From Bifidobacterium psychraerophilum (lineage in GTDB: Bacteria; Actinomycetota; Actinomycetes; Actinomycetales; Bifidobacteriaceae): a stretch of DNA of 64,000 bases. Position numbers and translations under genes: made by a program. Positions 1 to 64,000 of the stretch are shown here, piece by piece. Location of the stretch: contig NZ_JGZI01000008.1 in the NCBI RefSeq assembly GCF_000741705.1, positions 1-64,000 of the forward strand, written 5' to 3'. Numbering within the stretch: position 1 is the first letter of the stretch; every line of letters starts with the position of its first letter. The notes under the pieces were generated by a model that was not told the origin of the DNA, made no database searches, and worked only from the letters and a program-made list of their open reading frames with translations.

Positions 1-57
1 CAAGCTTTCCAACTCCCTCAGGAAGAAGTCCGCCGTGCTGAGCAGCGAATAAAGAAT

Positions 58-201
58 TTACCCCGATGGGGCCTGATATGCAAACCGAAGGGCGCGCTTG
101 AGCTTGGAAACCTTGGTATTCCAAGCTTCCATCGGCGTGTCGGTTTTCATCAACAAAACTCGATAACACCAGATTAGCGCCCGTTCCCAAGGAAAAATGG
201 A
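58..201 (-). pseudogene. Possible C-terminal remnant of a transposase
   Basis: On the minus strand an open stretch of 47 codons runs from just after an in-frame stop at 202-204 to a TAA at 58-60. It encodes a Trp/Arg/Lys-rich tail (PWERALIWCYRVLLMK, then TDTPMEAW) that resembles the end of IS transposases in general feel, but I cannot name a family. There is no start codon context, no catalytic DDE motif in view and no terminal inverted repeat. The remaining bases 202-405 hold no gene that I can support; they are the upstream region of the sirtuin gene. It could also be chance open sequence. Confidence 0.25.
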
Positions 202-405
202 TTATCGAATACCTTCATACGGCGTGTCGCGAGCCTGCCGGTACTTCGGCCGGGAAATACGGCGGTGTGGGATGGGTGTGAGGGGTATTTCGGAGACGGA
301 GGATGAGGTGCGACAGGTGGGAGGGGTATGCGGCATCGGGACATTCCTCCGCGTCATGTGGAAGAGACGGTAGTGCGATCGCCGGGCTGGTGGTAATACG
401 GCACT

Positions 406-1158
406 ATGAGCAAGAAGATAGCGATACTCACCGGCGCAGGCATTTCGACTTCAGCGGGAATCCCGGATTTTCGCGGACCTGACGGTGTCTGGACCAAGCA
501 TCCGGAACAGATGAGCGTCTACGACATCGACGCCTTCATGAGCGATCAGGAGGAACGCGAGTACTCCTGGCGCTGGCAGAAGGAGTCACCGGTGTGGAAC
601 GCACAACCCGGTGTCGCGCATAAGGCCTTGGTCAAGCTGGAGCAGGCCGGTCTGCTCAGCTTGCTCGCGACGCAGAACTTCGATGCGCTGCACGAAAAGG
701 CCGGCAATTCATCCGACGTGATCGTCAATCTTCATGGTTCCATCGGCACATCCCACTGCCTGCGATGTGGAGCGGAATACGACACCGCGGCGATTATGGG
801 GCGTCTCGACGAAGAACCCGACCCGCATTGCCACCGCAGACTCCCCTATAAGTCGAATATGACCTGCGGCGGCATACTGAAAACGGATGTGGTGTATTTC
901 GGCGAGGCCCTGCCTGAAGGCGCGATGGAGAAAAGCATGAGATTGGCCTCCTCCGCCGATGAGTTCTGGGTTATCGGCAGCACGCTGGAAGTCTATCCGG
1001 CCGCTTCGCTGGTACCGGTCGCCGCTCAGGCCGGCGTACCGATCACGATTATGAACATGGGACGCACCCAATACGATTCCCTGGCCAGGACTCTTATCAC
1101 AGAACCGATCCAGGATGCCCTGCCACGCCTGGTGGAGAACACGATCGCATCAGCCTGA
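406..1158 (+). CDS. NAD-dependent protein deacylase, sirtuin (Sir2/CobB family)
   Basis: A 250-residue class III deacylase that removes acyl groups from lysines with consumption of NAD+, giving nicotinamide and O-acyl-ADP-ribose. The Rossmann-type NAD motif GAGIS is at residues 10-14, followed by GIPDFRG (18-24). TQNFDALH (89-96) stands where most family members have TQNID. The catalytic His is H110 in NLHGS. Four cysteines at 118, 121, 142 and 154 form the structural zinc site. GST at 191-193 and a Rossmann second half complete the fold. Length is normal for a bacterial sirtuin. It is monocistronic, convergent with the threonine ammonia-lyase gene, and a hairpin separates the two. The substrate acyl group cannot be told from the sequence. 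Confidence 0.93.
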   Translation: MSKKIAILTGAGISTSAGIPDFRGPDGVWTKHPEQMSVYDIDAFMSDQEEREYSWRWQKESPVWNAQPGVAHKALVKLEQAGLLSLLATQNFDALHEKAGNSSDVIVNLHGSIGTSHCLRCGAEYDTAAIMGRLDEEPDPHCHRRLPYKSNMTCGGILKTDVVYFGEALPEGAMEKSMRLASSADEFWVIGSTLEVYPAASLVPVAAQAGVPITIMNMGRTQYDSLARTLITEPIQDALPRLVENTIASA

Positions 1159-1182
1159 GCGGCCTGGGCGTCAGCTGCGGCT

Positions 1183-1235
1183 GGGCTGTCATGACGGCCG
1201 TATCCCTCGATATGACGCTGTCGTCATGACAGCCC
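1183..1235. terminator. Inverted repeat between convergent sirtuin and ilvA
   Basis: Perfect 14-bp arms, GGGCTGTCATGACG at 1183-1196 and its complement at 1222-1235, with a 25-nt loop. There is no T-run on either side, so it is a factor-assisted or bidirectional terminator candidate. Its position between two convergent genes supports this. The long loop leaves a protein-binding palindrome as an alternative. Confidence 0.5.
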
Positions 1236-1312
1236 GGTAGGTCATGGATCCCGGACCTATTGCCACAAGCGGGAATGCCTCCCACACCGGGTTTCCCCGA
1301 TGCCGTCAACTA

Positions 1313-2602
1313 CTAGTAGACCTGCTCCACACGGAAACCCTCGCCACGCAGGGTGTCAAGGACATGGGCGATGTGATCCGGCCCATTGGTCTCCACGGTG
1401 ACCTCGAGGAGCACGCCGTTGCGGTAGTGCCCGGAGGCCTTGAACTGGTCGTGGTTGAGTTCGATCACGTTGGCTCGCAGATCCGCCAACAGCGTCGCTA
1501 TTTTCGCTAGTTGACCCGGAACATCAGGTAATTCGACACCGAATTGCATGATGCGGCCACGCGAGATCATGCCGCGCTGGATGACGGCGCCGATGGTGAC
1601 GGTATCTATATTGCCGCCCGAGACGATCGGCACGATCACATGGGGGCCCGTTTCCGATTGGAAGACCTTCGATTGGAGATCCAGCTGCGACAGCGCGGCA
1701 AGCGGCACGGCTCCGGCGGCTTCGACGACAAGCTTGTGCTTTTCCAGCATCAACAGGATCATTTCGGATATATCGCGCTCGGTCACCTGCACTATATCGT
1801 CGAGATCCTGCTGCAGCAGGGCGAAAGTGAGGTCACCGGGACGTTTGACGGCCACGCCTTCGGCGGCCGTGTTGACCTGAGCGGCCTCGACGACATGCCC
1901 TGCGGCGAATGACTCCCTCCAGGCGGGCGAGCCGACGGGAGTCGCACCTATGACATTGACCTCGGGCCGGAAGGTCTTGACGGCCAGCGCGATGCCAGCG
2001 GCAAGACCACCGCCACCCATGGGGACCACGATATCCGTCACGTCGGGTACATCCTGGAGTATCTCCATCGCAATGGTGCCTTGGCCGCACAGCACCTCGT
2101 AATCATCAAAGGGATGCACGAAGGTCATATGCCGTTCCTGGGCGAGTTGCTGCGCATAGGCGAAGCTTTCATCGAACACGTTGCCTTGGAGAACGACTTC
2201 GGCCCCGTACGCACGTGTGGCATCCACCTTGAGAGGAGGGGTGATCTGCGGCATGACGATGGTCGCCTGGGCTTCGCGTTCGCGTGCTGCGAAGGCGACG
2301 CCTTGGGCGTGGTTGCCTGCCGAGGCCGTGACGATGCCCCTGTCCAGATCGGCCTGCGACAGGGAGGCGATCTTGTTGTATGCGCCGCGTAGTTTGAATG
2401 ATCCCGTCAGCTGAAGGTTCTCCGGTTTCAGCAGCACACGATGCCCGCTGCGTTCACTGAGGATGCCTGATTCCTCGATTCGGGTATGCCGCACGGTTCC
2501 GCGTAGTCGATCCGCGGCAGCCTGGAGTTCAGCTTTGTGGTCATATGAGAGATACTTCTGGACTTCATCGCTTTGCATGACATCATTATCACGCCCATGC
2601 AT
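1313..2602 (-). CDS. ilvA: Threonine ammonia-lyase (threonine dehydratase) with C-terminal ACT domain
   Basis: PLP enzyme that converts threonine to 2-oxobutanoate and ammonia, the first step to isoleucine. It has 429 residues. The PLP lysine is K70 in LTGSFKLRGAYNK, SAGNHAQG lies near 94-101, and the glycine-rich phosphate loop PMGGGGLAAG is in the middle. A single ACT-type regulatory domain occupies about 345-429, with an FGVELPDVPGQLAKI entry strand. A single short ACT is seen in actinobacterial and 'catabolic-type' enzymes, whereas the E. coli IlvA tail is double. A second Met, nine residues in (2578), is an equally possible start, because no strong ribosome site stands before either. It is divergent from the iron uptake operon. 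Confidence 0.92.
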   Translation of the reverse strand: MHGRDNDVMQSDEVQKYLSYDHKAELQAAADRLRGTVRHTRIEESGILSERSGHRVLLKPENLQLTGSFKLRGAYNKIASLSQADLDRGIVTASAGNHAQGVAFAAREREAQATIVMPQITPPLKVDATRAYGAEVVLQGNVFDESFAYAQQLAQERHMTFVHPFDDYEVLCGQGTIAMEILQDVPDVTDIVVPMGGGGLAAGIALAVKTFRPEVNVIGATPVGSPAWRESFAAGHVVEAAQVNTAAEGVAVKRPGDLTFALLQQDLDDIVQVTERDISEMILLMLEKHKLVVEAAGAVPLAALSQLDLQSKVFQSETGPHVIVPIVSGGNIDTVTIGAVIQRGMISRGRIMQFGVELPDVPGQLAKIATLLADLRANVIELNHDQFKASGHYRNGVLLEVTVETNGPDHIAHVLDTLRGEGFRVEQVY

Positions 2603-2808
2603 GACGAAGCGCCCCGCTGCGCCGTGCCATGTTCACCACGTGGACGTAGGAGCTTCGTTGTACGCCACATGAGTGCCGGTATTACCCGCAAGATAATCAA
2701 AAGTCAAGACCTGTTCATACAGCTGTCATTCTGTTAGATTGGGGGCGCCCACTGCCATATGCGGCAGCACTCTTGGGCCGAAGCATCCATGAACGAGGAG
2801 AATCCGAT

Positions 2809-3882
2809 ATGACTATGAACGCGCGTACACGACGGGGCTCAATCATGGGCAAGCGCCTGGCCGCCGCCGCGCTGGCCGGGATAAGCGTCATCGCCTTGAC
2901 GGCGTGCTCCGGGGCGTCACAGTCCTCCGCTTCCACAGACGCTTCCTCCTCTTCGAACGGGGCCTTCCCGGTCAGCATCAGCCACGCATACGGCACCACG
3001 ACGATAGAAAGCCAGCCAACACGTGTTTCCACCATCGGCTGGACGAACCAGGACGCGGTTATCGCCTTGGGTGTCGTTCCTGTCGATATGCCGAAAATAA
3101 CGGATGGCGCGGCAGGGGACAGCGGCATACTCCCCTGGACCGAAGCCGCCTTGAAAAAACTCGGTGCGACCGGCGACAAGGCACCGAAGCTCCACGATGA
3201 AAGCGACGATATAGATACTGAGGCCATCGCGGCCACCAGCCCTGACGTCATCATCGGCGTGCAGTCGGGAATCAGCAAATCGCAATACCAGACCATGAGC
3301 AAGATCGCACCCACCATCGCATACCCGGGAGAGGCCTGGGCGGCGCAATGGCGTCAGGTGGTCGAGTTGAGCGCCAAGGCGCTGGGCAAGGAAAGCAAAG
3401 GCAAGCAGGTGATCGCCGATGATGAGGCAGCGATCAGCAAAGCCGTGGCGGCTCATCCCGATCTCAAGGGCAAGAACGCGTCGGTGATGTATTTCGACAC
3501 CACCAAGCTCTCCACCATCAGCGTCTACACCACGGCGGATACCCGACCCGCCTTCCTTGAGGACCTTGGCCTGAGTACACCGAAATCGGTCGAGAAGATC
3601 TCGAAGTCCACGGATTCCTTCTACAAGGACATCGCGGCGGAGAATGTCGATCAGTTCGATGATGTGGACATCATCGTGACGTATGGAGATGACACCACAC
3701 TCAGCACATTGCAGAAAGATCCTTTGATATCCCAGATCCCGGCAATCAAACGTGGATCCGTCGTGGTCATCGATCTCAATTCCAAGCTTGGCAGTGCCAT
3801 CGCTCCTTCCGCCCTGTCAATTCCTTCAACGGTCGGCGACTACGCGGACAAGCTCGCCGAAGCAGCGGCCAAGGTCGACTGA
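2809..3882 (+). CDS. Iron/siderophore ABC transporter substrate-binding lipoprotein
   Basis: Extracytoplasmic binding protein of the FepB/FecB type (class III helical-backbone fold). The ATG at 2809 is chosen over an in-frame TTG 12 codons upstream because GAGGAG stands at 2795-2800 with good spacing. This gives 357 residues. The signal peptide ends in the lipobox ALTAC, so Cys33 would be lipidated after cleavage, followed by a Ser/Ala-rich linker. PTRVSTIGW and the TSPDVIIGVQ segment are typical of the periplasmic-binding fold. It is the first gene of an operon with two permeases, an ATPase and a siderophore-interacting reductase. Ligand is inferred from these neighbours; a ferric siderophore is likeliest, but heme or cobalamin cannot be excluded from this gene alone. 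Confidence 0.9.
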   Translation: MTMNARTRRGSIMGKRLAAAALAGISVIALTACSGASQSSASTDASSSSNGAFPVSISHAYGTTTIESQPTRVSTIGWTNQDAVIALGVVPVDMPKITDGAAGDSGILPWTEAALKKLGATGDKAPKLHDESDDIDTEAIAATSPDVIIGVQSGISKSQYQTMSKIAPTIAYPGEAWAAQWRQVVELSAKALGKESKGKQVIADDEAAISKAVAAHPDLKGKNASVMYFDTTKLSTISVYTTADTRPAFLEDLGLSTPKSVEKISKSTDSFYKDIAAENVDQFDDVDIIVTYGDDTTLSTLQKDPLISQIPAIKRGSVVVIDLNSKLGSAIAPSALSIPSTVGDYADKLAEAAAKVD

Positions 3883-3950
3883 CCCCACACAACGCACCAT
3901 GAGCGATTCCAAGACGTCACGACCACCCCGGCAATACAAGATCGACTAGC

Positions 3951-4985
3951 ATGCACGCACACACATCGCGCTCAGGCACGAAGAATCCGAGAACCCGACT
4001 CGGCGTCATATGCTTCGTCGTCTCCTTGGTGCTGCTCGTGGTGCTGGCCCTTTGCTCGATCGCCATCGGGTCGCGTCCCGTCCCACTGTCCGAAGTGATC
4101 GCCGTACTCGGCGACCCCGGTGCCTCGGGAGTGGCCGCCGAAGCCGTCAGGCTGCGCATACCACGTATGGTGCTGGGCGTCCTTGCCGGGATGGCTCTTG
4201 CGAGCGCGGGCACATTGATGCAGGGCATGACGCGCAATCCTCTGGCGGACCCATCCATTCTCGGTCTTAACGGCGGTGCGGCATTCGCCATCGTTCTCTC
4301 CATGGCGACGGTGGGGTTGAGCGCACCGATCCAATACGTTTGGGTCGGCATGCTCGGCTCATGCATCGCCGCCCTCGGGGTCTGGGCTCTGGGCTCCCTC
4401 GGGGCGAAGGGTCCCTCCCCGTTGAAGATGACACTTGCCGGTGCGGTGGTCGCCGCAATGCTCTCATCGCTCACCTCGGCGGTGCTGCTCCCGAGAATCG
4501 ACGTTATCTCCTCCTTCCGTTTCTGGCAGGTCGGTGGTCTTTCGGGCGCGCGATTCTCGTTGATCGTCCCACTGCTGCCGCTGTTCGTGATTGGAGAGGT
4601 GATGGCCGTGTGGTGCCTTCCCGGCCTGAATGCGCTTGCGATGGGTGACGATCTGGCACGTGGTCTGGGCAGCCGGGTCCGTCTGGTGCGGATGGGCGCA
4701 TGGGGGGCATCCGTTATCCTCTCCGCAACCACCACGGCGCTTGCGGGCCCGATCGGATTCGTCGGTCTGGTGGTCCCCCACGCGGCGAGGTTGATCGTGG
4801 GATCGAACTATAAGCGCATATTCACCTTATCCCTGGTATTCGGCCCGATTCTTCTGCTCGCCTCGGATCTCATCGGACGTGTGCTCACACGCCCCACCGA
4901 TGTGGAGGTCGGCATTGTCACCGCACTCATCGGGGCTCCCTGCTTCATCGTCCTGGCCCGTCGTCGGAATCTGCAACAGATATGA
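3951..4985 (+). CDS. FecCD-family iron-siderophore ABC permease, subunit 1
   Basis: Integral membrane permease of the FecCD/BtuC family with 344 residues and about nine to ten hydrophobic helices. Typical family text is visible: LRIPRMVLGVLAGMALASAG near the N-terminus, TRNPLADPSILGLNGGAAFA, and the cytoplasmic coupling stretch around GPIGFVGLVVPHAARLIVG. The C-terminal PTDVEVGIVTALIGAPCF is a family hallmark. It follows the lipoprotein gene after 68 bases and overlaps the second permease by four bases (ATGA), which implies translational coupling. The two permeases should form a heterodimeric channel served by the ATPase downstream. Confidence 0.93.
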   Translation: MHAHTSRSGTKNPRTRLGVICFVVSLVLLVVLALCSIAIGSRPVPLSEVIAVLGDPGASGVAAEAVRLRIPRMVLGVLAGMALASAGTLMQGMTRNPLADPSILGLNGGAAFAIVLSMATVGLSAPIQYVWVGMLGSCIAALGVWALGSLGAKGPSPLKMTLAGAVVAAMLSSLTSAVLLPRIDVISSFRFWQVGGLSGARFSLIVPLLPLFVIGEVMAVWCLPGLNALAMGDDLARGLGSRVRLVRMGAWGASVILSATTTALAGPIGFVGLVVPHAARLIVGSNYKRIFTLSLVFGPILLLASDLIGRVLTRPTDVEVGIVTALIGAPCFIVLARRRNLQQI

Positions 4986-6040
4986 AGGGGGCTTCCGTAT
5001 TGCCGGCATCGTATGAGCACCAAACGCCCTCGGCGCAATTCAGGACACGTCGTTTGCGGCGTAAGACCTTGGTCTGTTCAATACTCGTCGCGTTGGCGGC
5101 CGTGCTGCTCTACACCGATATCACCTTCGGGACGGTCATCTACAGCTTCAACGATCTCCTTCGCGTCGTTTCGGGCGAACAGATCCCCGGTATCTCCTTC
5201 GCGCTCGGGGAGCTGCGGATTCCGCGATCACTGACCGCGCTGGCCTGCGGTGCCGCCTTCGGCATCGCGGGTTCATGTTTCCAGCATCTGCTGCGTAATC
5301 CTCTGGCCAGCCCGGATATCATCGGCATCACCTCGGGTGCGAATGCCGCTGCGGTGTTCGGCATCGTCGTGCTTGGGGCATCCGGTCTGGAGCTCAGCGC
5401 CATTTCGGTTGCCGGTGGGCTGCTCACGACGGCGGTGATCGCAGCATTCACCTGGAAACGCGGCCTCTCCCTGGGACGGCTCATCCTGGTCGGCATCGCT
5501 TTCGGGGCCATGCTTGACGCAGCGAGTTCGTGGATACTGGTTCATGCGGATCAGTGGGATATCCAGTCGGCCTCACGATGGCTTACCGGCAGCCTTGCCG
5601 ATACCCAATGGAGCGACGTCTTGCTTTCCGGCATCGCCTTGTCAATCGGATGCATAGCAATCGCCCCTCTTTCCAAAAGGCTGGATATGCTCCGTCTGGG
5701 CGACGAGATCGCGGCCAGTCTGGGCGTGCGGGTTGGCGCTTCGCAGATTGCGATCATATGCGTATCCGTGACGATGCTTTCGATAGCCACATCCGCGGTG
5801 GGCCCGATCGCCTTCGTGTCCTTCCTGTCCGGTCCGATCGCCCGCAGAATCAGTGGCTATGGATCTTCGGCACTTGCCGAATCCACACTGGTCGGTGCAT
5901 GCCTGGTGCTGGGATCGGATATCATCGCCCAGCATCTGCTGACCGAACAGATGCCCGTCGGTGTGGTCACCAGCGTCATCGGCGGCCCTGTGCTGATGCT
6001 GCTGATGTACATCTCAACACGAAAGGGGCATCTGGAATGA
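4982..6040 (+). CDS. FecCD-family iron-siderophore ABC permease, subunit 2
   Basis: Second FecCD/BtuC-type permease, 352 residues. LRIPRSLTALACGAAFGIAG, LRNPLASPDIIGITSGANAA and TSAVGPIAFVSFLSGPIARR are the matching family segments, and MPVGVVTSVIGGPVLMLLM closes the protein. Its start overlaps the previous stop and its stop overlaps the ATPase start, so the three genes are tightly coupled. The first codons contain AAGGGGGCTTCCG, a run partly complementary to the candidate small RNA near 57.7 kb; a match of that length is expected by chance somewhere in the window. Confidence 0.93.
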   Translation: MKGASVLPASYEHQTPSAQFRTRRLRRKTLVCSILVALAAVLLYTDITFGTVIYSFNDLLRVVSGEQIPGISFALGELRIPRSLTALACGAAFGIAGSCFQHLLRNPLASPDIIGITSGANAAAVFGIVVLGASGLELSAISVAGGLLTTAVIAAFTWKRGLSLGRLILVGIAFGAMLDAASSWILVHADQWDIQSASRWLTGSLADTQWSDVLLSGIALSIGCIAIAPLSKRLDMLRLGDEIAASLGVRVGASQIAIICVSVTMLSIATSAVGPIAFVSFLSGPIARRISGYGSSALAESTLVGACLVLGSDIIAQHLLTEQMPVGVVTSVIGGPVLMLLMYISTRKGHLE

Positions 6041-7005
6041 TGAAGACACAGGACAGCAAGGGCCCGGATTCCACTCCGGCTGCGACTGGGCGCCCCGGGC
6101 CGACGTCCTCGATCACACGGGACCCGCATCTTGAGACCACGGGCCTGAGTGTTGGCTACGGGGAGCATCTGGTCATCAACAATATCGACCTGGATATTCC
6201 AGTCGGCACCATCGGTGCCATAATCGGCCCGAACGGATGCGGCAAATCCACTTTCCTGCGCGCCCTGGCACGCTTGCTCAAACCGGTAAACGGTACCGTG
6301 CTGCTCAACGGCGCCGACATCGCGTCAATGCCCACCAAACGTGTCGCCACCCAAGTCGGGCTGCTGCCGCAGTCCTCCATCGCTCCCGAGGGCATCACGG
6401 TCAGCGATCTGGTGTCACGAGGACGGTACCCCTATCACCGCTTCGGCTCCGCATGGAATGCCGAGGACCAGACGGCGGTGGACCATGCCCTTCGGGCGAC
6501 AGGCATGGAGGGCTTCGCCGACAGACCCGTGGATGAACTCTCGGGAGGGCAGCGGCAACGTGCATGGATCGCACTGACCTTGGCCCAGCAGACCGGCATT
6601 GTGCTCCTCGATGAGCCGACCACCTTTCTTGACGTGTCGTACCAGCTCGAGGTGCTCGATCTGCTCAGTGACCTGAACGCGACCGAGGGGACCACCATTG
6701 TGATGGTTCTTCATGATGTGAATCTGGCGGCCCGCTATGCGGATTGGATGCTCGCATTATGCGACGGCCATCAGGAGGCTTTGGGGACTCCCGACGAAAT
6801 CCTCACCGAAGAACTGGTGCACCGGGTCTTCGGAGTGGAGGCGACGATCGTCGATGACCCCGCGAGCGGTATGCCGATGATGATCGCCGATCGTAGGCAC
6901 TCCTTGCGTGCACGGCGCGCACTGCACGAAACAACAGTCGGCGGCAACTCCGGTGCCCGAACGGCGCCGAAGACGGAAAGGGATGCACACCATGAGCACA
7001 AGTGA
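6037..7005 (+). CDS. Iron-siderophore ABC transporter ATP-binding protein (FecE/FepC type)
   Basis: Cytoplasmic ATPase of the importer. The start is taken at the ATGATGA overlap with the preceding permease, giving 322 residues. The open frame itself continues far upstream, but that part is out-of-frame permease sequence. Walker A is GPNGCGKST, the ABC signature is LSGGQRQRAWIAL, Walker B is GIVLLDEPTTFLD, and the switch histidine is in MVLHDVNLA. The spacing and the PTTFLDVSYQLEVLDLL text are characteristic of siderophore/heme/B12 ATPases. An unusual N-terminal extension of about 35 polar residues (Pro/Thr/Ser-rich) precedes the ABC core. The tail overlaps the next gene by 14 bases. Confidence 0.94.
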   Translation: MMKTQDSKGPDSTPAATGRPGPTSSITRDPHLETTGLSVGYGEHLVINNIDLDIPVGTIGAIIGPNGCGKSTFLRALARLLKPVNGTVLLNGADIASMPTKRVATQVGLLPQSSIAPEGITVSDLVSRGRYPYHRFGSAWNAEDQTAVDHALRATGMEGFADRPVDELSGGQRQRAWIALTLAQQTGIVLLDEPTTFLDVSYQLEVLDLLSDLNATEGTTIVMVLHDVNLAARYADWMLALCDGHQEALGTPDEILTEELVHRVFGVEATIVDDPASGMPMMIADRRHSLRARRALHETTVGGNSGARTAPKTERDAHHEHK

Positions 7006-8002
7006 GCGGCAAGGAGCACGGGAATCCGAGCACAGCGGCGAGCAGTACCCCGCATTTCGCCCATACCGGGTGCGGGTGCTGCGCACTACCCGAATCTCCC
7101 CTAGTTTCCAGCGCATCATATTCACCGGCGATGACCTGCGATACATCGGGACGGATGGATACGACCAGCGCATCAAGGTCCTGCTCCCGCTTGACGGGAA
7201 CAGGTGGGGGGACCCGAAGCTCTTCGACGAGGAGTCCTTGTCACGGGGAGCATGGTGGGAACAGTGGCGCGCACTGGCACCGCAGGACCGCAATCCCATC
7301 CGGACATACACGATCCGTGCGGCGGACCCCGTGCAACGCAATCTGACCATTGATTTCGTACTGCATGACAATCCCGGCCCGGCAGGGGCGTTCGCCCAGC
7401 ATGCCGTACCGGGTGATGAGGCGGTTATCGTGGGGCCGGACCGCCGTTCGAAGGATTCCGCCATCGGCATCGACTTTCATCCGGGATACACCCGCAACAT
7501 GCTGCTGGTGGGTGATGAAACCGCGGTGCCTGCGATCGGCGCCATACTGGACGGTCTTGCCGCATCGGGCTGGGAGGGTGAGGGACTTGCGGTTCTGGAA
7601 GTACCCGATGCAGCGGATACAACCCTGGCACTCCCCCGGATACCCGGATTCGGCATCGACTGGGTCAGCCGGTCCTCGGCCGAGGACGGCCCTTCATCAG
7701 AGCATGGCGCGTCACTGATTGCGCGCGTGGAGCGCTATGCGGCGCAGCACGCCGATATGCTCATGGATGGCGGGTCTCATCCGCATGGAAGGTCGGGCTC
7801 GGAGTTCACCGATATCAATGTCGATAGGGATCTGCTCTGGGAGGTTCCCGAAGAGCAGAAACCTCGCGCCTTCTATGCCTGGATGGCCGGCGAGGCCGCG
7901 ACGATGCGGGCCCTGCGCAGGATCCTCGTCCGCGACCACGGCGTCGACCGAAGCAACGTCGCTTTCATGGGGTATTGGCGTGCGGGCAAATCGGAGATGT
8001 GA
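6992..8002 (+). CDS. Siderophore-interacting protein (SIP/ViuB family FAD-dependent ferric reductase)
   Basis: Cytoplasmic flavoprotein of the SIP family, which uses NAD(P)H to reduce ferric siderophore and release iron. The chosen ATG at 6992 has GGAAAGG about nine bases upstream; an ATG nine bases earlier is too close to that site. Length is then 336 residues. The FAD-binding domain includes PIRTYTIRA and the following strand LTIDFVLHDNPGPAGAFA, the family's R-x-Y-T-(I/V)-R pattern. The C-terminal reductase half has MLLVGDETAVPAIGAIL and, later, FYAWMAGEAATMRALRRIL and GYWRAGKSE, all classical SIP signatures. It is the last gene of the uptake operon, which supports a siderophore as the substrate. 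Only six bases separate it from the convergent glucosidase gene. Confidence 0.93.
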   Translation: MSTSERQGARESEHSGEQYPAFRPYRVRVLRTTRISPSFQRIIFTGDDLRYIGTDGYDQRIKVLLPLDGNRWGDPKLFDEESLSRGAWWEQWRALAPQDRNPIRTYTIRAADPVQRNLTIDFVLHDNPGPAGAFAQHAVPGDEAVIVGPDRRSKDSAIGIDFHPGYTRNMLLVGDETAVPAIGAILDGLAASGWEGEGLAVLEVPDAADTTLALPRIPGFGIDWVSRSSAEDGPSSEHGASLIARVERYAAQHADMLMDGGSHPHGRSGSEFTDINVDRDLLWEVPEEQKPRAFYAWMAGEAATMRALRRILVRDHGVDRSNVAFMGYWRAGKSEM

Positions 8003-8008
8003 AGCGCA

Positions 8009-9865
8009 TCAGGGTTGGTAGACGAAAGCCTCCCAAGGGGACAGCCTCCCCGTGAACAAGGCGCTGAGCGTCTGTGATCTGGGATAGTTGCTGATCAGCA
8101 CATTGTCCTCATCGATTGTCATGCCTGAATCCACCGGGAACGCGACCGGATCCAGACCGAGGGCGGCCGCCGCCTCAGGTGGTATTTGGGCGCTTCGCCC
8201 GGTGAGGTTCGCCACGACCACCACCTGCTGATGTTCGATGGTGTCCGACAGGTCGAAGCCCTCCAGGGAACGCACAAAGGCGTATACACGCTTGTCTTCG
8301 CCGTCGAGCAAGGACCATCTTCCGGCGGCGATCACCGGATTGCTGTGACGCAGGTGGATCAGCTCCCTATAGAAGGCCAGAACGGAGTTGGGGTCGTGTT
8401 CCTCATCCGAAGCATTGATCATCTCTTTGTTGGGATTCACAGGAAGCCACGGCTCGGTCGGAGAATCCGCATCGGTGAACCCGGCGAATGCACTCGAATC
8501 CCATTGCATCGGGGTCCTTGCGTTGTCACGGCTGCGCCGGCCCAACGCCTCAAGCATCTGGTCGTGGGTGGAGAGCTTCATCGCCAACACGCGCAGGCGA
8601 TACAGATCGAGGGATTCAATGTCGCGGTATTGGTCAAGCGCCGTGAAACCGGCGTTCGTCATGCCGAGTTCCTCACCCTGATAGATGTATGGCGTGCCTC
8701 GGTGCATGTGCAACACCAGACCCAGGGCCTTGGCCGATAAGGTGCGCGACTCCTCGCTCGTCGTATCTCCCCAGCGTGAGACCACACGGGGTTGGTCATG
8801 ATTATTGAAGAACAGGCTGGCCCAACCCGAGTCCTCCACGGCCTCCTGCTCGCTCGCCATGATTCGTTTCAGCGGCACGATGTCGAGGGGCAGAGGATTC
8901 CACTTGCTCCCACGCGCATCGAATTCAACATGATGGAACAGGAACAACATATCCAGCTCATGGTTCGACGGGTCGGTGATCTCCCTGTTGCGGTCGGGTG
9001 TGATGCCCGGCGCTTCGCCCACCGTGAGGAAACCCTCCCGGCCTTCGAAAACCGCATGCCTCATCTCCGAAAGGAATTCGTCCAGACGAGGCCCGTCCGC
9101 CATGACGATCTGGGCGTTGGCGTAACCGTCTTCACCCGGAACACCGTCGGGCAGGTCACCATCGGCCGTCAGCGGTTTTGAGATCAAGGTGATGACGTCC
9201 ATGCGGAAACCGTCGATACCGCGGTCCATCCACCAGTTCATCATGTCGTACACCGCCTGCCTGACGGCCGGATTCTCCCAATTCAGATCAGGTTGCTTGG
9301 GTGAGAAGGAATGCAGGTAATACTCGCCGCGATCCGGTGAATACTCCCAGGCCGAGCCCCCGAAATCGGAGCCCCAGTTATTCGGCTCCGACCCCGGCGC
9401 CCCAGGTGTGTGCCCCTCCTTCGTGGGCCTCCACCAATACCAATCCGCGTATTGCGCGGATCCCTCACGGGAGGCCTCGAACCACGCGTGTTCGTCGGAG
9501 GTATGGTTGACCACCAGATCGATGATGATGCGCATGCCCCGCTCGTGCACGGCTGCGATCAGATCATCCATGTCATACAAGGTGCCGAACATCGGATCGA
9601 TATCCTGATAATCCGAAATGTCATAGCCGTTGTCATCCTGGGGGGACTTGTAGACCGGGCTGAGCCAGATCACATCCACGCCAAGATTCGCCAGATAGTC
9701 CAAACGACTGATGATCCCCCGCAGATCGCCGATGCCGTCGTTGTTCGAATCCTGGAAACTGCGCGGGTAGATCTGATAGACCACCGCATTCGCCCACCAG
9801 GGATTCACCGTGGCACCGTTCGTACGGATCGAATCCGGCAAAAGCTCACGCTGCTGTACTGTCAT
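8009..9865 (-). CDS. Oligo-1,6-glucosidase / alpha-glucosidase, GH13 (copy 1)
   Basis: Cytoplasmic GH13 enzyme of 618 residues with no signal peptide. Conserved region I is DLVVNHTSDE (N120-H121), region II is GFRMDVI with nucleophile D223, region III has the acid/base E284 in TVGEAPG, and region IV is FFNNHDQPRV. The valine straight after the nucleophile is the residue that in characterised isomaltases and oligo-1,6-glucosidases favours alpha-1,6 linkages. It is closely similar to the protein at 19353-21212 throughout. It is the last gene of the leftward operon that starts with a sugar-binding lipoprotein at 15343. Likely substrates are isomaltose, panose or other short alpha-1,6-glucosides. 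Confidence 0.92.
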   Translation of the reverse strand: MTVQQRELLPDSIRTNGATVNPWWANAVVYQIYPRSFQDSNNDGIGDLRGIISRLDYLANLGVDVIWLSPVYKSPQDDNGYDISDYQDIDPMFGTLYDMDDLIAAVHERGMRIIIDLVVNHTSDEHAWFEASREGSAQYADWYWWRPTKEGHTPGAPGSEPNNWGSDFGGSAWEYSPDRGEYYLHSFSPKQPDLNWENPAVRQAVYDMMNWWMDRGIDGFRMDVITLISKPLTADGDLPDGVPGEDGYANAQIVMADGPRLDEFLSEMRHAVFEGREGFLTVGEAPGITPDRNREITDPSNHELDMLFLFHHVEFDARGSKWNPLPLDIVPLKRIMASEQEAVEDSGWASLFFNNHDQPRVVSRWGDTTSEESRTLSAKALGLVLHMHRGTPYIYQGEELGMTNAGFTALDQYRDIESLDLYRLRVLAMKLSTHDQMLEALGRRSRDNARTPMQWDSSAFAGFTDADSPTEPWLPVNPNKEMINASDEEHDPNSVLAFYRELIHLRHSNPVIAAGRWSLLDGEDKRVYAFVRSLEGFDLSDTIEHQQVVVVANLTGRSAQIPPEAAAALGLDPVAFPVDSGMTIDEDNVLISNYPRSQTLSALFTGRLSPWEAFVYQP

Positions 9866-9928
9866 GCCCTCTCATCTCACTCACACTTGACACTGCATTT
9901 GGGTATACGCCATGTGCTGTGCCTTCAC

Positions 9929-11905
9929 CTACGGCAGTAGCGCAGTGTCTCCCTGCTGAGATGATAGGTCATTCACAACGGAAAAAACGACAATAGCCGC
10001 GGCCGCCGACCATGCCTGCGGATGACACGCCGCAGGATACGGTACCGGGGCTTCGGGGGCGGCGTCGCCGGAGTACAGCTCGGGCATCTGGTACCCGAAG
10101 GATGCAGCGGCTTCGATAAGCCCATTGGCGATTTCCTTCGCCTCGTTGACGAAACCTTCATGACTGAGGCCGAGCATCGCTATGGCGCTGTCATGGGCCC
10201 AGACCGAGCCGCAGTGGTAACTCAGCGGCCAGTATCCGCCCGAATCACGGCTCAGGGTACGAATGCCGTACCCTGAGTTCAGCTGGGGGGACATCAGTCG
10301 GTGTGCCACATCCCTGGCCCCATCCTCATCAAGAATGCCAGTTCCCAGGAGATGACCGATATTGCTGGTGACCGAATCCACCTGTCGTTTTTGTCCATCG
10401 AGCGCGATCACCGGATACCTGCCCATCTCATCATGGGCCCAGAAGCACTGGTTGAACCTGCTTTTCAGACCAGCGGCCCAGGTGCGCAAAGCCGGGGCGC
10501 CGGGACGACCGAAATCATCAAGAATACGTGCGCCCTCGATGGCCGCCTGATAGGCATAGGCCTGCACCTCGCACAGGGCTATCGGACCCTCCGCGATGCT
10601 GCCGTCGCGCCAACGCACGGAATCCCCGGAATCCTTCCAGCCCTGGTTGCTCAGACCGTGCCCTGATCGGTCAATGTATTCCAGGAACCCATCACCATCG
10701 GCATCCCCCCATTCGACGATCCATGCCAGGGCGCGTTCAAGATTGGGGATCAGCTCCTCGACCACCGAAGGCGATACCCCGCCCCGGGCAAGTTCACCGA
10801 GCAGGATCACCCATAGTGCCGTTGCGTCCACGGTCCCGTAATACAGGGGAGGCAGACGCATATGGCTTGATGAGAACACTCCTGAGGACTCCAAGGTCTC
10901 GGATCGCAGTTCGTGGGGAATCTTGCCGGGTTCCGCATTGGTGTGGGGATCGTGCGTGCTCGCCTGGAAGCGCGCCAGGATGCGCAAGGTGCCGATGGTG
11001 GGCTTGTCCGTAAGGGGGAGGAGGAAGCGTGCCGCCCACAGTGAGTCCCTGCCGAAGAGTGTGAAGAACCAGGGTGCGCCTGCCGCAAGGAATTCATCCT
11101 CTGGCATGCCGGGAACGGACATGCGCAAACCCGCCAGATCCTGCAAGGAGCGTTTCACCCATGCATCAAGCCGAGGATCACCCGAATCCAGGTGCACACC
11201 GCTCCACGGCGCCTCGCCCTTGGCCGCGACGACCACGTTCTGCGGGGCTTCGACGGAGCATACGAAACCAACATCACAGTTACCGTGCGCGGGCACAGTC
11301 ATCTCCCATGCAAAGGAGCACCGCGTGCCATGCCGGGTGATTGCGGCACCGGCATGTGGCGTGACGACCGTGCGGCCTGATCTCGAGTGCGCCTCGACAC
11401 CACTCCGCCCAAGGGATATCCGCAGCCCGCCCGGCCTGTTCTGCCCATCACCGGCGGCACCGCCCTTGATGCTTTGCATATCCGAGTCATCCAGATATAC
11501 CGACATCTCGACGGTCATCCGTACGTCACGATCCAATCCGTTGACGACACATGCTTCAAGGGACAAGGAGTCGTGATCCACCACGCGCCGCTCGTTGACG
11601 CGGACCATCGGATCAACGGTTGCCCCGGTGATGTTCCTCGCGAGATACACATTCTCCGTGCGATCGGCACCCGAGCGTGTGGATCGCACCAACTCCGGTT
11701 CGACACCGTTGATTTTGAGTTGCAGCGCGGAGATCACACGGGTGTCTCCTACATAGAAACCACTCGCTCCGGAGCCGTCCACCCTGCCCCCGGCCGCCGA
11801 CCAGAGTTGCGCCGGGGCCGAAACGATGACCTGCTGTTGATAAATCCATGGCTGACCCATCTGTTCGGAAGCCGGGATCGTAGTCGTCATATTCAATATA
11901 TCCAT
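9929..11905 (-). CDS. Glycogen-debranching-type protein (amylo-alpha-1,6-glucosidase family)
   Basis: 658 residues in two parts. The N-terminal 230 or so form a beta-rich domain (WSAAGGRVDG...GFYVGDTRVIS) of the glycogen debranching enzyme N-terminal type. The remainder is an (alpha/alpha)6-type toroid with PWFFTLFGRDSLWAARFLLPL, NQGWKDSGDSVRW and GIRTLSRDSGGYWPLSYHCGSVWAHDSAIA. GRDS, NQGWKDS and HCGSVWAHD are the segments where acidic catalytic residues lie in related hydrolases. There is no secretion signal. It sits between permease and oligo-1,6-glucosidase genes, so it probably trims imported alpha-glucan rather than storage glycogen. The exact substrate and whether it is hydrolytic cannot be read from the sequence. 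An in-frame Met six codons in is an alternative start. Confidence 0.82.
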   Translation of the reverse strand: MDILNMTTTIPASEQMGQPWIYQQQVIVSAPAQLWSAAGGRVDGSGASGFYVGDTRVISALQLKINGVEPELVRSTRSGADRTENVYLARNITGATVDPMVRVNERRVVDHDSLSLEACVVNGLDRDVRMTVEMSVYLDDSDMQSIKGGAAGDGQNRPGGLRISLGRSGVEAHSRSGRTVVTPHAGAAITRHGTRCSFAWEMTVPAHGNCDVGFVCSVEAPQNVVVAAKGEAPWSGVHLDSGDPRLDAWVKRSLQDLAGLRMSVPGMPEDEFLAAGAPWFFTLFGRDSLWAARFLLPLTDKPTIGTLRILARFQASTHDPHTNAEPGKIPHELRSETLESSGVFSSSHMRLPPLYYGTVDATALWVILLGELARGGVSPSVVEELIPNLERALAWIVEWGDADGDGFLEYIDRSGHGLSNQGWKDSGDSVRWRDGSIAEGPIALCEVQAYAYQAAIEGARILDDFGRPGAPALRTWAAGLKSRFNQCFWAHDEMGRYPVIALDGQKRQVDSVTSNIGHLLGTGILDEDGARDVAHRLMSPQLNSGYGIRTLSRDSGGYWPLSYHCGSVWAHDSAIAMLGLSHEGFVNEAKEIANGLIEAAASFGYQMPELYSGDAAPEAPVPYPAACHPQAWSAAAAIVVFSVVNDLSSQQGDTALLP

Positions 11906-11916
11906 CCTCTTGGGCG

Positions 11917-12819
11917 TTATTCCTTGACCGAGCCTTCGCTGGTGTTCATGATCCGTTTCTGGAAGGCGAAGAACAGCACGGCCACCGGAATGGTCATCAC
12001 CGCGGCCGCGGCGAGTTTGATCGGGTATTGGCTGCCTGCGCTGAGCTGTCCGCTCGCCAGCGATGCGACACCCTTCGTCAGGGTGGTGAGAGCAGGCGAT
12101 TGCGTGGAGACGATGAAGTGGGAGAGTTCGTTCCAGGATCCCTGAAAAGAGAGGATCGTGATGGTGACCAGCGCCGGACGGGCCATCGGCAGCACAATGG
12201 ACCAGAAGATGCGGAAGGTACCGGCGCGGTCGATCATCGCCTGTTCCTCGACGCTGCGTGGTATCGATTCGAAGAAGTTCTTCATGATGAACACGCCACT
12301 CGCATCGATGAGCAATGGGAGAATCATGCCCAGATAGCTGTCATAGATACCAAGAGTCTTGATGATCAGGAACTTCGGGATCAACAGCACCACCATGGGC
12401 ACGCTCATCACGGCCACCAGCAGCGTGAATATCAGGTTCCTTCCCGGGAACCTCAGTCTCGACAGTGCGTAGCCGGCCATCGAGTCGAAGAAGACGCGCC
12501 CCGCCGTGACCACAAGCGTGACGATCACGGAATTCTTGAACCAGACCGGGAAATCGGAGTTGAGGAACAGGCGCCGGTAAGCCGCCGTCGTCCAAACCTC
12601 GGGGATCAAGGACACGGGGTTCGCGGCGGCATCGGCATCGCTTTTGAACGAGGTGGCGATCTGTATGACAAAGGGCAGAATGTATATCAGCGCGATCACA
12701 GCGAGCGCCAGGTACAGCAGCACCCGCCCGTGAATCAGGGAATGCAGGGCCCTCCGGAATCTGCCCTCGTCCGTCTGGCGAAGGGTCACCGGCGTAAGGC
12801 TTGTATGTGTCTCAGACAT
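11917..12819 (-). CDS. Carbohydrate ABC permease, MalG type (module 1)
   Basis: Binding-protein-dependent permease, 300 residues from the Met at 12819, preferred because AGGAG stands nine bases upstream; a Met three codons earlier is possible. About six hydrophobic helices are visible, beginning with LYLALAVIALIYILPFVIQIATSF. The EAA loop that docks on the ATPase reads EEQAMIDRAGTFRIFWSIVLPMARP. It overlaps the preceding MalF-type gene by eight bases. It is the second permease of the operon with the binding protein at 14093-15343; no ATPase gene is in the operon. Confidence 0.93.
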   Translation of the reverse strand: MSETHTSLTPVTLRQTDEGRFRRALHSLIHGRVLLYLALAVIALIYILPFVIQIATSFKSDADAAANPVSLIPEVWTTAAYRRLFLNSDFPVWFKNSVIVTLVVTAGRVFFDSMAGYALSRLRFPGRNLIFTLLVAVMSVPMVVLLIPKFLIIKTLGIYDSYLGMILPLLIDASGVFIMKNFFESIPRSVEEQAMIDRAGTFRIFWSIVLPMARPALVTITILSFQGSWNELSHFIVSTQSPALTTLTKGVASLASGQLSAGSQYPIKLAAAAVMTIPVAVLFFAFQKRIMNTSEGSVKE

Positions 12820-13987
12820 GTTCGGCATCTCCTGTGCTTGTGCTGCGCGCCGACCCCTGGCCAGTGCCGAGTCCGGAAGCGGATTGCGCAGACGCCAAGG
12901 TCTCCGCTTTCATCGCCGCGTAGTAGGCGGTCTTACGCCGAGACATCTTCCTGTCCTTCATCAGCTGGCGCTGTATCCAGGTCATCACGATGATGATGAC
13001 GAACAGCACGAAGGAGATCGCCGCACCTTGTCCCCATTCCTGATTGTCGAATGCGGCGCTGTAGGACAGGTAGGCGGGCGTGAGCGTGGTCTTGGAGGGC
13101 CCTCCTTTGGTACCTGTGTATATCTGGTCGAAGACCTGCCAGGTGCCTATGATGCCAAGCGTCACCACGGTAAAGATGGTCGGCTTCAACTGCGGGACGG
13201 TGATGTGCCATAGACGCTGCCAGGCGTTCGTACCATCCATGATGGCCGCCTCCTCCGTGCCCTCGCCGATGCTCTGCAATGCTGCGATGAACATCAGCAT
13301 GAAGGTTCCAGAGGTCGTGAAGATCACCATCAGCATGATTGCGAACATCGCCACCGAAGGACCTGCAAGCCATTCCCACCAACTCAAGCCCAGCAGCCCG
13401 TGCTGCGTCAGCACGCTTGGGCCTTTACTGATTCCGATGCTTCCAAGAAGGATCTGTATCAAACCCCTGGGGTCGTTGAACCAGTTCGGACCGTTGATCC
13501 CGACCCATGACAGCATCGCGTTGATCGACCCGCTGGCGCCGAACAGGAACATCCAGAGCACCGTAATCGCCACCGAACTCGTCACCGAGGGGAAGTAGAA
13601 AGCGGTTCTGAAGAATCCCCTGGCTTTGAGGATTCTTCGGTTCAGCATCACCGCAAGCAGCAGGCTCAGCAGGGTCTGCAGAGGAACCACCAGCAGCGTG
13701 TACCACGCATTGTTTCTGATCGCCGTGCCGAAATCGCTCTGTGCCAGGCCCGGTTTGGTCAACACGGCGGCGTAGTTGCTGAAGCCCGCGAAATTGACAT
13801 GTGATGAGAAGGGGCTCCCCCGCCCCGACCAATCCGAAAAACTCACCCACAACGCCATCGTGATCGGTATCACCAGAAACACACCAAGAATCACCAGCAT
13901 CGGCATGCAGAACAGCCATCCGGAAAGCCGCTCGTTGCCGTGTTTGATTCTTGTTGCGCCGTGCGATTGCGTGCCTGTGACATCCAT
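12812..13987 (-). CDS. Carbohydrate ABC permease, MalF type (module 1)
   Basis: Permease of 391 residues. The ATG at 13987 is preferred to a GTG seven codons upstream because an ideal AGGAG sits ten bases before it. Hydrophobic helices begin with LFCMPMLVILGVFLVIPITMALWVSFSDW, and the EAA loop is GTEEAAIMDGTNAWQRLWHITVPQLKP. The C-terminus carries an Ala/Ser/Thr/Gly-rich cytoplasmic tail of about 40 residues after the last helix, longer than usual. It pairs with the MalG-type protein encoded immediately downstream. A hairpin separates it from the binding-protein gene, as is common where the binding protein is made in excess. Confidence 0.93.
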   Translation of the reverse strand: MDVTGTQSHGATRIKHGNERLSGWLFCMPMLVILGVFLVIPITMALWVSFSDWSGRGSPFSSHVNFAGFSNYAAVLTKPGLAQSDFGTAIRNNAWYTLLVVPLQTLLSLLLAVMLNRRILKARGFFRTAFYFPSVTSSVAITVLWMFLFGASGSINAMLSWVGINGPNWFNDPRGLIQILLGSIGISKGPSVLTQHGLLGLSWWEWLAGPSVAMFAIMLMVIFTTSGTFMLMFIAALQSIGEGTEEAAIMDGTNAWQRLWHITVPQLKPTIFTVVTLGIIGTWQVFDQIYTGTKGGPSKTTLTPAYLSYSAAFDNQEWGQGAAISFVLFVIIIVMTWIQRQLMKDRKMSRRKTAYYAAMKAETLASAQSASGLGTGQGSARSTSTGDAEHV

Positions 13988-14039
13988 ACCGCGTTCACTC
14001 CTACTCACACCGGCCCCCTTCCTCCGCCTGATCGGCGGC

Positions 14040-14074
14040 TGCGGCCACTGGCGCGCAAGGCGTCTGTGGCCGCA
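14040..14074 (-). other. Intercistronic stem-loop between binding-protein and permease genes
   Basis: Perfect 9-bp arms (TGCGGCCAC at 14040-14048 and its complement at 14066-14074) with a 17-nt loop, lying in the gap after the binding-protein stop. There is no T-run. In sugar ABC operons such hairpins often protect the upstream mRNA or partially stop transcription, which would raise binding protein over permease. Here that role is an inference. Confidence 0.5.
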
Positions 14075-14092
14075 ACCCAGTCGCGCGGATGG

Positions 14093-15343
14093 CTACTTGA
14101 TGATGGCTTCCAGATTCGTCTGCGTCTTATCGAGAATCGTCTTGGGCTCGGTCGTCTTGAGTTGCGCGAGCTGGGAGTTGAAATCGGATACGACCGTGCT
14201 GGCACCCTTCGCTGTCGGCACACCGATTGCATACTTCAATCCGTCCATGAAGGGAGACAGTGCGGGGTAGTCATCCTTCCACTGCGTGGCGAGTGTCTTG
14301 TTGCCCGGCATGATGCCGAAGGCCTTCGCGAAGCCCATCACCACGTCGTTGCTCGCGAGATAGTTCACCAGGCTGACCGCACCCTGCTGATCGGCGCTGT
14401 CGGCTGCGATGCCCCAACCGTTGGTGAATTGCATCGTTCCTTTTCCTGCAGGCCCTTCAGGAAGGTCGATAACCTTGTATTTGAGATCGGGGTAGTCGGC
14501 GGAGAATGATCCTGAGATCCAGTTCCCCTCTATCGTCATGGCCGCCTTGCCGGTTCCGAGGGCCTCTCCGCCCCATCCGGCACCCAGATCTGATGCGTAT
14601 GCGGCGCTTCCCGACGTCAGCAGTTTCTTCACCTCGGTCAGTCCCTTGACGCTCGCCGCGGAATTGGCGGTGGCTTTGTTCCCATCCTTGTTGACCAAAC
14701 CACCGCCGGCTTGGGCCATGAATGCGCCCACCCGTGCATATTCGGGCGAGAAGCTGAGCCCTACATGTCCGGCCGATGTCAGTTTCGCGGTGACCGACTC
14801 CAAATCGGACCAGGTCTTGGGATAATCGGAGGCGCTCAGACCTGCTGCGGACCACATATCGGTGTTGATGACGAGTTGCAAGGTCGAGACGTCCTTCGGG
14901 ATCGCATAGAGCTTCCCGTCATAGCTGAGACTCTGCAACAAGCTCTGGTAGTAATCGTCCTTATTCGATATCTGATCTCCGTAGGCGAGCAGAGACCCGT
15001 TGGCCGCATATCCCGCAAGCTGCTCAGGGGCCAGATAGAACACATCGGCCGGAGAACCCGACGCAAAACCCTGGGACAGCTGTTGATTGATGTCGCTGGC
15101 CACGGAGACCGTGGCCTTCCTGTTGTTCTTCTTCGCCCAGGCGGCCACAGCCGCCTTGACCGCCGTGGTCTCAGGATCTCCGGACGAGGCGATGAGCACG
15201 TTCAGTTCCTTTGACGAATCCGATGTCAGCGAGCCGGCACTGGCCGAATCCTCGCTGCTGAACCCTCCGCCACCGCACGCCGTCAGCACCATTGCCGCGA
15301 CCGCGGTGATCGCGGTGGCCATTGCAGTTCTTCCCCTCATCAT
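14093..15343 (-). CDS. Sugar ABC transporter substrate-binding lipoprotein (module 1)
   Basis: Solute-binding protein of the family 1 (MalE-like) type, 416 residues. A lipoprotein signal peptide ends in VLTACGGGG, giving a lipidated Cys at about position 23, followed by a Ser-rich linker. Typical text includes ELNVLIASSGDPETTAVKAAV, TWSDLESVTAKL and the KAAMTIEGNW segment shared by oligosaccharide-binding proteins. Two adjacent ATGs compete for the start. The ribosome site is a G-rich AGAGGGGGA on the minus strand at 15347-15355, which is complementary to the C-rich loops of the candidate small RNA at 57.7 kb. It is the first gene of a five-gene leftward operon with two permeases, a debranching-type protein and an oligo-1,6-glucosidase. 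The ligand is probably an alpha-glucan oligomer. Confidence 0.92.
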   Translation of the reverse strand: MMRGRTAMATAITAVAAMVLTACGGGGFSSEDSASAGSLTSDSSKELNVLIASSGDPETTAVKAAVAAWAKKNNRKATVSVASDINQQLSQGFASGSPADVFYLAPEQLAGYAANGSLLAYGDQISNKDDYYQSLLQSLSYDGKLYAIPKDVSTLQLVINTDMWSAAGLSASDYPKTWSDLESVTAKLTSAGHVGLSFSPEYARVGAFMAQAGGGLVNKDGNKATANSAASVKGLTEVKKLLTSGSAAYASDLGAGWGGEALGTGKAAMTIEGNWISGSFSADYPDLKYKVIDLPEGPAGKGTMQFTNGWGIAADSADQQGAVSLVNYLASNDVVMGFAKAFGIMPGNKTLATQWKDDYPALSPFMDGLKYAIGVPTAKGASTVVSDFNSQLAQLKTTEPKTILDKTQTNLEAIIK

Positions 15344-15391
15344 GAATCCCCCTCTAGTTGCATAGCAAACCTCATTGTTGGTTATTTATTT

Positions 15392-15399
15392 TAACGTTA
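15392..15399. promoter_or_regulatory. Candidate LacI-type operator in front of the module 1 operon
   Basis: A perfect 8-bp palindrome TAACGTTA in an AT-rich run, about 50 bases upstream of the binding-protein start and overlapping a likely leftward promoter (TTGTAA and A/T-rich bases). A related ACGTT-centred sequence lies at 15501-15513 in front of the divergent regulator gene. The pairing of two similar sites in a LacI divergent region suggests operators, though the palindrome is short. Confidence 0.45.
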
Positions 15400-15498
15400 C
15401 AAAAAAACAGCAGACAGAACTAGCTGTCATCTTCGCTTTGCATTGGAATCGCCTTTTCACTCAAGTCTGTTCAACTCTGAACCACATCACGGTAGGAA

Positions 15499-15525
15499 TT
15501 GTTACGTTCTAATCAGGACTATACT
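15499..15525 (+). promoter_or_regulatory. Candidate promoter and autoregulatory operator of the module 1 LacI gene
   Basis: A TTGTTA box at 15499-15504 and a TATACT box at 15520-15525 are separated by 15 bases, slightly short but plausible. The GTTACGTTCTAAT sequence at 15501-15513 overlaps the -35 and resembles the ACGTT-centred site at 15392. This suggests the LacI protein represses its own gene. Confidence 0.4.
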
Positions 15526-15599
15526 AAGATACCAATAGCGAAAGTGTCAAGCCGCCGACAGCCGAGCTTTCCACTTGACCACCGGGACGAAAGGCGAGG

Positions 15600-16601
15600 A
15601 TGGCCAGCATTAAGGACGTCGCAAAGGATGCGGGCGTATCACCACAGACAGTCTCCAACTATTTCAACAGACCTTCGATCGTCACGGCCAGCACAAGGCT
15701 CAAGGTGGAGGAGTCGGTCAGCAGGCTCGGATACACACCCAATGCCTCGGCACGCAGGCTCAGAACGCAACGCAGCAACACCATAGCGATAGGCATAGCG
15801 CCTTCGGGGTATTCACAGATCTACGATCCGCTCCTTCATGCTTTGGTCAGCGAGGCCGACGCGCATGGCCTGCGCATCATGCTCTACAAAACGGATTCGA
15901 AATCGGAGGAGATTCAACAATTCGCCTCGCTCGTTGCCGGTGGCGACGTCGATTGCTTCATCCTTGCGGACACCGATCACCAGGATCCCCGTGTCTCGTG
16001 GCTGATCAAGCATCACCAGGCCTTCGTGCTGTTCGGACGTCCCTGGGGCCATACGAATCTGCACGACCAGGAAGTCGCCTGGGTCGACGTCGACGGCAAA
16101 CAGGGAATGGCTGACATGACCCGTCATCTCATCGTGACAGGTCATCGCCGCATCGGTTTCCTCGGCTGGCCTGACCCGTCGGGAACCGGATCGGATCGGC
16201 GCGCCGGATGGGAGGAGGCCCTGGTCACAGCGAAATTGTGCTCCCAAGAGGAGACCGCCTCACTGCGCGAAGAGTCCGAAGACAATATCCGGGCCGGTCA
16301 GATCGCATGCACCCGTCTGCTTCGCAGACACCCCGATCTCGATGCGATCATCTGTGTCAGTGACACCTTGGCGACGGGCGCCCGCACATCGCTGCCGCAT
16401 GACCATACCCTCGTCATCACAGGATTCGACAACACCTCGTCAGCGGAATCCCTCGGATTCCCCTCATTGGAGCAACCGACCCGGAACATCGCTCGCGAAC
16501 TGGTGCGCATAGCCATCGAAAGAATCAAATATGCGGAAGACGGGCTGGCACCGGAGGACAAGCAGCATGTGCTGCTCGCCCCTACCGTGATCGCCCGATA
16601 G
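15600..16601 (+). CDS. LacI-family transcriptional regulator (module 1)
   Basis: 333-residue repressor. The N-terminal helix-turn-helix reads SIKDVAKDAGVSPQTVSNYF (about residues 3-22), followed by the hinge helix region PNASARRLRTQRSN and a periplasmic-binding-type effector domain (IAIGIAPSGY onward). A strong ribosome site GAAAGGCGAGG precedes the ATG. It is divergent from the module 1 transport operon, separated by about 250 bases with two ACGTT-centred palindromic sites, so it most likely senses the imported sugar or a product. The LacI hinge residues match the family, but the effector cannot be predicted from the sequence. Confidence 0.93.
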   Translation: MASIKDVAKDAGVSPQTVSNYFNRPSIVTASTRLKVEESVSRLGYTPNASARRLRTQRSNTIAIGIAPSGYSQIYDPLLHALVSEADAHGLRIMLYKTDSKSEEIQQFASLVAGGDVDCFILADTDHQDPRVSWLIKHHQAFVLFGRPWGHTNLHDQEVAWVDVDGKQGMADMTRHLIVTGHRRIGFLGWPDPSGTGSDRRAGWEEALVTAKLCSQEETASLREESEDNIRAGQIACTRLLRRHPDLDAIICVSDTLATGARTSLPHDHTLVITGFDNTSSAESLGFPSLEQPTRNIARELVRIAIERIKYAEDGLAPEDKQHVLLAPTVIAR

Positions 16602-16634
16602 AAAGGGTTTTCCGCACCGCCGACCCCATCGCCT

Positions 16635-19091
16635 CTACTTGGACCTGTCCAGATCCGACACCTCTGATTCGGCATCCAGATAGGCGAGCAGACGATGCAA
16701 GGCAGCGGGATTCTGCAAGCGCGTGTGGGCCTTGGTCAATCCCGGGCCGATCTTGATCGTCCACGAATCCTCGGGCATGACCGCGAACATGGTCTCGTCG
16801 GTGGTGTCATCGCCGACGGCAAGCATGAAGTCGTAGGCGTCGCTCGTCACCAAAGGCCTGACCGCCTGGCCCTTGCTCGTGGAGACCGGGCAGATCTCCA
16901 CGACCTTCGCGTTCTCCATAACCATCAGACCGAGCTTGCCGGTCACCATCCGCAGCTCCTCCAGCAAGGCGGACTTCTCCTCGGCGGCAGCATGCTGGTC
17001 GCTCAGACGATAATGCCAGGCGATCGCATCATCCTTATGCTCGATGAAGGATTTCGGCACCTGGGCCACGGCCTTCTCAAGAATCGGCTGTATGACCTGC
17101 TTCCATGCCGTCGCATCCGGAAGATTGGAGGCCCGCTGCCATCCGTGCTCCCAGGTTGCCGCGGCATCGACGCCCTCGGGGCTGGCACCGACCTGCGGGT
17201 ATCTGTAGAACCAGACCCCGTGCTCCGCGATCAGCCCGACGGGCAGGTCCGAGAACCAGTCATTCATCGTTTCATGACTACGTCCGGAGACGATGACCAG
17301 ATCCACACCCGGATGCGAAGCGATGTTGCGCAGCATCTCCTTCAGGGCACGCGTCGGCTTGGCATGCTCAGGGGTGCGTGCCAATGGAGTCAAGGTGCCG
17401 TCGTAATCGCACAGCACCAAACGGCGTCCTGCCTTGCCCCACTGCTCCATCAGCTCATTGCGCTGTTCCATCCGCAGACGCTTGTCCGAGGAGCTCACAT
17501 CCGCAACCTGTTCCAAAGCGGAAACGAAACCGGCGCACCATGTGGCCGCCGTCCGCGACTTCAACCGTGCCTGCATCGCGATATTGCGTTTCGCGGACTC
17601 TTCTGAGCTGGTTTCCAAAGCGTCGTGAAGCGCCTCGCACACCGCTTCGGTGTCATAGGGGTTCACGATGAAGGCTTCCGAAAGCTCTGCGGCCGCGCCG
17701 CACATATCCGACAGCACCAAAGAGCCGTCACGACCATCATGACAGGCCAGATACTCTTTGGCCACGAGGTTCATACCGTCACGCAAAGGTGTCACCAAAG
17801 CCACATCACCTGCGGCATAGATGCCGCACACCGGCTTGATCGGAAGCGATCGCGTGATGTAATGGATCGGCGACCACGCCAGCAAGGAGTACTTTCCGTT
17901 GATCTGGCCGACCAGTTGGTCGACCTGCTCTTTCAGGCGCTTATAGGTGTCAACGTTCTCACGTGAAGGCGTCGCCAGCAGATAATACGTCACGTGGCCA
18001 GCCCACTCGGGGTATTTCTCAAGCATGCGCTGATACGCACGCAGGCGTTCCGGGATGCCCTTGGTGTAATCGAGCCTGTCTACGGAAACGATGACCTTGT
18101 TCGGCTTCGGCGAACCCTCGGCAGCCGATTTCGCCAGATGCAGCTCGGGAAGCTCCTCATGCGCATAATGGCTCCACCAGTTCCCCTCCTTGGCGGAGGC
18201 CTCCGCGGCTGCATTGCTCTCTGCAGTCAGGGAGCTCAGGTAACGGCTGTGCGGACGCTTGCCTGCGGCCTCCTCAATACCCCTGCGCATCATCCTGGCA
18301 AGATTCGAGCGCGAAGTACGGCGGTACAGGTTGTAATCGATGCCTATCGGGAAGGCGTCAACAGCCGCCTCATGACCGTCGGGCATCGTGAAGCGCCCTT
18401 CGTCATCACTGTGCTTATCCAGCAGCAGTTCGACGGAACCCTCGAAATTCTTCGCGTAATCCACCGTATGGAAACCCACGAGATCCGCACCCAGAATACC
18501 TTCGAGTATCTCCCTGCTCCAAGGCAGGGAACGGAAGATCTCGGGACTGGGGAAAGGCACGTGCAGGAACCAGCCGATCGAGGCTTCAGGGAAGCGTTCC
18601 CGAAGCATCTGAGGCAGCAGCATCAGGTGATAGTCCTGGATCCAGACCTTATCGCCCTTGCGTAGCAGAGGAACCAGCGTTTCGAGGAAATGCTCGTTGA
18701 CCTCCTGATAGACCCGCCACGTTTCGGGATCGAAATTCGCCTCGTGCGCGAAGTCATGGAGCAACGGCCACATGGTGTCATTGGAGAAACCGGCATAATA
18801 TCCGTCGACTTCCTCCTTGCTCAGGAAGATAGGTACGCAACGCCGCGATTCGTATTGTTCACGGATCAGATCTATTTCCTCATCCGAATACTGCCCGGGA
18901 TCCACACCGCTCCACCCGACCCACACGCTGTCCTTATGGGTCTTGTGATAGGGGCCGATCGCCGTCGCCAAACCACCAACATTCTGCCGCAGGGAATACG
19001 ATCCGTCGTCACTGACGTCAAGCGACATCGGCAATCTGTTCGATACGATTATCAGTCGTCCCACGTTCCCTCGTTTCTGCAAACAGGGCAC
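16635..19091 (-). CDS. Bifunctional trehalose-6-phosphate synthase/phosphatase (OtsA-OtsB fusion)
   Basis: 818 residues with two catalytic units. Residues about 10-490 are a GT20 synthase (RLIIVSNRLP, VWVGWSGVDPG, WIQDYHLMLLPQMLRE, VDRLDYTKGIPERLRAY) that joins UDP- or GDP/ADP-glucose to glucose-6-phosphate. Residues about 535-800 are a HAD phosphatase: DYDGTL nucleophile motif, VIVSGRS, and AVGDDTTDE, giving free trehalose. The frame opens with a GTG at 19091; an in-frame GTG nine codons in gives the classical GRLIIVSNRLP start and may be the real one. The fusion is usual in eukaryotes and some bacteria, while many actinobacteria use separate OtsA and OtsB. It is convergent with the LacI gene and not obviously linked to a sugar operon. 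Role: compatible solute or stress protectant. Confidence 0.9.
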   Translation of the reverse strand: MPCLQKRGNVGRLIIVSNRLPMSLDVSDDGSYSLRQNVGGLATAIGPYHKTHKDSVWVGWSGVDPGQYSDEEIDLIREQYESRRCVPIFLSKEEVDGYYAGFSNDTMWPLLHDFAHEANFDPETWRVYQEVNEHFLETLVPLLRKGDKVWIQDYHLMLLPQMLRERFPEASIGWFLHVPFPSPEIFRSLPWSREILEGILGADLVGFHTVDYAKNFEGSVELLLDKHSDDEGRFTMPDGHEAAVDAFPIGIDYNLYRRTSRSNLARMMRRGIEEAAGKRPHSRYLSSLTAESNAAAEASAKEGNWWSHYAHEELPELHLAKSAAEGSPKPNKVIVSVDRLDYTKGIPERLRAYQRMLEKYPEWAGHVTYYLLATPSRENVDTYKRLKEQVDQLVGQINGKYSLLAWSPIHYITRSLPIKPVCGIYAAGDVALVTPLRDGMNLVAKEYLACHDGRDGSLVLSDMCGAAAELSEAFIVNPYDTEAVCEALHDALETSSEESAKRNIAMQARLKSRTAATWCAGFVSALEQVADVSSSDKRLRMEQRNELMEQWGKAGRRLVLCDYDGTLTPLARTPEHAKPTRALKEMLRNIASHPGVDLVIVSGRSHETMNDWFSDLPVGLIAEHGVWFYRYPQVGASPEGVDAAATWEHGWQRASNLPDATAWKQVIQPILEKAVAQVPKSFIEHKDDAIAWHYRLSDQHAAAEEKSALLEELRMVTGKLGLMVMENAKVVEICPVSTSKGQAVRPLVTSDAYDFMLAVGDDTTDETMFAVMPEDSWTIKIGPGLTKAHTRLQNPAALHRLLAYLDAESEVSDLDRSK

Positions 19092-19189
19092 CGCCCTGCA
19101 TCATTTGGGCACTCTCTATCTACTCCAAGCTATAGCACACCCGCTTCACGGACAGACTACGGCAGCCTTCCAGCCGGATGCCCACAGAA

Positions 19190-19236
19190 CGGCGTGCAGC
19201 CCTTGTCCGCCAAGGCAGGACAAGGGCTGCACGCCG
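19190..19236. terminator. 19-bp perfect hairpin downstream of glucosidase copy 2
   Basis: Arms CGGCGTGCAGCCCTTGTCC (19190-19208) and its exact complement (19218-19236) with a 9-nt loop. It sits between the otsAB start and the end of the leftward glucosidase gene, so it should terminate the latter. No T-run follows on either strand. The strength of the stem is striking for a factor-independent structure without a U-tract. Confidence 0.65.
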
Positions 19237-19352
19237 AGTCTCGATTACGCGATTCGCGCAGGAAAGCCGACCCGGACTCCCCGGTATCGCCGGAGCTTCG
19301 GATGAGCGCATCACATGCACGACGACGCGAAGGAGCTCGGCGTTGGATCAGA

Positions 19353-21212
19353 TCACAGCGTGTAGGCGAAGGCCTCCCAGGGGGAGAGCTTGCCTGTCAG
19401 CAACGAAGCCGCAGTGTCCTCATCCGGATAATTGCTGATGACCACCTTGCTGGGATCCACCGCCCCCAGCGTCGCGGTCATCATGCCGGCATGGTCGATG
19501 CCCAGGAGCTGCGCGGTCTGCTCGGGGATCCTCGCGTGATCGGAGGAGAGGTTGACGATAACCAGCAACCGCTCCTGCGTGGATTCGAGCTCACGGGTGA
19601 AGGCGTAGACCTGTCGGTCATCCTTATCAAGCAGGTGCCATGAGCCTGCGGCAACCACCGGGTTCTCGTGACGCAACGCGATCAGCTTGCGATAGAAGGC
19701 CAGGACGGAGTCCTGATCCCGTTTCTCCGCCGCGGCGTTAATGGTCGCGTGGTTCGGATTCACCGAGATCCAGGGTTCCTTCGGGGCATAGGACGCCGTG
19801 AATCCCGCGTATGTGCTCGAATCCCACTGCATCGGGGTGCGTGCGTTATCGCGGCTCATCACTGCCATACCGTGCAGCATCGAAGCGGCATCCTGCACCT
19901 TCGCCTCTTCCACACGCTGATGGTACATATTGATGGATTCGAGGTCGCGATACTGGTCGAGACTGGTGAATCCCGCATTGGTCATCCCCAGTTCCTCACC
20001 CTGATAGATATACGGGGTGCCACGATGCATATGCAGCAGCAGGCCGAGCGCCTTGGCGGACAGCGAGCGCAGCTCTTCACTCGAGGTGTCCCCCCAACGC
20101 GAAACGATGCGAGGCTGATCATGATTGTCGAAGTACAGGCTCGCCCATCCGGCGTCACGCACGGCCTCCTGCTCGCGGGACATGATGTCCTTCAGCTTGG
20201 GTGCCTCGAATGGCAGCACATTCCACTTCGTGCCCTCCTGGTCGATGCTCACGTGATCGAAGAGGAACAGCATGTCGAGCTCATGATTCGCCGGATCGGA
20301 AATAACACCCGTGCGCTCCGGTGACAACCCCGGTGCCTCTCCGACGGTGATCACACCTTCACGCCCTTCAAACACGGCTGCGCGCATTTCCTTGAGGAAC
20401 TCCTCAAGCCTCGGGCCATCGGTGCAGAAGGGTCCCGGATTCGAGTACCCTTCCGGGCCTACCGGGGTATCCTCCAACAGGCAACCCGCCTCACCGGGCA
20501 GCAGACCATTCTCGTCCATGACCTTGGAAATCATCACAATGACATCCATGCGGAAACCATCGATGCCACGATCCATCCACCAGTTCATCATCGAGTACAC
20601 GGCCTGGCGCAGTCCCTTGCTCTCCCAATTCAGTTCGGGCTGCTTCCTGGAGAAGTTGTGCATGAAGTACTCTCCGCGCTTGGGATCGTACTCCCAGGCG
20701 GAACCACCGAAGCAGGAGCCCCAACGGTTCGGCTCCGCGCCCGGGGTGCCCGGCTCGAACCCGGGACGTGCCGGACGCCACCAGTACCAGTCGGCGTGCT
20801 CATCCTCGGGATCCCGGGATGCTTGGAACCATGCGTGCTCGTCAGAGGTATGGTTCACGACAAGATCCATGACGACCTTGATGCCGCGCGCATGCGCTTG
20901 GGCCAGCAACTCGTCCATGTCCTCAAGCGTGCCGAACAGCGGATCGATGTCCTGGTAGTCGGAAATATCATAGCCATTGTCATCCTGCGGGGATTTGTAT
21001 ACAGGGCTCAACCAGATAACATCCACTCCGAGATCGGCCAGATAATCCAGGCGTGATGTGATGCCCTGAAGATCGCCGAAGCCGTCGCCGTTCGAATCCT
21101 GGAAGCTTCTTGGGTATATCTGATAGACCACCGCATTCGTCCACCAAGGATTCGGCGTCGCCCCGTTCGTGCGGATGGAGTCCGCGATTGGGACTCGTTG
21201 TTGTGTCGTCAT
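19353..21212 (-). CDS. Oligo-1,6-glucosidase / alpha-glucosidase, GH13 (copy 2)
   Basis: 619-residue cytoplasmic GH13 enzyme with a strong ribosome site (AAGGAGG) eight or nine bases before the ATG. The four GH13 regions are present: DLVVNHTSDEH, GFRMDVIVMISK with the nucleophile Asp followed by Val, TVGEAPGLSPERTG with the acid/base Glu, and FDNHDQPRIVSRWGDT. The Val after the nucleophile again points to alpha-1,6 specificity. The sequence parallels copy 1 from end to end, with a longer loop (LLPGEAGCLLEDTPVGPEG) after region II. It is transcribed alone, with a CAAGCGCTTG palindrome about 95 bases upstream that matches the operators of module 2. Substrate: isomalto-oligosaccharides or panose. 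Confidence 0.93.
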   Translation of the reverse strand: MTTQQRVPIADSIRTNGATPNPWWTNAVVYQIYPRSFQDSNGDGFGDLQGITSRLDYLADLGVDVIWLSPVYKSPQDDNGYDISDYQDIDPLFGTLEDMDELLAQAHARGIKVVMDLVVNHTSDEHAWFQASRDPEDEHADWYWWRPARPGFEPGTPGAEPNRWGSCFGGSAWEYDPKRGEYFMHNFSRKQPELNWESKGLRQAVYSMMNWWMDRGIDGFRMDVIVMISKVMDENGLLPGEAGCLLEDTPVGPEGYSNPGPFCTDGPRLEEFLKEMRAAVFEGREGVITVGEAPGLSPERTGVISDPANHELDMLFLFDHVSIDQEGTKWNVLPFEAPKLKDIMSREQEAVRDAGWASLYFDNHDQPRIVSRWGDTSSEELRSLSAKALGLLLHMHRGTPYIYQGEELGMTNAGFTSLDQYRDLESINMYHQRVEEAKVQDAASMLHGMAVMSRDNARTPMQWDSSTYAGFTASYAPKEPWISVNPNHATINAAAEKRDQDSVLAFYRKLIALRHENPVVAAGSWHLLDKDDRQVYAFTRELESTQERLLVIVNLSSDHARIPEQTAQLLGIDHAGMMTATLGAVDPSKVVISNYPDEDTAASLLTGKLSPWEAFAYTL

Positions 21213-21307
21213 TGCTTTGTTCCTCCTTGAGTTCCCACAAGTTTCCTGAACCCTGCCGTTCGCGCCTCACGCTCCGATCAGCACCGACGGGGCCGACCCA
21301 AACGATA

Positions 21308-21317
21308 CAAGCGCTTG
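21308..21317. promoter_or_regulatory. Palindromic LacI-type operator upstream of glucosidase copy 2
   Basis: CAAGCGCTTG, a perfect 10-bp palindrome with the same AAGCGCTT core as the two sites at 28788 and 28873. It is 96 bases upstream of the start codon on the minus strand, a normal repressor position. A catabolite-type (CcpA-like) site is an alternative reading because both families bind similar palindromes. Confidence 0.6.
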
Positions 21318-21423
21318 CTCCAATGCGACGCAAAAGCGATTCGACGCCGCTGTCGTGCACCCGCGAACCCCAAGGTCCTTCGATTTTCGTCTCCCAGTAT
21401 GACAACGATTGAATAACTTGGGA

Positions 21424-21451
21424 TGCCCCGGCGCGTCCATGCGCCGGGGCA
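21424..21451. terminator. Hairpin after the GH36-like gene
   Basis: Perfect 11-bp arms, TGCCCCGGCGC at 21424-21434 and complement at 21441-21451, with a 6-nt loop. It lies 66 bases past the stop of the leftward gene at 21517, so it should end the module 2 operon. No clear U-tract. Confidence 0.6.
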
Positions 21452-21516
21452 AGTAAATGGCCCAGGAGCCTTCGGATACGAGAGCCGAATCGGCTACGTC
21501 CGTGCAACGAGCCCCA

Positions 21517-23652
21517 TCATTGCCGATTGAAGTCGATGAAGAGCGGGGAACCATCGGATTCGACGGTGACCACCACATCGTTGCGTTCGAAAGTGCGATC
21601 AGTATTTCCTTGCGTGACACGACTGGTGAGCTGCGATGGGTCAAGATATGCGAATGTCCCCGGCTCCCTCAGTTCCACACAGACCCCTTGCTCGGTCCTC
21701 ACCACATGCGTGACGAAGGCGGGCGATAGATACTTTTCCACCACCCCGATGGGAATGATCCCGCCATAGCGTGAGGCATCCTTCTGAGCGACGGACAGAT
21801 ACAACGACGCCTCACCATAATCCACAGCGACCGGCATCTGCTCTCCGGGCCCCAATCTCACCGCAGCGCGAGAATCCCAGGAGTACAACCACAAGGCCTC
21901 ATCCTGGGCCCGAATGGCTGCAAGGCAAGGCTCACTCCCATGACCATGCTCTTGGGAGCCGTCCGCCAATCCGATAACCGCGTGAACACCGACCGAAGCC
22001 ACGCTGCTGTTGATGATCAGCGCGCCCTGATGCCGTCTGGGATCGTCGATCAGATCACTCACATCAGGCACGCCGGCGGCGTCACACCGAGGAAGGAAGC
22101 CATCCTGCGCAAGCAGCGGGCGCAGTTCGTCAGGGCATGTGTGGCCCAGCGCATCGGAGCAATACAAGGGCCCGGCACTCATCATCCTGAGCAGGGCATG
22201 GGTACGCGCATGCGGATGCTCAGTCCAGAACATATCCCAATCGCAGTGGTACAACTCCCTCATCATGGCCGATACGTATACATTCTGCATCACATGCTCC
22301 GTCAGGGACGACACATCTCTCGGCAGAAAATCGTCACTGGTGCGAACAATGGGGGATGATGGCCGATGCCAATAATCCTCAGGGGCCATCCCCATGCAAT
22401 TAATAAGGGCACCGTGAAAATGCATGGCCACTGCAGCGTCCAGACCCGTGTGACGACCTGTGGCCGTCGCACCGTAGCTCTCGAGGCTTCTGGACATTAC
22501 GGACATGGAACTTTGGGAATCGACCTTAACGAAATCAACACCTGCGCCTCTCAGGTAACCGTCCCACGCGTGCCACCAGCCGAAGGACTGCTGTGGTTCA
22601 CCGCCGGGAACCATGCAACCGTTGGGCATCCTCTGCAGGAAACCCTTTGCCTCCATGGCGATTCCTGACGCCGGGTCCACCCCGTTCCAATAGCCCTGGT
22701 AAGCCTGCCACACCCCGACATATTTCACGCCATACCGTTGTTTCAGGATGCGGACCGTGTGCCCGAGCCCCTCTGGGAAGCGCTCACGATCTGCGTGCCA
22801 TCCCTGCAGCAGCTTCCTTTCACGGTCCACCTGAGACCAGCCGTCATCGATCAACACCCAGGAAAGGGGAATCCCTTGTCTCCTGAACTCATCCATTTTG
22901 AGCAGGATGTCCGATTCATTCACCTCCTGTCCCAATGAATCCCAGGTACACCAGCCAAGGCCTTCGCACTGCCGCGGGAAAGGGCGTTGATCGCGCAGCA
23001 TGATGCCCTGCATCTGCGCACCTTGTTTCACGCATGCCTCAATGCACGCATAAGGTTCAGATGCACTTGCACAGACCAGCACCATGTCCGTCATGGCGGT
23101 ATGTCCCGGCACGTTGGAGCACACCGATACACGAAACCCGTTTTCGGTACCGCTGATATCCGCCCGCAATGACTGCCCGCAGACTGCGAGCGCCGCATTC
23201 CACATATACCCTTCGCCGCAGCCATCAGGGTATCGTCCCGATGAGCGCCACAGCAGCAGCTGTGTCCGTTGCGGAATCTGCCGGTATGACTCCGCCCAGC
23301 ATGGCCTCATCCACCATTCCTTATGCTGATACAGGCACAGCATCGACCCTTGTGGAGCCCGCACCGCCCCAAGCTCAATCGTGAGGCCACAATCAGCGTC
23401 AAAACTCGCTTCCTGCTGGAATCGTTCACCGTCGTATCCAGCCAAAGCAGCATCAATGCCGAACGACCAAACACCGTGAGAGTCCGCATGCTCATCGGAG
23501 GCGACGACCTGCAGGGATTCCACCGTCAGAGACCGTTCCTGAATCGCTGAAAGCCTCTCTCCTGACCACGCCGGGTTGTCGGCAGGCCTGACATGGGCGC
23601 TAAGGCTGCGTACTTCAACAGGGCAGGTGGGAATCGAACTCTTGTTGTTCAT
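21517..23652 (-). CDS. GH36 alpha-galactosidase-like protein of the Sip1/raffinose synthase subgroup
   Basis: 711 residues. The central (beta/alpha)8 region carries the GH36 marks of the raffinose synthase/Sip1 group: GWCTWDSLGQEV, PLSWVLIDDGWSQVD, VKYVGVWQAYQGYW, GVDFVKVDSQSS (nucleophile Asp) and NCMGMAPEDYW followed by PSSPIVRTSDDF (acid/base Asp). This arrangement differs from the classical bacterial alpha-galactosidase at 35356. There is no secretion signal. It is the last gene of the operon with an ABC importer and a GH13 enzyme. Plant members transfer or hydrolyse galactosyl units; the bacterial activity is not known to me, so hydrolysis or transfer on galactosides or another hexoside remains open. 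Confidence 0.8.
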   Translation of the reverse strand: MNNKSSIPTCPVEVRSLSAHVRPADNPAWSGERLSAIQERSLTVESLQVVASDEHADSHGVWSFGIDAALAGYDGERFQQEASFDADCGLTIELGAVRAPQGSMLCLYQHKEWWMRPCWAESYRQIPQRTQLLLWRSSGRYPDGCGEGYMWNAALAVCGQSLRADISGTENGFRVSVCSNVPGHTAMTDMVLVCASASEPYACIEACVKQGAQMQGIMLRDQRPFPRQCEGLGWCTWDSLGQEVNESDILLKMDEFRRQGIPLSWVLIDDGWSQVDRERKLLQGWHADRERFPEGLGHTVRILKQRYGVKYVGVWQAYQGYWNGVDPASGIAMEAKGFLQRMPNGCMVPGGEPQQSFGWWHAWDGYLRGAGVDFVKVDSQSSMSVMSRSLESYGATATGRHTGLDAAVAMHFHGALINCMGMAPEDYWHRPSSPIVRTSDDFLPRDVSSLTEHVMQNVYVSAMMRELYHCDWDMFWTEHPHARTHALLRMMSAGPLYCSDALGHTCPDELRPLLAQDGFLPRCDAAGVPDVSDLIDDPRRHQGALIINSSVASVGVHAVIGLADGSQEHGHGSEPCLAAIRAQDEALWLYSWDSRAAVRLGPGEQMPVAVDYGEASLYLSVAQKDASRYGGIIPIGVVEKYLSPAFVTHVVRTEQGVCVELREPGTFAYLDPSQLTSRVTQGNTDRTFERNDVVVTVESDGSPLFIDFNRQ

Positions 23653-23740
23653 CTACGGCACTCCTCTTTCGGCATAGGACGACGATGTGCGTTGTTAACG
23701 ACGGTATGGGCTTCGTGCGCTGCTTTCATGCAATCTCCGC

Positions 23741-25516
23741 TTAGCCCGCAAACGCTTCCCTCAGGTACCAGATCGTCGTGTCAGGCGCGACGGATTCAAC
23801 GCTTGCGCCCGGCTCCCACCGGGCATCGGAGGAGATCAGAACCCGGGCGTCGCATGGCAAAGGGAGACTTATGGAATCACTAAAATTCACGATCACATAC
23901 AAGCCGGATGGAAGCCGCCAGTGGAGCGCATGAAGGCTTCCCGCCGCGACTCCCCCCTCATCATGCCCGACGGGCTCAGGAGCGTCCAAGGGCTCGTATG
24001 CCAGCGTCGGGTTGTCCGTATTCCACAGAGCTCTGAGCCTCAACGCGACGCGATACATCTGCAAGGTTGATCCCGCTTCCGCGGACTCTCTTTCAACGCT
24101 GGACGCCGCAAAATATTCAGGTTGCGTCAACCACGAATGCCCGGAATCGCTGAAGCCGAAACTGCCTCCCGTGCTCCTCCACGGTATTGGGATACGGCAG
24201 CCGTCGCGCCCTTTGAAACGGTGCCCGCTTCGTTCCCAGTTCGGATCCTGTATTTCGTCAATGGTGAGTTCCAGATCTTCCGGAAGGCCGAGTTCCTCAC
24301 CCTGATACAGGAATACCGTTCCCGGAAGCCCCAAAAGCATCAGTGTCGCCGCGCGGGCCCGCCGCAGGGCTTTGAGGCCGTCGATTCTTGGCTCAGTCCC
24401 GTTCGACGTAACCCACTGTTCCACATCGGCGTCGCAGGGCAGCCCCAATCGTGATGCATGCCGCGGCACGTCATGGTTCGAAAGCACCCAAGTCGGCGAA
24501 GAAGCTGATGCCGCCGCGTTCCGAAGGGTCCTGTCGATGATCCGCGCGTAAGCCTTTGCATCCCAGGGACATTTCAACAGGGAGAAATCAAACACAGCTC
24601 CAAGCTCGTCCTGCTGCGAGTATCGGTACACACGTGGGTTGAAAGGCGTCCAGGTCTCACCAATCGCATACTTTGGCGGGTCATAGGAATCGAACAACCG
24701 TCGCCACTCGCGATAAATCGCATGAACCTGATCCCGATCCCAGAGAGGATCCGAACCGTCATCGCTCTCCGGAGCCATCAACGACGGATCGATCCGGTCA
24801 CGCAGAGGTTCGCGCAGATCCTTAGCCAAACCATGTGACACATCGATTCTGAAACCGTCGACTTCCCTGTCGCACCAGAACTTGAGGATTCTGAGAAAAT
24901 CCGCCCGTACCTGCGGTGCGTCCCAATTCAGATCGGGCTGCTCCTTGGCGAAAAGGTGCAGATAGTACCACCCGTCGGAACAGGGCTCCCAAGCGCTCCC
25001 GCCAAAGTTGCTCAGCCAATTGGTGGGTGGCTCACAACCCTCCGGGCCCTTTCCCTTGGCAAATACATAACGTTCGCGTTCCGGCGATCCGGGGGCCGCC
25101 TCAAGAGCGCGCCTGAACCAGGGGTGCTGATTTGAGGTATGGTTCGGAACGATGTCGATAACAACTCTGATCCCTCTGTCATGGGCCTGCGTGAGGAGAT
25201 CATCGAAATCCTCCAATGTCCCGAACCGGCCATCCACATCGCAGTAATCGGAAACATCGTAGCCACCGTCCGCCATTGGCGATGGATAGAACGGCGACAG
25301 CCATATGGCGTCCACACCAAGCTCAAGCAGGTAGTCAAGTTTGCCGATGACACCACGAAGATCACCTTCGCCATCACCATTCGCGTCTTTGAAGGAACGC
25401 GGATATATCTGATAGATGCATGCGCCTTTCCACCAGTCTTGAGCCGCGTGACCGGATCCCGCGACCTCCGGGAATCCCGCGGGCGCCCGCCGGTCCTGAG
25501 TATGTACAACAGTCAT
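23741..25516 (-). CDS. GH13 alpha-glucosidase (module 2)
   Basis: 591 residues from the ATG at 25516, chosen because AAAGGA stands seven bases upstream and an earlier in-frame Met would overlap the preceding permease gene. The start WWKGACIYQIYPRSF is typical of actinobacterial alpha-glucosidases. Region I is DIVPNHTSNQHPW, region II is DGFRIDVSHGLAKDL with the nucleophile Asp, region III Glu is in AIGETWTPF, and region IV is WVLSNHDVPRH. IDVxHGLxK is commoner among alpha-1,4-acting or broad enzymes (GH13_30-like) than in oligo-1,6-glucosidases. A small C-terminal beta-domain closes it. It follows the MalG-type permease by four bases and should act on the imported oligosaccharide. Confidence 0.9.
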   Translation of the reverse strand: MTVVHTQDRRAPAGFPEVAGSGHAAQDWWKGACIYQIYPRSFKDANGDGEGDLRGVIGKLDYLLELGVDAIWLSPFYPSPMADGGYDVSDYCDVDGRFGTLEDFDDLLTQAHDRGIRVVIDIVPNHTSNQHPWFRRALEAAPGSPERERYVFAKGKGPEGCEPPTNWLSNFGGSAWEPCSDGWYYLHLFAKEQPDLNWDAPQVRADFLRILKFWCDREVDGFRIDVSHGLAKDLREPLRDRIDPSLMAPESDDGSDPLWDRDQVHAIYREWRRLFDSYDPPKYAIGETWTPFNPRVYRYSQQDELGAVFDFSLLKCPWDAKAYARIIDRTLRNAAASASSPTWVLSNHDVPRHASRLGLPCDADVEQWVTSNGTEPRIDGLKALRRARAATLMLLGLPGTVFLYQGEELGLPEDLELTIDEIQDPNWERSGHRFKGRDGCRIPIPWRSTGGSFGFSDSGHSWLTQPEYFAASSVERESAEAGSTLQMYRVALRLRALWNTDNPTLAYEPLDAPEPVGHDEGGVAAGSLHALHWRLPSGLYVIVNFSDSISLPLPCDARVLISSDARWEPGASVESVAPDTTIWYLREAFAG

Positions 25517-25520
25517 GATG

Positions 25521-26345
25521 TTATCCTTTGACGGAACCAGCCAGCATCGCACGGATGAAGTATCGCTGCAGGATGATGAACAGCAGCATCGTCGGAGCCA
25601 TGATGAGCAACGCCCCGGCGTTGAGGAGGACCGTGTCCGTCTGGTATTGGCCTACGAAGGCCTGCAATGCTCCCGCCATCGTTCGTTTGTTTGGATCATT
25701 CACGAGTACAACCGCCAACAGGAACTGGTTCCAGGTCGCCAGAAAGGTGAGAATGCCTAGCGAAGACACAGCGGGCAGCGCCAGTGGAAGCTGAATGGAC
25801 CGAAATGTCCGCACATGTCCGGCGCCATCTATGCTCGCAGCCTCAATCAGGTCTCTGGGCATCTGTTCAAAACACGACCTCATCCACACAATGCCGAACG
25901 GCAGATTCAGCCCGATGAGCGGCAACATCAAAGCGAGCCGGGTATTCAGCAGTCCCATACCGCTGATTTCGTAATACAACGGCGTCACGAGGGTTTCGAA
26001 CGGGATCGTGAGCCCCACGATAAACAGCATGTAGAGCAGACGTCCGAAGGGAACCTTCAGTTGCGCGAAGGCATAACCTCCGAGAGCGGAAAAGAGTACC
26101 ACGAGTGGCACCACGACGATGACCAGCAAAGTACTTGACCACAGCAGGGGAGTGATGTCCGCCATATTCCATGCGTCAACGAAGTTAGACCACTGCGGAT
26201 GCGCGGTGAATTGGATGCCCTCCGGCATGGATCCCTGAGGCTGCAGCGCAGCGGACAGCATACTCAGGAAGGGCAGCACGGAGAAGATGATGGTGAGCGC
26301 CAGCACCACATTGCCGGCGGTACGAACCGATACTGATTGCTTCAT
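25521..26345 (-). CDS. Carbohydrate ABC permease, MalG type (module 2)
   Basis: 274 residues with six hydrophobic helices, starting LALTIIFSVLPFLSMLSAAL. The ATPase-docking EAA loop is RDLIEAASIDGAGHVRTFRSIQLPLALP. Its start follows the MalF-type stop by five bases, so the two should be co-translated. The ribosome site is AAAGAGGGG. It belongs to the operon binding protein – MalF – MalG – GH13 – GH36-like; no ATPase is encoded there. Confidence 0.93.
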   Translation of the reverse strand: MKQSVSVRTAGNVVLALTIIFSVLPFLSMLSAALQPQGSMPEGIQFTAHPQWSNFVDAWNMADITPLLWSSTLLVIVVVPLVVLFSALGGYAFAQLKVPFGRLLYMLFIVGLTIPFETLVTPLYYEISGMGLLNTRLALMLPLIGLNLPFGIVWMRSCFEQMPRDLIEAASIDGAGHVRTFRSIQLPLALPAVSSLGILTFLATWNQFLLAVVLVNDPNKRTMAGALQAFVGQYQTDTVLLNAGALLIMAPTMLLFIILQRYFIRAMLAGSVKG

Positions 26346-26350
26346 GGCGA

Positions 26351-27298
26351 TCAGCCCCTCTTTCCATTAACCAAACGCTGCAACGGTCCTACAACCAACA
26401 GCACCAGAATCATCAATGCGACCGCCAAAGCCGACGCGAGACCGACGCTCTGCTCGGTAAATGCAAGCCGGTATACCGCGACACCGGGGACCATGGTCGA
26501 ACGCCCGGGCCCACCTTGCGTCGACATGTACACCACGTCGAAGCTCGCCAGAGCGGCGACGATGGTCATGGTCAGGCACACTCCGATCTGTCCTCGCAGA
26601 CCTGGGATGGTGATCGAGAACAACTGCCTCCACCAGCCCGCCCCGTCCAGAGAGGCGGCCTCATACAAGGACTGATCAATCGAACCCATACCCGACAGCA
26701 GCAATACGATGCAGAAACCAAGCTGCAACCAGAAACCGATAACGCCGACTGCGGCCAACGCGGTGCTTTGATCTCCGAGCCATACATGGGCGAGATCTCC
26801 AAGACCGATCGCACGGAGCATCTGGTTTACAGTGCCTTTGTCCGCCAGCATCCACGTCCAGGCAACAGCAGCCGCGGCCCCCGGAATGACACGAGGCAGA
26901 AAGAGACATACCTGTGCAAACGTGCTGGCTGTTTTCGATTTGATCTCCTTGATCAAGGCGGCGATGACCAGACCCAAAGCAATAGGAATCACCGAGAAGA
27001 ACAGGATAAGGATGAAGGAATGCAGAATGCTGCCATACAGATCAGGATCCGTGAATACTGTGACATAGTTTTGCAATCCGACAAAGGTGCTTGCATCAAT
27101 GCCGTTCCACTCATACAGCGAGTACCAGATGGTCTGAATGATCGGCCACAGTTCGAATACGCCGTAGAACAGCAGCGCCGGCGTCAGAAACAGCAGACTG
27201 ACCAGTGCCAGAGAAGCCCTTCCCCCGGCTTGTGTGCGATGCCGCTTTGATGTCGCCTTGGGGTTCAGCCTCCCGGCATCAACCTGTATATTGCTCAT
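26351..27298 (-). CDS. Carbohydrate ABC permease, MalF type (module 2)
   Basis: 315 residues from the Met at 27298; an earlier in-frame Met 17 codons upstream has no support. Six or so helices run from ALVSLLFLTPALLFYGVFELWPIIQTIWYSLYEW, and the EAA loop is DQSLYEAASLDGAGWWRQLFSITIPGLRG. The tail segment GGPGRSTMVPGVAVYRLAF is a common MalF-type pattern. A 10-bp stem-loop at 27334-27366 precedes it, after the binding-protein gene. Confidence 0.92.
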   Translation of the reverse strand: MSNIQVDAGRLNPKATSKRHRTQAGGRASLALVSLLFLTPALLFYGVFELWPIIQTIWYSLYEWNGIDASTFVGLQNYVTVFTDPDLYGSILHSFILILFFSVIPIALGLVIAALIKEIKSKTASTFAQVCLFLPRVIPGAAAAVAWTWMLADKGTVNQMLRAIGLGDLAHVWLGDQSTALAAVGVIGFWLQLGFCIVLLLSGMGSIDQSLYEAASLDGAGWWRQLFSITIPGLRGQIGVCLTMTIVAALASFDVVYMSTQGGPGRSTMVPGVAVYRLAFTEQSVGLASALAVALMILVLLVVGPLQRLVNGKRG

Positions 27299-27333
27299 GT
27301 TCCTGTCTCTTTCGCTGACCGTGACTTGGATTC

Positions 27334-27366
27334 GCGTCCTGCATCTCACGGAGAGCTGCAGGACGC
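27334..27366 (-). other. Intercistronic stem-loop between binding-protein and permease genes (module 2)
   Basis: Perfect 10-bp arms, GCGTCCTGCA at 27334-27343 and complement at 27357-27366, with a 13-nt loop and no T-run. It is placed in the same position as the hairpin of module 1, just after the binding-protein stop. A role in raising binding-protein levels relative to permeases is inferred. Confidence 0.5.
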
Positions 27367-27392
27367 ATGAACATCAATTGTTGAAGGTGAAG

Positions 27393-28730
27393 CTACTTGA
27401 CTTCCTTCTCGTACTGGGCCTGTATGGCCTTGGCGAATGCCTCAGGCTTCATGCTGCCGTCGAGAAGCTGTTGGAAGTTCGGAATGATGGCGCTTGCCTG
27501 CATACCGGCCGTCGCATTATTGATGAAATCGGTGGTATTGCCTGATTTGACCAAATCCTGGTAAGCCGCCAGTATCTGTGTCAGCAGCGCGTTATCCGTG
27601 CTGGGCGCGGTTCCCGAACCGATTGGCGGATAGCCATGATCCACCGCGATCTGTCGCGCCTCGTCAGTGGTCAGGAAGTTCAGGAACGCGGCCGCCGCAT
27701 TCTTATGCTTGGCATTGGCCGGTATTCCAAATGCCGAAACCGCATTGGCCGCCGCGGAAGCCTCGTCACCACTGGCATTGCCCGGATAAGCGAAGAACCC
27801 GACATCCGAACCCAAGGACTCGTTCAATGTCGCCGAATACCAGCTGCCTGAAGGGAAGAAGAGGCCATCACCCTTCGCGAAACGCGATACTGCGGTTGAT
27901 CCATCCAACGCCAAGGCATCATCCGAGAAGTATCCCTTCTCCTGCCAACTCTGGATGGTCTGCGCCGCCTGCACCGCACCTGCTGTGTCGAATGTGGCGC
28001 CCTCCGCCTGGAGTATCCACTTCTGGACGCTGTCCCGGCCTTCGTTGTTGACCAACAATGACTGGTAGATGTACGATGTGCCACCTTCTTTTGCGGGCAT
28101 CACCATTGGCAGCACACCAGCGCTTTTGGCCTTCGCCATATCCTTCTCAAGCTCGCTTACGGTCTTTGGCGCCTCGGTGATGCCGAGCTTCTTGGCGACT
28201 GCCGAGTTCCAATACATACCGGTCATCGAGATACCACTGGGTATTGCGTAGAGGCTACCGGAACCGATTTTGCCGGAATCGTCGACTCTGTACACTTCGG
28301 TCTGCGAATCAGGAAGGTTCCAGCCATACGCTTTGCTGTAGTCGTCGAGGTTGGTCAGATGCTTGCCACGCACTGCGGAGTTGATGTCGGTGATCCTGGC
28401 GATGTCAGGGGCATCAGCCGATGAGATGATCCTGGGCCCATTCTGCTGGGACACGTTATCGGGGTCATACGTCGCCTTGATGGTGATATTGGGATTCTTC
28501 TTCTCAAAAGCCGCGATCAGGGCGTCATCATACGTTTTCAGCCCGGCTCCGTCCCAAAGGGTCAACTCATATTTAGTATCTCCCAAATCGGTACTCACCG
28601 CTTCGGCACTTGAGGTGTTCTGACCCGACGACCCCGGACCGCAGGCGGCCAACGAAGCGACGCAGGCGACTCCGAGCATTGCGGCGGTTGCCTTCAAAAC
28701 GCGTGACGACATATATGTTCCAATCTTCAT
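27393..28730 (-). CDS. Sugar ABC transporter substrate-binding lipoprotein (module 2)
   Basis: 445 residues from the ATG at 28730, supported by AAGGAAGG about eight bases upstream; the longer frame adds eight codons without a better site. The lipoprotein signal ends in ASLAACGPGS. Family 1 binding-protein marks include ELTLWDGAGLKTYDDALIAAFEKK near the start, DNSGK-like hinge text, and DEARQIAVDHGYPPI near the end. First gene of the five-gene leftward operon. The ligand is not determined; the coupled GH13 and GH36-like proteins point to an alpha-linked gluco- or galacto-oligosaccharide. Confidence 0.93.
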   Translation of the reverse strand: MKIGTYMSSRVLKATAAMLGVACVASLAACGPGSSGQNTSSAEAVSTDLGDTKYELTLWDGAGLKTYDDALIAAFEKKNPNITIKATYDPDNVSQQNGPRIISSADAPDIARITDINSAVRGKHLTNLDDYSKAYGWNLPDSQTEVYRVDDSGKIGSGSLYAIPSGISMTGMYWNSAVAKKLGITEAPKTVSELEKDMAKAKSAGVLPMVMPAKEGGTSYIYQSLLVNNEGRDSVQKWILQAEGATFDTAGAVQAAQTIQSWQEKGYFSDDALALDGSTAVSRFAKGDGLFFPSGSWYSATLNESLGSDVGFFAYPGNASGDEASAAANAVSAFGIPANAKHKNAAAAFLNFLTTDEARQIAVDHGYPPIGSGTAPSTDNALLTQILAAYQDLVKSGNTTDFINNATAGMQASAIIPNFQQLLDGSMKPEAFAKAIQAQYEKEVK

Positions 28731-28787
28731 TGATTTTCCTTCCTTGTGCTCCACTGGTAATCCTCATTAATAATCGCAGTGAAATAC

Positions 28788-28797
28788 TAAGCGCTTA
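28788..28797. promoter_or_regulatory. Palindromic operator O1 of module 2
   Basis: TAAGCGCTTA, a perfect 10-bp palindrome 58 bases upstream of the binding-protein start, inside an AT-rich promoter region. It is the same core as the sites at 28873 and 21308 and sits about 87 bases (centre to centre) from the former. Confidence 0.7.
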
Positions 28798-28872
28798 TGT
28801 ATCATAATAATCAAGAGTTGTTTGTTTTGTCAAAGCATCTTGTCGCTTCATTGATTATTGCTATAAAAATTT

Positions 28873-28886
28873 AATAAGCGCTTATT
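28873..28886. promoter_or_regulatory. Palindromic operator O2 of module 2
   Basis: AATAAGCGCTTATT, a perfect 14-bp palindrome between the transport operon and the divergent LacI gene, preceded by TATAAAAATTTAAT. With O1 it gives two operators on one intergenic region, compatible with DNA looping or with control of both divergent promoters by the neighbouring LacI protein. Confidence 0.75.
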
Positions 28887-29079
28887 GTCTTACTTGATAC
28901 GCTGATATGCGATCCGGCTGCCTCCGGCCCCTCGGAGAGCCAAGGAGGGCAGCTCGACGCAATTTCGAACCGTCACGGATACAATAGGAAACCATTCCCG
29001 CATGAATAGACCTCACCATAACGGGAATATGCACAGACATGATGCCGTCCGGCATCACACCACACTCGAAGGAGCCACA

Positions 29080-30099
29080 ATGAAGAAGGCAACCGTCGAG
29101 GATGTAGCACGAGCGGCGGGGGTATCCACCTTCACCGTCTCGCGGGCATTACGGGATATGCAGCACGTCGCACCAGCCACCAAGGAAAAAGTGCTGAAAG
29201 CGGCCGAGGAACTTCAATACACCGCATCGAAGTCGGCGGCAGCTCTTGCCAGCGGGCAAACCAGCAGGATCGCGTTACTCTGTCGGGAGCGAATCGCGGG
29301 CTGGTTCATGGGCGAGCTCATGGACGGCCTGTACGACGTCCTCTCACCACTGAGTTACGACATCACCGTGTATCGGGCAGGAGATACCCGCCAGCGCAAA
29401 CAGTTCTTCACGCGACTTCCCGCAAACAGCAATGCCGATGCAATCATCCTCACCGGCTTCTCAGTGACCGAACAGGAACAAAGCGCACTGACCGACATGG
29501 GCATGCCGATAGTACTGGTCAACTCCAAGGACACCGGTTTCTCACAGGGTTCGGTTGCAGTGGACGATGAGGATGGCGAGGCATCGGCAGTCCGATACCT
29601 GGCCGCTTTAGGGCACCACCGCTTCTGCTACGTAGGACGCGTCGATCCTCTCACCAGCAAAACCTGGGGCTTTGACGTCAGGATCCGCGGGTATCAGAAT
29701 GTCATTGAAGATCTGGGCCTGATCGACTGCGGGGCATTCCATATCGACTCGGACACCCCACGAAGCTCACGGCAGGCAGTTGCGAGCATTCTGTCGCTCC
29801 CCCAACGGCCAACGGCAATATGCGTCTGGTCAGATTTTCACGCACTCAGCATCGTCCACGAACTCACCAAAGCGGGAATCAGAATTCCACAGGACATGTC
29901 CGTCATCGGCTTCGACGGCTCCGATATCTCCGCTGCCACAGGATTGTCGACCATCGCACAACCCGCACGCGACATAGGCAGAATCGCGGCCAAAAAAGCC
30001 CTGCATCTCATAGCAGGTGAAGACCTTGACGAAGCACACACCACAGTGCCGACGACACTCGAGCCCAGAGAAACCACCGGGCCGATCCGGAAAGCCTAA
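29080..30099 (+). CDS. LacI-family transcriptional regulator (module 2)
   Basis: 339 residues from the ATG at 29080, which has GAAGGAG seven or eight bases before it; the longer open frame from 29002 adds 26 codons with no homologous content. The DNA-binding head is KKATVEDVARAAGVSTFTVS, then the hinge YTASKSAAALASGQTSRIALL, then the effector domain ending in ISAATGLSTIAQPARDIGRIA. It is divergent from the transport operon with two perfect AAGCGCTT palindromes between, so it is the probable regulator of module 2 and perhaps of glucosidase copy 2. Confidence 0.93.
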   Translation: MKKATVEDVARAAGVSTFTVSRALRDMQHVAPATKEKVLKAAEELQYTASKSAAALASGQTSRIALLCRERIAGWFMGELMDGLYDVLSPLSYDITVYRAGDTRQRKQFFTRLPANSNADAIILTGFSVTEQEQSALTDMGMPIVLVNSKDTGFSQGSVAVDDEDGEASAVRYLAALGHHRFCYVGRVDPLTSKTWGFDVRIRGYQNVIEDLGLIDCGAFHIDSDTPRSSRQAVASILSLPQRPTAICVWSDFHALSIVHELTKAGIRIPQDMSVIGFDGSDISAATGLSTIAQPARDIGRIAAKKALHLIAGEDLDEAHTTVPTTLEPRETTGPIRKA

Positions 30100-30160
30100 C
30101 GATTCGACCGACCCCTGGCTGCCGGAAAGCCGATTCGCTGCCTTCGAGCAGCAAGCAAAA

Positions 30161-30187
30161 AGCCCCGCTCTATTACTGAGCGGGGCT
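30161..30187 (-). terminator. Intrinsic terminator for the leftward module 3 operon
   Basis: 10-bp perfect arms, AGCCCCGCTC and its complement, with a 7-nt loop. On the minus strand the stem is followed by GCTTTTTGCTT, so it terminates leftward transcripts that have passed the module 3 permeases and the repeat region. It lies about 340 bases past the last stop codon. Confidence 0.8.
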
Positions 30188-30303
30188 CTGAACTGCGTTA
30201 CATCACGATATCGAACTGCCTTCGTATCCTTTGCGGCTACCCACCCTATCTATGAGGAGGCGACCCTGGAGTCCTGAATACCGTATGACCTGGTTATTTG
30301 ACG

Positions 30304-30534
30304 ACGGGATCCTGCAATGTTGGGACGCTCGTTCGAGCGGACCCTGGAACATTTCCTCACGCCCCGTTGGGGGGCGCTCGGCGCCGTCAGCAAACAGCCC
30401 ACAGGGCTGTTTACTACTTGACGGGATCCTGCAATATCGGACCGCTCTTCCGAGCGGACCTCACAACTCCTCGCGCCCCGTTGGGGGGCGCTCGGCGCCG
30501 TCAGCAAACAGCCCACAGGGCTGTTTGCTACTTG
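30304..30534. repeat. Two tandem structured repeat units of 117 and 114 bp after the module 3 permease gene
   Basis: Unit 1 is 30304-30420 and unit 2 is 30421-30534. Their last 60 bases (30361-30420 and 30475-30534) differ at a single base, and both begin ACGGGATCCTGCAAT, with a variable middle. Each contains a hairpin with AAACAGCCC and GGGCTGTTT arms (12-bp stem in unit 2, overlapping the permease stop codon), a GC-rich GGGGGGCGCTCGGCGCC stretch, and a CGCTC/GAGCG-type hairpin in the variable part. The sequence CTACTTGACGG at the unit borders equals the 3' end of the permease gene, so the duplication seems to have arisen from there. No protein is encoded. Confidence 0.85.
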
Positions 30535-31406
30535 ACGGCGCCCCTCATTACGCCGGAGATGACCCACTTCTGGGCGAAGATGTAGACGATGAGGATTGGG
30601 GCCATGGCCATCAGGTAGCTGGAGAAGGCCATCGGGTAATTCGTGGCGAACTGTGAGCTGAAGACATACTGCGCCAGCGGAATCGTCTGATTCGACTGAT
30701 CGGTCAGGATGATCAAGGGCAGCAGGAAGTCGTTCCATGCCCATAGCGCGGTAAGAATGGCGATGGTCGCATTGATCGGGCCCATCAGCGGGAAGATGAT
30801 CTTCCAGAAGATGCGCCAGGTACCGGCACCGTCGATTCGCGCCGCCTCTTCCAAGGAGACAGGAATCGATCGAATGAAGCCCGTTGCGATGAACAGATTC
30901 GTTCCAAGGCCGAGCACCATGTACAACAGCACCAGACCAAGCTGGTTGTCCAGATGCCAGCTGCCGAACTGCTTGGCGATCGGCAGCATGATGACCGGGA
31001 AGGGAACGAACATCGCGGCGATGAAGAAGTAGTACATGAAGCGGAAGAAGCGCTTATCCATGTTCCTGGCCACAGCATATGCCACGAAGGTGTTCGTCAG
31101 CAGGGTCAGCACCACGGCGGCAACGGTGATCAACGCCGAGTTGAGCGCCGCCTTCGGGTAGTCGACCTTATTCCAGGCGTCGGCGAAGTTATGCCATTCC
31201 CAGGTGGTCGGCAGACTGAAGGTGCCCGCCTCGGCGGGTGTCTTCAGTGCGGTGATGACCGTGAAGTACAAGGGGATGAGAATCGTCAGCGACAATACTG
31301 CGATGACTGCGGTCAGCCACCAGTTGATACGGCGGGAGTGGCCCTTCCTGATCTTCTTGGACCCGGAGTCGTGAGCGTTGGCCCTTTGCAAAGTTGCGGA
31401 ACTCAT
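30528..31406 (-). CDS. Carbohydrate ABC permease, MalG type (module 3)
   Basis: 292 residues from the ATG at 31406, which has AAGGAG about nine bases upstream; the longer frame adds eight codons. The first helix is WWLTAVIAVLSLTILIPLYFTVIT, and the EAA loop is VSLEEAARIDGAGTWRIFWKIIFPLMGP. The gene ends in GVMRGAVK and its stop lies inside a hairpin of the tandem repeat. Its start follows the MalF-type stop by two bases. The transporter pairs with the binding protein at 32360-33679. Confidence 0.93.
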   Translation of the reverse strand: MSSATLQRANAHDSGSKKIRKGHSRRINWWLTAVIAVLSLTILIPLYFTVITALKTPAEAGTFSLPTTWEWHNFADAWNKVDYPKAALNSALITVAAVVLTLLTNTFVAYAVARNMDKRFFRFMYYFFIAAMFVPFPVIMLPIAKQFGSWHLDNQLGLVLLYMVLGLGTNLFIATGFIRSIPVSLEEAARIDGAGTWRIFWKIIFPLMGPINATIAILTALWAWNDFLLPLIILTDQSNQTIPLAQYVFSSQFATNYPMAFSSYLMAMAPILIVYIFAQKWVISGVMRGAVK

Positions 31407-31407
31407 T

Positions 31408-32334
31408 TCAGATCTTCTCCTTGTTCCCAAAGAACTTCAACTGGACAAACGCGATGATTGCCAAAACAATGAAGAACAACACGGCGTTTGCAGTCTGGTA
31501 GGCGTATTCGCCACCGGTCAGACCACCCGAATAGATCAGATACGTCACCGTTTCCGTCTTGGAATCAGGACCGCCGTTTGTCAAAGCGACAACCTGATCG
31601 AAGGTGCCGAGAGCATTCTTCATGCTCAGCACCAGATTGATGGTGAAGAAGGGCCCGATCAGCGGGAAGGTGATCTTGCTGAAGCGCTGCCATCCGTTCA
31701 CGCCATCGATCGAAGCGGCCTCATAGATTTCGCCGTCGATGGTCTGAAGACCCGCGAGGTAAATCAATGTGGAGTACGCGATGCCCTGCCATACGGCAAG
31801 GAAGACGATGGGGACCCAGGCGTAGTGCTCGCTCGTCAGCAAGGATTCGGATAGCCAACCTATGTTCAGGGCACGTCCCAGGGCCGGTAACGGCGTCATG
31901 AAGATGTACTTGAAGACATAGCCGATGACCAGCACACCAAGGGTGTACGGAATGAAGTAGATGGCCCTGAAACCGTTCTTGAACATCAGGTTGCCGTTGA
32001 GCGCCACCGCAAGGAACATCGACAGCACGTTGATCAGAATCGTGATGGCGATAGCGATCAGGAAGGTGAACAGGTATGCGTGCCCGACGCGGTCATCCGA
32101 GAACAATGCGGCGTAGTTCTTGAAACCGATCCACTTGTAATCGCCGAAACCCTGCGAGTTCGTGAATGAATACGCGACACCCTGGATGAACGGCACATAC
32201 AGGAACAGTCCGAATATCACGGCCGCCGGAACGACCATCCAGTAATAGGCTCGATCAACCTTGCGGTTGGAGAAGGCACTGCGCTTCTTGGGTCGTTTCA
32301 CAGCTGCGACCTGCGCGGTTTGTACATGTGACAT
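31408..32334 (-). CDS. Carbohydrate ABC permease, MalF type (module 3)
   Basis: 308 residues from the ATG at 32334. The longer open frame begins within the binding-protein gene and has no coding support. Six hydrophobic helices start with YYWMVVPAAVIFGLFLYVPFIQGVAYSF, and the EAA loop is DGEIYEAASIDGVNGWQRFSKITFPLIGP. The text NGGPDSKTETVTYLIYSGGLTG matches the typical MalF-type motif near the C-terminus. It follows the binding-protein stop by only 25 bases, unlike modules 1 and 2, which have hairpins there. Confidence 0.93.
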   Translation of the reverse strand: MSHVQTAQVAAVKRPKKRSAFSNRKVDRAYYWMVVPAAVIFGLFLYVPFIQGVAYSFTNSQGFGDYKWIGFKNYAALFSDDRVGHAYLFTFLIAIAITILINVLSMFLAVALNGNLMFKNGFRAIYFIPYTLGVLVIGYVFKYIFMTPLPALGRALNIGWLSESLLTSEHYAWVPIVFLAVWQGIAYSTLIYLAGLQTIDGEIYEAASIDGVNGWQRFSKITFPLIGPFFTINLVLSMKNALGTFDQVVALTNGGPDSKTETVTYLIYSGGLTGGEYAYQTANAVLFFIVLAIIAFVQLKFFGNKEKI

Positions 32335-32359
32335 GATGATCTCTCTATCCTTCCTCGGC

Positions 32360-33679
32360 CTACTCGAAGGTCCTGGCTTGGATCTTGTCCCACTCGGTCT
32401 GCATCGACGAGGTGAAGTTCTCCACATTCCCGCTGGATACCATCGTCTGGAGGTAACCACCGATGTTGATGGATGACGGGATGTAATGATCGCAGAAGTC
32501 GGCGAGCCTGTTCTCCTTGAAGAACGGCAGAACGCCCTTCAGCGCATCGTCACCGACGGTGGTGTCCTTCAGCGGGGTGAATGCGGACTGTGCTTTCGCA
32601 TACGCCTCAAGTTGCGGCTTGCTCATCAGGAATTTGATGAATTTCATCGCTTCCTCGGGATGCTTGGTATCGGCACCCATCGTGAGCATGACATCGTTGC
32701 CTGCGGTCAGGATCTGTTCATCGGCGTTGTCCGTGGCGGGCATCTGGGCGAAGCCGAGGTCCACCTTCGCGTTGACCAGCCTGATCTGCGGAATCGCGTA
32801 GGTGCCCAGAGGGATGATTGCGGCCTTGCCGTTGGCGAAGTCCTGCGTACCCTGCTGATAGGTCACACCCTGATCGGCCTGCGAGTACTTCATCAATTCG
32901 ACGACCTTGTTGCCGGCATCGGTCCAGATATCCTTGAAGGTCGTCTCGCCCTTCTTCAAGGCCGTGTACTTGCTTTCCGGCACCAGGGTGCCGTTCAGAG
33001 AAGCCAAAGGAGCCTGAAGCGTCCAGGAGTCAGCCGTCGTGGCCTGAACCGGTGTGATGCCTGCCGCCTTGAATTTCTGGAGCATGGCGATGAATTCGGA
33101 CCAGGTCTGAGGAGGGTTGTCCGGATCCACACCGGCCTGCCTCCACAGGGTCTTGTTGTAGATGTAACCGCTGGCATTGCCTGCGAAGGGCAGACCGTAC
33201 AGCCTCTTCTTCGCGGTATCCGTCGTTTGCACGAGGTTCTTGGCAATGGTGACCATGCCTGGGTTCAGCGTCTTCACGATCGGGTCATCAGTGAAATCGT
33301 GGAACACACCCGAGGCGGCGAACATGCCGAAGCTGATATCACCATTGAAGGTGATGACATCCGGTATGCGGTTCTTCACCAGGCGTGTGCGCAGATCGGT
33401 CTGCGCGCTTGCCGAATTGTTGATGTTGATGCGGATGTTCGGATTCTCGGACTCGAACTCCTTGGCCATCGCCTTGAACTGATCCGCCGCTTCCGACTTG
33501 AACTGGAAGAAATCAAGTGTCACGACCTGTGCGGTCGTGGAGCTGCAGCCGCTGATCGCCACACCTATGGCAGCGGCCAAAAGAGCAGCGCAAGCGCGGC
33601 CCAAAACTGTTTTCATTCGTCCCGACCAACCAGAAAGCATTCCGCTCCCCTTAGGACGAAAAATGGAATCAGACTTCAT
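32360..33679 (-). CDS. Sugar ABC transporter substrate-binding lipoprotein (module 3)
   Basis: 439 residues, with AAGGAG six bases before the ATG. An unusually long positively charged start (about 25 residues) precedes the hydrophobic stretch and lipobox VAISGCSS; a Met 13 codons in would shorten it. Binding-protein family 1 text includes [50 protein letters not shown] and [16 protein letters not shown]. It is the first gene of the leftward transporter operon. The neighbouring ROK regulator and GH36 alpha-galactosidase resemble the raffinose/alpha-1,6-oligosaccharide loci of bifidobacteria, so alpha-1,6-galactosides or glucosides are the likely ligands (inferred). Confidence 0.92.
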
Positions 33680-33783
33680 TTCGACTCCTTATTGTCGTGG
33701 CTCGGCGCGTCATCGCGTACAGAGCTTTCCTTCATCCTGCATCATATCCAGCAGCAATTATCATTCCTATCTCTGGCGCGTCA

Positions 33784-33820
33784 GTTGTAGTTGACAACAA
33801 AATCGAGCTAATTTTATAAA
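33784..33820 (+). promoter_or_regulatory. Promoter and candidate operator of the ROK regulator gene
   Basis: TTGACA at 33791-33796 and TATAAA at 33815-33820 are separated by 18 bases, a near-consensus promoter. The inverted repeat GTTGT (33784-33788) / ACAAC (33794-33798) covers the -35. A second pair, AATCGAG at 33801-33807 and CTCGATT at 33837-33843, encloses the -10. Both are plausible ROK operators for this divergent region. Confidence 0.6.
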
Positions 33821-33908
33821 CTAGGAAAGAAAAAAACTCGATTCCGTCTCTCCACCCTGTGATAGACGTTGCGGCAGACGGAGACCAGAAGCTTGGAGGA
33901 AAGGCCCA

Positions 33909-35195
33909 ATGACAACGTCTTCGGATCTGGACCCGCTCAACGGCATCCCGGTCGATTCATCTTCAAGCAAGCAGAAGGCTGAAAGCGCACCAATCCCGCA
34001 ATGGTTCGACGCATCTCCGTACACCCATCAGGTCGCCGCCGACATCGTCCGTTACGGCCCGATCGCCCGTACGACACTCGCACAGATACTGAAGCTGTCC
34101 CAGGGTGCTTTGTCCCGTATCACCGGCGATCTGTTGCACCTCGGCGTGATCGAGGAGCTGCCTGATGCGCGCCTGGCCCAGGATGCGGGACGTCTGCCTT
34201 TCGGCTTCTCCCAGAAACAGAGCGAAAGCTCCGAGAAGCGCGGGCGCCCGTTGACCGCCTTGCGCATCAACAAGGACGAACGCTCATTCATCGGTATCAA
34301 TGTGCGCGGCAACAGCGCCCTGGCGGTCGCCGTCAACGCCTTATGCGAGCCGCTCGGCGAACCGCACACCCTTGCCTTCACCTACCAGTCGCCCGAAGAG
34401 CTGGCCGTATCGCTTGCCAAGGTCGTCGCGGAGTGCGTCAAGGATGCGAAACGTGCCGCCTTGCCTGAACCGTCATTGCTGGGGCTGAGTCTGGGCGGGC
34501 ATATCGTCGATAATGCGACGGTCACCGCGGCGCCATTCCTCCACTGGAACGGCAATGCGAATCTCGCTGAGCTGCTGACCCAGCGCTGTGGCATACCGAC
34601 GCTGGTCTTCAACGATTTGGAATCGGCGCTGAGGCACGAATGCTGGTTCGGCGTGGGGGTTGGTGTCTCCCGCTTCGCCCTGATCACCATCGGGGCAGGA
34701 ATCGGCTACTCCATCGCACAGGACGGGGAGCCTCTGAGCGGTTCGGAAACCAGCTACGGCACGGCGACCCATATCATCGTCGATCCGGAAGGTCCACGAT
34801 GCTATCAGGGGCACATCGGATGCGCCGACAGTCTGACGAATGATTCCATCGCCGAACAATATTCGGAGATGATGTCGAAGACGTGCTCCTTCGAGGATTT
34901 CGTCACCGATGCGCGCAAAGGCCTGCGACAGGCGACCCAATTGCTCAATCGCACATGCTTCCGTCTGGGAGTGCTTATCGCCACCATCGCCAACGCCGCC
35001 ATGCCGCAGAAGGTGCTGATCGGCGGGGAGTCCTCCTTCCTGGCCGAAATGAGCATGGAGTCCCTGCGCAAAGGCGTGGAAACCTACCGGCACAGCCAGG
35101 CCGCACCTGTGCCCATCGAAATCCTCGATGACACCTGGATCAATTGGGGCAGATCGGCGGCATCAAGCGCCATCGAACGATACATACTGGGCTGA
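33909..35195 (+). CDS. ROK-family transcriptional regulator (NagC/XylR type)
   Basis: 428 residues. After about 40 polar residues a winged helix-turn-helix is visible (IVRYGPIARTTLAQILKLSQGALSRITGDLL, about 50-80), then a linker with an RGRPLTALRIN-like stretch and the ROK sugar-kinase fold: FNDLESALRHE, ITIGAGIGYSI. The ROK zinc site usually reads CxCGxxGC; here it is CYQGHIGC, so one of the usual cysteines is replaced and the metal site is degenerate. It is divergent from the module 3 transport operon and convergent with the alpha-galactosidase gene, so both are probable targets. The effector is likely a sugar or sugar phosphate. Confidence 0.92.
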   Translation: MTTSSDLDPLNGIPVDSSSSKQKAESAPIPQWFDASPYTHQVAADIVRYGPIARTTLAQILKLSQGALSRITGDLLHLGVIEELPDARLAQDAGRLPFGFSQKQSESSEKRGRPLTALRINKDERSFIGINVRGNSALAVAVNALCEPLGEPHTLAFTYQSPEELAVSLAKVVAECVKDAKRAALPEPSLLGLSLGGHIVDNATVTAAPFLHWNGNANLAELLTQRCGIPTLVFNDLESALRHECWFGVGVGVSRFALITIGAGIGYSIAQDGEPLSGSETSYGTATHIIVDPEGPRCYQGHIGCADSLTNDSIAEQYSEMMSKTCSFEDFVTDARKGLRQATQLLNRTCFRLGVLIATIANAAMPQKVLIGGESSFLAEMSMESLRKGVETYRHSQAAPVPIEILDDTWINWGRSAASSAIERYILG

Positions 35196-35249
35196 CGCCA
35201 CCGGAGGCGCGGCGGCGCGGGAATTCCACGACCTCACTGAGGAACGGCA

Positions 35250-35281
35250 GAGGCGGACGCTGATATTCCAACGTCCGCCTC
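35250..35281. terminator. Hairpin between convergent ROK and alpha-galactosidase genes
   Basis: Perfect 10-bp arms (GAGGCGGACG at 35250-35259, complement at 35272-35281) with a 12-nt loop. It lies just past the ROK stop and 74 bases past the stop of the leftward gene, so it can serve both. Confidence 0.6.
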
Positions 35282-35355
35282 ATCCTGTCTTTGACGATCG
35301 CCGCTCAGAGGATACTCATCGTATGAATATCATGATCCGCGATCCCACAGTCCTG

Positions 35356-37581
35356 TTATACGAGTTCCGCTTCGAACAGCACGGCCTGCGCGGGGTGGAG
35401 CGATGGCGTCCGCAGTCCTGACGACATCAGAAGCTCACCAGGGAGCACAACCCCATCGGCATTCCACCATGCCGAATCCGACTGGGCATTGCCTATCTGC
35501 GTGATGTCCTCACTGACGGACAATGGTTTCACGCGGTACAGTGCGTCGGCTTTCAGCCCCGGCAGACGTACCGGCGAGCTGGGATAAATCTTGGATGTCG
35601 TCAGTTGCGTGAAACGGTATACGCCGTGTGAACGGTCCTCACTCACCACCCCGTCCAGACGTATTCCGGGATCGCTGGAATCACCATGGACCGCGCTTCC
35701 GGTGGCGAAGATCCCTCTGCGCTCTTTGAATGCCTTGACCCATCCGGCGAGGGTCTGCAAGGCGTCCTGGGGTTCTTTCAACAGATTCCATTCAATGCCC
35801 ATATGACCGAAGAACGCCGTGGCCATACGCAACTCCTGGCTGGTCGAACGTCTTGTCGAATGGGCCGGTGAGGCGCCCACATGCTCACCGATCATTTCCG
35901 GCGGCACCAGCAGCGATGTGTAGCGCTGGATATCGGCGCGTTCGACGGGATCGACGCAATCGGAAGCCCAGATGCGATCGGCGACCTCGAGGATGCCCAG
36001 ATCCACACGCCCACCGCCCGAGCTGCAGGACTCGATTTCCAAGCCGCCATGTTTGCTTTTGAGATCCCTGAAGATACGGTATACGGCCTCGGTCTGCCGA
36101 TGCACGCACGGACGTCCGCTTCTGAGGGACACCGCCTCGGTGACCAGACGGTTATGATCCCATTTGATGTAGTCGATGTTCAATCGCGTGACCAGACCAT
36201 CCATCGCGGAGAACACATAGTCGTACGCATCGGGATTCGTCAGATCGAGCACCTGTTGACTGCGACCGGTCATCGGCAGTCTGTTCCTGGTCGGTCTCAC
36301 GATCCAATCCGGATGGGCTCGCGCGATATCGGAATCCTGGTTCACCATCTCCGGCTCGAACCAGAGGCCGAACTCCATACCGAGCTCGTGCACATAATCC
36401 GCGAGCGCATCGAGGCTCTTAGGACCGGCAGGCCACACGGCGGGATCGATCTGCCAGTCTCCAAGACCGGCGGTGTCGTCGCGACGGTGCATGAACCATC
36501 CATCATCGACCACGAAACGTTCCACACCCGATTCCTTGGCCTTGTCGGCGAGCGCTTTGAGCGTGTCGAAGGAATGATCGAAGTACACGGCCTCCCATGT
36601 GTTCAGGATGACCGGGCGGGGGCGTTCGGCGAATTGCGGGTGCAAGGCACGCAGATACTCGTGGAATCGCGAGGCCACCTGGTTCAGCCCGATGCCATAG
36701 GAACCGTAGATCCAAGGAGTCGTATAGGTCTGGGACTCATCCAATTCGATTTCACCGCCGGCAAGGGTCTCCGCACCGCCGATCAGCCCCTGGGTGTAGC
36801 TCAGACGCTCCGCAGACAACAGTGAGTTGCCGCTCCAGGCGACGTGCACCGAGTAGACCTCACCCTGGGTGAAGCCGAATCCCGGAACACCTGCGGACAG
36901 CAGCAGCGAGGCGTCGAAATCGGGACGTCCGACCGTACTCGCCTTCTCAAGACGTCCGAGGTTGAAGGGTTGACGCTGCGGGGAGCGTTCACGCAGGTGA
37001 TGCCCTGTTGTGGTCAGAATCTCGCTGTCGACCTCCGGCACCGGGAACGCAAGCTCGACCTTGTCGACCGCCAGGTCACCCTGGGCACCCTGCAGGTTGC
37101 TTACGACGGCCCTCTGGCGCACCAGTCCGGATGGGGTCAATGCGCACTGCCACTCGATACCCACATGCTGTTCCTCGTCAAGGGCTTGGACCGTCACCGT
37201 CTGTGCATCGGCTCCGAAGGAGACGTTGGCGACCACAAAGCTGCAGAACAACTCAATGCCCTTGCGCCTGACGACGAAACGCGAGACGCCGGACCAGGCC
37301 TCCGCCTGTGTAGGAAGCACACTGGGCCAGTTCGTGTCGTCAAGCGCACCAGACACCCGTTGGGGGCGCAATGCGTCATAGGCATTGGCCAGCTGCTCTG
37401 GATGACTCAGCGGCTTGCCCCAATAGACGATGCGTGGCATCTGGTCGTCCGCGACCACAAAGGCGAAACCGACCCCAGCCTGGGTCCGCTCCCCATAGAA
37501 TGCCGCGACATGGGCGCCAAGAGAGGATTCTCCCTCGAAACGAGACCATACGGCCTTCTCAGATGTTTGTGTATAGCTCAT
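35356..37581 (-). CDS. Alpha-galactosidase, GH36
   Basis: 741 residues from the ATG at 37581, which has AGAGGA about six bases upstream; the open frame begins 61 codons earlier without similarity. Domain order is N-terminal beta-supersandwich, catalytic (beta/alpha)8 and C-terminal beta-domain. Catalytic motifs include VERFVVDDGWFMHRRDDT, FGLWFEPEMVN, YIKWDHNRLV (nucleophile Asp) and ESCSSGGGRVDLGIL, followed by WASDCVDPVE (acid/base Asp). No secretion signal, so it cleaves imported galactosides such as melibiose, raffinose or stachyose in the cytoplasm. It is next to the ROK regulator and sugar importer of module 3, a typical bifidobacterial arrangement. A stretch of about 245 bases upstream (37582-37826) holds no gene. 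Confidence 0.93.
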   Translation of the reverse strand: MSYTQTSEKAVWSRFEGESSLGAHVAAFYGERTQAGVGFAFVVADDQMPRIVYWGKPLSHPEQLANAYDALRPQRVSGALDDTNWPSVLPTQAEAWSGVSRFVVRRKGIELFCSFVVANVSFGADAQTVTVQALDEEQHVGIEWQCALTPSGLVRQRAVVSNLQGAQGDLAVDKVELAFPVPEVDSEILTTTGHHLRERSPQRQPFNLGRLEKASTVGRPDFDASLLLSAGVPGFGFTQGEVYSVHVAWSGNSLLSAERLSYTQGLIGGAETLAGGEIELDESQTYTTPWIYGSYGIGLNQVASRFHEYLRALHPQFAERPRPVILNTWEAVYFDHSFDTLKALADKAKESGVERFVVDDGWFMHRRDDTAGLGDWQIDPAVWPAGPKSLDALADYVHELGMEFGLWFEPEMVNQDSDIARAHPDWIVRPTRNRLPMTGRSQQVLDLTNPDAYDYVFSAMDGLVTRLNIDYIKWDHNRLVTEAVSLRSGRPCVHRQTEAVYRIFRDLKSKHGGLEIESCSSGGGRVDLGILEVADRIWASDCVDPVERADIQRYTSLLVPPEMIGEHVGASPAHSTRRSTSQELRMATAFFGHMGIEWNLLKEPQDALQTLAGWVKAFKERRGIFATGSAVHGDSSDPGIRLDGVVSEDRSHGVYRFTQLTTSKIYPSSPVRLPGLKADALYRVKPLSVSEDITQIGNAQSDSAWWNADGVVLPGELLMSSGLRTPSLHPAQAVLFEAELV

Positions 37582-37826
37582 GATGTTCCTCTTCAACCCT
37601 TTCGTCATCGAATCAGGATTCGTGTTATCCGATCGGCTGTGCAGCCCTCCGTCTAAGGAATTATCGTATGAAGACCGCGATTGCTTGTCTTGATTCTGCG
37701 TGTCATTCACGTATGGAAAGAAAAAACCCGACACTGTTCCACCGATAGCTGCGGAAGTGCCCAAAAGCGCATCCCGGAGCCTGCGATTCCGGCATCACAC
37801 ACCACCGGCACCGACCGGCCGGATAA

Positions 37827-38354
37827 TTATCTTAATCCACGAAAGAAATTATTGAGTATATCCATGCAAGGTGTTTCCTGCACTCCCCCGATGACCTCCG
37901 GCATCGGGCCGGTATGGGGATCTCTCGGCAGATCCCAGACCGAGCCGCATGCACCCATCTTCGGATCCCAGGCCCCGAACACGATCCGGCCGATATGCGT
38001 CGCGAGCGCGGCCCCGGCGCACATCGGACAGGGTTCAAGAGTGACGACCAGAGTCATATCCGACAGATTCCAGCCCGAGTCCCTCCCCTGCCCGGCAGCC
38101 TGTCTGAGCGCAACGACCTCGGCGTGGGCCAGTGGGTCGCCCAATGCTTCCCTCTGATTGCGTCCGCTGCCGATGATCTCACCGCGGCCATCAAGTACAA
38201 CCGCACCCACGGGGACATCCCCATCCTCCGCCGCCTGAGTGGCGAGATCCAATGCCGCGCACATGGCATCATCCCAAGGGGTGCCGTGTGCCCGGTCGCC
38301 TCGTGGCCCTATACCGTGCGACTGTGTATGCATACAGTCAATTAGTACCATCAC
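37827..38354 (-). CDS. tadA: tRNA-specific adenosine deaminase TadA
   Basis: Converts adenosine-34 of the tRNA-Arg(ACG) anticodon to inosine, required for decoding CGU/CGC/CGA. It has 175 residues. The CDA-fold zinc motifs are HAEVVA (His plus catalytic Glu) and PCPMCAGA (two Cys), and VPVGAVVLD stands before them. The start is uncertain: the frame opens at a GTG with a Met directly after it and another Met six codons on. The ending MDILNNFFRGLR is typical of TadA. It is a single-gene unit between the module 3 alpha-galactosidase and the P-type ATPase. Confidence 0.93.
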   Translation of the reverse strand: MMVLIDCMHTQSHGIGPRGDRAHGTPWDDAMCAALDLATQAAEDGDVPVGAVVLDGRGEIIGSGRNQREALGDPLAHAEVVALRQAAGQGRDSGWNLSDMTLVVTLEPCPMCAGAALATHIGRIVFGAWDPKMGACGSVWDLPRDPHTGPMPEVIGGVQETPCMDILNNFFRGLR

Positions 38355-38421
38355 ATCTGGCGCAAGCCCCGGGTGAAAACGCCCGGGGTGCCCTGCGCCG
38401 ACAGTCGAAGAGACCGGCCTG

Positions 38422-41214
38422 TCACCGGCTCGACTTCAGCATGGTGATGATGCCACGGCGGGCCCGGCGTCCCATCGCACGCAGACCTGACTTCGGACCA
38501 TGCCCGTGCCTGGCGAGCCAGGCCCTGATGATCTTGTCTCCCTCACAGAAGAAGAGGACCGTGATGGACACCAGGAAGCACAGCAGCCATTGATCGGCCG
38601 ACATCGGGGTCATGCCGAGGACCGATGCGACGGGAGCGATGTACATCGCGGCTATATGGATCAGCAAAGCCACAAGAGATGCGATGAGCAGGAATTTATT
38701 GCGCAGGGGGTTCAGCTGCACGATCAGCAGCGTTTCCGATCGCGCCGACATGGACATGAACAGATTGAACAGCACGAGCAACGTCAATGCCATGGTCCTG
38801 GCCTCTATCACCGCCGTACCGTTGTCGAGCAGCATGCGGAACATCACCAGAATGCACATGGCCATCCACAGACCGCACACGGCTGTTCTCGCCCACAAGG
38901 CGGCCGACAGCAGACCCTCTTTCTTCTCACGCGGTGGGCGCGTCAATTCATCGCCGCTGCCCGGCTCGAAGCCGAGTGCGATGTCCTGAACGCCGTTCGT
39001 GACGAAATTGATCCACAGCATCTGCAGAGGTAGGAACAGCAGCGGCATTTCGGCTATGACGTTCACGCCGACGGCGATCATCGCCGCCACCGCGGTGGAC
39101 AGCAGGAAGAAGGCCGAGCCACGTATCGCTTTGAAGGTCACCCTGCCCTCGCGCACCGCGTCGGTGATGGTGACGAAGTTATCGTCGGTCAGGACGACGT
39201 CGCTGGCCTCACGTGCCACGTCGGTCCCCGATTTACCCATCGAGATGCCGACCGATGCCGCTTTGAGCGCGGGCGCATCGTTCACACCGTCACCGGTGAC
39301 CGCAACGACCTCACCCTCATCCTGAAGCACCTCGACGATGCGAAGCTTGTCCTGGGGGGAGACGCGGGCGGCGATCGAGGTCTCCCGGAGCCTTGCCTTC
39401 AGAACCTCATCGCTCATATCAAGCATCTCACTGCCGGTAAGCGCGTCCTCGGTATGCCGCAGGCCCAGACGCTCGCCGATCGCCGCGGCTGTCAGCGGGT
39501 GGTCGCCGGTTATCATCTTGACTTCGATACCCGCGTCCGCGCAGCGTTTGATCGCTTCCTTCACTCCGGGACGGGGTGGGTCAAGCATGCCTTCGAGTCC
39601 GAGGAACTTCATGCCGTGGGGCTCACGATGCTCGGAAAGATCGACGTCCGCATCCAGATGCTTGCTGGCCACGCCGATGACGCGCAGGCCTTCCCTGCCC
39701 ATGCTCTCGTATGTCTGGTGCAGGACCTGGGTGTCCATCCGGACCTCCTGGCCGTTGCCGTCATCCATCGTGGCGCTCATCGTGGCGATTTTGTCGGGCG
39801 CACCCTTCACATATTGGGTGTAGCTGCCATCGGGGTTGCGGCGGATGGTCATCGAATAGCGCAGATCGGGTTCATAGGGCGTCTCCACCTCGATCGGATA
39901 CGCCAGTTCCGATGCGCTCACCGCTCCCGCCTCGTCGGCGATTCTCGCCATCGCCACATCCACGGCGTCACCGTTGTATGTCATCGTGCCGTCGTCTTCG
40001 GTGTTTCTGTATGCCTCATTGGTGAGGGCAGCGGCTTTGAGCAGTTGTTTCAGGCTCTCCGCCTGCCGGTCCTCAAGCCCGTCACGAGATTCGGCGTCGC
40101 ACAGTGTGGGCTTGCCGTTGCCGACTGAGAACTGCTCCACCGTCATCCGGTTCTGCGTGAGCGTCCCCGTTTTGTCCGAACCGATCACAGTCGTCGATCC
40201 GAGTGTCTCGACTGCCGGCAAGGTGCGGACGATCGCATTGCGCTTCGCCATACGGGAGATGCCGAGTGCCATCGCGACCGTCAGCACGATCGGCAGGGCC
40301 TCGGGCATGGATGCCACCACCAGGGAAACCGAGGACAGGAATGCCCCGGTCGCATCCTTGTTGATGAACACGCCACCCATGAATACGAATACGGCAACGA
40401 TCAGCACCGCGATGGAGATGCCGCGTTCCGTACGCTGCATGATCTGCTGCAGCGGGGTGTTCGCCTTGGCGGAGTTGACGAGGTCGTTGATCTCTCCAAG
40501 CTCGGTATCCGAACCGGTGGCCACGACCATGCCGCGGCCTCGTCCACTGGTCACCAGGGTTCCTGAGAATGCGACGCATTTGCGATCTCCCAGCGACGCA
40601 TCCTCGTCAACGGCTTCGGTGTTCTTCTGCGCGTCAGTGCTTTCACCGGTCAGCATGGATTCGTTGATGCGCAAACGACTCGTTTCGATAAGCCTGAGAT
40701 CGGCCGGAACACGATCCCCGCTCTCCAGCACCACGATGTCTCCCGGCACCAGATCGGCCGCCTCGATTCGCGTCATCGTCCCATCGCGCAGGACCCGCGA
40801 GGTCGGTGACGACAGCGATGCGAGCGCCTCGACGGCCTTATCGGCTTTGGACTCCTGGTAGTAGCCGATTATCGCGTTGAGCAGCAGCACAACAAAAATC
40901 GCGATCGCGTCGACGAAATGCTCCAATGCGATGGTGATGATGCCGCATCCAATGAGCACCGCAATAAGCGGACTCTTGAATTGGACGAGGAACATCTTCC
41001 ACTTCGGCACCGGCGCTTCGGCCGAAAGGGCGTTCGCCCCGAACAGCGCCAGCCGTCGTTCCGCTTCCTTTGGGGACAGTCCTCGAGGCGCGGTCTCAAG
41101 CGCATCCAACGCCTGATTCACATCCGTCGAGTGCCATGACGTTTCTTCACGGGCAGGGACAACCGCGTCCGCCCGCTCCGTCGCGTCCTGTGGTGTATTC
41201 AATAGCTCGGTCAT
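38422..41214 (-). CDS. P-type cation-transporting ATPase, P2 (Ca2+-type) family, copy 1
   Basis: 930 residues from the ATG at 41214, preceded by AAAGG; a GTG one codon earlier is also possible. Domain order: cation ATPase N-terminal domain, two helices, A-domain with TGES, helices 3-4 with a MPEALP motif in M4, P-domain with the phosphorylated Asp in DKTGTLT, N-domain, TGDGVNDAP, and six C-terminal helices. The M4 sequence PEALP differs from the canonical PEGLP of SERCA-type pumps, so the transported ion (Ca2+, or perhaps Na+/Mn2+) is uncertain. It is divergent from the Na+/H+ antiporter gene at 41611. Confidence 0.92.
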   Translation of the reverse strand: MTELLNTPQDATERADAVVPAREETSWHSTDVNQALDALETAPRGLSPKEAERRLALFGANALSAEAPVPKWKMFLVQFKSPLIAVLIGCGIITIALEHFVDAIAIFVVLLLNAIIGYYQESKADKAVEALASLSSPTSRVLRDGTMTRIEAADLVPGDIVVLESGDRVPADLRLIETSRLRINESMLTGESTDAQKNTEAVDEDASLGDRKCVAFSGTLVTSGRGRGMVVATGSDTELGEINDLVNSAKANTPLQQIMQRTERGISIAVLIVAVFVFMGGVFINKDATGAFLSSVSLVVASMPEALPIVLTVAMALGISRMAKRNAIVRTLPAVETLGSTTVIGSDKTGTLTQNRMTVEQFSVGNGKPTLCDAESRDGLEDRQAESLKQLLKAAALTNEAYRNTEDDGTMTYNGDAVDVAMARIADEAGAVSASELAYPIEVETPYEPDLRYSMTIRRNPDGSYTQYVKGAPDKIATMSATMDDGNGQEVRMDTQVLHQTYESMGREGLRVIGVASKHLDADVDLSEHREPHGMKFLGLEGMLDPPRPGVKEAIKRCADAGIEVKMITGDHPLTAAAIGERLGLRHTEDALTGSEMLDMSDEVLKARLRETSIAARVSPQDKLRIVEVLQDEGEVVAVTGDGVNDAPALKAASVGISMGKSGTDVAREASDVVLTDDNFVTITDAVREGRVTFKAIRGSAFFLLSTAVAAMIAVGVNVIAEMPLLFLPLQMLWINFVTNGVQDIALGFEPGSGDELTRPPREKKEGLLSAALWARTAVCGLWMAMCILVMFRMLLDNGTAVIEARTMALTLLVLFNLFMSMSARSETLLIVQLNPLRNKFLLIASLVALLIHIAAMYIAPVASVLGMTPMSADQWLLCFLVSITVLFFCEGDKIIRAWLARHGHGPKSGLRAMGRRARRGIITMLKSSR

Positions 41215-41217
41215 CAC

Positions 41218-41610
41218 TGGGCCTTTCTCGTGAATGATTCAATCACCGGAGAGGTCGCTGCAAGTCCAGACCGGTTAGCGCGCGAACCCGGACAACCAGG
41301 TGGAAAACCTCGATGGCGCACATCAATCAGACCGTTAACAAAAACCTGACTCAACACTAACATGTTACTAACAACCGAATTTGTAATAATTGGAAACATT
41401 ATGCTTCTGGCGGCATGGAGCAAGCTCATTGCATAACAATGGGAAGCTGGTGGTGTTTGCTTTCCTTGTCCTCGATAATGGAAAGGCAAGAGCGGCGACG
41501 ACTTTCCCGAGCCCCGTCACAGACAACACACCAAGGGCAGAACCCGGACTGAGAGACCGATCAAGACCGATATGCGGTAACAAGGCATTCGTGCGTGGAA
41601 AGAGGGCAGC
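41218..41610. other. Gene-free divergent region between P-type ATPase and antiporter
   Basis: About 390 bases with no convincing gene. It contains an AT-rich stretch near 41330-41400 that may hold divergent promoters. The antiporter's ribosome site AAAGAGGGCAGC ends just before 41611. I see no clear palindrome or terminator. Confidence 0.5.
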
Positions 41611-43749
41611 GTGGAGGTATTCACTCTTATACTGTGCATCGTCGCCGCCGTACTCATATCGTCATTCCTCAGCCGCTTCATACCGAAGATCTCAACCCCC
41701 CTGGTCCAGATACTGCTCGGCGTGCTCATCACGCAATTCCCTTTCTTCCCGCAGGTGCATCTGGATCCGGAACTCTTCATGGTGTTGTTCATCGCACCGC
41801 TGCTGTACCACGAGGCGCACAGCATCGATAAGTCCTCGCTGCTCAAGAATCTCGGTATCTCCCTCTCACTCGCGATCGGGCTGGCCACCGCGACGATGCT
41901 GGTCGTCGGCTATGCGCTCAACGCCGTCTGGGCGACCATACCGCTTGCGGCGGCTTTCGCCTTGGGCGCGGCACTCGGTCCCACCGACGCCGTCGCCGTT
42001 TCCTCGCTCGGCAAGGAGGCCAGCCTGAGCATAAGGCAGCGGGCCATACTCAAGGGTGAATCGCTGTTCAACGATGCCACCGGCGTCATAGGTTTTCAGT
42101 TCTCCATCCTGGCGGCGGTCACCGGATCATTCTCGGCACCCCAGGCGATCGGCACCTTCGCGTTCTCCTTCATCGGAGGCGTTCTGCTCGGCCTCGTTTC
42201 AGGCATGGTGCTCAACTGGCTCTTCGAGACAAGCCGTGAACTCGGCTGGGAGACCACGACGACCCGGATCCTGATGGAGATATTCTTCCCCTTCCTGCTG
42301 TATCTTGTCGCCGAGGACATCGCCCACATTTCAGGCATCCTGGCCGTCGTCACGGCAGGACTGCTGATCCGATTCGACCGCAGCGGCATCGGACCGAATG
42401 TCTCACGGACGAATATCGTCTCCTCAAGCGTGTGGACCGTACTGTCCTTCAGTCTGAACGGCGCGGTGTTCGTACTGCTCGGCATGCTGCTGCCCGAGGC
42501 GATGCAGACCAGTTGGTCCGACCACACCGTGAACAACTGGGCGCTCATCGGCATCATCGCTCTGGTCTCGGCGGTTGTGGTGCTCATACGATTCATCTGG
42601 GTATCCGGGATGCTGGCAATCGCCAAGGACGCGGTAACCCGCCAACGCCGTCCTATGACGGCTGAGCGCTGGCGTTCGGCTGCGGTCATGACCTTTGGGG
42701 GTCCCAAGGGGACCATCACGCTCTCCTTGGTATTGACGATCCCTTATGTGCTGGCGTCCGGCAAACCTTTCCCGATGCGCGATGAGCTGATATTCGTGGC
42801 TGCCGGGGTGATCATCGTGACCCTGGTCATGGCCAATTTCGCACTTCCGCTGCTCGCGCCGGTTAGCACTCACAGCATTCCGACCAGGCATTTCGAAACC
42901 GTCATCGACGTGCTTCGCAGAACCGTCGAGGAGCTTTCCTCACGCGTGACCGCCGAGAACCGCCGGGCCGTCCAGATCGTGCTGTCCTCATACAACCAGC
43001 GCATCGCCCGTTTGAAAGCCAGGATCGGGCAAAGGGATCCGAAGGAGTTCGAACGCCTGCAAATCGAAGCATTGACCTGGGAGCAGGACTTCATCGAGCA
43101 GCGCCTCGCAGGACTTGACGAGCGTAGCGATGCCGAACGCAGCGGCAACACCGACGGCATGGATGCCGACCCCGCGCAGCACAACACCACTCCCGATGAG
43201 CTTACCGCCTCACTTGATGAGGATGCCCGTCAGGAGTATGAACGCAGGGCCGCTTCACGCCTGCTCGACCAGATATCCCGCTCGCTCAGCCACATCGACG
43301 AATCCAGCGAAATGCGCTGGCGCCTACGCAATATCCGACGCCGTTCCCATGGTCTGGTGAAGCATCTGAGCAGTCGTATCAGGCACTCTTCCCCGCTGGT
43401 GAACGGAGACACGCTTTTCGCCGTCACCAGGACCCTGCAAAGCGATGTGAATCGCTACGTCATCGGGAAACTCTACGACGAACTCGGCTCCGACCGGTTC
43501 AACACCGAAGACGTGCTATCGCTGATCATCGAGCATCAGCGGGCGGAGAACGCCCTGCGTGCGCGCACGACGATGGGAGACACCACCAAGACCCTGGTGT
43601 CCGTTCAGGAGATCAAACGCGAGGGCTACGCCATTGAACTCAGCATCATCCAGGACATGCTTGAAGCCGGTGATATCTCACGGCCCGAGGCCCGACTGCT
43701 GCGCCGCAATGTGTACGTGATGCAGGTCGATGCCGATTCAGGCATCTGA
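41611..43749 (+). CDS. Na+/H+ antiporter, CPA1 family (NhaP-like), with long cytoplasmic tail
   Basis: 712 residues from a GTG start with AAAGAGGGCAGC upstream. The membrane half (about 1-430) has twelve or so helices, with LGPTDAVAVSSLG and SLFNDATGVIGFQFS as family motifs; the Asp residues there are the expected ion-binding sites. The remaining 270 or so residues form a charged, largely helical cytoplasmic tail with Arg/Glu-rich stretches (RAVQIVLSSYNQRIARLKARI, LDEDARQEYERRAASRLLD) that could be coiled coil and regulatory. Role: Na+ or K+ efflux and pH homeostasis. It is divergent from an ATPase with an ion-transport role. Confidence 0.9.
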   Translation: MEVFTLILCIVAAVLISSFLSRFIPKISTPLVQILLGVLITQFPFFPQVHLDPELFMVLFIAPLLYHEAHSIDKSSLLKNLGISLSLAIGLATATMLVVGYALNAVWATIPLAAAFALGAALGPTDAVAVSSLGKEASLSIRQRAILKGESLFNDATGVIGFQFSILAAVTGSFSAPQAIGTFAFSFIGGVLLGLVSGMVLNWLFETSRELGWETTTTRILMEIFFPFLLYLVAEDIAHISGILAVVTAGLLIRFDRSGIGPNVSRTNIVSSSVWTVLSFSLNGAVFVLLGMLLPEAMQTSWSDHTVNNWALIGIIALVSAVVVLIRFIWVSGMLAIAKDAVTRQRRPMTAERWRSAAVMTFGGPKGTITLSLVLTIPYVLASGKPFPMRDELIFVAAGVIIVTLVMANFALPLLAPVSTHSIPTRHFETVIDVLRRTVEELSSRVTAENRRAVQIVLSSYNQRIARLKARIGQRDPKEFERLQIEALTWEQDFIEQRLAGLDERSDAERSGNTDGMDADPAQHNTTPDELTASLDEDARQEYERRAASRLLDQISRSLSHIDESSEMRWRLRNIRRRSHGLVKHLSSRIRHSSPLVNGDTLFAVTRTLQSDVNRYVIGKLYDELGSDRFNTEDVLSLIIEHQRAENALRARTTMGDTTKTLVSVQEIKREGYAIELSIIQDMLEAGDISRPEARLLRRNVYVMQVDADSGI

Positions 43750-43793
43750 GCGCGTCGAATCACGCCCCTGCGCAAGCCCTGTCGTATGGCCGC

Positions 43794-44549
43794 TCACATC
43801 ATTCCGGAGGAAATATCATTCTGGATGAGCCACTGGCGGATATCGCTGAATTCCTCCAGGCTCACCGCATGATCCAAGCCGTGGTATTCATGGGAATTCA
43901 ACCATGTGTGCTCCTCGAGCCATGCGGCGGTGGCATAGAGCTCGTACCTGGGAATCACATTATCGGCACTGCCGTATCCGTAGAACACCGGGATGTCCAA
44001 AGAAGCCAGCCGGGAATCCGCGGGCACCGCCTCCTTCACCAGACCGGGGGCCATGAATCCGGAAAGACTCACCGCGGCCCTGTACCGCTCAGGATGCAAG
44101 CGCAGGAGATGGATGGCAAGCACACCTCCCTGTGAGAATCCCAGCGGGACGATATCACGGTCTGCAGCGATGTGCTCGGAGACCCAGCGGTCGATGGCTT
44201 TGGCCGCCGCATAGGCGTCCCGGTCCAGATCCTCACCGGTGGGGACGCAATCGTGGAACCAGCTGTACCCTTTCGGGCCGCTGGCACCCGCATATGCGGC
44301 AGGCATGTCCAGCGGGGCACGCAGGGCTGCATAATCGTTGTAGGGAGCCACATAACGCATCAAATCAGCCAGATCCTGCTCATTCGATCCCCATCCATGA
44401 AGCAGGAGGAACATCGGGAGTCTGGTATTCGCCTGAGCCTGGCCTTTCGACAACAGCGCATGGGAGACCGACAGATCCTCGCCGAAACTCCCTGCAATGA
44501 CTTCGGATCTACGTCCCGTCATGGTGTGCGGCTCGTGTTCTTCGCTCAT
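43794..44549 (-). CDS. Alpha/beta hydrolase, phospholipase/carboxylesterase family (YpfH-like)
   Basis: 251 residues from the ATG at 44549; the open frame is longer by 58 codons of Arg/Gly/Pro-rich sequence without family similarity. Marks include FLLLHGWGSNEQDL (oxyanion region), VPLGFSQGGVLAIHLL with nucleophile Ser in GFSQG, an Asp in YGSADNVIPRYEL, and a His in HEYHGLDHAVS. This is the carboxylesterase/lysophospholipase-like group of small serine hydrolases. No signal peptide. Substrate not known. Confidence 0.85.
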   Translation of the reverse strand: MSEEHEPHTMTGRRSEVIAGSFGEDLSVSHALLSKGQAQANTRLPMFLLLHGWGSNEQDLADLMRYVAPYNDYAALRAPLDMPAAYAGASGPKGYSWFHDCVPTGEDLDRDAYAAAKAIDRWVSEHIAADRDIVPLGFSQGGVLAIHLLRLHPERYRAAVSLSGFMAPGLVKEAVPADSRLASLDIPVFYGYGSADNVIPRYELYATAAWLEEHTWLNSHEYHGLDHAVSLEEFSDIRQWLIQNDISSGMM

Positions 44550-44620
44550 ACTGCAACACCATACCTTCCCACTGCGCGCATCACGTAGCATTCCCACGCC
44601 CTTCGGATGCAGACGGCCGT

Positions 44621-45421
44621 CTATTCGATCGTGCCCACCGTGCCACCCCACTTCTTCTGAAGGGCCTCGATCTGGGATGCCTGCGCCACGGCCATCCATT
44701 GCTTGCCGTTGAGTATGCGCCAATCCCCCTGGGTCTGCGAATTATCCTGGTATTGCTCAAGCAGGCTCGCTATCTTCTGTTCGGCTATGCCCCTGCCCAA
44801 GGATGCCGCGGAAGCGTTGCTGAAAACGATGAAGGCCATCCTCGGATTTTTACACACCTTGATGCTGCTCACACCGGGATATTCACTGACCCCGATTGCC
44901 GTCCAGCCATCCACGCAGGTACCGGCCGTCTGCTCCATGCCCTGCTCCATGCCGCTGACACTTGAGGACGGCGCCTCATCCCTGACTGTCTCCTGAATGA
45001 TGCCGTTCGGAAAGAGATTCTGCACCACGAGGGTGCAGCCGATCAGCACCAGGGTGGCGAAGAAGCAGACGATGCTCCATGAACCGATCGAGTGGCTTCT
45101 GATCTCACGAGGCACCAGCAGACGCGCCGTGATTCCCAGAATCAGGGAGAGGATCGCAAACGCAGCCGCGGCGATACCGCTCCGTTCATCGGCGAAAACA
45201 GCCGTGAAGGCCGGCATCTTGGTAGGGGCGACCGCATATGCCAGCCACAGGCCAGCCGTGCCCACCGCAAGAAGCCCTAATACGACCGCCACCCTGCTCA
45301 GGGGCGTCGAGCTGCGCACCTGCGGTGCATGCCTGCCACCGCCACGATGATGCCCGGCCTCGCCGCCATCATCATTCCTTGGGTATCCGTACTCATCCAG
45401 AAAATCGAGATCGTCTGCCAT
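44621..45421 (-). CDS. Membrane protein of unknown function (three predicted helices)
   Basis: 266 residues, with a strong GGAGGGATGGCGC site before the ATG. The first 40 residues are acidic and His/Gly-rich, followed by three hydrophobic helices (VAVVLGLLAVGTAGLWLAYAV, IAAAAFAILSLILGITARLL, WSIVCFFATLVLIGCTLVV). The rest, about 130 residues, contains CVDGWTAIGVSEYPGVSSIKVC with paired cysteines, suggesting a disulphide-stabilised extracytoplasmic domain. I recognise no family. It is close to the esterase gene downstream and separated from dcd by a long gene-free region. Confidence 0.75.
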   Translation of the reverse strand: MADDLDFLDEYGYPRNDDGGEAGHHRGGGRHAPQVRSSTPLSRVAVVLGLLAVGTAGLWLAYAVAPTKMPAFTAVFADERSGIAAAAFAILSLILGITARLLVPREIRSHSIGSWSIVCFFATLVLIGCTLVVQNLFPNGIIQETVRDEAPSSSVSGMEQGMEQTAGTCVDGWTAIGVSEYPGVSSIKVCKNPRMAFIVFSNASAASLGRGIAEQKIASLLEQYQDNSQTQGDWRILNGKQWMAVAQASQIEALQKKWGGTVGTIE

Positions 45422-45534
45422 GCGCCATCCCTCCGGTTCCCGTCCACTTCAGGGATTTCCCTACGGGACAGTCTACGCAATACCGGAAAGGAGCGTGCAA
45501 TCGGCCGTCTGCCATTGACGCCGAAAAAGAGAAA

Positions 45535-45556
45535 CCCGGCGGGGTTGGCCGCCGGG
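45535..45556 (-). terminator. Hairpin with T-run on the minus strand, upstream of the membrane protein gene
   Basis: Perfect 8-bp arms CCCGGCGG (45535-45542) and CCGCCGGG (45549-45556) with a 6-nt loop. On the minus strand the stem is followed by TTTCTCTTTTTC, a U-rich tract, so this terminates leftward transcription. No annotated gene runs leftward into it; the nearest is a weak 81-codon open frame at 45585-45830. Confidence 0.7.
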
Positions 45557-45898
45557 AGAGAAAGGAGAGAGAAGAAGGATTCAGTTATCGGGAACTGTTT
45601 GCATCCCCGATCATCAATCGATGCTGCATCTTGATGACAACATCAAGTAGACCATCGAAACCTTGACAGATATTTGGTGTTTTCTGAAAATATTCTGTGA
45701 ACCTGAATCCCGCGGCGGCATCCACAGCGAAGATGGAGCCCATCGCCACCCTGCGGGATTCGCACCTCCGCACCGCGCCATCCTCAAGCGGTCGCAGGCC
45801 TCGCCCCTCTCCGATCGATATTCCCTGCACGGGGAAGGACCGCCGGTCTTACGGGGGTCGCTAGACTATGCTGAGAAAGCATTATTAAGGAGCGAATC
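45557..45898. other. Gene-poor region upstream of dcd
   Basis: About 340 bases. A leftward open frame (81 codons, 45585-45830) ends just before the terminator at 45556, but its codon use is unlike the neighbours (many A/T third positions near the end) and no family is recognisable. An AT-rich stretch at 45660-45720 includes TTGACA at 45663-45668. A TATGCT at 45867-45872 and AAGGAG at 45887-45892 serve dcd. I see no tRNA. Confidence 0.5.
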
Positions 45899-46513
45899 AT
45901 GCTGTTGAGCGACCGCGACATCATTGCCGCACAAACCCAGGGTGGAATATCCTTGACACCTTGGACACCCGAGATGGTCCAGCCCGCCAGCGTTGACGTG
46001 CGCCTGGATCGCTTCTTCCGCCTGTTCAACAATCATGAATACACCTACGTCGATCCCGCCGAGGATCAGGGCGCGCTCACCGAACAATTCGAGGTCGCGG
46101 CTGGAGAACCTTGGATCCTGCATCCAGGGGAGTTCGTTCTTGGCTCGACGTGGGAATACGTCAAACTCGATGGCTCGATAGCCGCCCGCCTTGAGGGGAA
46201 AAGCTCCCTGGGCCGACTTGGCATACTGACACATTCGACCGCAGGATTCATTGATCCCGGCTTTGAGGGGCATATCACGCTTGAGCTCTCCAATGTGAGC
46301 ACGCTGCCCGTGAAGCTCTGGCCTGGCATGAAGATCGGACAGATGTGCTTCTTCGAGCTCTCCTCGCCCGCCGAGCATCCATACGGCAGCACCGGAACCG
46401 GTTCGCACTATCAGGGTCAGCGAGGACCGACGCCTTCGCGATCATTCGTCAACTTCTACCGTGCCGATGTCTCCGACACTGAGGTTCCCCAGTCCGAGGC
46501 CGAGGCGGAGTAG
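45899..46513 (+). CDS. dcd: dCTP deaminase (probably bifunctional dCTP deaminase/dUTPase)
   Basis: 204 residues of the trimeric dUTPase fold. It deaminates dCTP, and in actinobacterial relatives also hydrolyses the dUTP formed, yielding dUMP for thymidylate synthesis. Motifs: [13 protein letters not shown] (catalytic Glu and phosphate-binding Ser), [20 protein letters not shown], and the nucleotide tail [12 protein letters not shown]. Starting MLLSDRDI is typical. AAGGAG stands about seven bases before the ATG. The C-terminus is slightly acidic and Glu-rich. A strong hairpin terminator follows. Confidence 0.94.
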
Positions 46514-46585
46514 CTCTTGCCGGCCCGTATGCGGACGGAGTACGTAGCCGCCCGTTTCGCCAGCGGTCCCCAAACAAGATGCACG

Positions 46586-46630
46586 ATATGGGGGTGGGCT
46601 GCCGATACATTCGGCAACCCACCCCCATAT
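46586..46630. terminator. Long hairpin terminator between convergent dcd and ATPase copy 2
   Basis: 20-bp stem with a single mismatch (ATATGGGGGTGGG arm at 46586 onward; 3' arm 46611-46630) and a 5-nt loop. It lies between convergent genes and should terminate both. A T-run is absent. Confidence 0.7.
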
Positions 46631-46689
46631 GCATTCATCCCGGGCTGCGCATCACACGGGCTTCATCGCATGATGCGCGGCGGCGGCGA

Positions 46690-49638
46690 TCAGGCGCGTC
46701 TCTTTTCGATCGCCCTGAGTACCACCTTGCGTAATTCGGAAGCGACCAGCACGAAGGCGGCCAGTCCGATGCACTCGAACCACGCCAAGGCGCCCAATGG
46801 GGTTGTTCCGAATGCCGTGTTCAGGAATGGCACGTAGATAACCAACACCTGCAAGGCGATCGAGATGCCGATGGCCCCCCACAGCCACTTGTTGCTGAAC
46901 AGTCCAACGAAGGCTGATTGCAGGGCGGAGCGGGACGCCACGGCGTTGAAGAGCTGTGCGAACACCAGAATGGTGAAGCCCATCGTACGTGCCTCGACCA
47001 TCTGCTCCTCGTGTCCGAGCGCCGCAACGGAACGATCGGTGAACAAACCGCCACTCAGATGCATATCCATGCCGATCAGCGTCACGATGGCCATGATGAT
47101 GCCGATGAAGATGATGTCGCCCCACATCGATTTGTCGATGACGCGATCGTTCAGCCTGCGCGGGCTCCGTCCCATCACATCATCCGTCTGCGGATCGATA
47201 CCCATGGCCAACGCCGGAGCGGCATCGGTGAGCAGATTGATCCACAGCAGCTGGGTGGCGAGCAGCGGAAGCGTGACGCCTTGGGATTCGGGCTGCGTGA
47301 TACCGAGGAAACCTGCAAGCATCACACCACCGAAGACGGTGAAGACCTCGCCCACATTCGAACTCAGCAGGTAGCGCAGGAACTTGCGGATGTTGTCGAA
47401 GATCACCCGGCCCTCACGCACCGCAGCGACGATGGTGGAGAAATTGTCGTCCGCGAGAATCATCTTCGCGGATTCCTTCGTCACCTCGGTACCGGTGATG
47501 CCCATGGCCACGCCGATATCGGAGGTTTTGACGGCGGGGGCGTCGTTCACGCCGTCACCCGTCATGGCCACGATGTTCTGCTGGCGTTGCAGGGAATCGA
47601 CGATCTTGAGCTTGTGCTCGGGTGCCACACGGGCATATACCGAGATCTTGCTGGTCGTCTTGTCGAACTCCTCCTGGCTCATCGCATCCAGTTCTTCGCC
47701 TGTACGCGCCTCGTCACCGGGCTTGATGATGCCCAGATCACTGGCGATACGGGCCGCGGTCAGCGGGTGGTCGCCGGTGATCATCACCGTGCGGATACCC
47801 GCACGATGCGCCTCGGCGACGGAGTCACGAACCTCGGTACGTGGTGGATCGATGATGCCGACCATCCCGGTCCAGATCAGATCCTTCTCGATGACTTCGC
47901 TTTGCTCTGCGATGTCACGTACCTGCCCGGCCGCATTCGCCTGCACTCCGGGGACCTCGGACAGCGAGGGGGTGTTCAGAGGACGGTATGCCTGGCCGAG
48001 CGTTCTGTATGCCTGAGAGGACAGCTCCTCGACACTCTGCAGGATGGTCTGGCGGTCGCCTTCGGTAAGCGGGCGAACCTGGCCGTTGACACTGATCCGC
48101 GAGCAGTATCCCAGGAGCACATCGGGCGCGCCTTTGGCGAAAACGCTCAATCTGCGCGCATCGGAGCGGTCCTCGGCGATGATCGACATGCGCTTGCGTT
48201 CGGAGGTGAAGGGCAGCTCGGCGACCCGCTGGAAATTCTCGTAGGCCTTGTTGGCGCGAATCTTCCTCGCGGCAACCACCAAGGACACCTCGGTCGGGTC
48301 GCCCACGATCTCCCACTTGTCGCCGGCATCCGATTTACGCAACTCGCCGTCGTTCGCCAGGGAGCCCACCGCAAGAGTGAGCATGGCTTCGGCGCGTGCA
48401 GGGTTATCGCCCTGAAGATCGCCACCGTTGATGCCCGTCATCTGACCGACCGGTGCGTATCCCGTGCCGGTGATCTCCACCTGGCCACTCGGGGTCAGCA
48501 CACGTTCGACCGTCATCTCGTTGCGGGTCAGCGTACCTGTCTTGTCGGAGCAGATCACCGAAGCGGATCCCAGTGTCTCGACGGAACTCAGCTTCTTGAC
48601 GATTGCGTGATGTTGGGCCATACGCTGCACGCCGAGAGCCAAAACAACGGTGAGGATTGCGGCAAGGCCCTCGGGAACCGCGGCTACGGCGAGGGAGACG
48701 GCCAACAGCAGGGAATCGATCACGTCCTGCGTACTGTGGAAGCCTTCCATAACAGCGAGCGCCACCAGCACCAGCACGGCGATAATGCACACCGCGATGC
48801 CCAGCACCTTGGAGACATGGGCCATTTCCTTCTGCAGCGGCGTGGTATCGTCCTCGGTCTGGGAAAGCATATCCGCGATCTTGCCGACCTGTGTGTTCAT
48901 ACCGGTGCCGGTCACGATCACGCGGCCTGTTCCTTGCGTCACCGAAGTGCCGTTGAACACCATGTTGGCGCGATCGCCCAGGGCTTTCGCGCTGTCCAGC
49001 TTATCCGGGCGTTTGCCGACGGGCACCGACTCTCCGGTCAGCGAGGCCTCGGCTATACGCAGGCTCGCGGACGCGACCAGACGGCCATCGGCGGAAACGG
49101 TGTCGCCCTCGCCCAGGACCACCACATCACCGGGAACGACGTCGCTGGTGTTGATGCGCGTCACCCTGCCGTCGCGCAGCACCGATGTCTGCGGGGCTGT
49201 CATCTGCGCCAGAGCATCAACCGCCTTCTCGGCCTTGACCTCCTGAAGATACCCGAGCACCGCGTTAAGCACCAGAATGAGTACGATGACGATCGAATCG
49301 AAAGGCAGGGCCTCAGCACCCTCGGCCCCCGCTTGCGCGTGCGATCGCTCGATGAACCAGGCCACCAGTGAAATCAATGTGGCCGCAAGCAGCAGGTACA
49401 CCAGGGGATCCTTGAACTGCTCAAGGAACTTCTTCCATTTTGGAACCGGTGGAGCGCTGGCCAATTCATTGGCTCCGAACTCCTCAAGGCGACGCTTCGC
49501 CTCATCACTACTCAAACCGGTTGCAATATCGACGTCCAATGCCTGGGCGACCTCTGTGGATTCAATCAGAGACGGGTCGCTATCTGTCGGCAGACCTCCT
49601 GAGCGTTGGACGATGTGATTACTGGAAGGTCCAGTCAT
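46690..49638 (-). CDS. P-type cation-transporting ATPase, P2 (Ca2+-type) family, copy 2
   Basis: 982 residues, with TAGGAG seven bases before the ATG. Same domain order as copy 1: A-domain TGESVPVGK, M4 VPEGLAAILT, DKTGTLTRNEMTVERV, TGDGVNDAPAVK, and a C-terminal cation ATPase helix set. The M4 motif PEGLA differs from copy 1 (PEALP), so the two pumps may differ in ion preference. The first 30 residues are polar with no membrane segment. It is convergent with dcd and divergent from rlmB. A very long open frame on the opposite strand (about 800 codons) is a high-GC shadow. Confidence 0.92.
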   Translation of the reverse strand: MTGPSSNHIVQRSGGLPTDSDPSLIESTEVAQALDVDIATGLSSDEAKRRLEEFGANELASAPPVPKWKKFLEQFKDPLVYLLLAATLISLVAWFIERSHAQAGAEGAEALPFDSIVIVLILVLNAVLGYLQEVKAEKAVDALAQMTAPQTSVLRDGRVTRINTSDVVPGDVVVLGEGDTVSADGRLVASASLRIAEASLTGESVPVGKRPDKLDSAKALGDRANMVFNGTSVTQGTGRVIVTGTGMNTQVGKIADMLSQTEDDTTPLQKEMAHVSKVLGIAVCIIAVLVLVALAVMEGFHSTQDVIDSLLLAVSLAVAAVPEGLAAILTVVLALGVQRMAQHHAIVKKLSSVETLGSASVICSDKTGTLTRNEMTVERVLTPSGQVEITGTGYAPVGQMTGINGGDLQGDNPARAEAMLTLAVGSLANDGELRKSDAGDKWEIVGDPTEVSLVVAARKIRANKAYENFQRVAELPFTSERKRMSIIAEDRSDARRLSVFAKGAPDVLLGYCSRISVNGQVRPLTEGDRQTILQSVEELSSQAYRTLGQAYRPLNTPSLSEVPGVQANAAGQVRDIAEQSEVIEKDLIWTGMVGIIDPPRTEVRDSVAEAHRAGIRTVMITGDHPLTAARIASDLGIIKPGDEARTGEELDAMSQEEFDKTTSKISVYARVAPEHKLKIVDSLQRQQNIVAMTGDGVNDAPAVKTSDIGVAMGITGTEVTKESAKMILADDNFSTIVAAVREGRVIFDNIRKFLRYLLSSNVGEVFTVFGGVMLAGFLGITQPESQGVTLPLLATQLLWINLLTDAAPALAMGIDPQTDDVMGRSPRRLNDRVIDKSMWGDIIFIGIIMAIVTLIGMDMHLSGGLFTDRSVAALGHEEQMVEARTMGFTILVFAQLFNAVASRSALQSAFVGLFSNKWLWGAIGISIALQVLVIYVPFLNTAFGTTPLGALAWFECIGLAAFVLVASELRKVVLRAIEKRRA

Positions 49639-49919
49639 TATCGAACTCCTAGATCAGCCGCGGAGTATTCAGTCTGGTTCGGCAACGGTAACAACGCTTG
49701 CCCAAACTGCGCGGTTGTGTGACCGACGCTTATGCATCGGTTCTTAGCACGTCTATTATTGCACACGGCGAATCGATGACATGGTTTCTCAGCGCAAGGA
49801 AAAGGTGGGTGTTCCTTGTCCGCGGATGCCGTGATCGGATGCCGCATGATAGACCGAGGAGAACATCGACGGCGAGGTCTGCTCCCGGAGTATCCCCGAC
49901 TGATGAGAGAATGGTGGGT

Positions 49920-50909
49920 ATGGCAATGAAAAAGGGCCCGACAAAAGGTTCGGGCGGTAAGCACCGCAGCAAGCTCCGCGGCAAAGGTCCGACGCCGAAG
50001 GCTGAGGATCGCGTATATCACAAGGCGTACAAGGCCAAGAAAACAGCCGAACGACGCAAGGCTTCCGATCCACGTCTGGCAGCCAGGCGGCGCGTGGCCA
50101 AGTTCTCCTCCGACTCCGATGATCTCGTCATCGGGCGCAACGCGGTTCTCGAGGCGTTGAGGGTAGGCGTCCCTTCGGTTCAGCTGTATCTGGCAACGCG
50201 CATCGAGCACGACGACCGTACGCGCGAGATCGTGAAGCTGGCGGGAGGCGCGGGTCTCCATCTGCTTGAAGCGGACCGGCTGGAGATGGATCGCATCGCA
50301 CGCTCCGGGAACCATCAGGGCGTTGTGTTGAAAGTGCAGCCGTACCAGTATTCCTCGGTACAGACCCTGCTTGAACAGTCAGCCAAACGCGCCCGGGCGA
50401 TGGAGGCGGCTTCACCGGCGGCACGTATCGCGGCGAAACCGCTGTTCATAGCGCTCGATGGGGTTACCGATCCACAGAACCTCGGTGCAGTCATCCGTTC
50501 GGCGGCGGCATTCGGAGCCTCCGGTGTGATCCTCCCCGAGCGTCGCAGCGCGTCGGTCACATCAACGGCGTGGAAGGTCTCCGCAGGAGCGGCTGCCCAT
50601 ATGCCGGTGGCACGGGTCGTGAATCTGACCAAGGCCCTTCAGGGGCTCAAGGAGAACGGGTATTACGTGGTCGGCCTCGACGGCGGCGGCGATGCGATGG
50701 TCGGGGAAACCGGTTTCGAGAAGGACGCGCTGGTCATCGTATTGGGTTCCGAAGGCAGCGGTCTGAGCCGTTTGGTGCGCGAGAACTGCGATGCCATCGC
50801 GGGGATCCCGATCACCAATATGGTCGAGTCGCTGAATGCTTCAGTGGCGGCCGGCATCAGCCTGTACGCCGTTGCCAATGCACGCCGTAAGGCCGCGGCG
50901 GAGCTGTAA
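49920..50909 (+). CDS. rlmB: 23S rRNA 2'-O-ribose methyltransferase, TrmH/SpoU family (RlmB-like)
   Basis: 329 residues from the ATG at 49920. The open frame extends 74 codons further upstream, but the family starts with the basic MKKGPTKGSGGKHRSKLRGKGP tail. The SpoU domain includes ALDGVTDPQNLGAVIRSAAAFG, IVLGSEGSGLSRLVRENCD and IPITNMVESLNASVAAGISLY, the knotted SAM-binding segments. A substrate-binding L30e-like domain (LVIGRNAVLEAL) precedes it. The basic N-terminus is unusually long, as in other actinobacterial RlmB proteins. It methylates the ribose of a 23S rRNA guanosine (RlmB) by family inference. Confidence 0.9.
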   Translation: MAMKKGPTKGSGGKHRSKLRGKGPTPKAEDRVYHKAYKAKKTAERRKASDPRLAARRRVAKFSSDSDDLVIGRNAVLEALRVGVPSVQLYLATRIEHDDRTREIVKLAGGAGLHLLEADRLEMDRIARSGNHQGVVLKVQPYQYSSVQTLLEQSAKRARAMEAASPAARIAAKPLFIALDGVTDPQNLGAVIRSAAAFGASGVILPERRSASVTSTAWKVSAGAAAHMPVARVVNLTKALQGLKENGYYVVGLDGGGDAMVGETGFEKDALVIVLGSEGSGLSRLVRENCDAIAGIPITNMVESLNASVAAGISLYAVANARRKAAAEL

Positions 50910-50937
50910 ACCCGTGGCTTCCTCCGGGGAGCCGGCA

Positions 50938-50988
50938 CCGCAAGGGCTTGTGAGACACCGAAGATGACAGTCTCACGCGCCCTTGCGG
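50938..50988. terminator. Two-part hairpin between convergent rlmB and DUF4032 genes
   Basis: Outer arms CCGCAAGGGC (50938-50947) and GCCCTTGCGG (50979-50988), inner arms GTGAGAC (50950-50956) and GTCTCAC (50970-50976), with a 13-nt loop. Both genes point toward it. No T-run. Confidence 0.7.
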
Positions 50989-51069
50989 GCGGCTTCGCGC
51001 TACATGACCTCGCGCTTGAAGGCCGCCATCCGGCTCAGGCCGTGGCTCCCGTCACGCGGCGATAACGAA

Positions 51070-52488
51070 TCAGCTCGACCACACAGCGGCGTCCGGGTCG
51101 TCCTCGGGGTTGTAATAGGTGGCATCATCATCGACCACACCGGCATCGGCCTCGGAATTGATGTCCTCCATCGCCTGGGCATCCAGCTTGTACTGCGGCA
51201 GCACCTTTTCGATGTAGCTTTCCACGGCTTCGGCCATAGGGATGTCGTGTCCTGCCTTCTCCGCCAGATACCACCGGTGGGTCAGTATCTCGTGGAAGAA
51301 CTGCGCCGGCTGGATCTGCGACCGGTATTCCTGGGGGATCATCCGGGCCGTCGGCTCGAACATCTCACGCATCCAGTCCGTGGCGACGATCTCCAGGTCC
51401 TCGCCCTGCCTCCACGTCGAAGCACGGTAGGCGTCAAGGTCATTGAGCAGGCGTCGCGCCTGGTTCTCCTGTACATCCAGACCCGTGAGCCTCAACAGCT
51501 TGCGTGAGGCGTATCCCGCATCCACAACGCGCGGCCGTACCAGAACCCGGTTGCCATCGGTGTCGGTTTTCATCTCGAGCTCATCCACATCGAAGCCGAG
51601 CTCGTTCAGTTTGTTGACACGCTGCTCGATCTTCCACATCTCATTGGGGCTGAAGCTGTCCACATCCGTGAGTGCGCTCCACAGTGAGTGGTAACGCTCC
51701 GCGAGTCTGTTGCCGACCTCGACCTCATCGACCTCGGCGGGAAGAAGATTGCCGGAGTTCAGATCCATCAGCTCACCGATGATATTGGTACGGGCGAGGT
51801 CGATATCATACTCACGCTGCCCGTTGGTCAGATTGGCGTGGAGGTCACCGGTCTCGGCATCGACCAGAAAGGCCGCGAATGAGTCGGCGTCCCTGAGGAA
51901 CAGCACATTGGACAGTGACACATCACCCCAGTAGAAGCCCATCAGATGCAGCCGGACCATCAGCACGGCGAGTGCATCGATCAGCCGCTCAGCGGTGTCC
52001 GGACGGAGATTACGCGCGAACAGGGCACGGTAGGGCAGAGAGAACTTCAGATGACGCGTCACCAGGATGGCCTCCAAGGGCTCGCCGGCGGGGGAACGCC
52101 GACCGGTGACCACCGCAACGGGGGAGACCGTCGGAAGCTCCAGCTTCTGCAGACGCCTCAGCAGCTCGTATTCGCGCTCGGCGACCGACTGCGTGATCTC
52201 CTTCATCGCGTAGACCTCGTCGCCCACATGCACGAAACGCACGACGTGCCGGGAAATGCCACGGGGCAGGTTGGCCAGGAGCTCCGCGGGCCATTGCACC
52301 AGTGGTTTGTGCCAGGGGAGTGTGAACATGGCGGGATTGGAACTGGCCGCGGTAATACGCAAGGCCTGAGGGGTTGCCGAGGAATCCTCATCGCTCGCCT
52401 GCACAGAGGTTGCTTTCAACGCACGCGGATCCATTTGTGACAGTTTCACTTCATCCATAACCTCAAACCTATCCTGCTCAGTGGTCAC
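51070..52488 (-). CDS. DUF4032 family protein with kinase-like N-terminal half
   Basis: 472 residues from a GTG with GGGAGA six or so bases upstream. The N-terminal half looks kinase-like: VYAMKEIT (VAIK-like Lys), LRRLQKLELPTVSPVAVV, LVTRHLKFSLPYRALF, then GFYWGDVSLSNVLF in the place of the catalytic HxDxxxxN loop, and AFLVDAETGDLH in the place of DFG. The second half is the DUF4032 domain. The function is unknown. It has actinobacterial homologues and is probably cytoplasmic. It may be an active kinase, since the GDxxxxN and D residues are kept, but this is inferred only. Confidence 0.85.
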   Translation of the reverse strand: MTTEQDRFEVMDEVKLSQMDPRALKATSVQASDEDSSATPQALRITAASSNPAMFTLPWHKPLVQWPAELLANLPRGISRHVVRFVHVGDEVYAMKEITQSVAEREYELLRRLQKLELPTVSPVAVVTGRRSPAGEPLEAILVTRHLKFSLPYRALFARNLRPDTAERLIDALAVLMVRLHLMGFYWGDVSLSNVLFLRDADSFAAFLVDAETGDLHANLTNGQREYDIDLARTNIIGELMDLNSGNLLPAEVDEVEVGNRLAERYHSLWSALTDVDSFSPNEMWKIEQRVNKLNELGFDVDELEMKTDTDGNRVLVRPRVVDAGYASRKLLRLTGLDVQENQARRLLNDLDAYRASTWRQGEDLEIVATDWMREMFEPTARMIPQEYRSQIQPAQFFHEILTHRWYLAEKAGHDIPMAEAVESYIEKVLPQYKLDAQAMEDINSEADAGVVDDDATYYNPEDDPDAAVWSS

Positions 52489-52574
52489 CGATGTCTCCCA
52501 TCAGCACGGCGCCGAAATGTCCTCGCTTTCCGAACATCATACATATGCACGCTTGACCGGAGAGGGCAAATGAA

Positions 52575-52597
52575 AACCCCCGTGATAAGCGGGGGTT
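52575..52597 (-). terminator. Intrinsic terminator of the MsmK-like ATPase gene
   Basis: Perfect 8-bp arms AACCCCCG and CGGGGGTT with a 7-nt loop. On the minus strand it is followed by TTCATTTG after a T-rich start (GGGGGTTTTC), so it ends leftward transcription from the ATPase gene, 78 bases past the stop. Confidence 0.8.
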
Positions 52598-52674
52598 CAC
52601 GCCGGCCGGCGCAGAGAGGAAAAGAGCGCCGACCGTCTATTCGATCAGGGATCTCCACAACCCCTGATATCGAA

Positions 52675-53802
52675 TTAGTTCAGACGCAGTTCGCTCGAAG
52701 GAGCGAAGAGGTGCATCTTGGCCGGATCGATGTGGATCTTCACCGTGTCGCCAACACCAGGCAACTCGCGAGGAGACACACGAACCGTGGTCATCTTGTT
52801 CTGATCCGACATCATCGTGGACTGCTCGGCGCTGCTGTCGTCCGTAAGGATGTGGCCGTAGATGTATCCATCCGAGCCGAGATCCTCGACGTTGACGACC
52901 TTCAGCGAGAAGGCGTCCGCATCCGTTGGGGTCGCGAGCGAGGCGTCCTCGGGACGGAATCCGAGAACGATCTTGCCGTTGTCCTCCGCGGTCAGCTTGT
53001 TCACCGCGTCAGCAGGAAGGCTGATGGTGTCGTCACCGATCTTGGCCTGTCCATTGACCACAGGATGAACGTTCAGGTTCATCGAGGGGGAGCCAATGAA
53101 GCCGGCCACGAAGACGTTTGCCGGGCGATCGTACAGCTCGGTCGGGCGACCGACCTGCTGCAGCAGACCAAGCTTGATGACGGCGATGCGATCGCCCATC
53201 GTCAGGGCCTCGGTCTGATCGTGGGTAACGTACAGGGTGGTGACACCCAGCTGACGCTGCAAGGCGGCGATCTGGGTACGCGTCTGGACACGAAGCTTTG
53301 CATCCAAGTTGGAAAGCGGCTCGTCCATGAGGAATACCTTCGGCTCACGAACGATTGCGCGACCCATCGCGACGCGCTGTCGCTGCCCACCAGACAGAGC
53401 CTTCGGCTTGCGATCAAGGTACTCGGCCAAATCCAGAATCTCGGCCGCCTTCTCGACGCGCTTGCGAATCTCGTCCTTCGGGGTGCCGGCAATCTTGAGC
53501 GCGAAGCCCATGTTGTCCGCAACCGTCATATGTGGGTACAGTGCGTAGTTCTGGAAGACCATTGCGATGTCGCGGTCCTTGGGCTGCATCGTGGTGACGT
53601 CCTTGCCACCGATGAGGATACGGCCCTTGTTCACCTCTTCGAGGCCTGCAAGCATGCGAAGCGTGGTTGACTTTCCGCAGCCAGAGGGTCCGACGAGGAC
53701 AAGGAACTCGCCATCTTTGATTTCCAGATTGAGATCATCCACCGAAGGCTTATCGTTGCCCGGGTAGATACGTGTAACATGCTCGAATACCACTTCAGCC
53801 AT
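52675..53802 (-). CDS. msmK: Multi-sugar ABC transporter ATP-binding protein (MsmK/UgpC/MalK type)
   Basis: 375 residues from the ATG at 53802, which has AAAGGA eight bases upstream; three codons earlier there is another ATG. Walker A GPSGCGKST, Q-loop in VFQNYALYPHMTV, signature LSGGQRQRVAMGRAI, Walker B FLMDEPLSNLD, switch His in THDQTEALTM, then the regulatory OB-fold domain (IGSPSMNLNVHPV, GFRPEDASL). It stands alone next to a Ser/Thr kinase gene. None of the three sugar importers in this window has an ATPase, so this protein is the obvious motor for all of them, as shown for MsmK in other Gram-positives. The assignment to these partners is inferred. Confidence 0.92.
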   Translation of the reverse strand: MAEVVFEHVTRIYPGNDKPSVDDLNLEIKDGEFLVLVGPSGCGKSTTLRMLAGLEEVNKGRILIGGKDVTTMQPKDRDIAMVFQNYALYPHMTVADNMGFALKIAGTPKDEIRKRVEKAAEILDLAEYLDRKPKALSGGQRQRVAMGRAIVREPKVFLMDEPLSNLDAKLRVQTRTQIAALQRQLGVTTLYVTHDQTEALTMGDRIAVIKLGLLQQVGRPTELYDRPANVFVAGFIGSPSMNLNVHPVVNGQAKIGDDTISLPADAVNKLTAEDNGKIVLGFRPEDASLATPTDADAFSLKVVNVEDLGSDGYIYGHILTDDSSAEQSTMMSDQNKMTTVRVSPRELPGVGDTVKIHIDPAKMHLFAPSSELRLN

Positions 53803-53964
53803 GTTGTTCATCCTTTCATCGGCAGGTACGTGCCGAACGATCCGTAGTGAAGGGTTTCACTGTTTGACGTCGAGACGGTTTCGACAACTATGAGGATTCC
53901 GCGCAACATCATTTGGTTATTGGTGGTTCGCCGAAGAAAACTCTCCCTTGAGCCACGGCCAACT

Positions 53965-53979
53965 ATACACTACGTGTAT
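53965..53979. promoter_or_regulatory. Small inverted repeat in the region between msmK and the kinase gene
   Basis: ATACAC at 53965-53970 and GTGTAT at 53974-53979 with a 3-base spacer. The 350-base divergent region (53803-54153) has no gene. A GGCGCACGGTG sequence occurs twice here (near 53990 and 54035). The palindrome may be an operator for either divergent gene; evidence is limited to its symmetry. Confidence 0.35.
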
Positions 53980-54153
53980 TGCGGCGGCGCGGCGCACGGT
54001 GAATCCTTGGGCGCACAGGCTCCGGAGGCTGCGGCGGCGCACGGTGCTATCAAGGGCCGGAACATGCCGGAAACCCCGCTGTGTGAGTCTGGATCACGCA
54101 AAGGTTTCGCATCCCGGAAGATTCCTTCCATATTGAGGGGCACAATAGACCTT

Positions 54154-56223
54154 ATGAGCGATGTGAGCGTATTGAATCTGTCTCCGGGGCAACAGGTCGG
54201 CGGCTATACGCTTGTGGCCCGCCTGGGGGGCGGTGCCATGGGCTCGGTCTGGCGCGTGCAGGACGACGGCGGTCAGGAGTATGCGATGAAGATACTCCGC
54301 GACTCCTTAAGCGACCAGGAGGGCGATTCGGATGCCGACGACCCCACCAGCCCGCAGATACGGGAAAGGGTCAACGCACGCGAGCGCCTGCGCAGGGAGG
54401 CGCTGGCACTGCGAAAGATCGACCATCCGGGCGTATGCAACATCGTTGATATGGAACTCGACGACGCCCTGGCCTTCATCGTCACCGAACTGATCGAGGG
54501 GAAGACCCTTCGCGACGATGTGGCCAGCAATGGCAGATATGTCGGTGATGATCTTGAACGCCTGTCCCGCAAGCTCATTGATGCCGTGCGTGCGGTGCAT
54601 GCGGCCGGCATCGTGCACAGGGACATCAAACCCACCAACGTCATGATCGCCTCGCGTGGTCCCGTGCTGGTCGATTTCGGAATCGCCATGGGCGCGGGGG
54701 AAAGCCATGTGACCCGCACCGGACTGGTTATGGGCACCCCGGGCTTCATAGCCCCCGAGATCATTGATGGCGAGGAATCCGATGATGATGCCGACTGGTG
54801 GAGCACCGCGGCGGTTCTGGGATTCGCCGCCACCGGCAAGGCGGTTTTCGGCACGAAACCGATGATGGCCGTCCTTGAACGAGCCGCTTCGGGGAATGCC
54901 GATCTCAGTGGTCTGCCGACCGGCACCCTCGCCGCATTCCGCAAAGCCCTGAACCCGAAGCGCAGCGAACGGTGCTCACCCGATGAGCTGCTGCATGCCA
55001 TCGCTCTTGACGCGATGATTCCGGAACTCTGGCTGCCCCAGGCGACAGCCATGTCTCCGGGAGGAAAACCGCTGGAGGGTACGTCAGCGCAGGAAGATCC
55101 CCAGATCGCACAGGCTCAGCCCTCTTCGGAGGTGGTGCGCCCTTTTGGCAACGCCTCTTCAGGCACTGAAACGATGCCTGCTTTGACGGGCAACACAGCA
55201 CTTCTGCATCTGGGAGCCGACGACGGGGAAGACGGCACGCAGGTGATGCGACCCGATGCCGATCCGAGCAATCCGCGCAGCCTTTGGCGTGATGCCGCCG
55301 ACATCGGCACGGGGGACGATGAAGCCGAGGAGACCCGGATATTCGACCCTCCAACCACGGCGATCGACGAGGTCATGCCCGACCAGACGGCGTTGCTCCG
55401 GGCCGTGCAGGTGGAGGACCGGCCTCAGGCTCCGGAAACCATCGTCTACCCGGTGCCTGAGGCGGCCCCGCAGAGTCTGGCGCCACCACAGCCGTATCCC
55501 GGAGAGCCCGAACCACCGCAAGCACGTTCGCTCGGCGAGGTGCTATCCACTTACCGTGCCCAAGGAGGTGTCGTTATCTTCGGGATCGCGGCACTGCTGG
55601 CGGTGATCGCCATGTCGCTGCCCACCGTGAGCGCCATCATCGCCGGCATGACCCTGTGGGCTCTGTTCACCCAGGGTCTGGTGGCCGAATCCCGTCTGAA
55701 TCGGCAGTCCCGTCGCGACGGGGCATACAAGAGGTCCGATGGTGCGCTGAGCCTGACCGCACTGCCTTGGTATCTGGTCAAAAGCCTGCTGCTGGTGCTG
55801 CCCCGGCTGCTGATCTCCCTACTGCTGGTGGTCATCATCGCGACGTGCGTGGCGATTCTGTGGGACCTGCCGGATATGACCGGATCATTCGCCGCATTCG
55901 GCATACAGATTCATATACCACTGATCGGCGGTGTTCCCTTCGGCATATCCGGCATCACCTTGGGTGTGGCTCTGGTGGCCGGCTGGCTGGTCTGCGCGGT
56001 CGGACCGGCCTCGCAGACACTGCGGGTCGGAGCAGGAAGACTCTTGAACTCCTACCAAGACGTTTTCAATGCCGACGGCGAGGATCAGCAAAGCCGCGAG
56101 TCCCGGAACAGGCGACGCCTCACGCTCGCGATTATCTGGGGTGCCATGCTGGTGGCGGCTTTGGTCGTCGCGGCAAGCAAACAGTCAATAGATTGGGCGC
56201 CGGTCCCACTGCTGGAACAATAG
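54154..56223 (+). CDS. Membrane-anchored Ser/Thr protein kinase (PknB type)
   Basis: 689 residues from the ATG at 54154; the open frame begins 88 codons earlier without kinase similarity. The kinase domain occupies about 18-290: glycine loop LGGGAMGSV (24-32), ATP-binding Lys46 in YAMKIL, HRDIKPTNV catalytic loop, VDFGIAMG, GTPGFIAPEI activation segment end. A Pro/Asp/Glu-rich linker of about 130 residues follows, then four to six hydrophobic helices at the C-terminus (from GGVVIFGIAALLAVIAMSLP to LTLAIIWGAMLVAALVVAAS). Having several C-terminal helices rather than one PASTA-bearing segment is unusual. The gene may be co-transcribed with the DsbA-like gene 80 bases downstream. Confidence 0.9.
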   Translation: MSDVSVLNLSPGQQVGGYTLVARLGGGAMGSVWRVQDDGGQEYAMKILRDSLSDQEGDSDADDPTSPQIRERVNARERLRREALALRKIDHPGVCNIVDMELDDALAFIVTELIEGKTLRDDVASNGRYVGDDLERLSRKLIDAVRAVHAAGIVHRDIKPTNVMIASRGPVLVDFGIAMGAGESHVTRTGLVMGTPGFIAPEIIDGEESDDDADWWSTAAVLGFAATGKAVFGTKPMMAVLERAASGNADLSGLPTGTLAAFRKALNPKRSERCSPDELLHAIALDAMIPELWLPQATAMSPGGKPLEGTSAQEDPQIAQAQPSSEVVRPFGNASSGTETMPALTGNTALLHLGADDGEDGTQVMRPDADPSNPRSLWRDAADIGTGDDEAEETRIFDPPTTAIDEVMPDQTALLRAVQVEDRPQAPETIVYPVPEAAPQSLAPPQPYPGEPEPPQARSLGEVLSTYRAQGGVVIFGIAALLAVIAMSLPTVSAIIAGMTLWALFTQGLVAESRLNRQSRRDGAYKRSDGALSLTALPWYLVKSLLLVLPRLLISLLLVVIIATCVAILWDLPDMTGSFAAFGIQIHIPLIGGVPFGISGITLGVALVAGWLVCAVGPASQTLRVGAGRLLNSYQDVFNADGEDQQSRESRNRRRLTLAIIWGAMLVAALVVAASKQSIDWAPVPLLEQ

Positions 56224-56303
56224 CTGCGAGCTGAGAGGATTCCCTAGCAGCCCATGATATGGATACACTTACATTTGTGCCGGATTCTTCGAAAGGACCG
56301 TTA

Positions 56304-57272
56304 ATGTCTCAGAACGCGAAAAAGGGCCCAAGCCAGCAGGAAAGCGGCAAACGGTCCGCCCGCGAACGGCGTAAGGCCGCGGAACTCGCTGAACAGCAAG
56401 CTCAACAGGCGAGACTTGCCAAAGAACACAAGCAACAGACGCTCATCGGTCTCATCGTGGTCATCGTGGTGGTGGCCCTGGTCGCCGTCGCGGGATTCGC
56501 CATCTGGCGCGCTACGCGACCGGTCAGCACCGCGGATGCCGAGAAGGCGTACGAGACCGTGCAATCAGTCAAAACCAAGCCCGCGGATGCCAACAGTAAG
56601 GGCGGCTTCCTGATCTCCAAGGACGGTCTGAACAAGAAGATCGCCGATGTGCCCACCGTCGAGGAATACATGGACTTCCTCTGCCCGGGATGCGGTTCCT
56701 TCAACCGCTCCGTGGACGAGTCCCTGCAGAAGATGGTCGCGGCCGGGCAGATCAACCTCGTGGTGTACCCCAACGCCTTCCTCGACAGCCTCTCCACCGA
56801 CGAATACTCGACCAGGGCCGCAAGCGCCGCTGCGTACATCGCGCAGAACGATCCCGACCATCTGCTTGCATTCATCGCGGACATGTTCGCCGAGGATTTC
56901 CAGCCAAGCGAATCAAACTACAAGGCCGTCAGCGATGAACAGATCCAACAGGTGGCGATAAAGGCCGGCGTCAGTGAATCCGTTGCCAAGAAATCCACGG
57001 ATGGCACGTACAAGACCTGGATCTCCAAGGTCTCGGCATACTCCCCCCTGCGCCAGGAACTCTGGAATGTTTCGGGCAGCAACAAGGGACAGATGACCAC
57101 GCCTACGGTGCGCATCAACGACAATTATTGGGATATGAACAGCGTCAGTTCCTCCGGTCTTGACACCGCCTCGGCGCTGCTCAAGGCTTTGGGAATCTCA
57201 TCATCGGATGTCGGTCAGGAAGGCGTCCTTCCTTCGATCGGTGCATCCGGCAAGCCGGTATCCCTGAGCTGA
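56304..57272 (+). CDS. DsbA-like thioredoxin-fold membrane protein (CPGC active site)
   Basis: 322 residues from the ATG at 56304, preceded by GAAAGGA; the longer frame adds 15 codons. The first 45 residues are Lys/Arg/Gln-rich and probably cytoplasmic with a helical or coiled character. One transmembrane helix spans about 46-68 (LIGLIVVIVVVALVAVAGFAIW). The thioredoxin-fold part outside carries the CPGC motif at 127-130 and a TTPTVRIND cis-Pro segment. Such proteins introduce or shuffle disulphides in exported proteins. It follows the kinase gene, and a strong hairpin follows it. Confidence 0.88.
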   Translation: MSQNAKKGPSQQESGKRSARERRKAAELAEQQAQQARLAKEHKQQTLIGLIVVIVVVALVAVAGFAIWRATRPVSTADAEKAYETVQSVKTKPADANSKGGFLISKDGLNKKIADVPTVEEYMDFLCPGCGSFNRSVDESLQKMVAAGQINLVVYPNAFLDSLSTDEYSTRAASAAAYIAQNDPDHLLAFIADMFAEDFQPSESNYKAVSDEQIQQVAIKAGVSESVAKKSTDGTYKTWISKVSAYSPLRQELWNVSGSNKGQMTTPTVRINDNYWDMNSVSSSGLDTASALLKALGISSSDVGQEGVLPSIGASGKPVSLS

Positions 57273-57303
57273 CCGTCCTTCGCCGACCGTCGCGAACACC
57301 TGT

Positions 57304-57351
57304 TTCGACCCGCGCAAGCCGCTATTCACCGCTTCGGCTGCGCGGGTCGAA
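57304..57351. terminator. Hairpin after the DsbA-like gene
   Basis: Stem of 17 pairs with a one-base bulge: TTCGACCCGCGC then AGCCG on the 5' side, CGGCT then GCGCGGGTCGAA on the 3' side, loop 13 nt. It lies 32 bases past the stop and before the tRNA-Thr gene. No T-run. Confidence 0.7.
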
Positions 57352-57424
57352 GCATTCAATGGGTACTGCTATGCTTATCACTTGTCCGTTCAGCGAGTGC
57401 GCATGACGCCGATGAATGGGACAG

Positions 57425-57498
57425 GCCTCCTTAGCTCAGCTGGCCAGAGCAGCCGCCTTGTAAGCGGCAGGTCGTCAGTTCGACTCTGACAGGAGGCT
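57425..57498 (+). tRNA. tRNA-Thr (anticodon TGT)
   Basis: 74 nt, all arms present: acceptor GCCTCCT paired with AGGAGGC, D-arm GCTC/GAGC, anticodon stem GCCGC/GCGGC with loop CTTGTAA (anticodon TGT), 5-nt variable loop, T-arm GTCAG/CTGAC with TTCGACT. Discriminator is T (U73), as in many bacterial tRNA-Thr. The CCA end is not encoded, consistent with the CCA-adding enzyme gene at 62198. A TATGCT box lies just upstream, near 57370. Confidence 0.97.
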
Positions 57499-57620
57499 CC
57501 TTTACTGTTCAGGGCTTTCTTCCCCCTCATATTCACTGAATTCCATCACGTTGCTGATGCCCCCTCCTCATCCGGATTCCATATCCCGACCCCTGATCGG
57601 CCGCATATCGCGATACGGAA

Positions 57621-57659
57621 CACACACTGTTGGATTTTATACAGTATGTGCAGTATGAT
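57621..57659 (+). promoter_or_regulatory. Promoter with overlapping inverted repeat in front of the candidate small RNA
   Basis: A TTGGAT box at 57630-57635 and TATGAT box at 57654-57659 are separated by 18 bases. Arms CACACACTGT (57621-57630) and ACAGTATGTG (57641-57650) match in nine of ten pairs with a 10-base spacer and cover the -35. CAGTATG is repeated at 57642 and 57651. This looks like a repressor-controlled promoter for the RNA that follows. Confidence 0.55.
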
Positions 57660-57662
57660 GGT

Positions 57663-57826
57663 AGATGGTTGCTGGGGAACATCACCATCTGTTTCTTGAG
57701 TAAGCAAACGGAAGCCCTTCCCCCAAACAATGGCTTCCGTAGGGATGAACCGAGCTTCCCCCAACCTGCTTGGTTCATCCTCTGGGGGGCGGGAGCATCC
57801 CCTTCAATCCCGCCCCCCCTTTTTTT
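57663..57826 (+). ncRNA. Candidate small regulatory RNA with C-rich loops
   Basis: Hairpin 1: AGATGGT/ACCATCT at 57663-57669 and 57684-57690, with a loop containing TGGGGAAC. Hairpin 2: 9-bp perfect stem at 57708-57716/57732-57740, loop containing CTTCCCCCAA. Hairpin 3: 13-bp stem with one G-U at 57743-57755/57768-57780, loop with TTCCCCCAA after a stem-closing C (same decamer as hairpin 2). Hairpin 4 is the terminator. Open frames here are short and without family similarity. Hairpin 1's loop (GGGGAA) can pair with the C-rich loops, so the fold may switch or kiss. The 5' end is uncertain: if the -10 at 57654 is right, transcription starts near 57666. An attenuator of the downstream gene is a weaker alternative because a terminator and over 200 bases separate them. 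Confidence 0.6.
57784..57826 (+). terminator. Strong intrinsic terminator of the candidate small RNA
   Basis: Perfect 11-bp arms GGGGGGCGGGA (57784-57794) and TCCCGCCCCCC (57808-57818), 13-nt loop, followed by C and seven T (57820-57826), then C and TTT. It is the most canonical intrinsic terminator in the window on the plus strand and has no protein gene upstream. A TATACT box at 57929-57934 probably starts transcription of the next gene. Confidence 0.9.
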
Positions 57827-58031
57827 CTTTACCGGGAACGCGCTCCACTTCGGTGCGCTGACAGTGGCACGGCACGTTCATCATCATGCTCCGGGGCTGT
57901 CGGGTCCAATTGTGGAAGTTTCTTCGCCTATACTCGCAGAACGTTCCGTCGAGGGCCGTGAACAGCTACAATCGCAACAGTTAGGGTGCACCGGGTAGAT
58001 CACACCGGGGCATGAGGGAGGAGCTGGGCGA

Positions 58032-59474
58032 ATGGCTAAACGCTGGACACCTGATCGTTTTGTCACACGACGACGCGTCAGGGTCGTGGCATGCGCAGCC
58101 ATCGTCGCCCTGTCGTCCATGCTGTCCTTCGGCATCGCAGCCCGCAAGGCGGTTGCTCTGACCGTGAACGGCGAGACCAGAACCGTGCAGACCTATGCGA
58201 TGAGCGTTGACCGTCTGTTGGAACAGCAGGGTGTGGATGTCAAAACCCACGATTTCGTTGATTCCTCCTCGGGCGACATGCTGACGAACCACGCAGTGGT
58301 GACGGTTCGCAGCGCCTATCAGACCACGATCAATATCGACGGCACCGAGGTCCCGTTCTGGACGGTTGCGACCAGCGCGGAGCAGCTGCTTGGTTTCTTC
58401 GAACAAAACGAACACGCGGCCGCAAAGGTCACCGTCGATATCAAGAATGTATACAACCAGCTGACCGGTGGCATGGTGATCAACCGTTCAGGGCCGGTCA
58501 CGGTGATTGCCGACGGCAAGTCTTCGGTTGCGCCTGATGGCAAGCTTCCTGCGGCATCCATACTCGACTCCAAAGGTATTGTGCTTGGCAAAAAGGATCG
58601 TGTGAGCATCGAGACCGATGGTGGTGCGACGGTGCTTCGGGTGAAGCGCGTCACGGAGAGCCAGACCACCAAAACCGTGGCCACGGCGCATGGCACGCAG
58701 ACGGTTGTGGACGAATCCCTCGCCCCCGGGGCCACTGTTATCCGGCAGGAGGGCCGGGACGGGGAGGACAGGCAGACCTACAACACCACCTTCGTCGATG
58801 GTGTGGCGGAAAGCTCCACCCTCATCAAATCGGAAACGGTCAGCGTCCCATTGGACACGATCGTGGCTGTTGGCCCTGCCGAGACCTCATCAAGCCCATC
58901 CGATGAGGACAGCAGTTCGCAATCCTCATCGCCTTCGCAGAGCGAAAGCCCGTCATCTTCGAGTTCATCCGCCACACCAAGCGCAACTTCGAGCTCCGCA
59001 AGTCCATCCGCGACTCCCAGCAAAACGGCTTCTTCAAGCACCGCCACCAGCACGCCCGCACCGACCAGGACACCGAGCAAAACCGCGACGAGCACGCCAA
59101 GCAAAAGCCAAAGCAGCTCCAGCAGCGGTTCCTCCTCCGGTTCTTCCGGTTCCTCCTCCGGCCGCTTGTGGCATCCGACCGTCGCCCAGGCTCAGACCTA
59201 TGCCGCTGGTGCCGCCGCGCAGCGTGGTTGGACCGGATCGCAGTGGACGGATCTGGTCTGGATCTGGAACAAGGAATCCGGATGGAGTTGGAGTGCCGAT
59301 AACCCCAGCTCGGATGCTTACGGCATCCCACAGGCCCTGCCGGGTTCGAAGATGGGAAGCGGCTGGCAGGATGACGGCGCTGTGCAGATAGATTGGGGAC
59401 TCGGCTATATAGCATCGCGCTATGGCAGTCCAAGCCAGGCCAAGGTCTGGTGGTTGAAATACAAGTGGTACTGA
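58032..59474 (+). CDS. Secreted Rpf-like cell-wall lytic protein with DUF348/G5 domains
   Basis: 480 residues, with GAGGGAGGAG before the ATG. A signal peptide or anchor lies at about 15-40. Then come DUF348-type repeats (ALTVNGETRTVQTYAMSVDRLL and two similar) and a G5 domain (KRVTESQTTKTVATAHGTQTV...) to about 285. A low-complexity Ser/Thr/Pro/Lys linker follows to about 375. The C-terminal domain (about 376-480) resembles transglycosylase-type peptidoglycan lytic domains: NKESGW with the likely catalytic Glu415, then YGIPQALPGSKM. This is the resuscitation-promoting-factor-like architecture of actinobacteria. It probably remodels peptidoglycan at growth resumption. It is followed by ksgA after ten bases. 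Confidence 0.88.
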   Translation: MAKRWTPDRFVTRRRVRVVACAAIVALSSMLSFGIAARKAVALTVNGETRTVQTYAMSVDRLLEQQGVDVKTHDFVDSSSGDMLTNHAVVTVRSAYQTTINIDGTEVPFWTVATSAEQLLGFFEQNEHAAAKVTVDIKNVYNQLTGGMVINRSGPVTVIADGKSSVAPDGKLPAASILDSKGIVLGKKDRVSIETDGGATVLRVKRVTESQTTKTVATAHGTQTVVDESLAPGATVIRQEGRDGEDRQTYNTTFVDGVAESSTLIKSETVSVPLDTIVAVGPAETSSSPSDEDSSSQSSSPSQSESPSSSSSSATPSATSSSASPSATPSKTASSSTATSTPAPTRTPSKTATSTPSKSQSSSSSGSSSGSSGSSSGRLWHPTVAQAQTYAAGAAAQRGWTGSQWTDLVWIWNKESGWSWSADNPSSDAYGIPQALPGSKMGSGWQDDGAVQIDWGLGYIASRYGSPSQAKVWWLKYKWY

Positions 59475-59484
59475 TCGGGAGCCA

Positions 59485-60360
59485 ATGACCCAACTAGATT
59501 CATCGACGACCCTGCTGGGCGCTTCGGATATTCGTCGTATCGCCGCGGAGGCAGGTATCAGCCCCACGAAAAAACTCGGGCAGAATTTTGTGATCGATCC
59601 GGGAACCGTCCGTCGCATCGTCCGTGAAGCGGGCATAGAGGCGGACGATCTGGTGCTCGAAGTGGGCCCTGGCCTCGGTTCCTTGACGCTGGGCATACTT
59701 GAATGCGATGCGGAACTGACCGCCGTCGAAATCGATCGATCCCTCGCCCGACGTCTGCCGCAGACCGTGGCCGCATACAGCGAGACCGGCGCTTCTCGGA
59801 TACACATCATCAATCAGGATGCGCTTGCCATCAAGCCGGCGGACCTTCCCGACGAGTATTCCGAACGCGATTTCACACTGGTGGCGAATCTCCCGTATAA
59901 CGTCGCCACACCCATCCTGCTGACCCTTCTGCAGCGCTTCAGCCATCTCGACCGCTTCCTCGTGATGGTTCAGAAGGAGGTCGCCGACCGACTGGTGGCT
60001 GCTCCCGGAAGCAAGATCTACGGCGCCCCCAGCGCCAAGATAGCCTGGTACGGCAAAGCGGCACCCGCGGGGCATATTGGACGCAACGTCTTCTGGCCGG
60101 CCCCCAATGTGGATTCCGCACTGGTCTCCTTTGAACGTCGACACCGTGAGGATCGCATAAGCGATCACAGGGATTCGGTCTTCGCACTCGTCGATGCGGC
60201 TTTCCAACAGCGCAGGAAGACGCTTCACGCCGCCTTGCGAGGGCGAATCGGTGACTATGCGTATCAGATATCCGGCATCGACCCCACACGAAGGGGCGAA
60301 ACCCTCACCATAGAGGAATTCCTGATGCTGGAGCAGGCCGCACGTCAGGAACAGGCGTGA
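59485..60360 (+). CDS. ksgA: 16S rRNA dimethyladenosine transferase (KsgA/RsmA)
   Basis: Methylates two adjacent adenosines near the 3' end of 16S rRNA with SAM. It has 291 residues. KKLGQNFVID (about 29-38), LEVGPGLGSLTLGIL (SAM motif I), VANLPYNVATPIL (catalytic NLPY), and FWPAPNVDSALVSFERR are family marks. It follows the rpf-like gene and its stop overlaps the ispE start (GTGA), so ksgA-ispE are translationally coupled, as in many actinobacteria. Confidence 0.95.
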   Translation: MTQLDSSTTLLGASDIRRIAAEAGISPTKKLGQNFVIDPGTVRRIVREAGIEADDLVLEVGPGLGSLTLGILECDAELTAVEIDRSLARRLPQTVAAYSETGASRIHIINQDALAIKPADLPDEYSERDFTLVANLPYNVATPILLTLLQRFSHLDRFLVMVQKEVADRLVAAPGSKIYGAPSAKIAWYGKAAPAGHIGRNVFWPAPNVDSALVSFERRHREDRISDHRDSVFALVDAAFQQRRKTLHAALRGRIGDYAYQISGIDPTRRGETLTIEEFLMLEQAARQEQA

Positions 60361-61400
60361 GTCCAAACAGGCAACAGACTCGACCATCCATGCCCGACCC
60401 CACTGCCGGGTTCCCGGCCTCGACCACCACGTCCTTGCCCGATGCGGCGAGCGTACGGATCGATTGCCCCGCAAAAACCAATATGATGCTGCGGGTCGGA
60501 CGGGAACGCACGGAGGCGGGCAACAGACACCGTCTGGAAACGCTGTACTGCGGCATCGGAGTCTACGACACCGTCACACTCCGGCCACGCAGACCCGGCA
60601 GCGGGTACACACTGACGCTGGAAGGTGAGCATCTCGGTGATCTGGCAGAGGCGGGAAGAGGCGCCGGCCCCGGCGGTGCCAAGCCGACGGTGGACCCTGC
60701 CCACGCCATTGAGAACCATGCCGTTCGGGCTCTGCTCGCCATGTCCGATGCATATGCGATCCCACCCGACATCGCGATAACCATATCGAAAGGCATTCCC
60801 GTCGGGGCCGGCCTGGGGGGTGGATCGGCGGATGCCGCCGGAACCTTGCTCGGCTTGAAACATATGTGGGGTCTGGCAGGTCCGACCTCCATCCTCGAGC
60901 CCATAGCGTCCCAACTCGGAGCGGATATGCCCTTCTGCCTGCACGGAGGTCTTGCCATCGGAACCGGCTTCGGGCAACGGCTGCGAATCGTGGAGGAATC
61001 GTCTGAGCTCGGGAACAAACTGAGAGCCGAAGGCTTTCTTGGTGAGACACTGGTAGGTGCTTACAGGACGCAACTGTCCACTGCTGAGGTTTATGGGGTG
61101 TTCGATCGCTTGGGTTCAGATCCCGGTGACGTCAACGATCTGCAGCGGGCGGCGTTGCAATTGCATCCGCGCTCGGGCGCGGCCATCGCTCTTGCGCTGT
61201 CGGCGGGTGCCACGCATGCCTTTGTCTCGGGTTCCGGCCCTTCCGTAATCGCCTGCGTGAAGGATGGGGATGTCTCTGCCGCCGTACAGGAGGCATGGCA
61301 TCGGCATGGTGCCGTGGACCGGAGCATCCGGGCGCTGAGCCCGGTGGGACCGGTGCTCCGGGCAGCCGGGGCGATTGCGAATGCCAGCGTCAGACAGTGA
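60357..61400 (+). CDS. ispE: 4-diphosphocytidyl-2-C-methyl-D-erythritol kinase
   Basis: GHMP kinase of the MEP isoprenoid pathway; phosphorylates CDP-methylerythritol with ATP. 347 residues from a GTG overlapping the ksgA stop; an in-frame ATG at 60390 could be the start since the first 35 residues are Pro/Ser/Thr-rich. Motifs: AKTNMMLRVG (in the place of the usual AKINLxL), GIPVGAGLGGGSADAAGTLLGL (ATP-binding), and FVSGSGPSVIAC. The Asn-Met-Met reading of the first motif is slightly unusual. Operon order ksgA-ispE is typical. Confidence 0.93.
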   Translation: MSPNRQQTRPSMPDPTAGFPASTTTSLPDAASVRIDCPAKTNMMLRVGRERTEAGNRHRLETLYCGIGVYDTVTLRPRRPGSGYTLTLEGEHLGDLAEAGRGAGPGGAKPTVDPAHAIENHAVRALLAMSDAYAIPPDIAITISKGIPVGAGLGGGSADAAGTLLGLKHMWGLAGPTSILEPIASQLGADMPFCLHGGLAIGTGFGQRLRIVEESSELGNKLRAEGFLGETLVGAYRTQLSTAEVYGVFDRLGSDPGDVNDLQRAALQLHPRSGAAIALALSAGATHAFVSGSGPSVIACVKDGDVSAAVQEAWHRHGAVDRSIRALSPVGPVLRAAGAIANASVRQ

Positions 61401-61439
61401 GGATAAGGTGTATTCAGAAAGATTGCGGAAGGTTGGAGT

Positions 61440-62060
61440 ATGACGAGTCCTGAGCCGTTCGACGAACGTGAGGCGCGCAGACAGTTTGTACGCAGGCGTC
61501 AGAAGCTGGTATTCACCATCGCCGTAGCGGCGCTGGTCATAGCCGTGGCGTTCAGCGCGCTCCTGATTTTGGGTGCGCTCGGGAAGACCTCGCAGAAAAC
61601 GGCCGCCCAGCTGCCGAACTATGGCGTCGAAGTGCCGTGCGCCCCGGCGAATTCCACCTATTCCAACCACCCGGACGTTGCGGTCCGTGTGCTGAACGGA
61701 ACCGATAAGTCCGGACTGGGCACCGCGGTGATGGAGGCGCTGAGCAATCGCGGATTCAGCATGAAGGGCAGCGGCGATTATCCCAGCACGGTTGAGGTGC
61801 AACGCACCGAGATCCTCTTCGGGAAAAACAACATCGCCAAGGCGTACACCGTGGCCGCGCAGTTCAACGACGCGATCATGAGGATGGACGACCGCAGCGA
61901 CCAGCTTGTGGATGTCGTCATCGGCTCCACATTCAATAATCTCAACACCGAGAAATCGATCACACCGGCAGGCAAGGCCATAACCTCGATCGAGGGCTGC
62001 AAGTCGGATGTCAGCACGATCAAGAACCTGCCCAAGGCCCCTCAACACGACGCGGTCTGA
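61440..62060 (+). CDS. LytR C-terminal domain membrane protein
   Basis: 206 residues. A short basic cytoplasmic head, one transmembrane helix (VFTIAVAALVIAVAFSALLILGAL, about 24-47), then an extracytoplasmic LytR_C domain (VRVLNGTDKSGLGTAVMEALSNRGF). It has paired cysteines at about 67 and 186. LytR_C proteins lack the catalytic LCP part and are often neighbours of cell-wall genes; function is not defined. It follows ispE by 39 bases with GGAAGG-type site upstream. Confidence 0.85.
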   Translation: MTSPEPFDEREARRQFVRRRQKLVFTIAVAALVIAVAFSALLILGALGKTSQKTAAQLPNYGVEVPCAPANSTYSNHPDVAVRVLNGTDKSGLGTAVMEALSNRGFSMKGSGDYPSTVEVQRTEILFGKNNIAKAYTVAAQFNDAIMRMDDRSDQLVDVVIGSTFNNLNTEKSITPAGKAITSIEGCKSDVSTIKNLPKAPQHDAV

Positions 62061-62110
62061 TCTCCCCAAACACGGATGTGGACGTGGGAGTGAATAAGCG
62101 AGCAGACAGC

Positions 62111-62148
62111 GTGATGCCCCGAAGCTAAGACTCAGTTCGGGGCATCAC
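62111..62148. terminator. 13-bp hairpin between convergent LytR_C and CCA transferase genes
   Basis: Perfect arms GTGATGCCCCGAA (62111-62123) and complement (62136-62148), 12-nt loop, in the gap between the two converging genes. Confidence 0.75.
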
Positions 62149-62197
62149 CTATATCCCGGCCCGCATCCATCCCGGTCCAGAATGCGGGGGAACCGCC

Positions 62198-63616
62198 TTA
62201 TCGCTGCTCAGACCACCATCTGATGAGCTCGCTCCTGGCCTCATCCTCTTCGACCGGACCGTTGTCGAGACGGAATTCCAGCATATGCTTGTACGCCTTG
62301 CCAACCAGGGGTCCCGCCTCGATGCCAAGTATTTCCATGATCTGCGTGCCGTCCAGATCAGGACGGATCGCGTCGAAATCCTCTTTCTTCTTCAATTCAT
62401 CGACGCGGGCCTCCATCTCATCCATTGCATGGGAGAACACATAGGCCTTGTGTTTGTTCTGCGTGGTGGCATCGGCGCGGGTCAGACGATTCAACCTCTC
62501 ATACAGGCTGCCGGCATCCTTCACGTATCTCCGCACCGCGGCATCGGTCCAGGGCTCGTCCACGTATCCGTGGAAACGCAGATGCAGGGCGACCAGATCG
62601 CTTACATCCTCTGTGAGCCTGTGATCGAAGCGAAGCGCCTTGAGCCGTTTACGTGTCATTTTGGCCCCGACGATATCGTGGTGGTGGAAGCTCACCTTCC
62701 CGCCGCTTTCGAAGCGTCGGGTTTTGGGCTTGCCGATGTCATGGACCAAGGCCGCCAGACGCAGGGTGAGATCAGGGGCCGGAACCGGACCATCGGGCCC
62801 CGTCTCCAGCGCCATAGCCCGATCCAACACAATCAGGGAATGTTCGAAGACATCCTTATGGCGGTGATGCTCGTCGATTTCCAACTGCAAAGCCGGGATC
62901 TCGGGGAAGACCACATCAGCGATTCCGGAATCCACCAAGGCCTCCACACCCTCATGCGGGTGTTCGGAAAGCAGGAGCTTGACCAGCTCATCACGTACCC
63001 GCTCGGCGGACACGATGGCGATCCGATCGGTCATTTCCGTTATGGCGGCGGCCGTGTCAGGAGTGATCGTGAACCCAAGTTGGGCGACGAAACGAACGGC
63101 CCTCATCATGCGCAAAGGATCATCGTCGAAGGATTGAAAAGGATTGACCGGCGTGCGCAGCACGCCCTTCGCCAGATCGGCGGCTCCTGAAAAAGGATCC
63201 ACGAATTCAAGCTCGGGCACCCTCAACGCCATCGCGTTGATCGTGAAATCCCTTCTGGACAGGTCGCCCTGCAGACTCGATCCGTAATTGACATCGGGTT
63301 TGCGCGAATCAGGTGTGTAGCTGTCACTCCGGTACGTCGTCACCTCGACTTTGACTTCGGTGCCGTCGGCTCTGCGGCGCACAGCACCCAAGGTGCCGAA
63401 TTTGCGTCCCATATCCCAGAATCCCTGGCCCCATTGCCTCAGGATCGGTTCAAACTCCTCGGGACGCGCCGATGTGCAGAAATCCAGATCGTGTGATGGT
63501 CTGTGGAGCAACAGGTCACGGACGGGACCTCCCACCAGCGAGAGTTCATAATGACGCTCTGCGAACAGATGCCCTAATTCAATGGCCTCAGGCCAGACTT
63601 CAAAATCCACGTACAC
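62198..63616 (-). CDS. cca: CCA tRNA nucleotidyltransferase with HD domain
   Basis: 472 residues. Class II nucleotidyltransferase that adds or repairs the CCA end of tRNAs. GGPVRDLLLHRPSHDLDF (with the DxD metal site) lies near 29-46, RRDFTINAMAL (NTP-binding) near 121, and DDPLRMMRAVRF near 165. The HD domain LAALVHDIGKP is in the middle, followed by HHHDIVGAK. Starts compete: the GTG at 63616 or a GTG two codons in that has better AAAGG spacing. The tRNA-Thr here lacks an encoded CCA, in line with the need for this enzyme. It is divergent from the Nudix gene. Confidence 0.94.
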   Translation of the reverse strand: MYVDFEVWPEAIELGHLFAERHYELSLVGGPVRDLLLHRPSHDLDFCTSARPEEFEPILRQWGQGFWDMGRKFGTLGAVRRRADGTEVKVEVTTYRSDSYTPDSRKPDVNYGSSLQGDLSRRDFTINAMALRVPELEFVDPFSGAADLAKGVLRTPVNPFQSFDDDPLRMMRAVRFVAQLGFTITPDTAAAITEMTDRIAIVSAERVRDELVKLLLSEHPHEGVEALVDSGIADVVFPEIPALQLEIDEHHRHKDVFEHSLIVLDRAMALETGPDGPVPAPDLTLRLAALVHDIGKPKTRRFESGGKVSFHHHDIVGAKMTRKRLKALRFDHRLTEDVSDLVALHLRFHGYVDEPWTDAAVRRYVKDAGSLYERLNRLTRADATTQNKHKAYVFSHAMDEMEARVDELKKKEDFDAIRPDLDGTQIMEILGIEAGPLVGKAYKHMLEFRLDNGPVEEDEARSELIRWWSEQR

Positions 63617-63693
63617 CCTTTCAAGGAAGTCTCACATGCGCCTACAAGCATACCGTTACCCCACCTGCACAATAACTTACGTAAAGTGGAGAC

Positions 63694-64000
63694 ATGATTA
63701 CGCCCGGAGATCTCGCGCGCATGCTCGCCCATGCCGCCGATGCTGCGGACAGACATGCCTATGCGGAGTCAGATGACGAGGGGCTTCGTTTCACATCGGA
63801 ATCGGATTCCCAGGACTTCATCGTCGGTGAGGATGCCGATGACTCCAAGCCCACGCCGGCGATGATGCCTGCACGCAGAATCAATTTCCGGCCCTCCACC
63901 TTCGCATCTCTGGATGCGCAGGAGCTTCCGGTCGTCAGGGAGTACTCCGCCGGTGGTCTGATCTTCGACGATGCCGGTCGTGTGGCGATCATCGCACGTC
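63694..64000 (+). CDS. Nudix hydrolase, N-terminal part (cut by window end)
   Basis: The first 102 codons are present. The predicted N-terminus is long and acidic (about 80 residues), followed by VVREYSAGGLIFDDAGRVAIIAR, the entry strand of a Nudix domain. The Nudix box itself lies beyond the window. GTGGAGAC stands just upstream of the ATG. This gene is commonly found divergent from cca in bifidobacteria. Substrate unknown. Confidence 0.8.
   Translation, partial: MITPGDLARMLAHAADAADRHAYAESDDEGLRFTSESDSQDFIVGEDADDSKPTPAMMPARRINFRPSTFASLDAQELPVVREYSAGGLIFDDAGRVAIIAR

Follow-up and report, generated by a model that had tools for sequence, protein, structure and literature searches.

A very probable small RNA gene, whose family appears to be undescribed, was found in the genome of Bifidobacterium psychraerophilum, in a stretch of 64,000 nucleotides that was analysed as a whole and is referred to here as the window. 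That the element behind the tRNA-Thr gene of the window is an RNA gene is regarded as highly probable. By analogy with characterised regulators, its product is probably a trans-acting sRNA whose C-rich loops would block G-rich ribosome-binding sites, a mode of action of a known type. A preliminary description of the same DNA had proposed an undescribed small RNA with C-rich loops, and this proposal was strongly supported by family-wide conservation, covarying stems, near-invariant loops and the lack of any Rfam match.

The element lies on the plus strand, downstream of a DsbA-like thioredoxin gene (56259-57272) and a tRNA-Thr(TGT) gene (57425-57500), and is followed by a G5-domain gene (58032-59474), which we take to be rpf-like and which has Pfam matches to G5 and DUF348 only; past this gene lie ksgA and then ispE, the latter read from a GHMP-kinase match, all on the same strand. 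A promoter-like site and a terminator would delimit a transcript of about 161 nt (57666-57826), in which a conserved 5' motif, GAGTAAG, variable at its second base (57698-57704), precedes three hairpins. Hairpin 1 (57708-57740; loop CTTCCCCCAAACAAT) and hairpin 2 (57742-57781; loop TTCCCCCAACCT) both present the decamer CTTCCCCCAA, at 57717-57726 and 57755-57764, confirming the two strong hairpins with identical loops that had been noted previously. Four copies of this decamer occur in the whole genome, two of them here, and 0.11 copies of the exact decamer are expected per window under a dinucleotide model. Hairpin 3 (57784-57818; loop GCATCCCCTTCAA at 57795-57807) is the stem of an intrinsic terminator, and its 11-bp arms (57784-57794 and 57808-57818), with seven T at 57820-57826, bore out the GC-rich terminator of the preliminary description. 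It had been overlooked that the terminator loop is a third C-rich loop of the sRNA, CATCCCCTTC; the C runs in the three loops of the window copy are of five, five and four residues. The predicted fold of the sRNA region had an energy of -77.4 kcal/mol (z = -6.0), which none of 200 shuffled sequences equalled.

A further hairpin carrying GGGGAA in its loop had also been described. Its inverted repeat, GATGGT...ACCATC, was present at 57664-57689, but the predicted fold paired GGGGAAC elsewhere, and inspection by eye of the relatives listed revealed no clear counterpart of the stem. Near the expected 5' end, at 57670-57680, a G-rich segment, CTGGGGAA (RNA CUGGGGAA), is complementary to the C-rich loops, and the same place reads GTTGGGA or GTTGGAA in the nearest relatives (G009, G004, G014, G018, and G015). 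This segment might lock the loops or take part in dimer formation.

Covariation of the stems in relatives, which had been set as a check, was found. In a covariance-model alignment of 45 distinct sequences, standard pairs filled 96.3% of pair cells, as against 47-62% in slid controls, and 24 of the 29 modelled pairs had changed on both sides; the covariation score of 0.485 exceeded those of slid partners (0.06-0.11) and of shuffles (0.18). A separate alignment of 33 sequences yielded similar covariation numbers. All seven modelled pairs of hairpin 1 had changed on both sides, with pairing kept in 98.0% of cells. So had all 11 of hairpin 2, with pairing in 92.4% of cells, although one further outer pair of this hairpin held in 60% of cells only. 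For hairpin 3, five of ten modelled pairs varied on both sides and five were invariant, with 100% of cells paired. RNAalifold, applied to the MAFFT alignment A1, recovered only eight pairs, all of them in the terminator stem, since A1 has the arms of the first two hairpins out of register; the covariance-model alignment, which is biased towards the modelled structure, fixed this register. Single-sequence folds gave the same hairpins in most cases, with L069 and L078 differing at hairpin 1 and the sequence of L032 having been cut too short.

The best-conserved parts of the RNA are its apical loops. Mean identity in stem columns was 75%, and GAGUAAG and the unpaired loop cores CCCCAAC and CCCCUUC were near-invariant. 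Alignment A6 (45 distinct rows) was largely gathered by a pattern containing loop letters, and the loop invariance within it is therefore partly a product of selection by that pattern. The 24 rows of A1, which come from genus genomes and were found via the rpf-like gene or DNA similarity, are less biased; A1 omits three of the 27 genus copies (L042, L050, and L054), these being identical or nearly identical to retained rows. Six of the seven GAGTAAG columns were invariant in both alignments. The hairpin 2 loop CCCCAACC was present in 23 of the 24 rows of A1 and the hairpin 3 loop CCCCTTC in all 24. A C-rich hairpin 1 loop was seen in 6 of the 24 rows of A1 and 42 of the 45 rows of A6, being absent from the asteroides and xylocopae-like groups. 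In the asteroides group (L043 and others), inspection by eye showed hairpin 3 without a T run and, about 40 nt past it and before rpf, another terminator-like hairpin that does have a T run. As the asteroides hairpin 3 keeps its loop without a T run, CCCCUUC seems to be retained for something other than termination. On the evidence of the alignments, the sRNA structure is under selection, with the loops as its putative payload.

A conserved reading frame, which the preliminary description had named as one of the features that would speak against its proposal, was excluded. Among the 45 distinct rows, the spacing from GAGTAAG to loop 2 fell on remainders 0, 1, and 2 modulo 3 in 13, 15, and 17 rows, and that from loop 2 to loop 3 in 14, 17, and 14 rows, respectively. 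Some open frame crossed the core in 27 of the 45 rows on the plus strand and in 38 on the minus strand; as the motif spacings are scattered modulo 3, however, no single plus-strand frame is kept across the rows, and this candidate was rejected.

The distribution of the family was established by searches of increasing reach. A DNA similarity search found the RNA in 10 of 39 genomes, own genome included, and it was present in all 27 genus genomes. A covariance model built from 10 asteroides-like sequences (R1), run on 297 genomes of the order, had matches in 20, and these all belong to one family; a match in G078 (22.7 bits) was discounted, its sequence being unlike the other copies. A second model, built from 53 sequences (R2), matched 152 of the 189 family genomes when E values up to 0.01 were allowed, and 150 at E < 3e-8. 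Matches in G317 and G440 (E 0.004 and 0.006) were attributed to chance, being as weak as chance matches. The 37 family genomes that yielded no R2 match include at least four of g16, the genus group richest in matches, and many of the smaller genera. Among the matches listed, down to E 1.8e-8, only G369 occurs twice, and one strong copy per genome is the rule, although some genomes also gave additional weak matches. The two G369 copies score equally and lie about 42 kb apart on one contig (C10:10934-11068, minus strand, and 53147-53281, plus strand), representing either a duplication or an assembly artefact.

Beyond the Bifidobacteriaceae, no convincing match was found in scans of the order, of the class or, by pattern, of a whole genome collection. 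When R2 was applied to 394 genomes of the class, the only strong match was in the window's own genome. Eight others gave weak matches of 22-26 bits, which were treated as chance because the three alignments listed, the best match included, rest mainly on the GC-rich terminator; for seven of these eight loci, no Rfam match was obtained at E up to 0.5. A loop-plus-terminator pattern scan of the collection, which comprises 84,980 species by its description, returned 77 stretches. Of these, 63 lay in Bifidobacterium, Gardnerella, Bombiscardovia or unnamed Bifidobacteriaceae, and every one was confirmed by covariance model (39 + 24). The 14 other or unclassified stretches had no R1 match at E up to 1, and their best R2 match reached 11.3 bits (E 0.14).

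The promoter-like pair of the preliminary description, TTGGAT (57630-57635) and TATGAT (57654-57659) with an 18-bp spacer, was present, but its -35 element matches TTGACA at only three of six positions and the pair was missing from the promoter scan. Of 66 distinct regions upstream of GAGTAAG (one of which, L089, is an unrelated chance match), 40 contained a -10-like site, whereas in 200 mononucleotide shuffles the number of regions with such a site averaged 11.7 and reached 19 at most, which argues for a promoter belonging to the RNA itself. No -10-like site passed the test in the other 26 regions. The RNA lies close behind the tRNA in L169 and L174, among others, and co-transcription with the tRNA is possible in some species. 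Within the promoter spacer of the window copy, at 57636-57643, the element TTTATACA was observed, which occupies nearly the same position in G009, G004, G014, and G018, is kept in the last two despite their moved RNA, and is absent from G015. From this recurrence, TTTATACA is a possible operator.

The neighbourhood of the RNA is strongly conserved, with tRNA-Thr before it and rpf after it in 56 of the 63 named loci, and this linkage would also suit a role in cis. The RNA might accordingly be a leader, or attenuator, of the rpf-like gene: transcripts begun upstream would carry hairpins able to sense a signal, and hairpin 3 would gate read-through into rpf. Leaders of rpf genes are regulated in other actinobacteria, at 58 of the 63 named loci the start of rpf lies on the same strand no more than 1.5 kb downstream, and among the 27 genus genomes, all of which have an rpf-like gene, the RNA lies close upstream of it in 24. 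In G014, G015, and G018, however, the RNA lies about 3.5-4 kb from the rpf-like gene, and B. aquikefiri, B. olomucense and B. vespertilionis carry the RNA with no rpf following it or with rpf far away. In B. aquikefiri, the immediate neighbours of the RNA are crgA before it and a convergent YkcB-like gene behind it, with tRNA-Thr 3.5 kb upstream; in B. olomucense, the RNA is followed by a large putative GH3-like gene, with no rpf start within 4.4 kb; and in B. vespertilionis, rpf is set apart from the T run of the RNA by about 1.6 kb of non-rpf, apparently repeat-rich DNA. The family therefore departs from the constant adjacency to a gene expected of an rpf leader or riboswitch. Furthermore, no antiterminator pairing was evident in the predicted fold, in which hairpins 2 and 3 do not overlap, the asteroides group has its second terminator-like hairpin and T run before rpf, and the apical loops are the best-conserved parts. 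An attenuator was therefore considered unlikely.

The preferred reading is that of a trans-acting regulator. A dedicated small RNA gene of the Bifidobacteriaceae would be transcribed from its own promoter behind tRNA-Thr into an RNA of about 160 nt ending at its own terminator. Three stable hairpins would present the C-rich apical loops UUCCCCCAA, UUCCCCCAACC, and AUCCCCUUC, which would pair with G-rich mRNA segments at or near ribosome-binding sites and so block translation; the loops would be partly redundant, and a chaperone is probably not strongly needed. Transcription, mRNA pairing, repression and target identity are all inferred from the DNA. The stable stems and conserved apical C-rich loops by which trans-acting sRNAs of this kind are recognised are both present. 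Among Gram-positive bacteria, the UCCC-type sRNAs RsaE/RoxS, the csRNAs and LhrC, all of other lineages, direct short C-rich seeds against ribosome sites.

In architecture the RNA resembles sX13 of the Xanthomonadaceae, an RNA of 115 nt which has three stable stems with apical C-rich loops (4C/4C/5C) and represses mRNAs with G-rich motifs near the start, Hfq being unneeded (PMC3771888). Each of the two RNAs belongs to one bacterial family and has a conserved neighbourhood, sX13 sitting downstream of polA and the bifidobacterial RNA usually between tRNA-Thr and rpf; their lineages are unrelated, however, and the function of sX13 is experimental, whereas that of the bifidobacterial RNA is deduced. 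The actinobacterial 6C RNA B11 likewise has tandem hairpins with C-rich loops, which repress via G-rich ribosome sites and are mutually replaceable, either of the two being enough for repression of a target whose 5' UTR contains a G tract (PMC10470900). B11 differs in having two C-rich loops, compared with three plus the 5' GAGUAAG in the bifidobacterial RNA, and the covariance models do not cross-match. Ms1, a 6S-like RNA, is also an actinobacterial sRNA with conserved synteny; PMC9130861 gives the syntenic gap in Bifidobacterium as too short for Ms1, which was sought there as an RNA of 200-300 nt.

That the RNA acts in trans, as had been proposed, is supported indirectly, by the conservation of its loops rather than its stems and by its uncoupling from rpf in several species; the proposal did not, however, gain a conserved target. 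The ribosome site at 15347-15352, previously suggested as a fitting target, proved not to be special, ranking fourth among 44 window genes by loop pairing energy on crude gene calls. Among 60 own-genome loci taken from the matches to two seed patterns, 27 distinct sites stand at the head of an open frame of at least 70 codons. The strongest pairing was with the ribosome site at G000:C8:212566, to which loop 2 and one stem base would form 13 contiguous pairs (12 Watson-Crick and one G-U; -26.4 kcal/mol), in front of a sugar-binding or periplasmic-binding-protein-like gene (Pfam Peripla_BP_4); the second strongest (-25.9) was with the ribosome site of a GNAT acetyltransferase gene at C1:32151. 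The family search covered these two sites with the strongest loop-2 pairing, and conservation was checked for G000:C8:212566 only. This gene was found in 2 of the 27 genus genomes at E up to 1e-40, and in the sole close orthologue found, in G015, the site is altered to GGTAGGGGAG.

Pattern counts were also obtained. GTTGGGG..ATG occurs at 57 places in the own genome and its reversed pattern at 27, and GAAGGGGA..ATG at 42 and 9, respectively, a comparison that takes no account of ribosome sites being G-rich in general. Across 101 family genomes, GGTTGGGGGA...ATG was found at 46 places and its reversed pattern at 31. Three of the 46 are simply the RNA's own antisense strand, and of 25 places examined, 21 lie across stop-free frames of at least 200 codons. 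Neither the one orthologue comparison nor the GGTTGGGGGA...ATG pattern over the 101 family genomes revealed a conserved mRNA target. Targets may differ between species, as has been suggested for B11 in mycobacteria (PMC10470900).

The lack of a conserved mRNA target would also suit a protein-binding or sponge RNA, whose C-rich loops would titrate another RNA or a single-strand-binding protein, for instance of the cold-shock type, and three similar loops on stable stems fit multivalent binding. The closest characterised analogues, however, act by pairing with mRNA (PMC3771888, PMC10470900), and titration of this kind was judged quite improbable.

The relation of the family to known RNAs was assessed with Rfam 15. 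At the gathering score, no family was detected at the sRNA element, and only tRNA and msiK reached the cut-off in the window, the latter being a known leader RNA (RF01747, 63.8 bits) on the minus strand at 53804-53862, where it precedes an ABC ATPase-like gene. The best relaxed match, BjrC80, scored 21.8 bits against a cut-off of 80 and was rejected. Membership in, or descent from, 6C (RF01066) was suggested by the tandem hairpins with C-rich apical loops, by the occurrence of both RNAs in actinobacteria and by a weak 20.2-bit match (E 2.83) of the G009 copy, the best within the RNA family. The gathering score of 47 is unapproached, however, region 57500-57950 had no 6C match at E up to 10, and R2 found no match at E up to 10 in the true 6C loci L011-L014, which exceed the cut-off. 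By definition, a 6C RNA has two hairpins whose loops both contain at least about six C; the present RNA has three loops with runs of five, five, and four C. With the gathering score missed and no reciprocal covariance-model match, membership was rejected, and kinship with 6C in any form was considered very improbable. A second element with C-rich loops was observed in the own genome at G000:C2:191891-192051 (L015/L191), with hairpin loops TTCCCCCAACC and GCTTCCCCCCAGC, 32.7 bits against 6C (cut-off 47) and no T-run terminator seen. It occurs in 6 of the 29 genomes searched, own included, with two copies in each of G014 and G018 and relatives L192-L198, and is possibly another C-loop RNA or an intergenic structure.

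The idea that the region is merely a strong terminator with chance hairpins, which its position after the tRNA-Thr gene might suggest, can be dismissed because the stems covary family-wide and the loops are conserved.

No description of the RNA was found in the literature open to searching. Of two bifidobacterial sRNA tables consulted, that for B. breve (PMC5746004) holds housekeeping RNAs and riboswitches and that for B. animalis (PMC4338058) eleven predictions for one strain, neither with an RNA beside rpf. As no Rfam family fits, the RNA departs from 6C and no literature description was found, the family was taken to be a new one of a known kind of regulator.

Members of Bifidobacterium and Gardnerella are important inhabitants of the gut and the vagina. 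A bolder reading, which we hold to be doubtful, is that this RNA is the dominant post-transcriptional regulator of the Bifidobacteriaceae, an ancient three-loop RNA filling the role of 6C/B11 in other actinobacteria, which would act through G-rich ribosome sites on many mRNAs, including those of sugar uptake, with the G-rich 5' segment as a built-in lock. Should the trans-acting reading hold, most of the Bifidobacteriaceae would share a conserved regulatory RNA, whose defined seed loops would ease target tests, and which would provide a further, apparently independent case beside sX13 and 6C/B11 of C-rich loops directed against G-rich ribosome sites.
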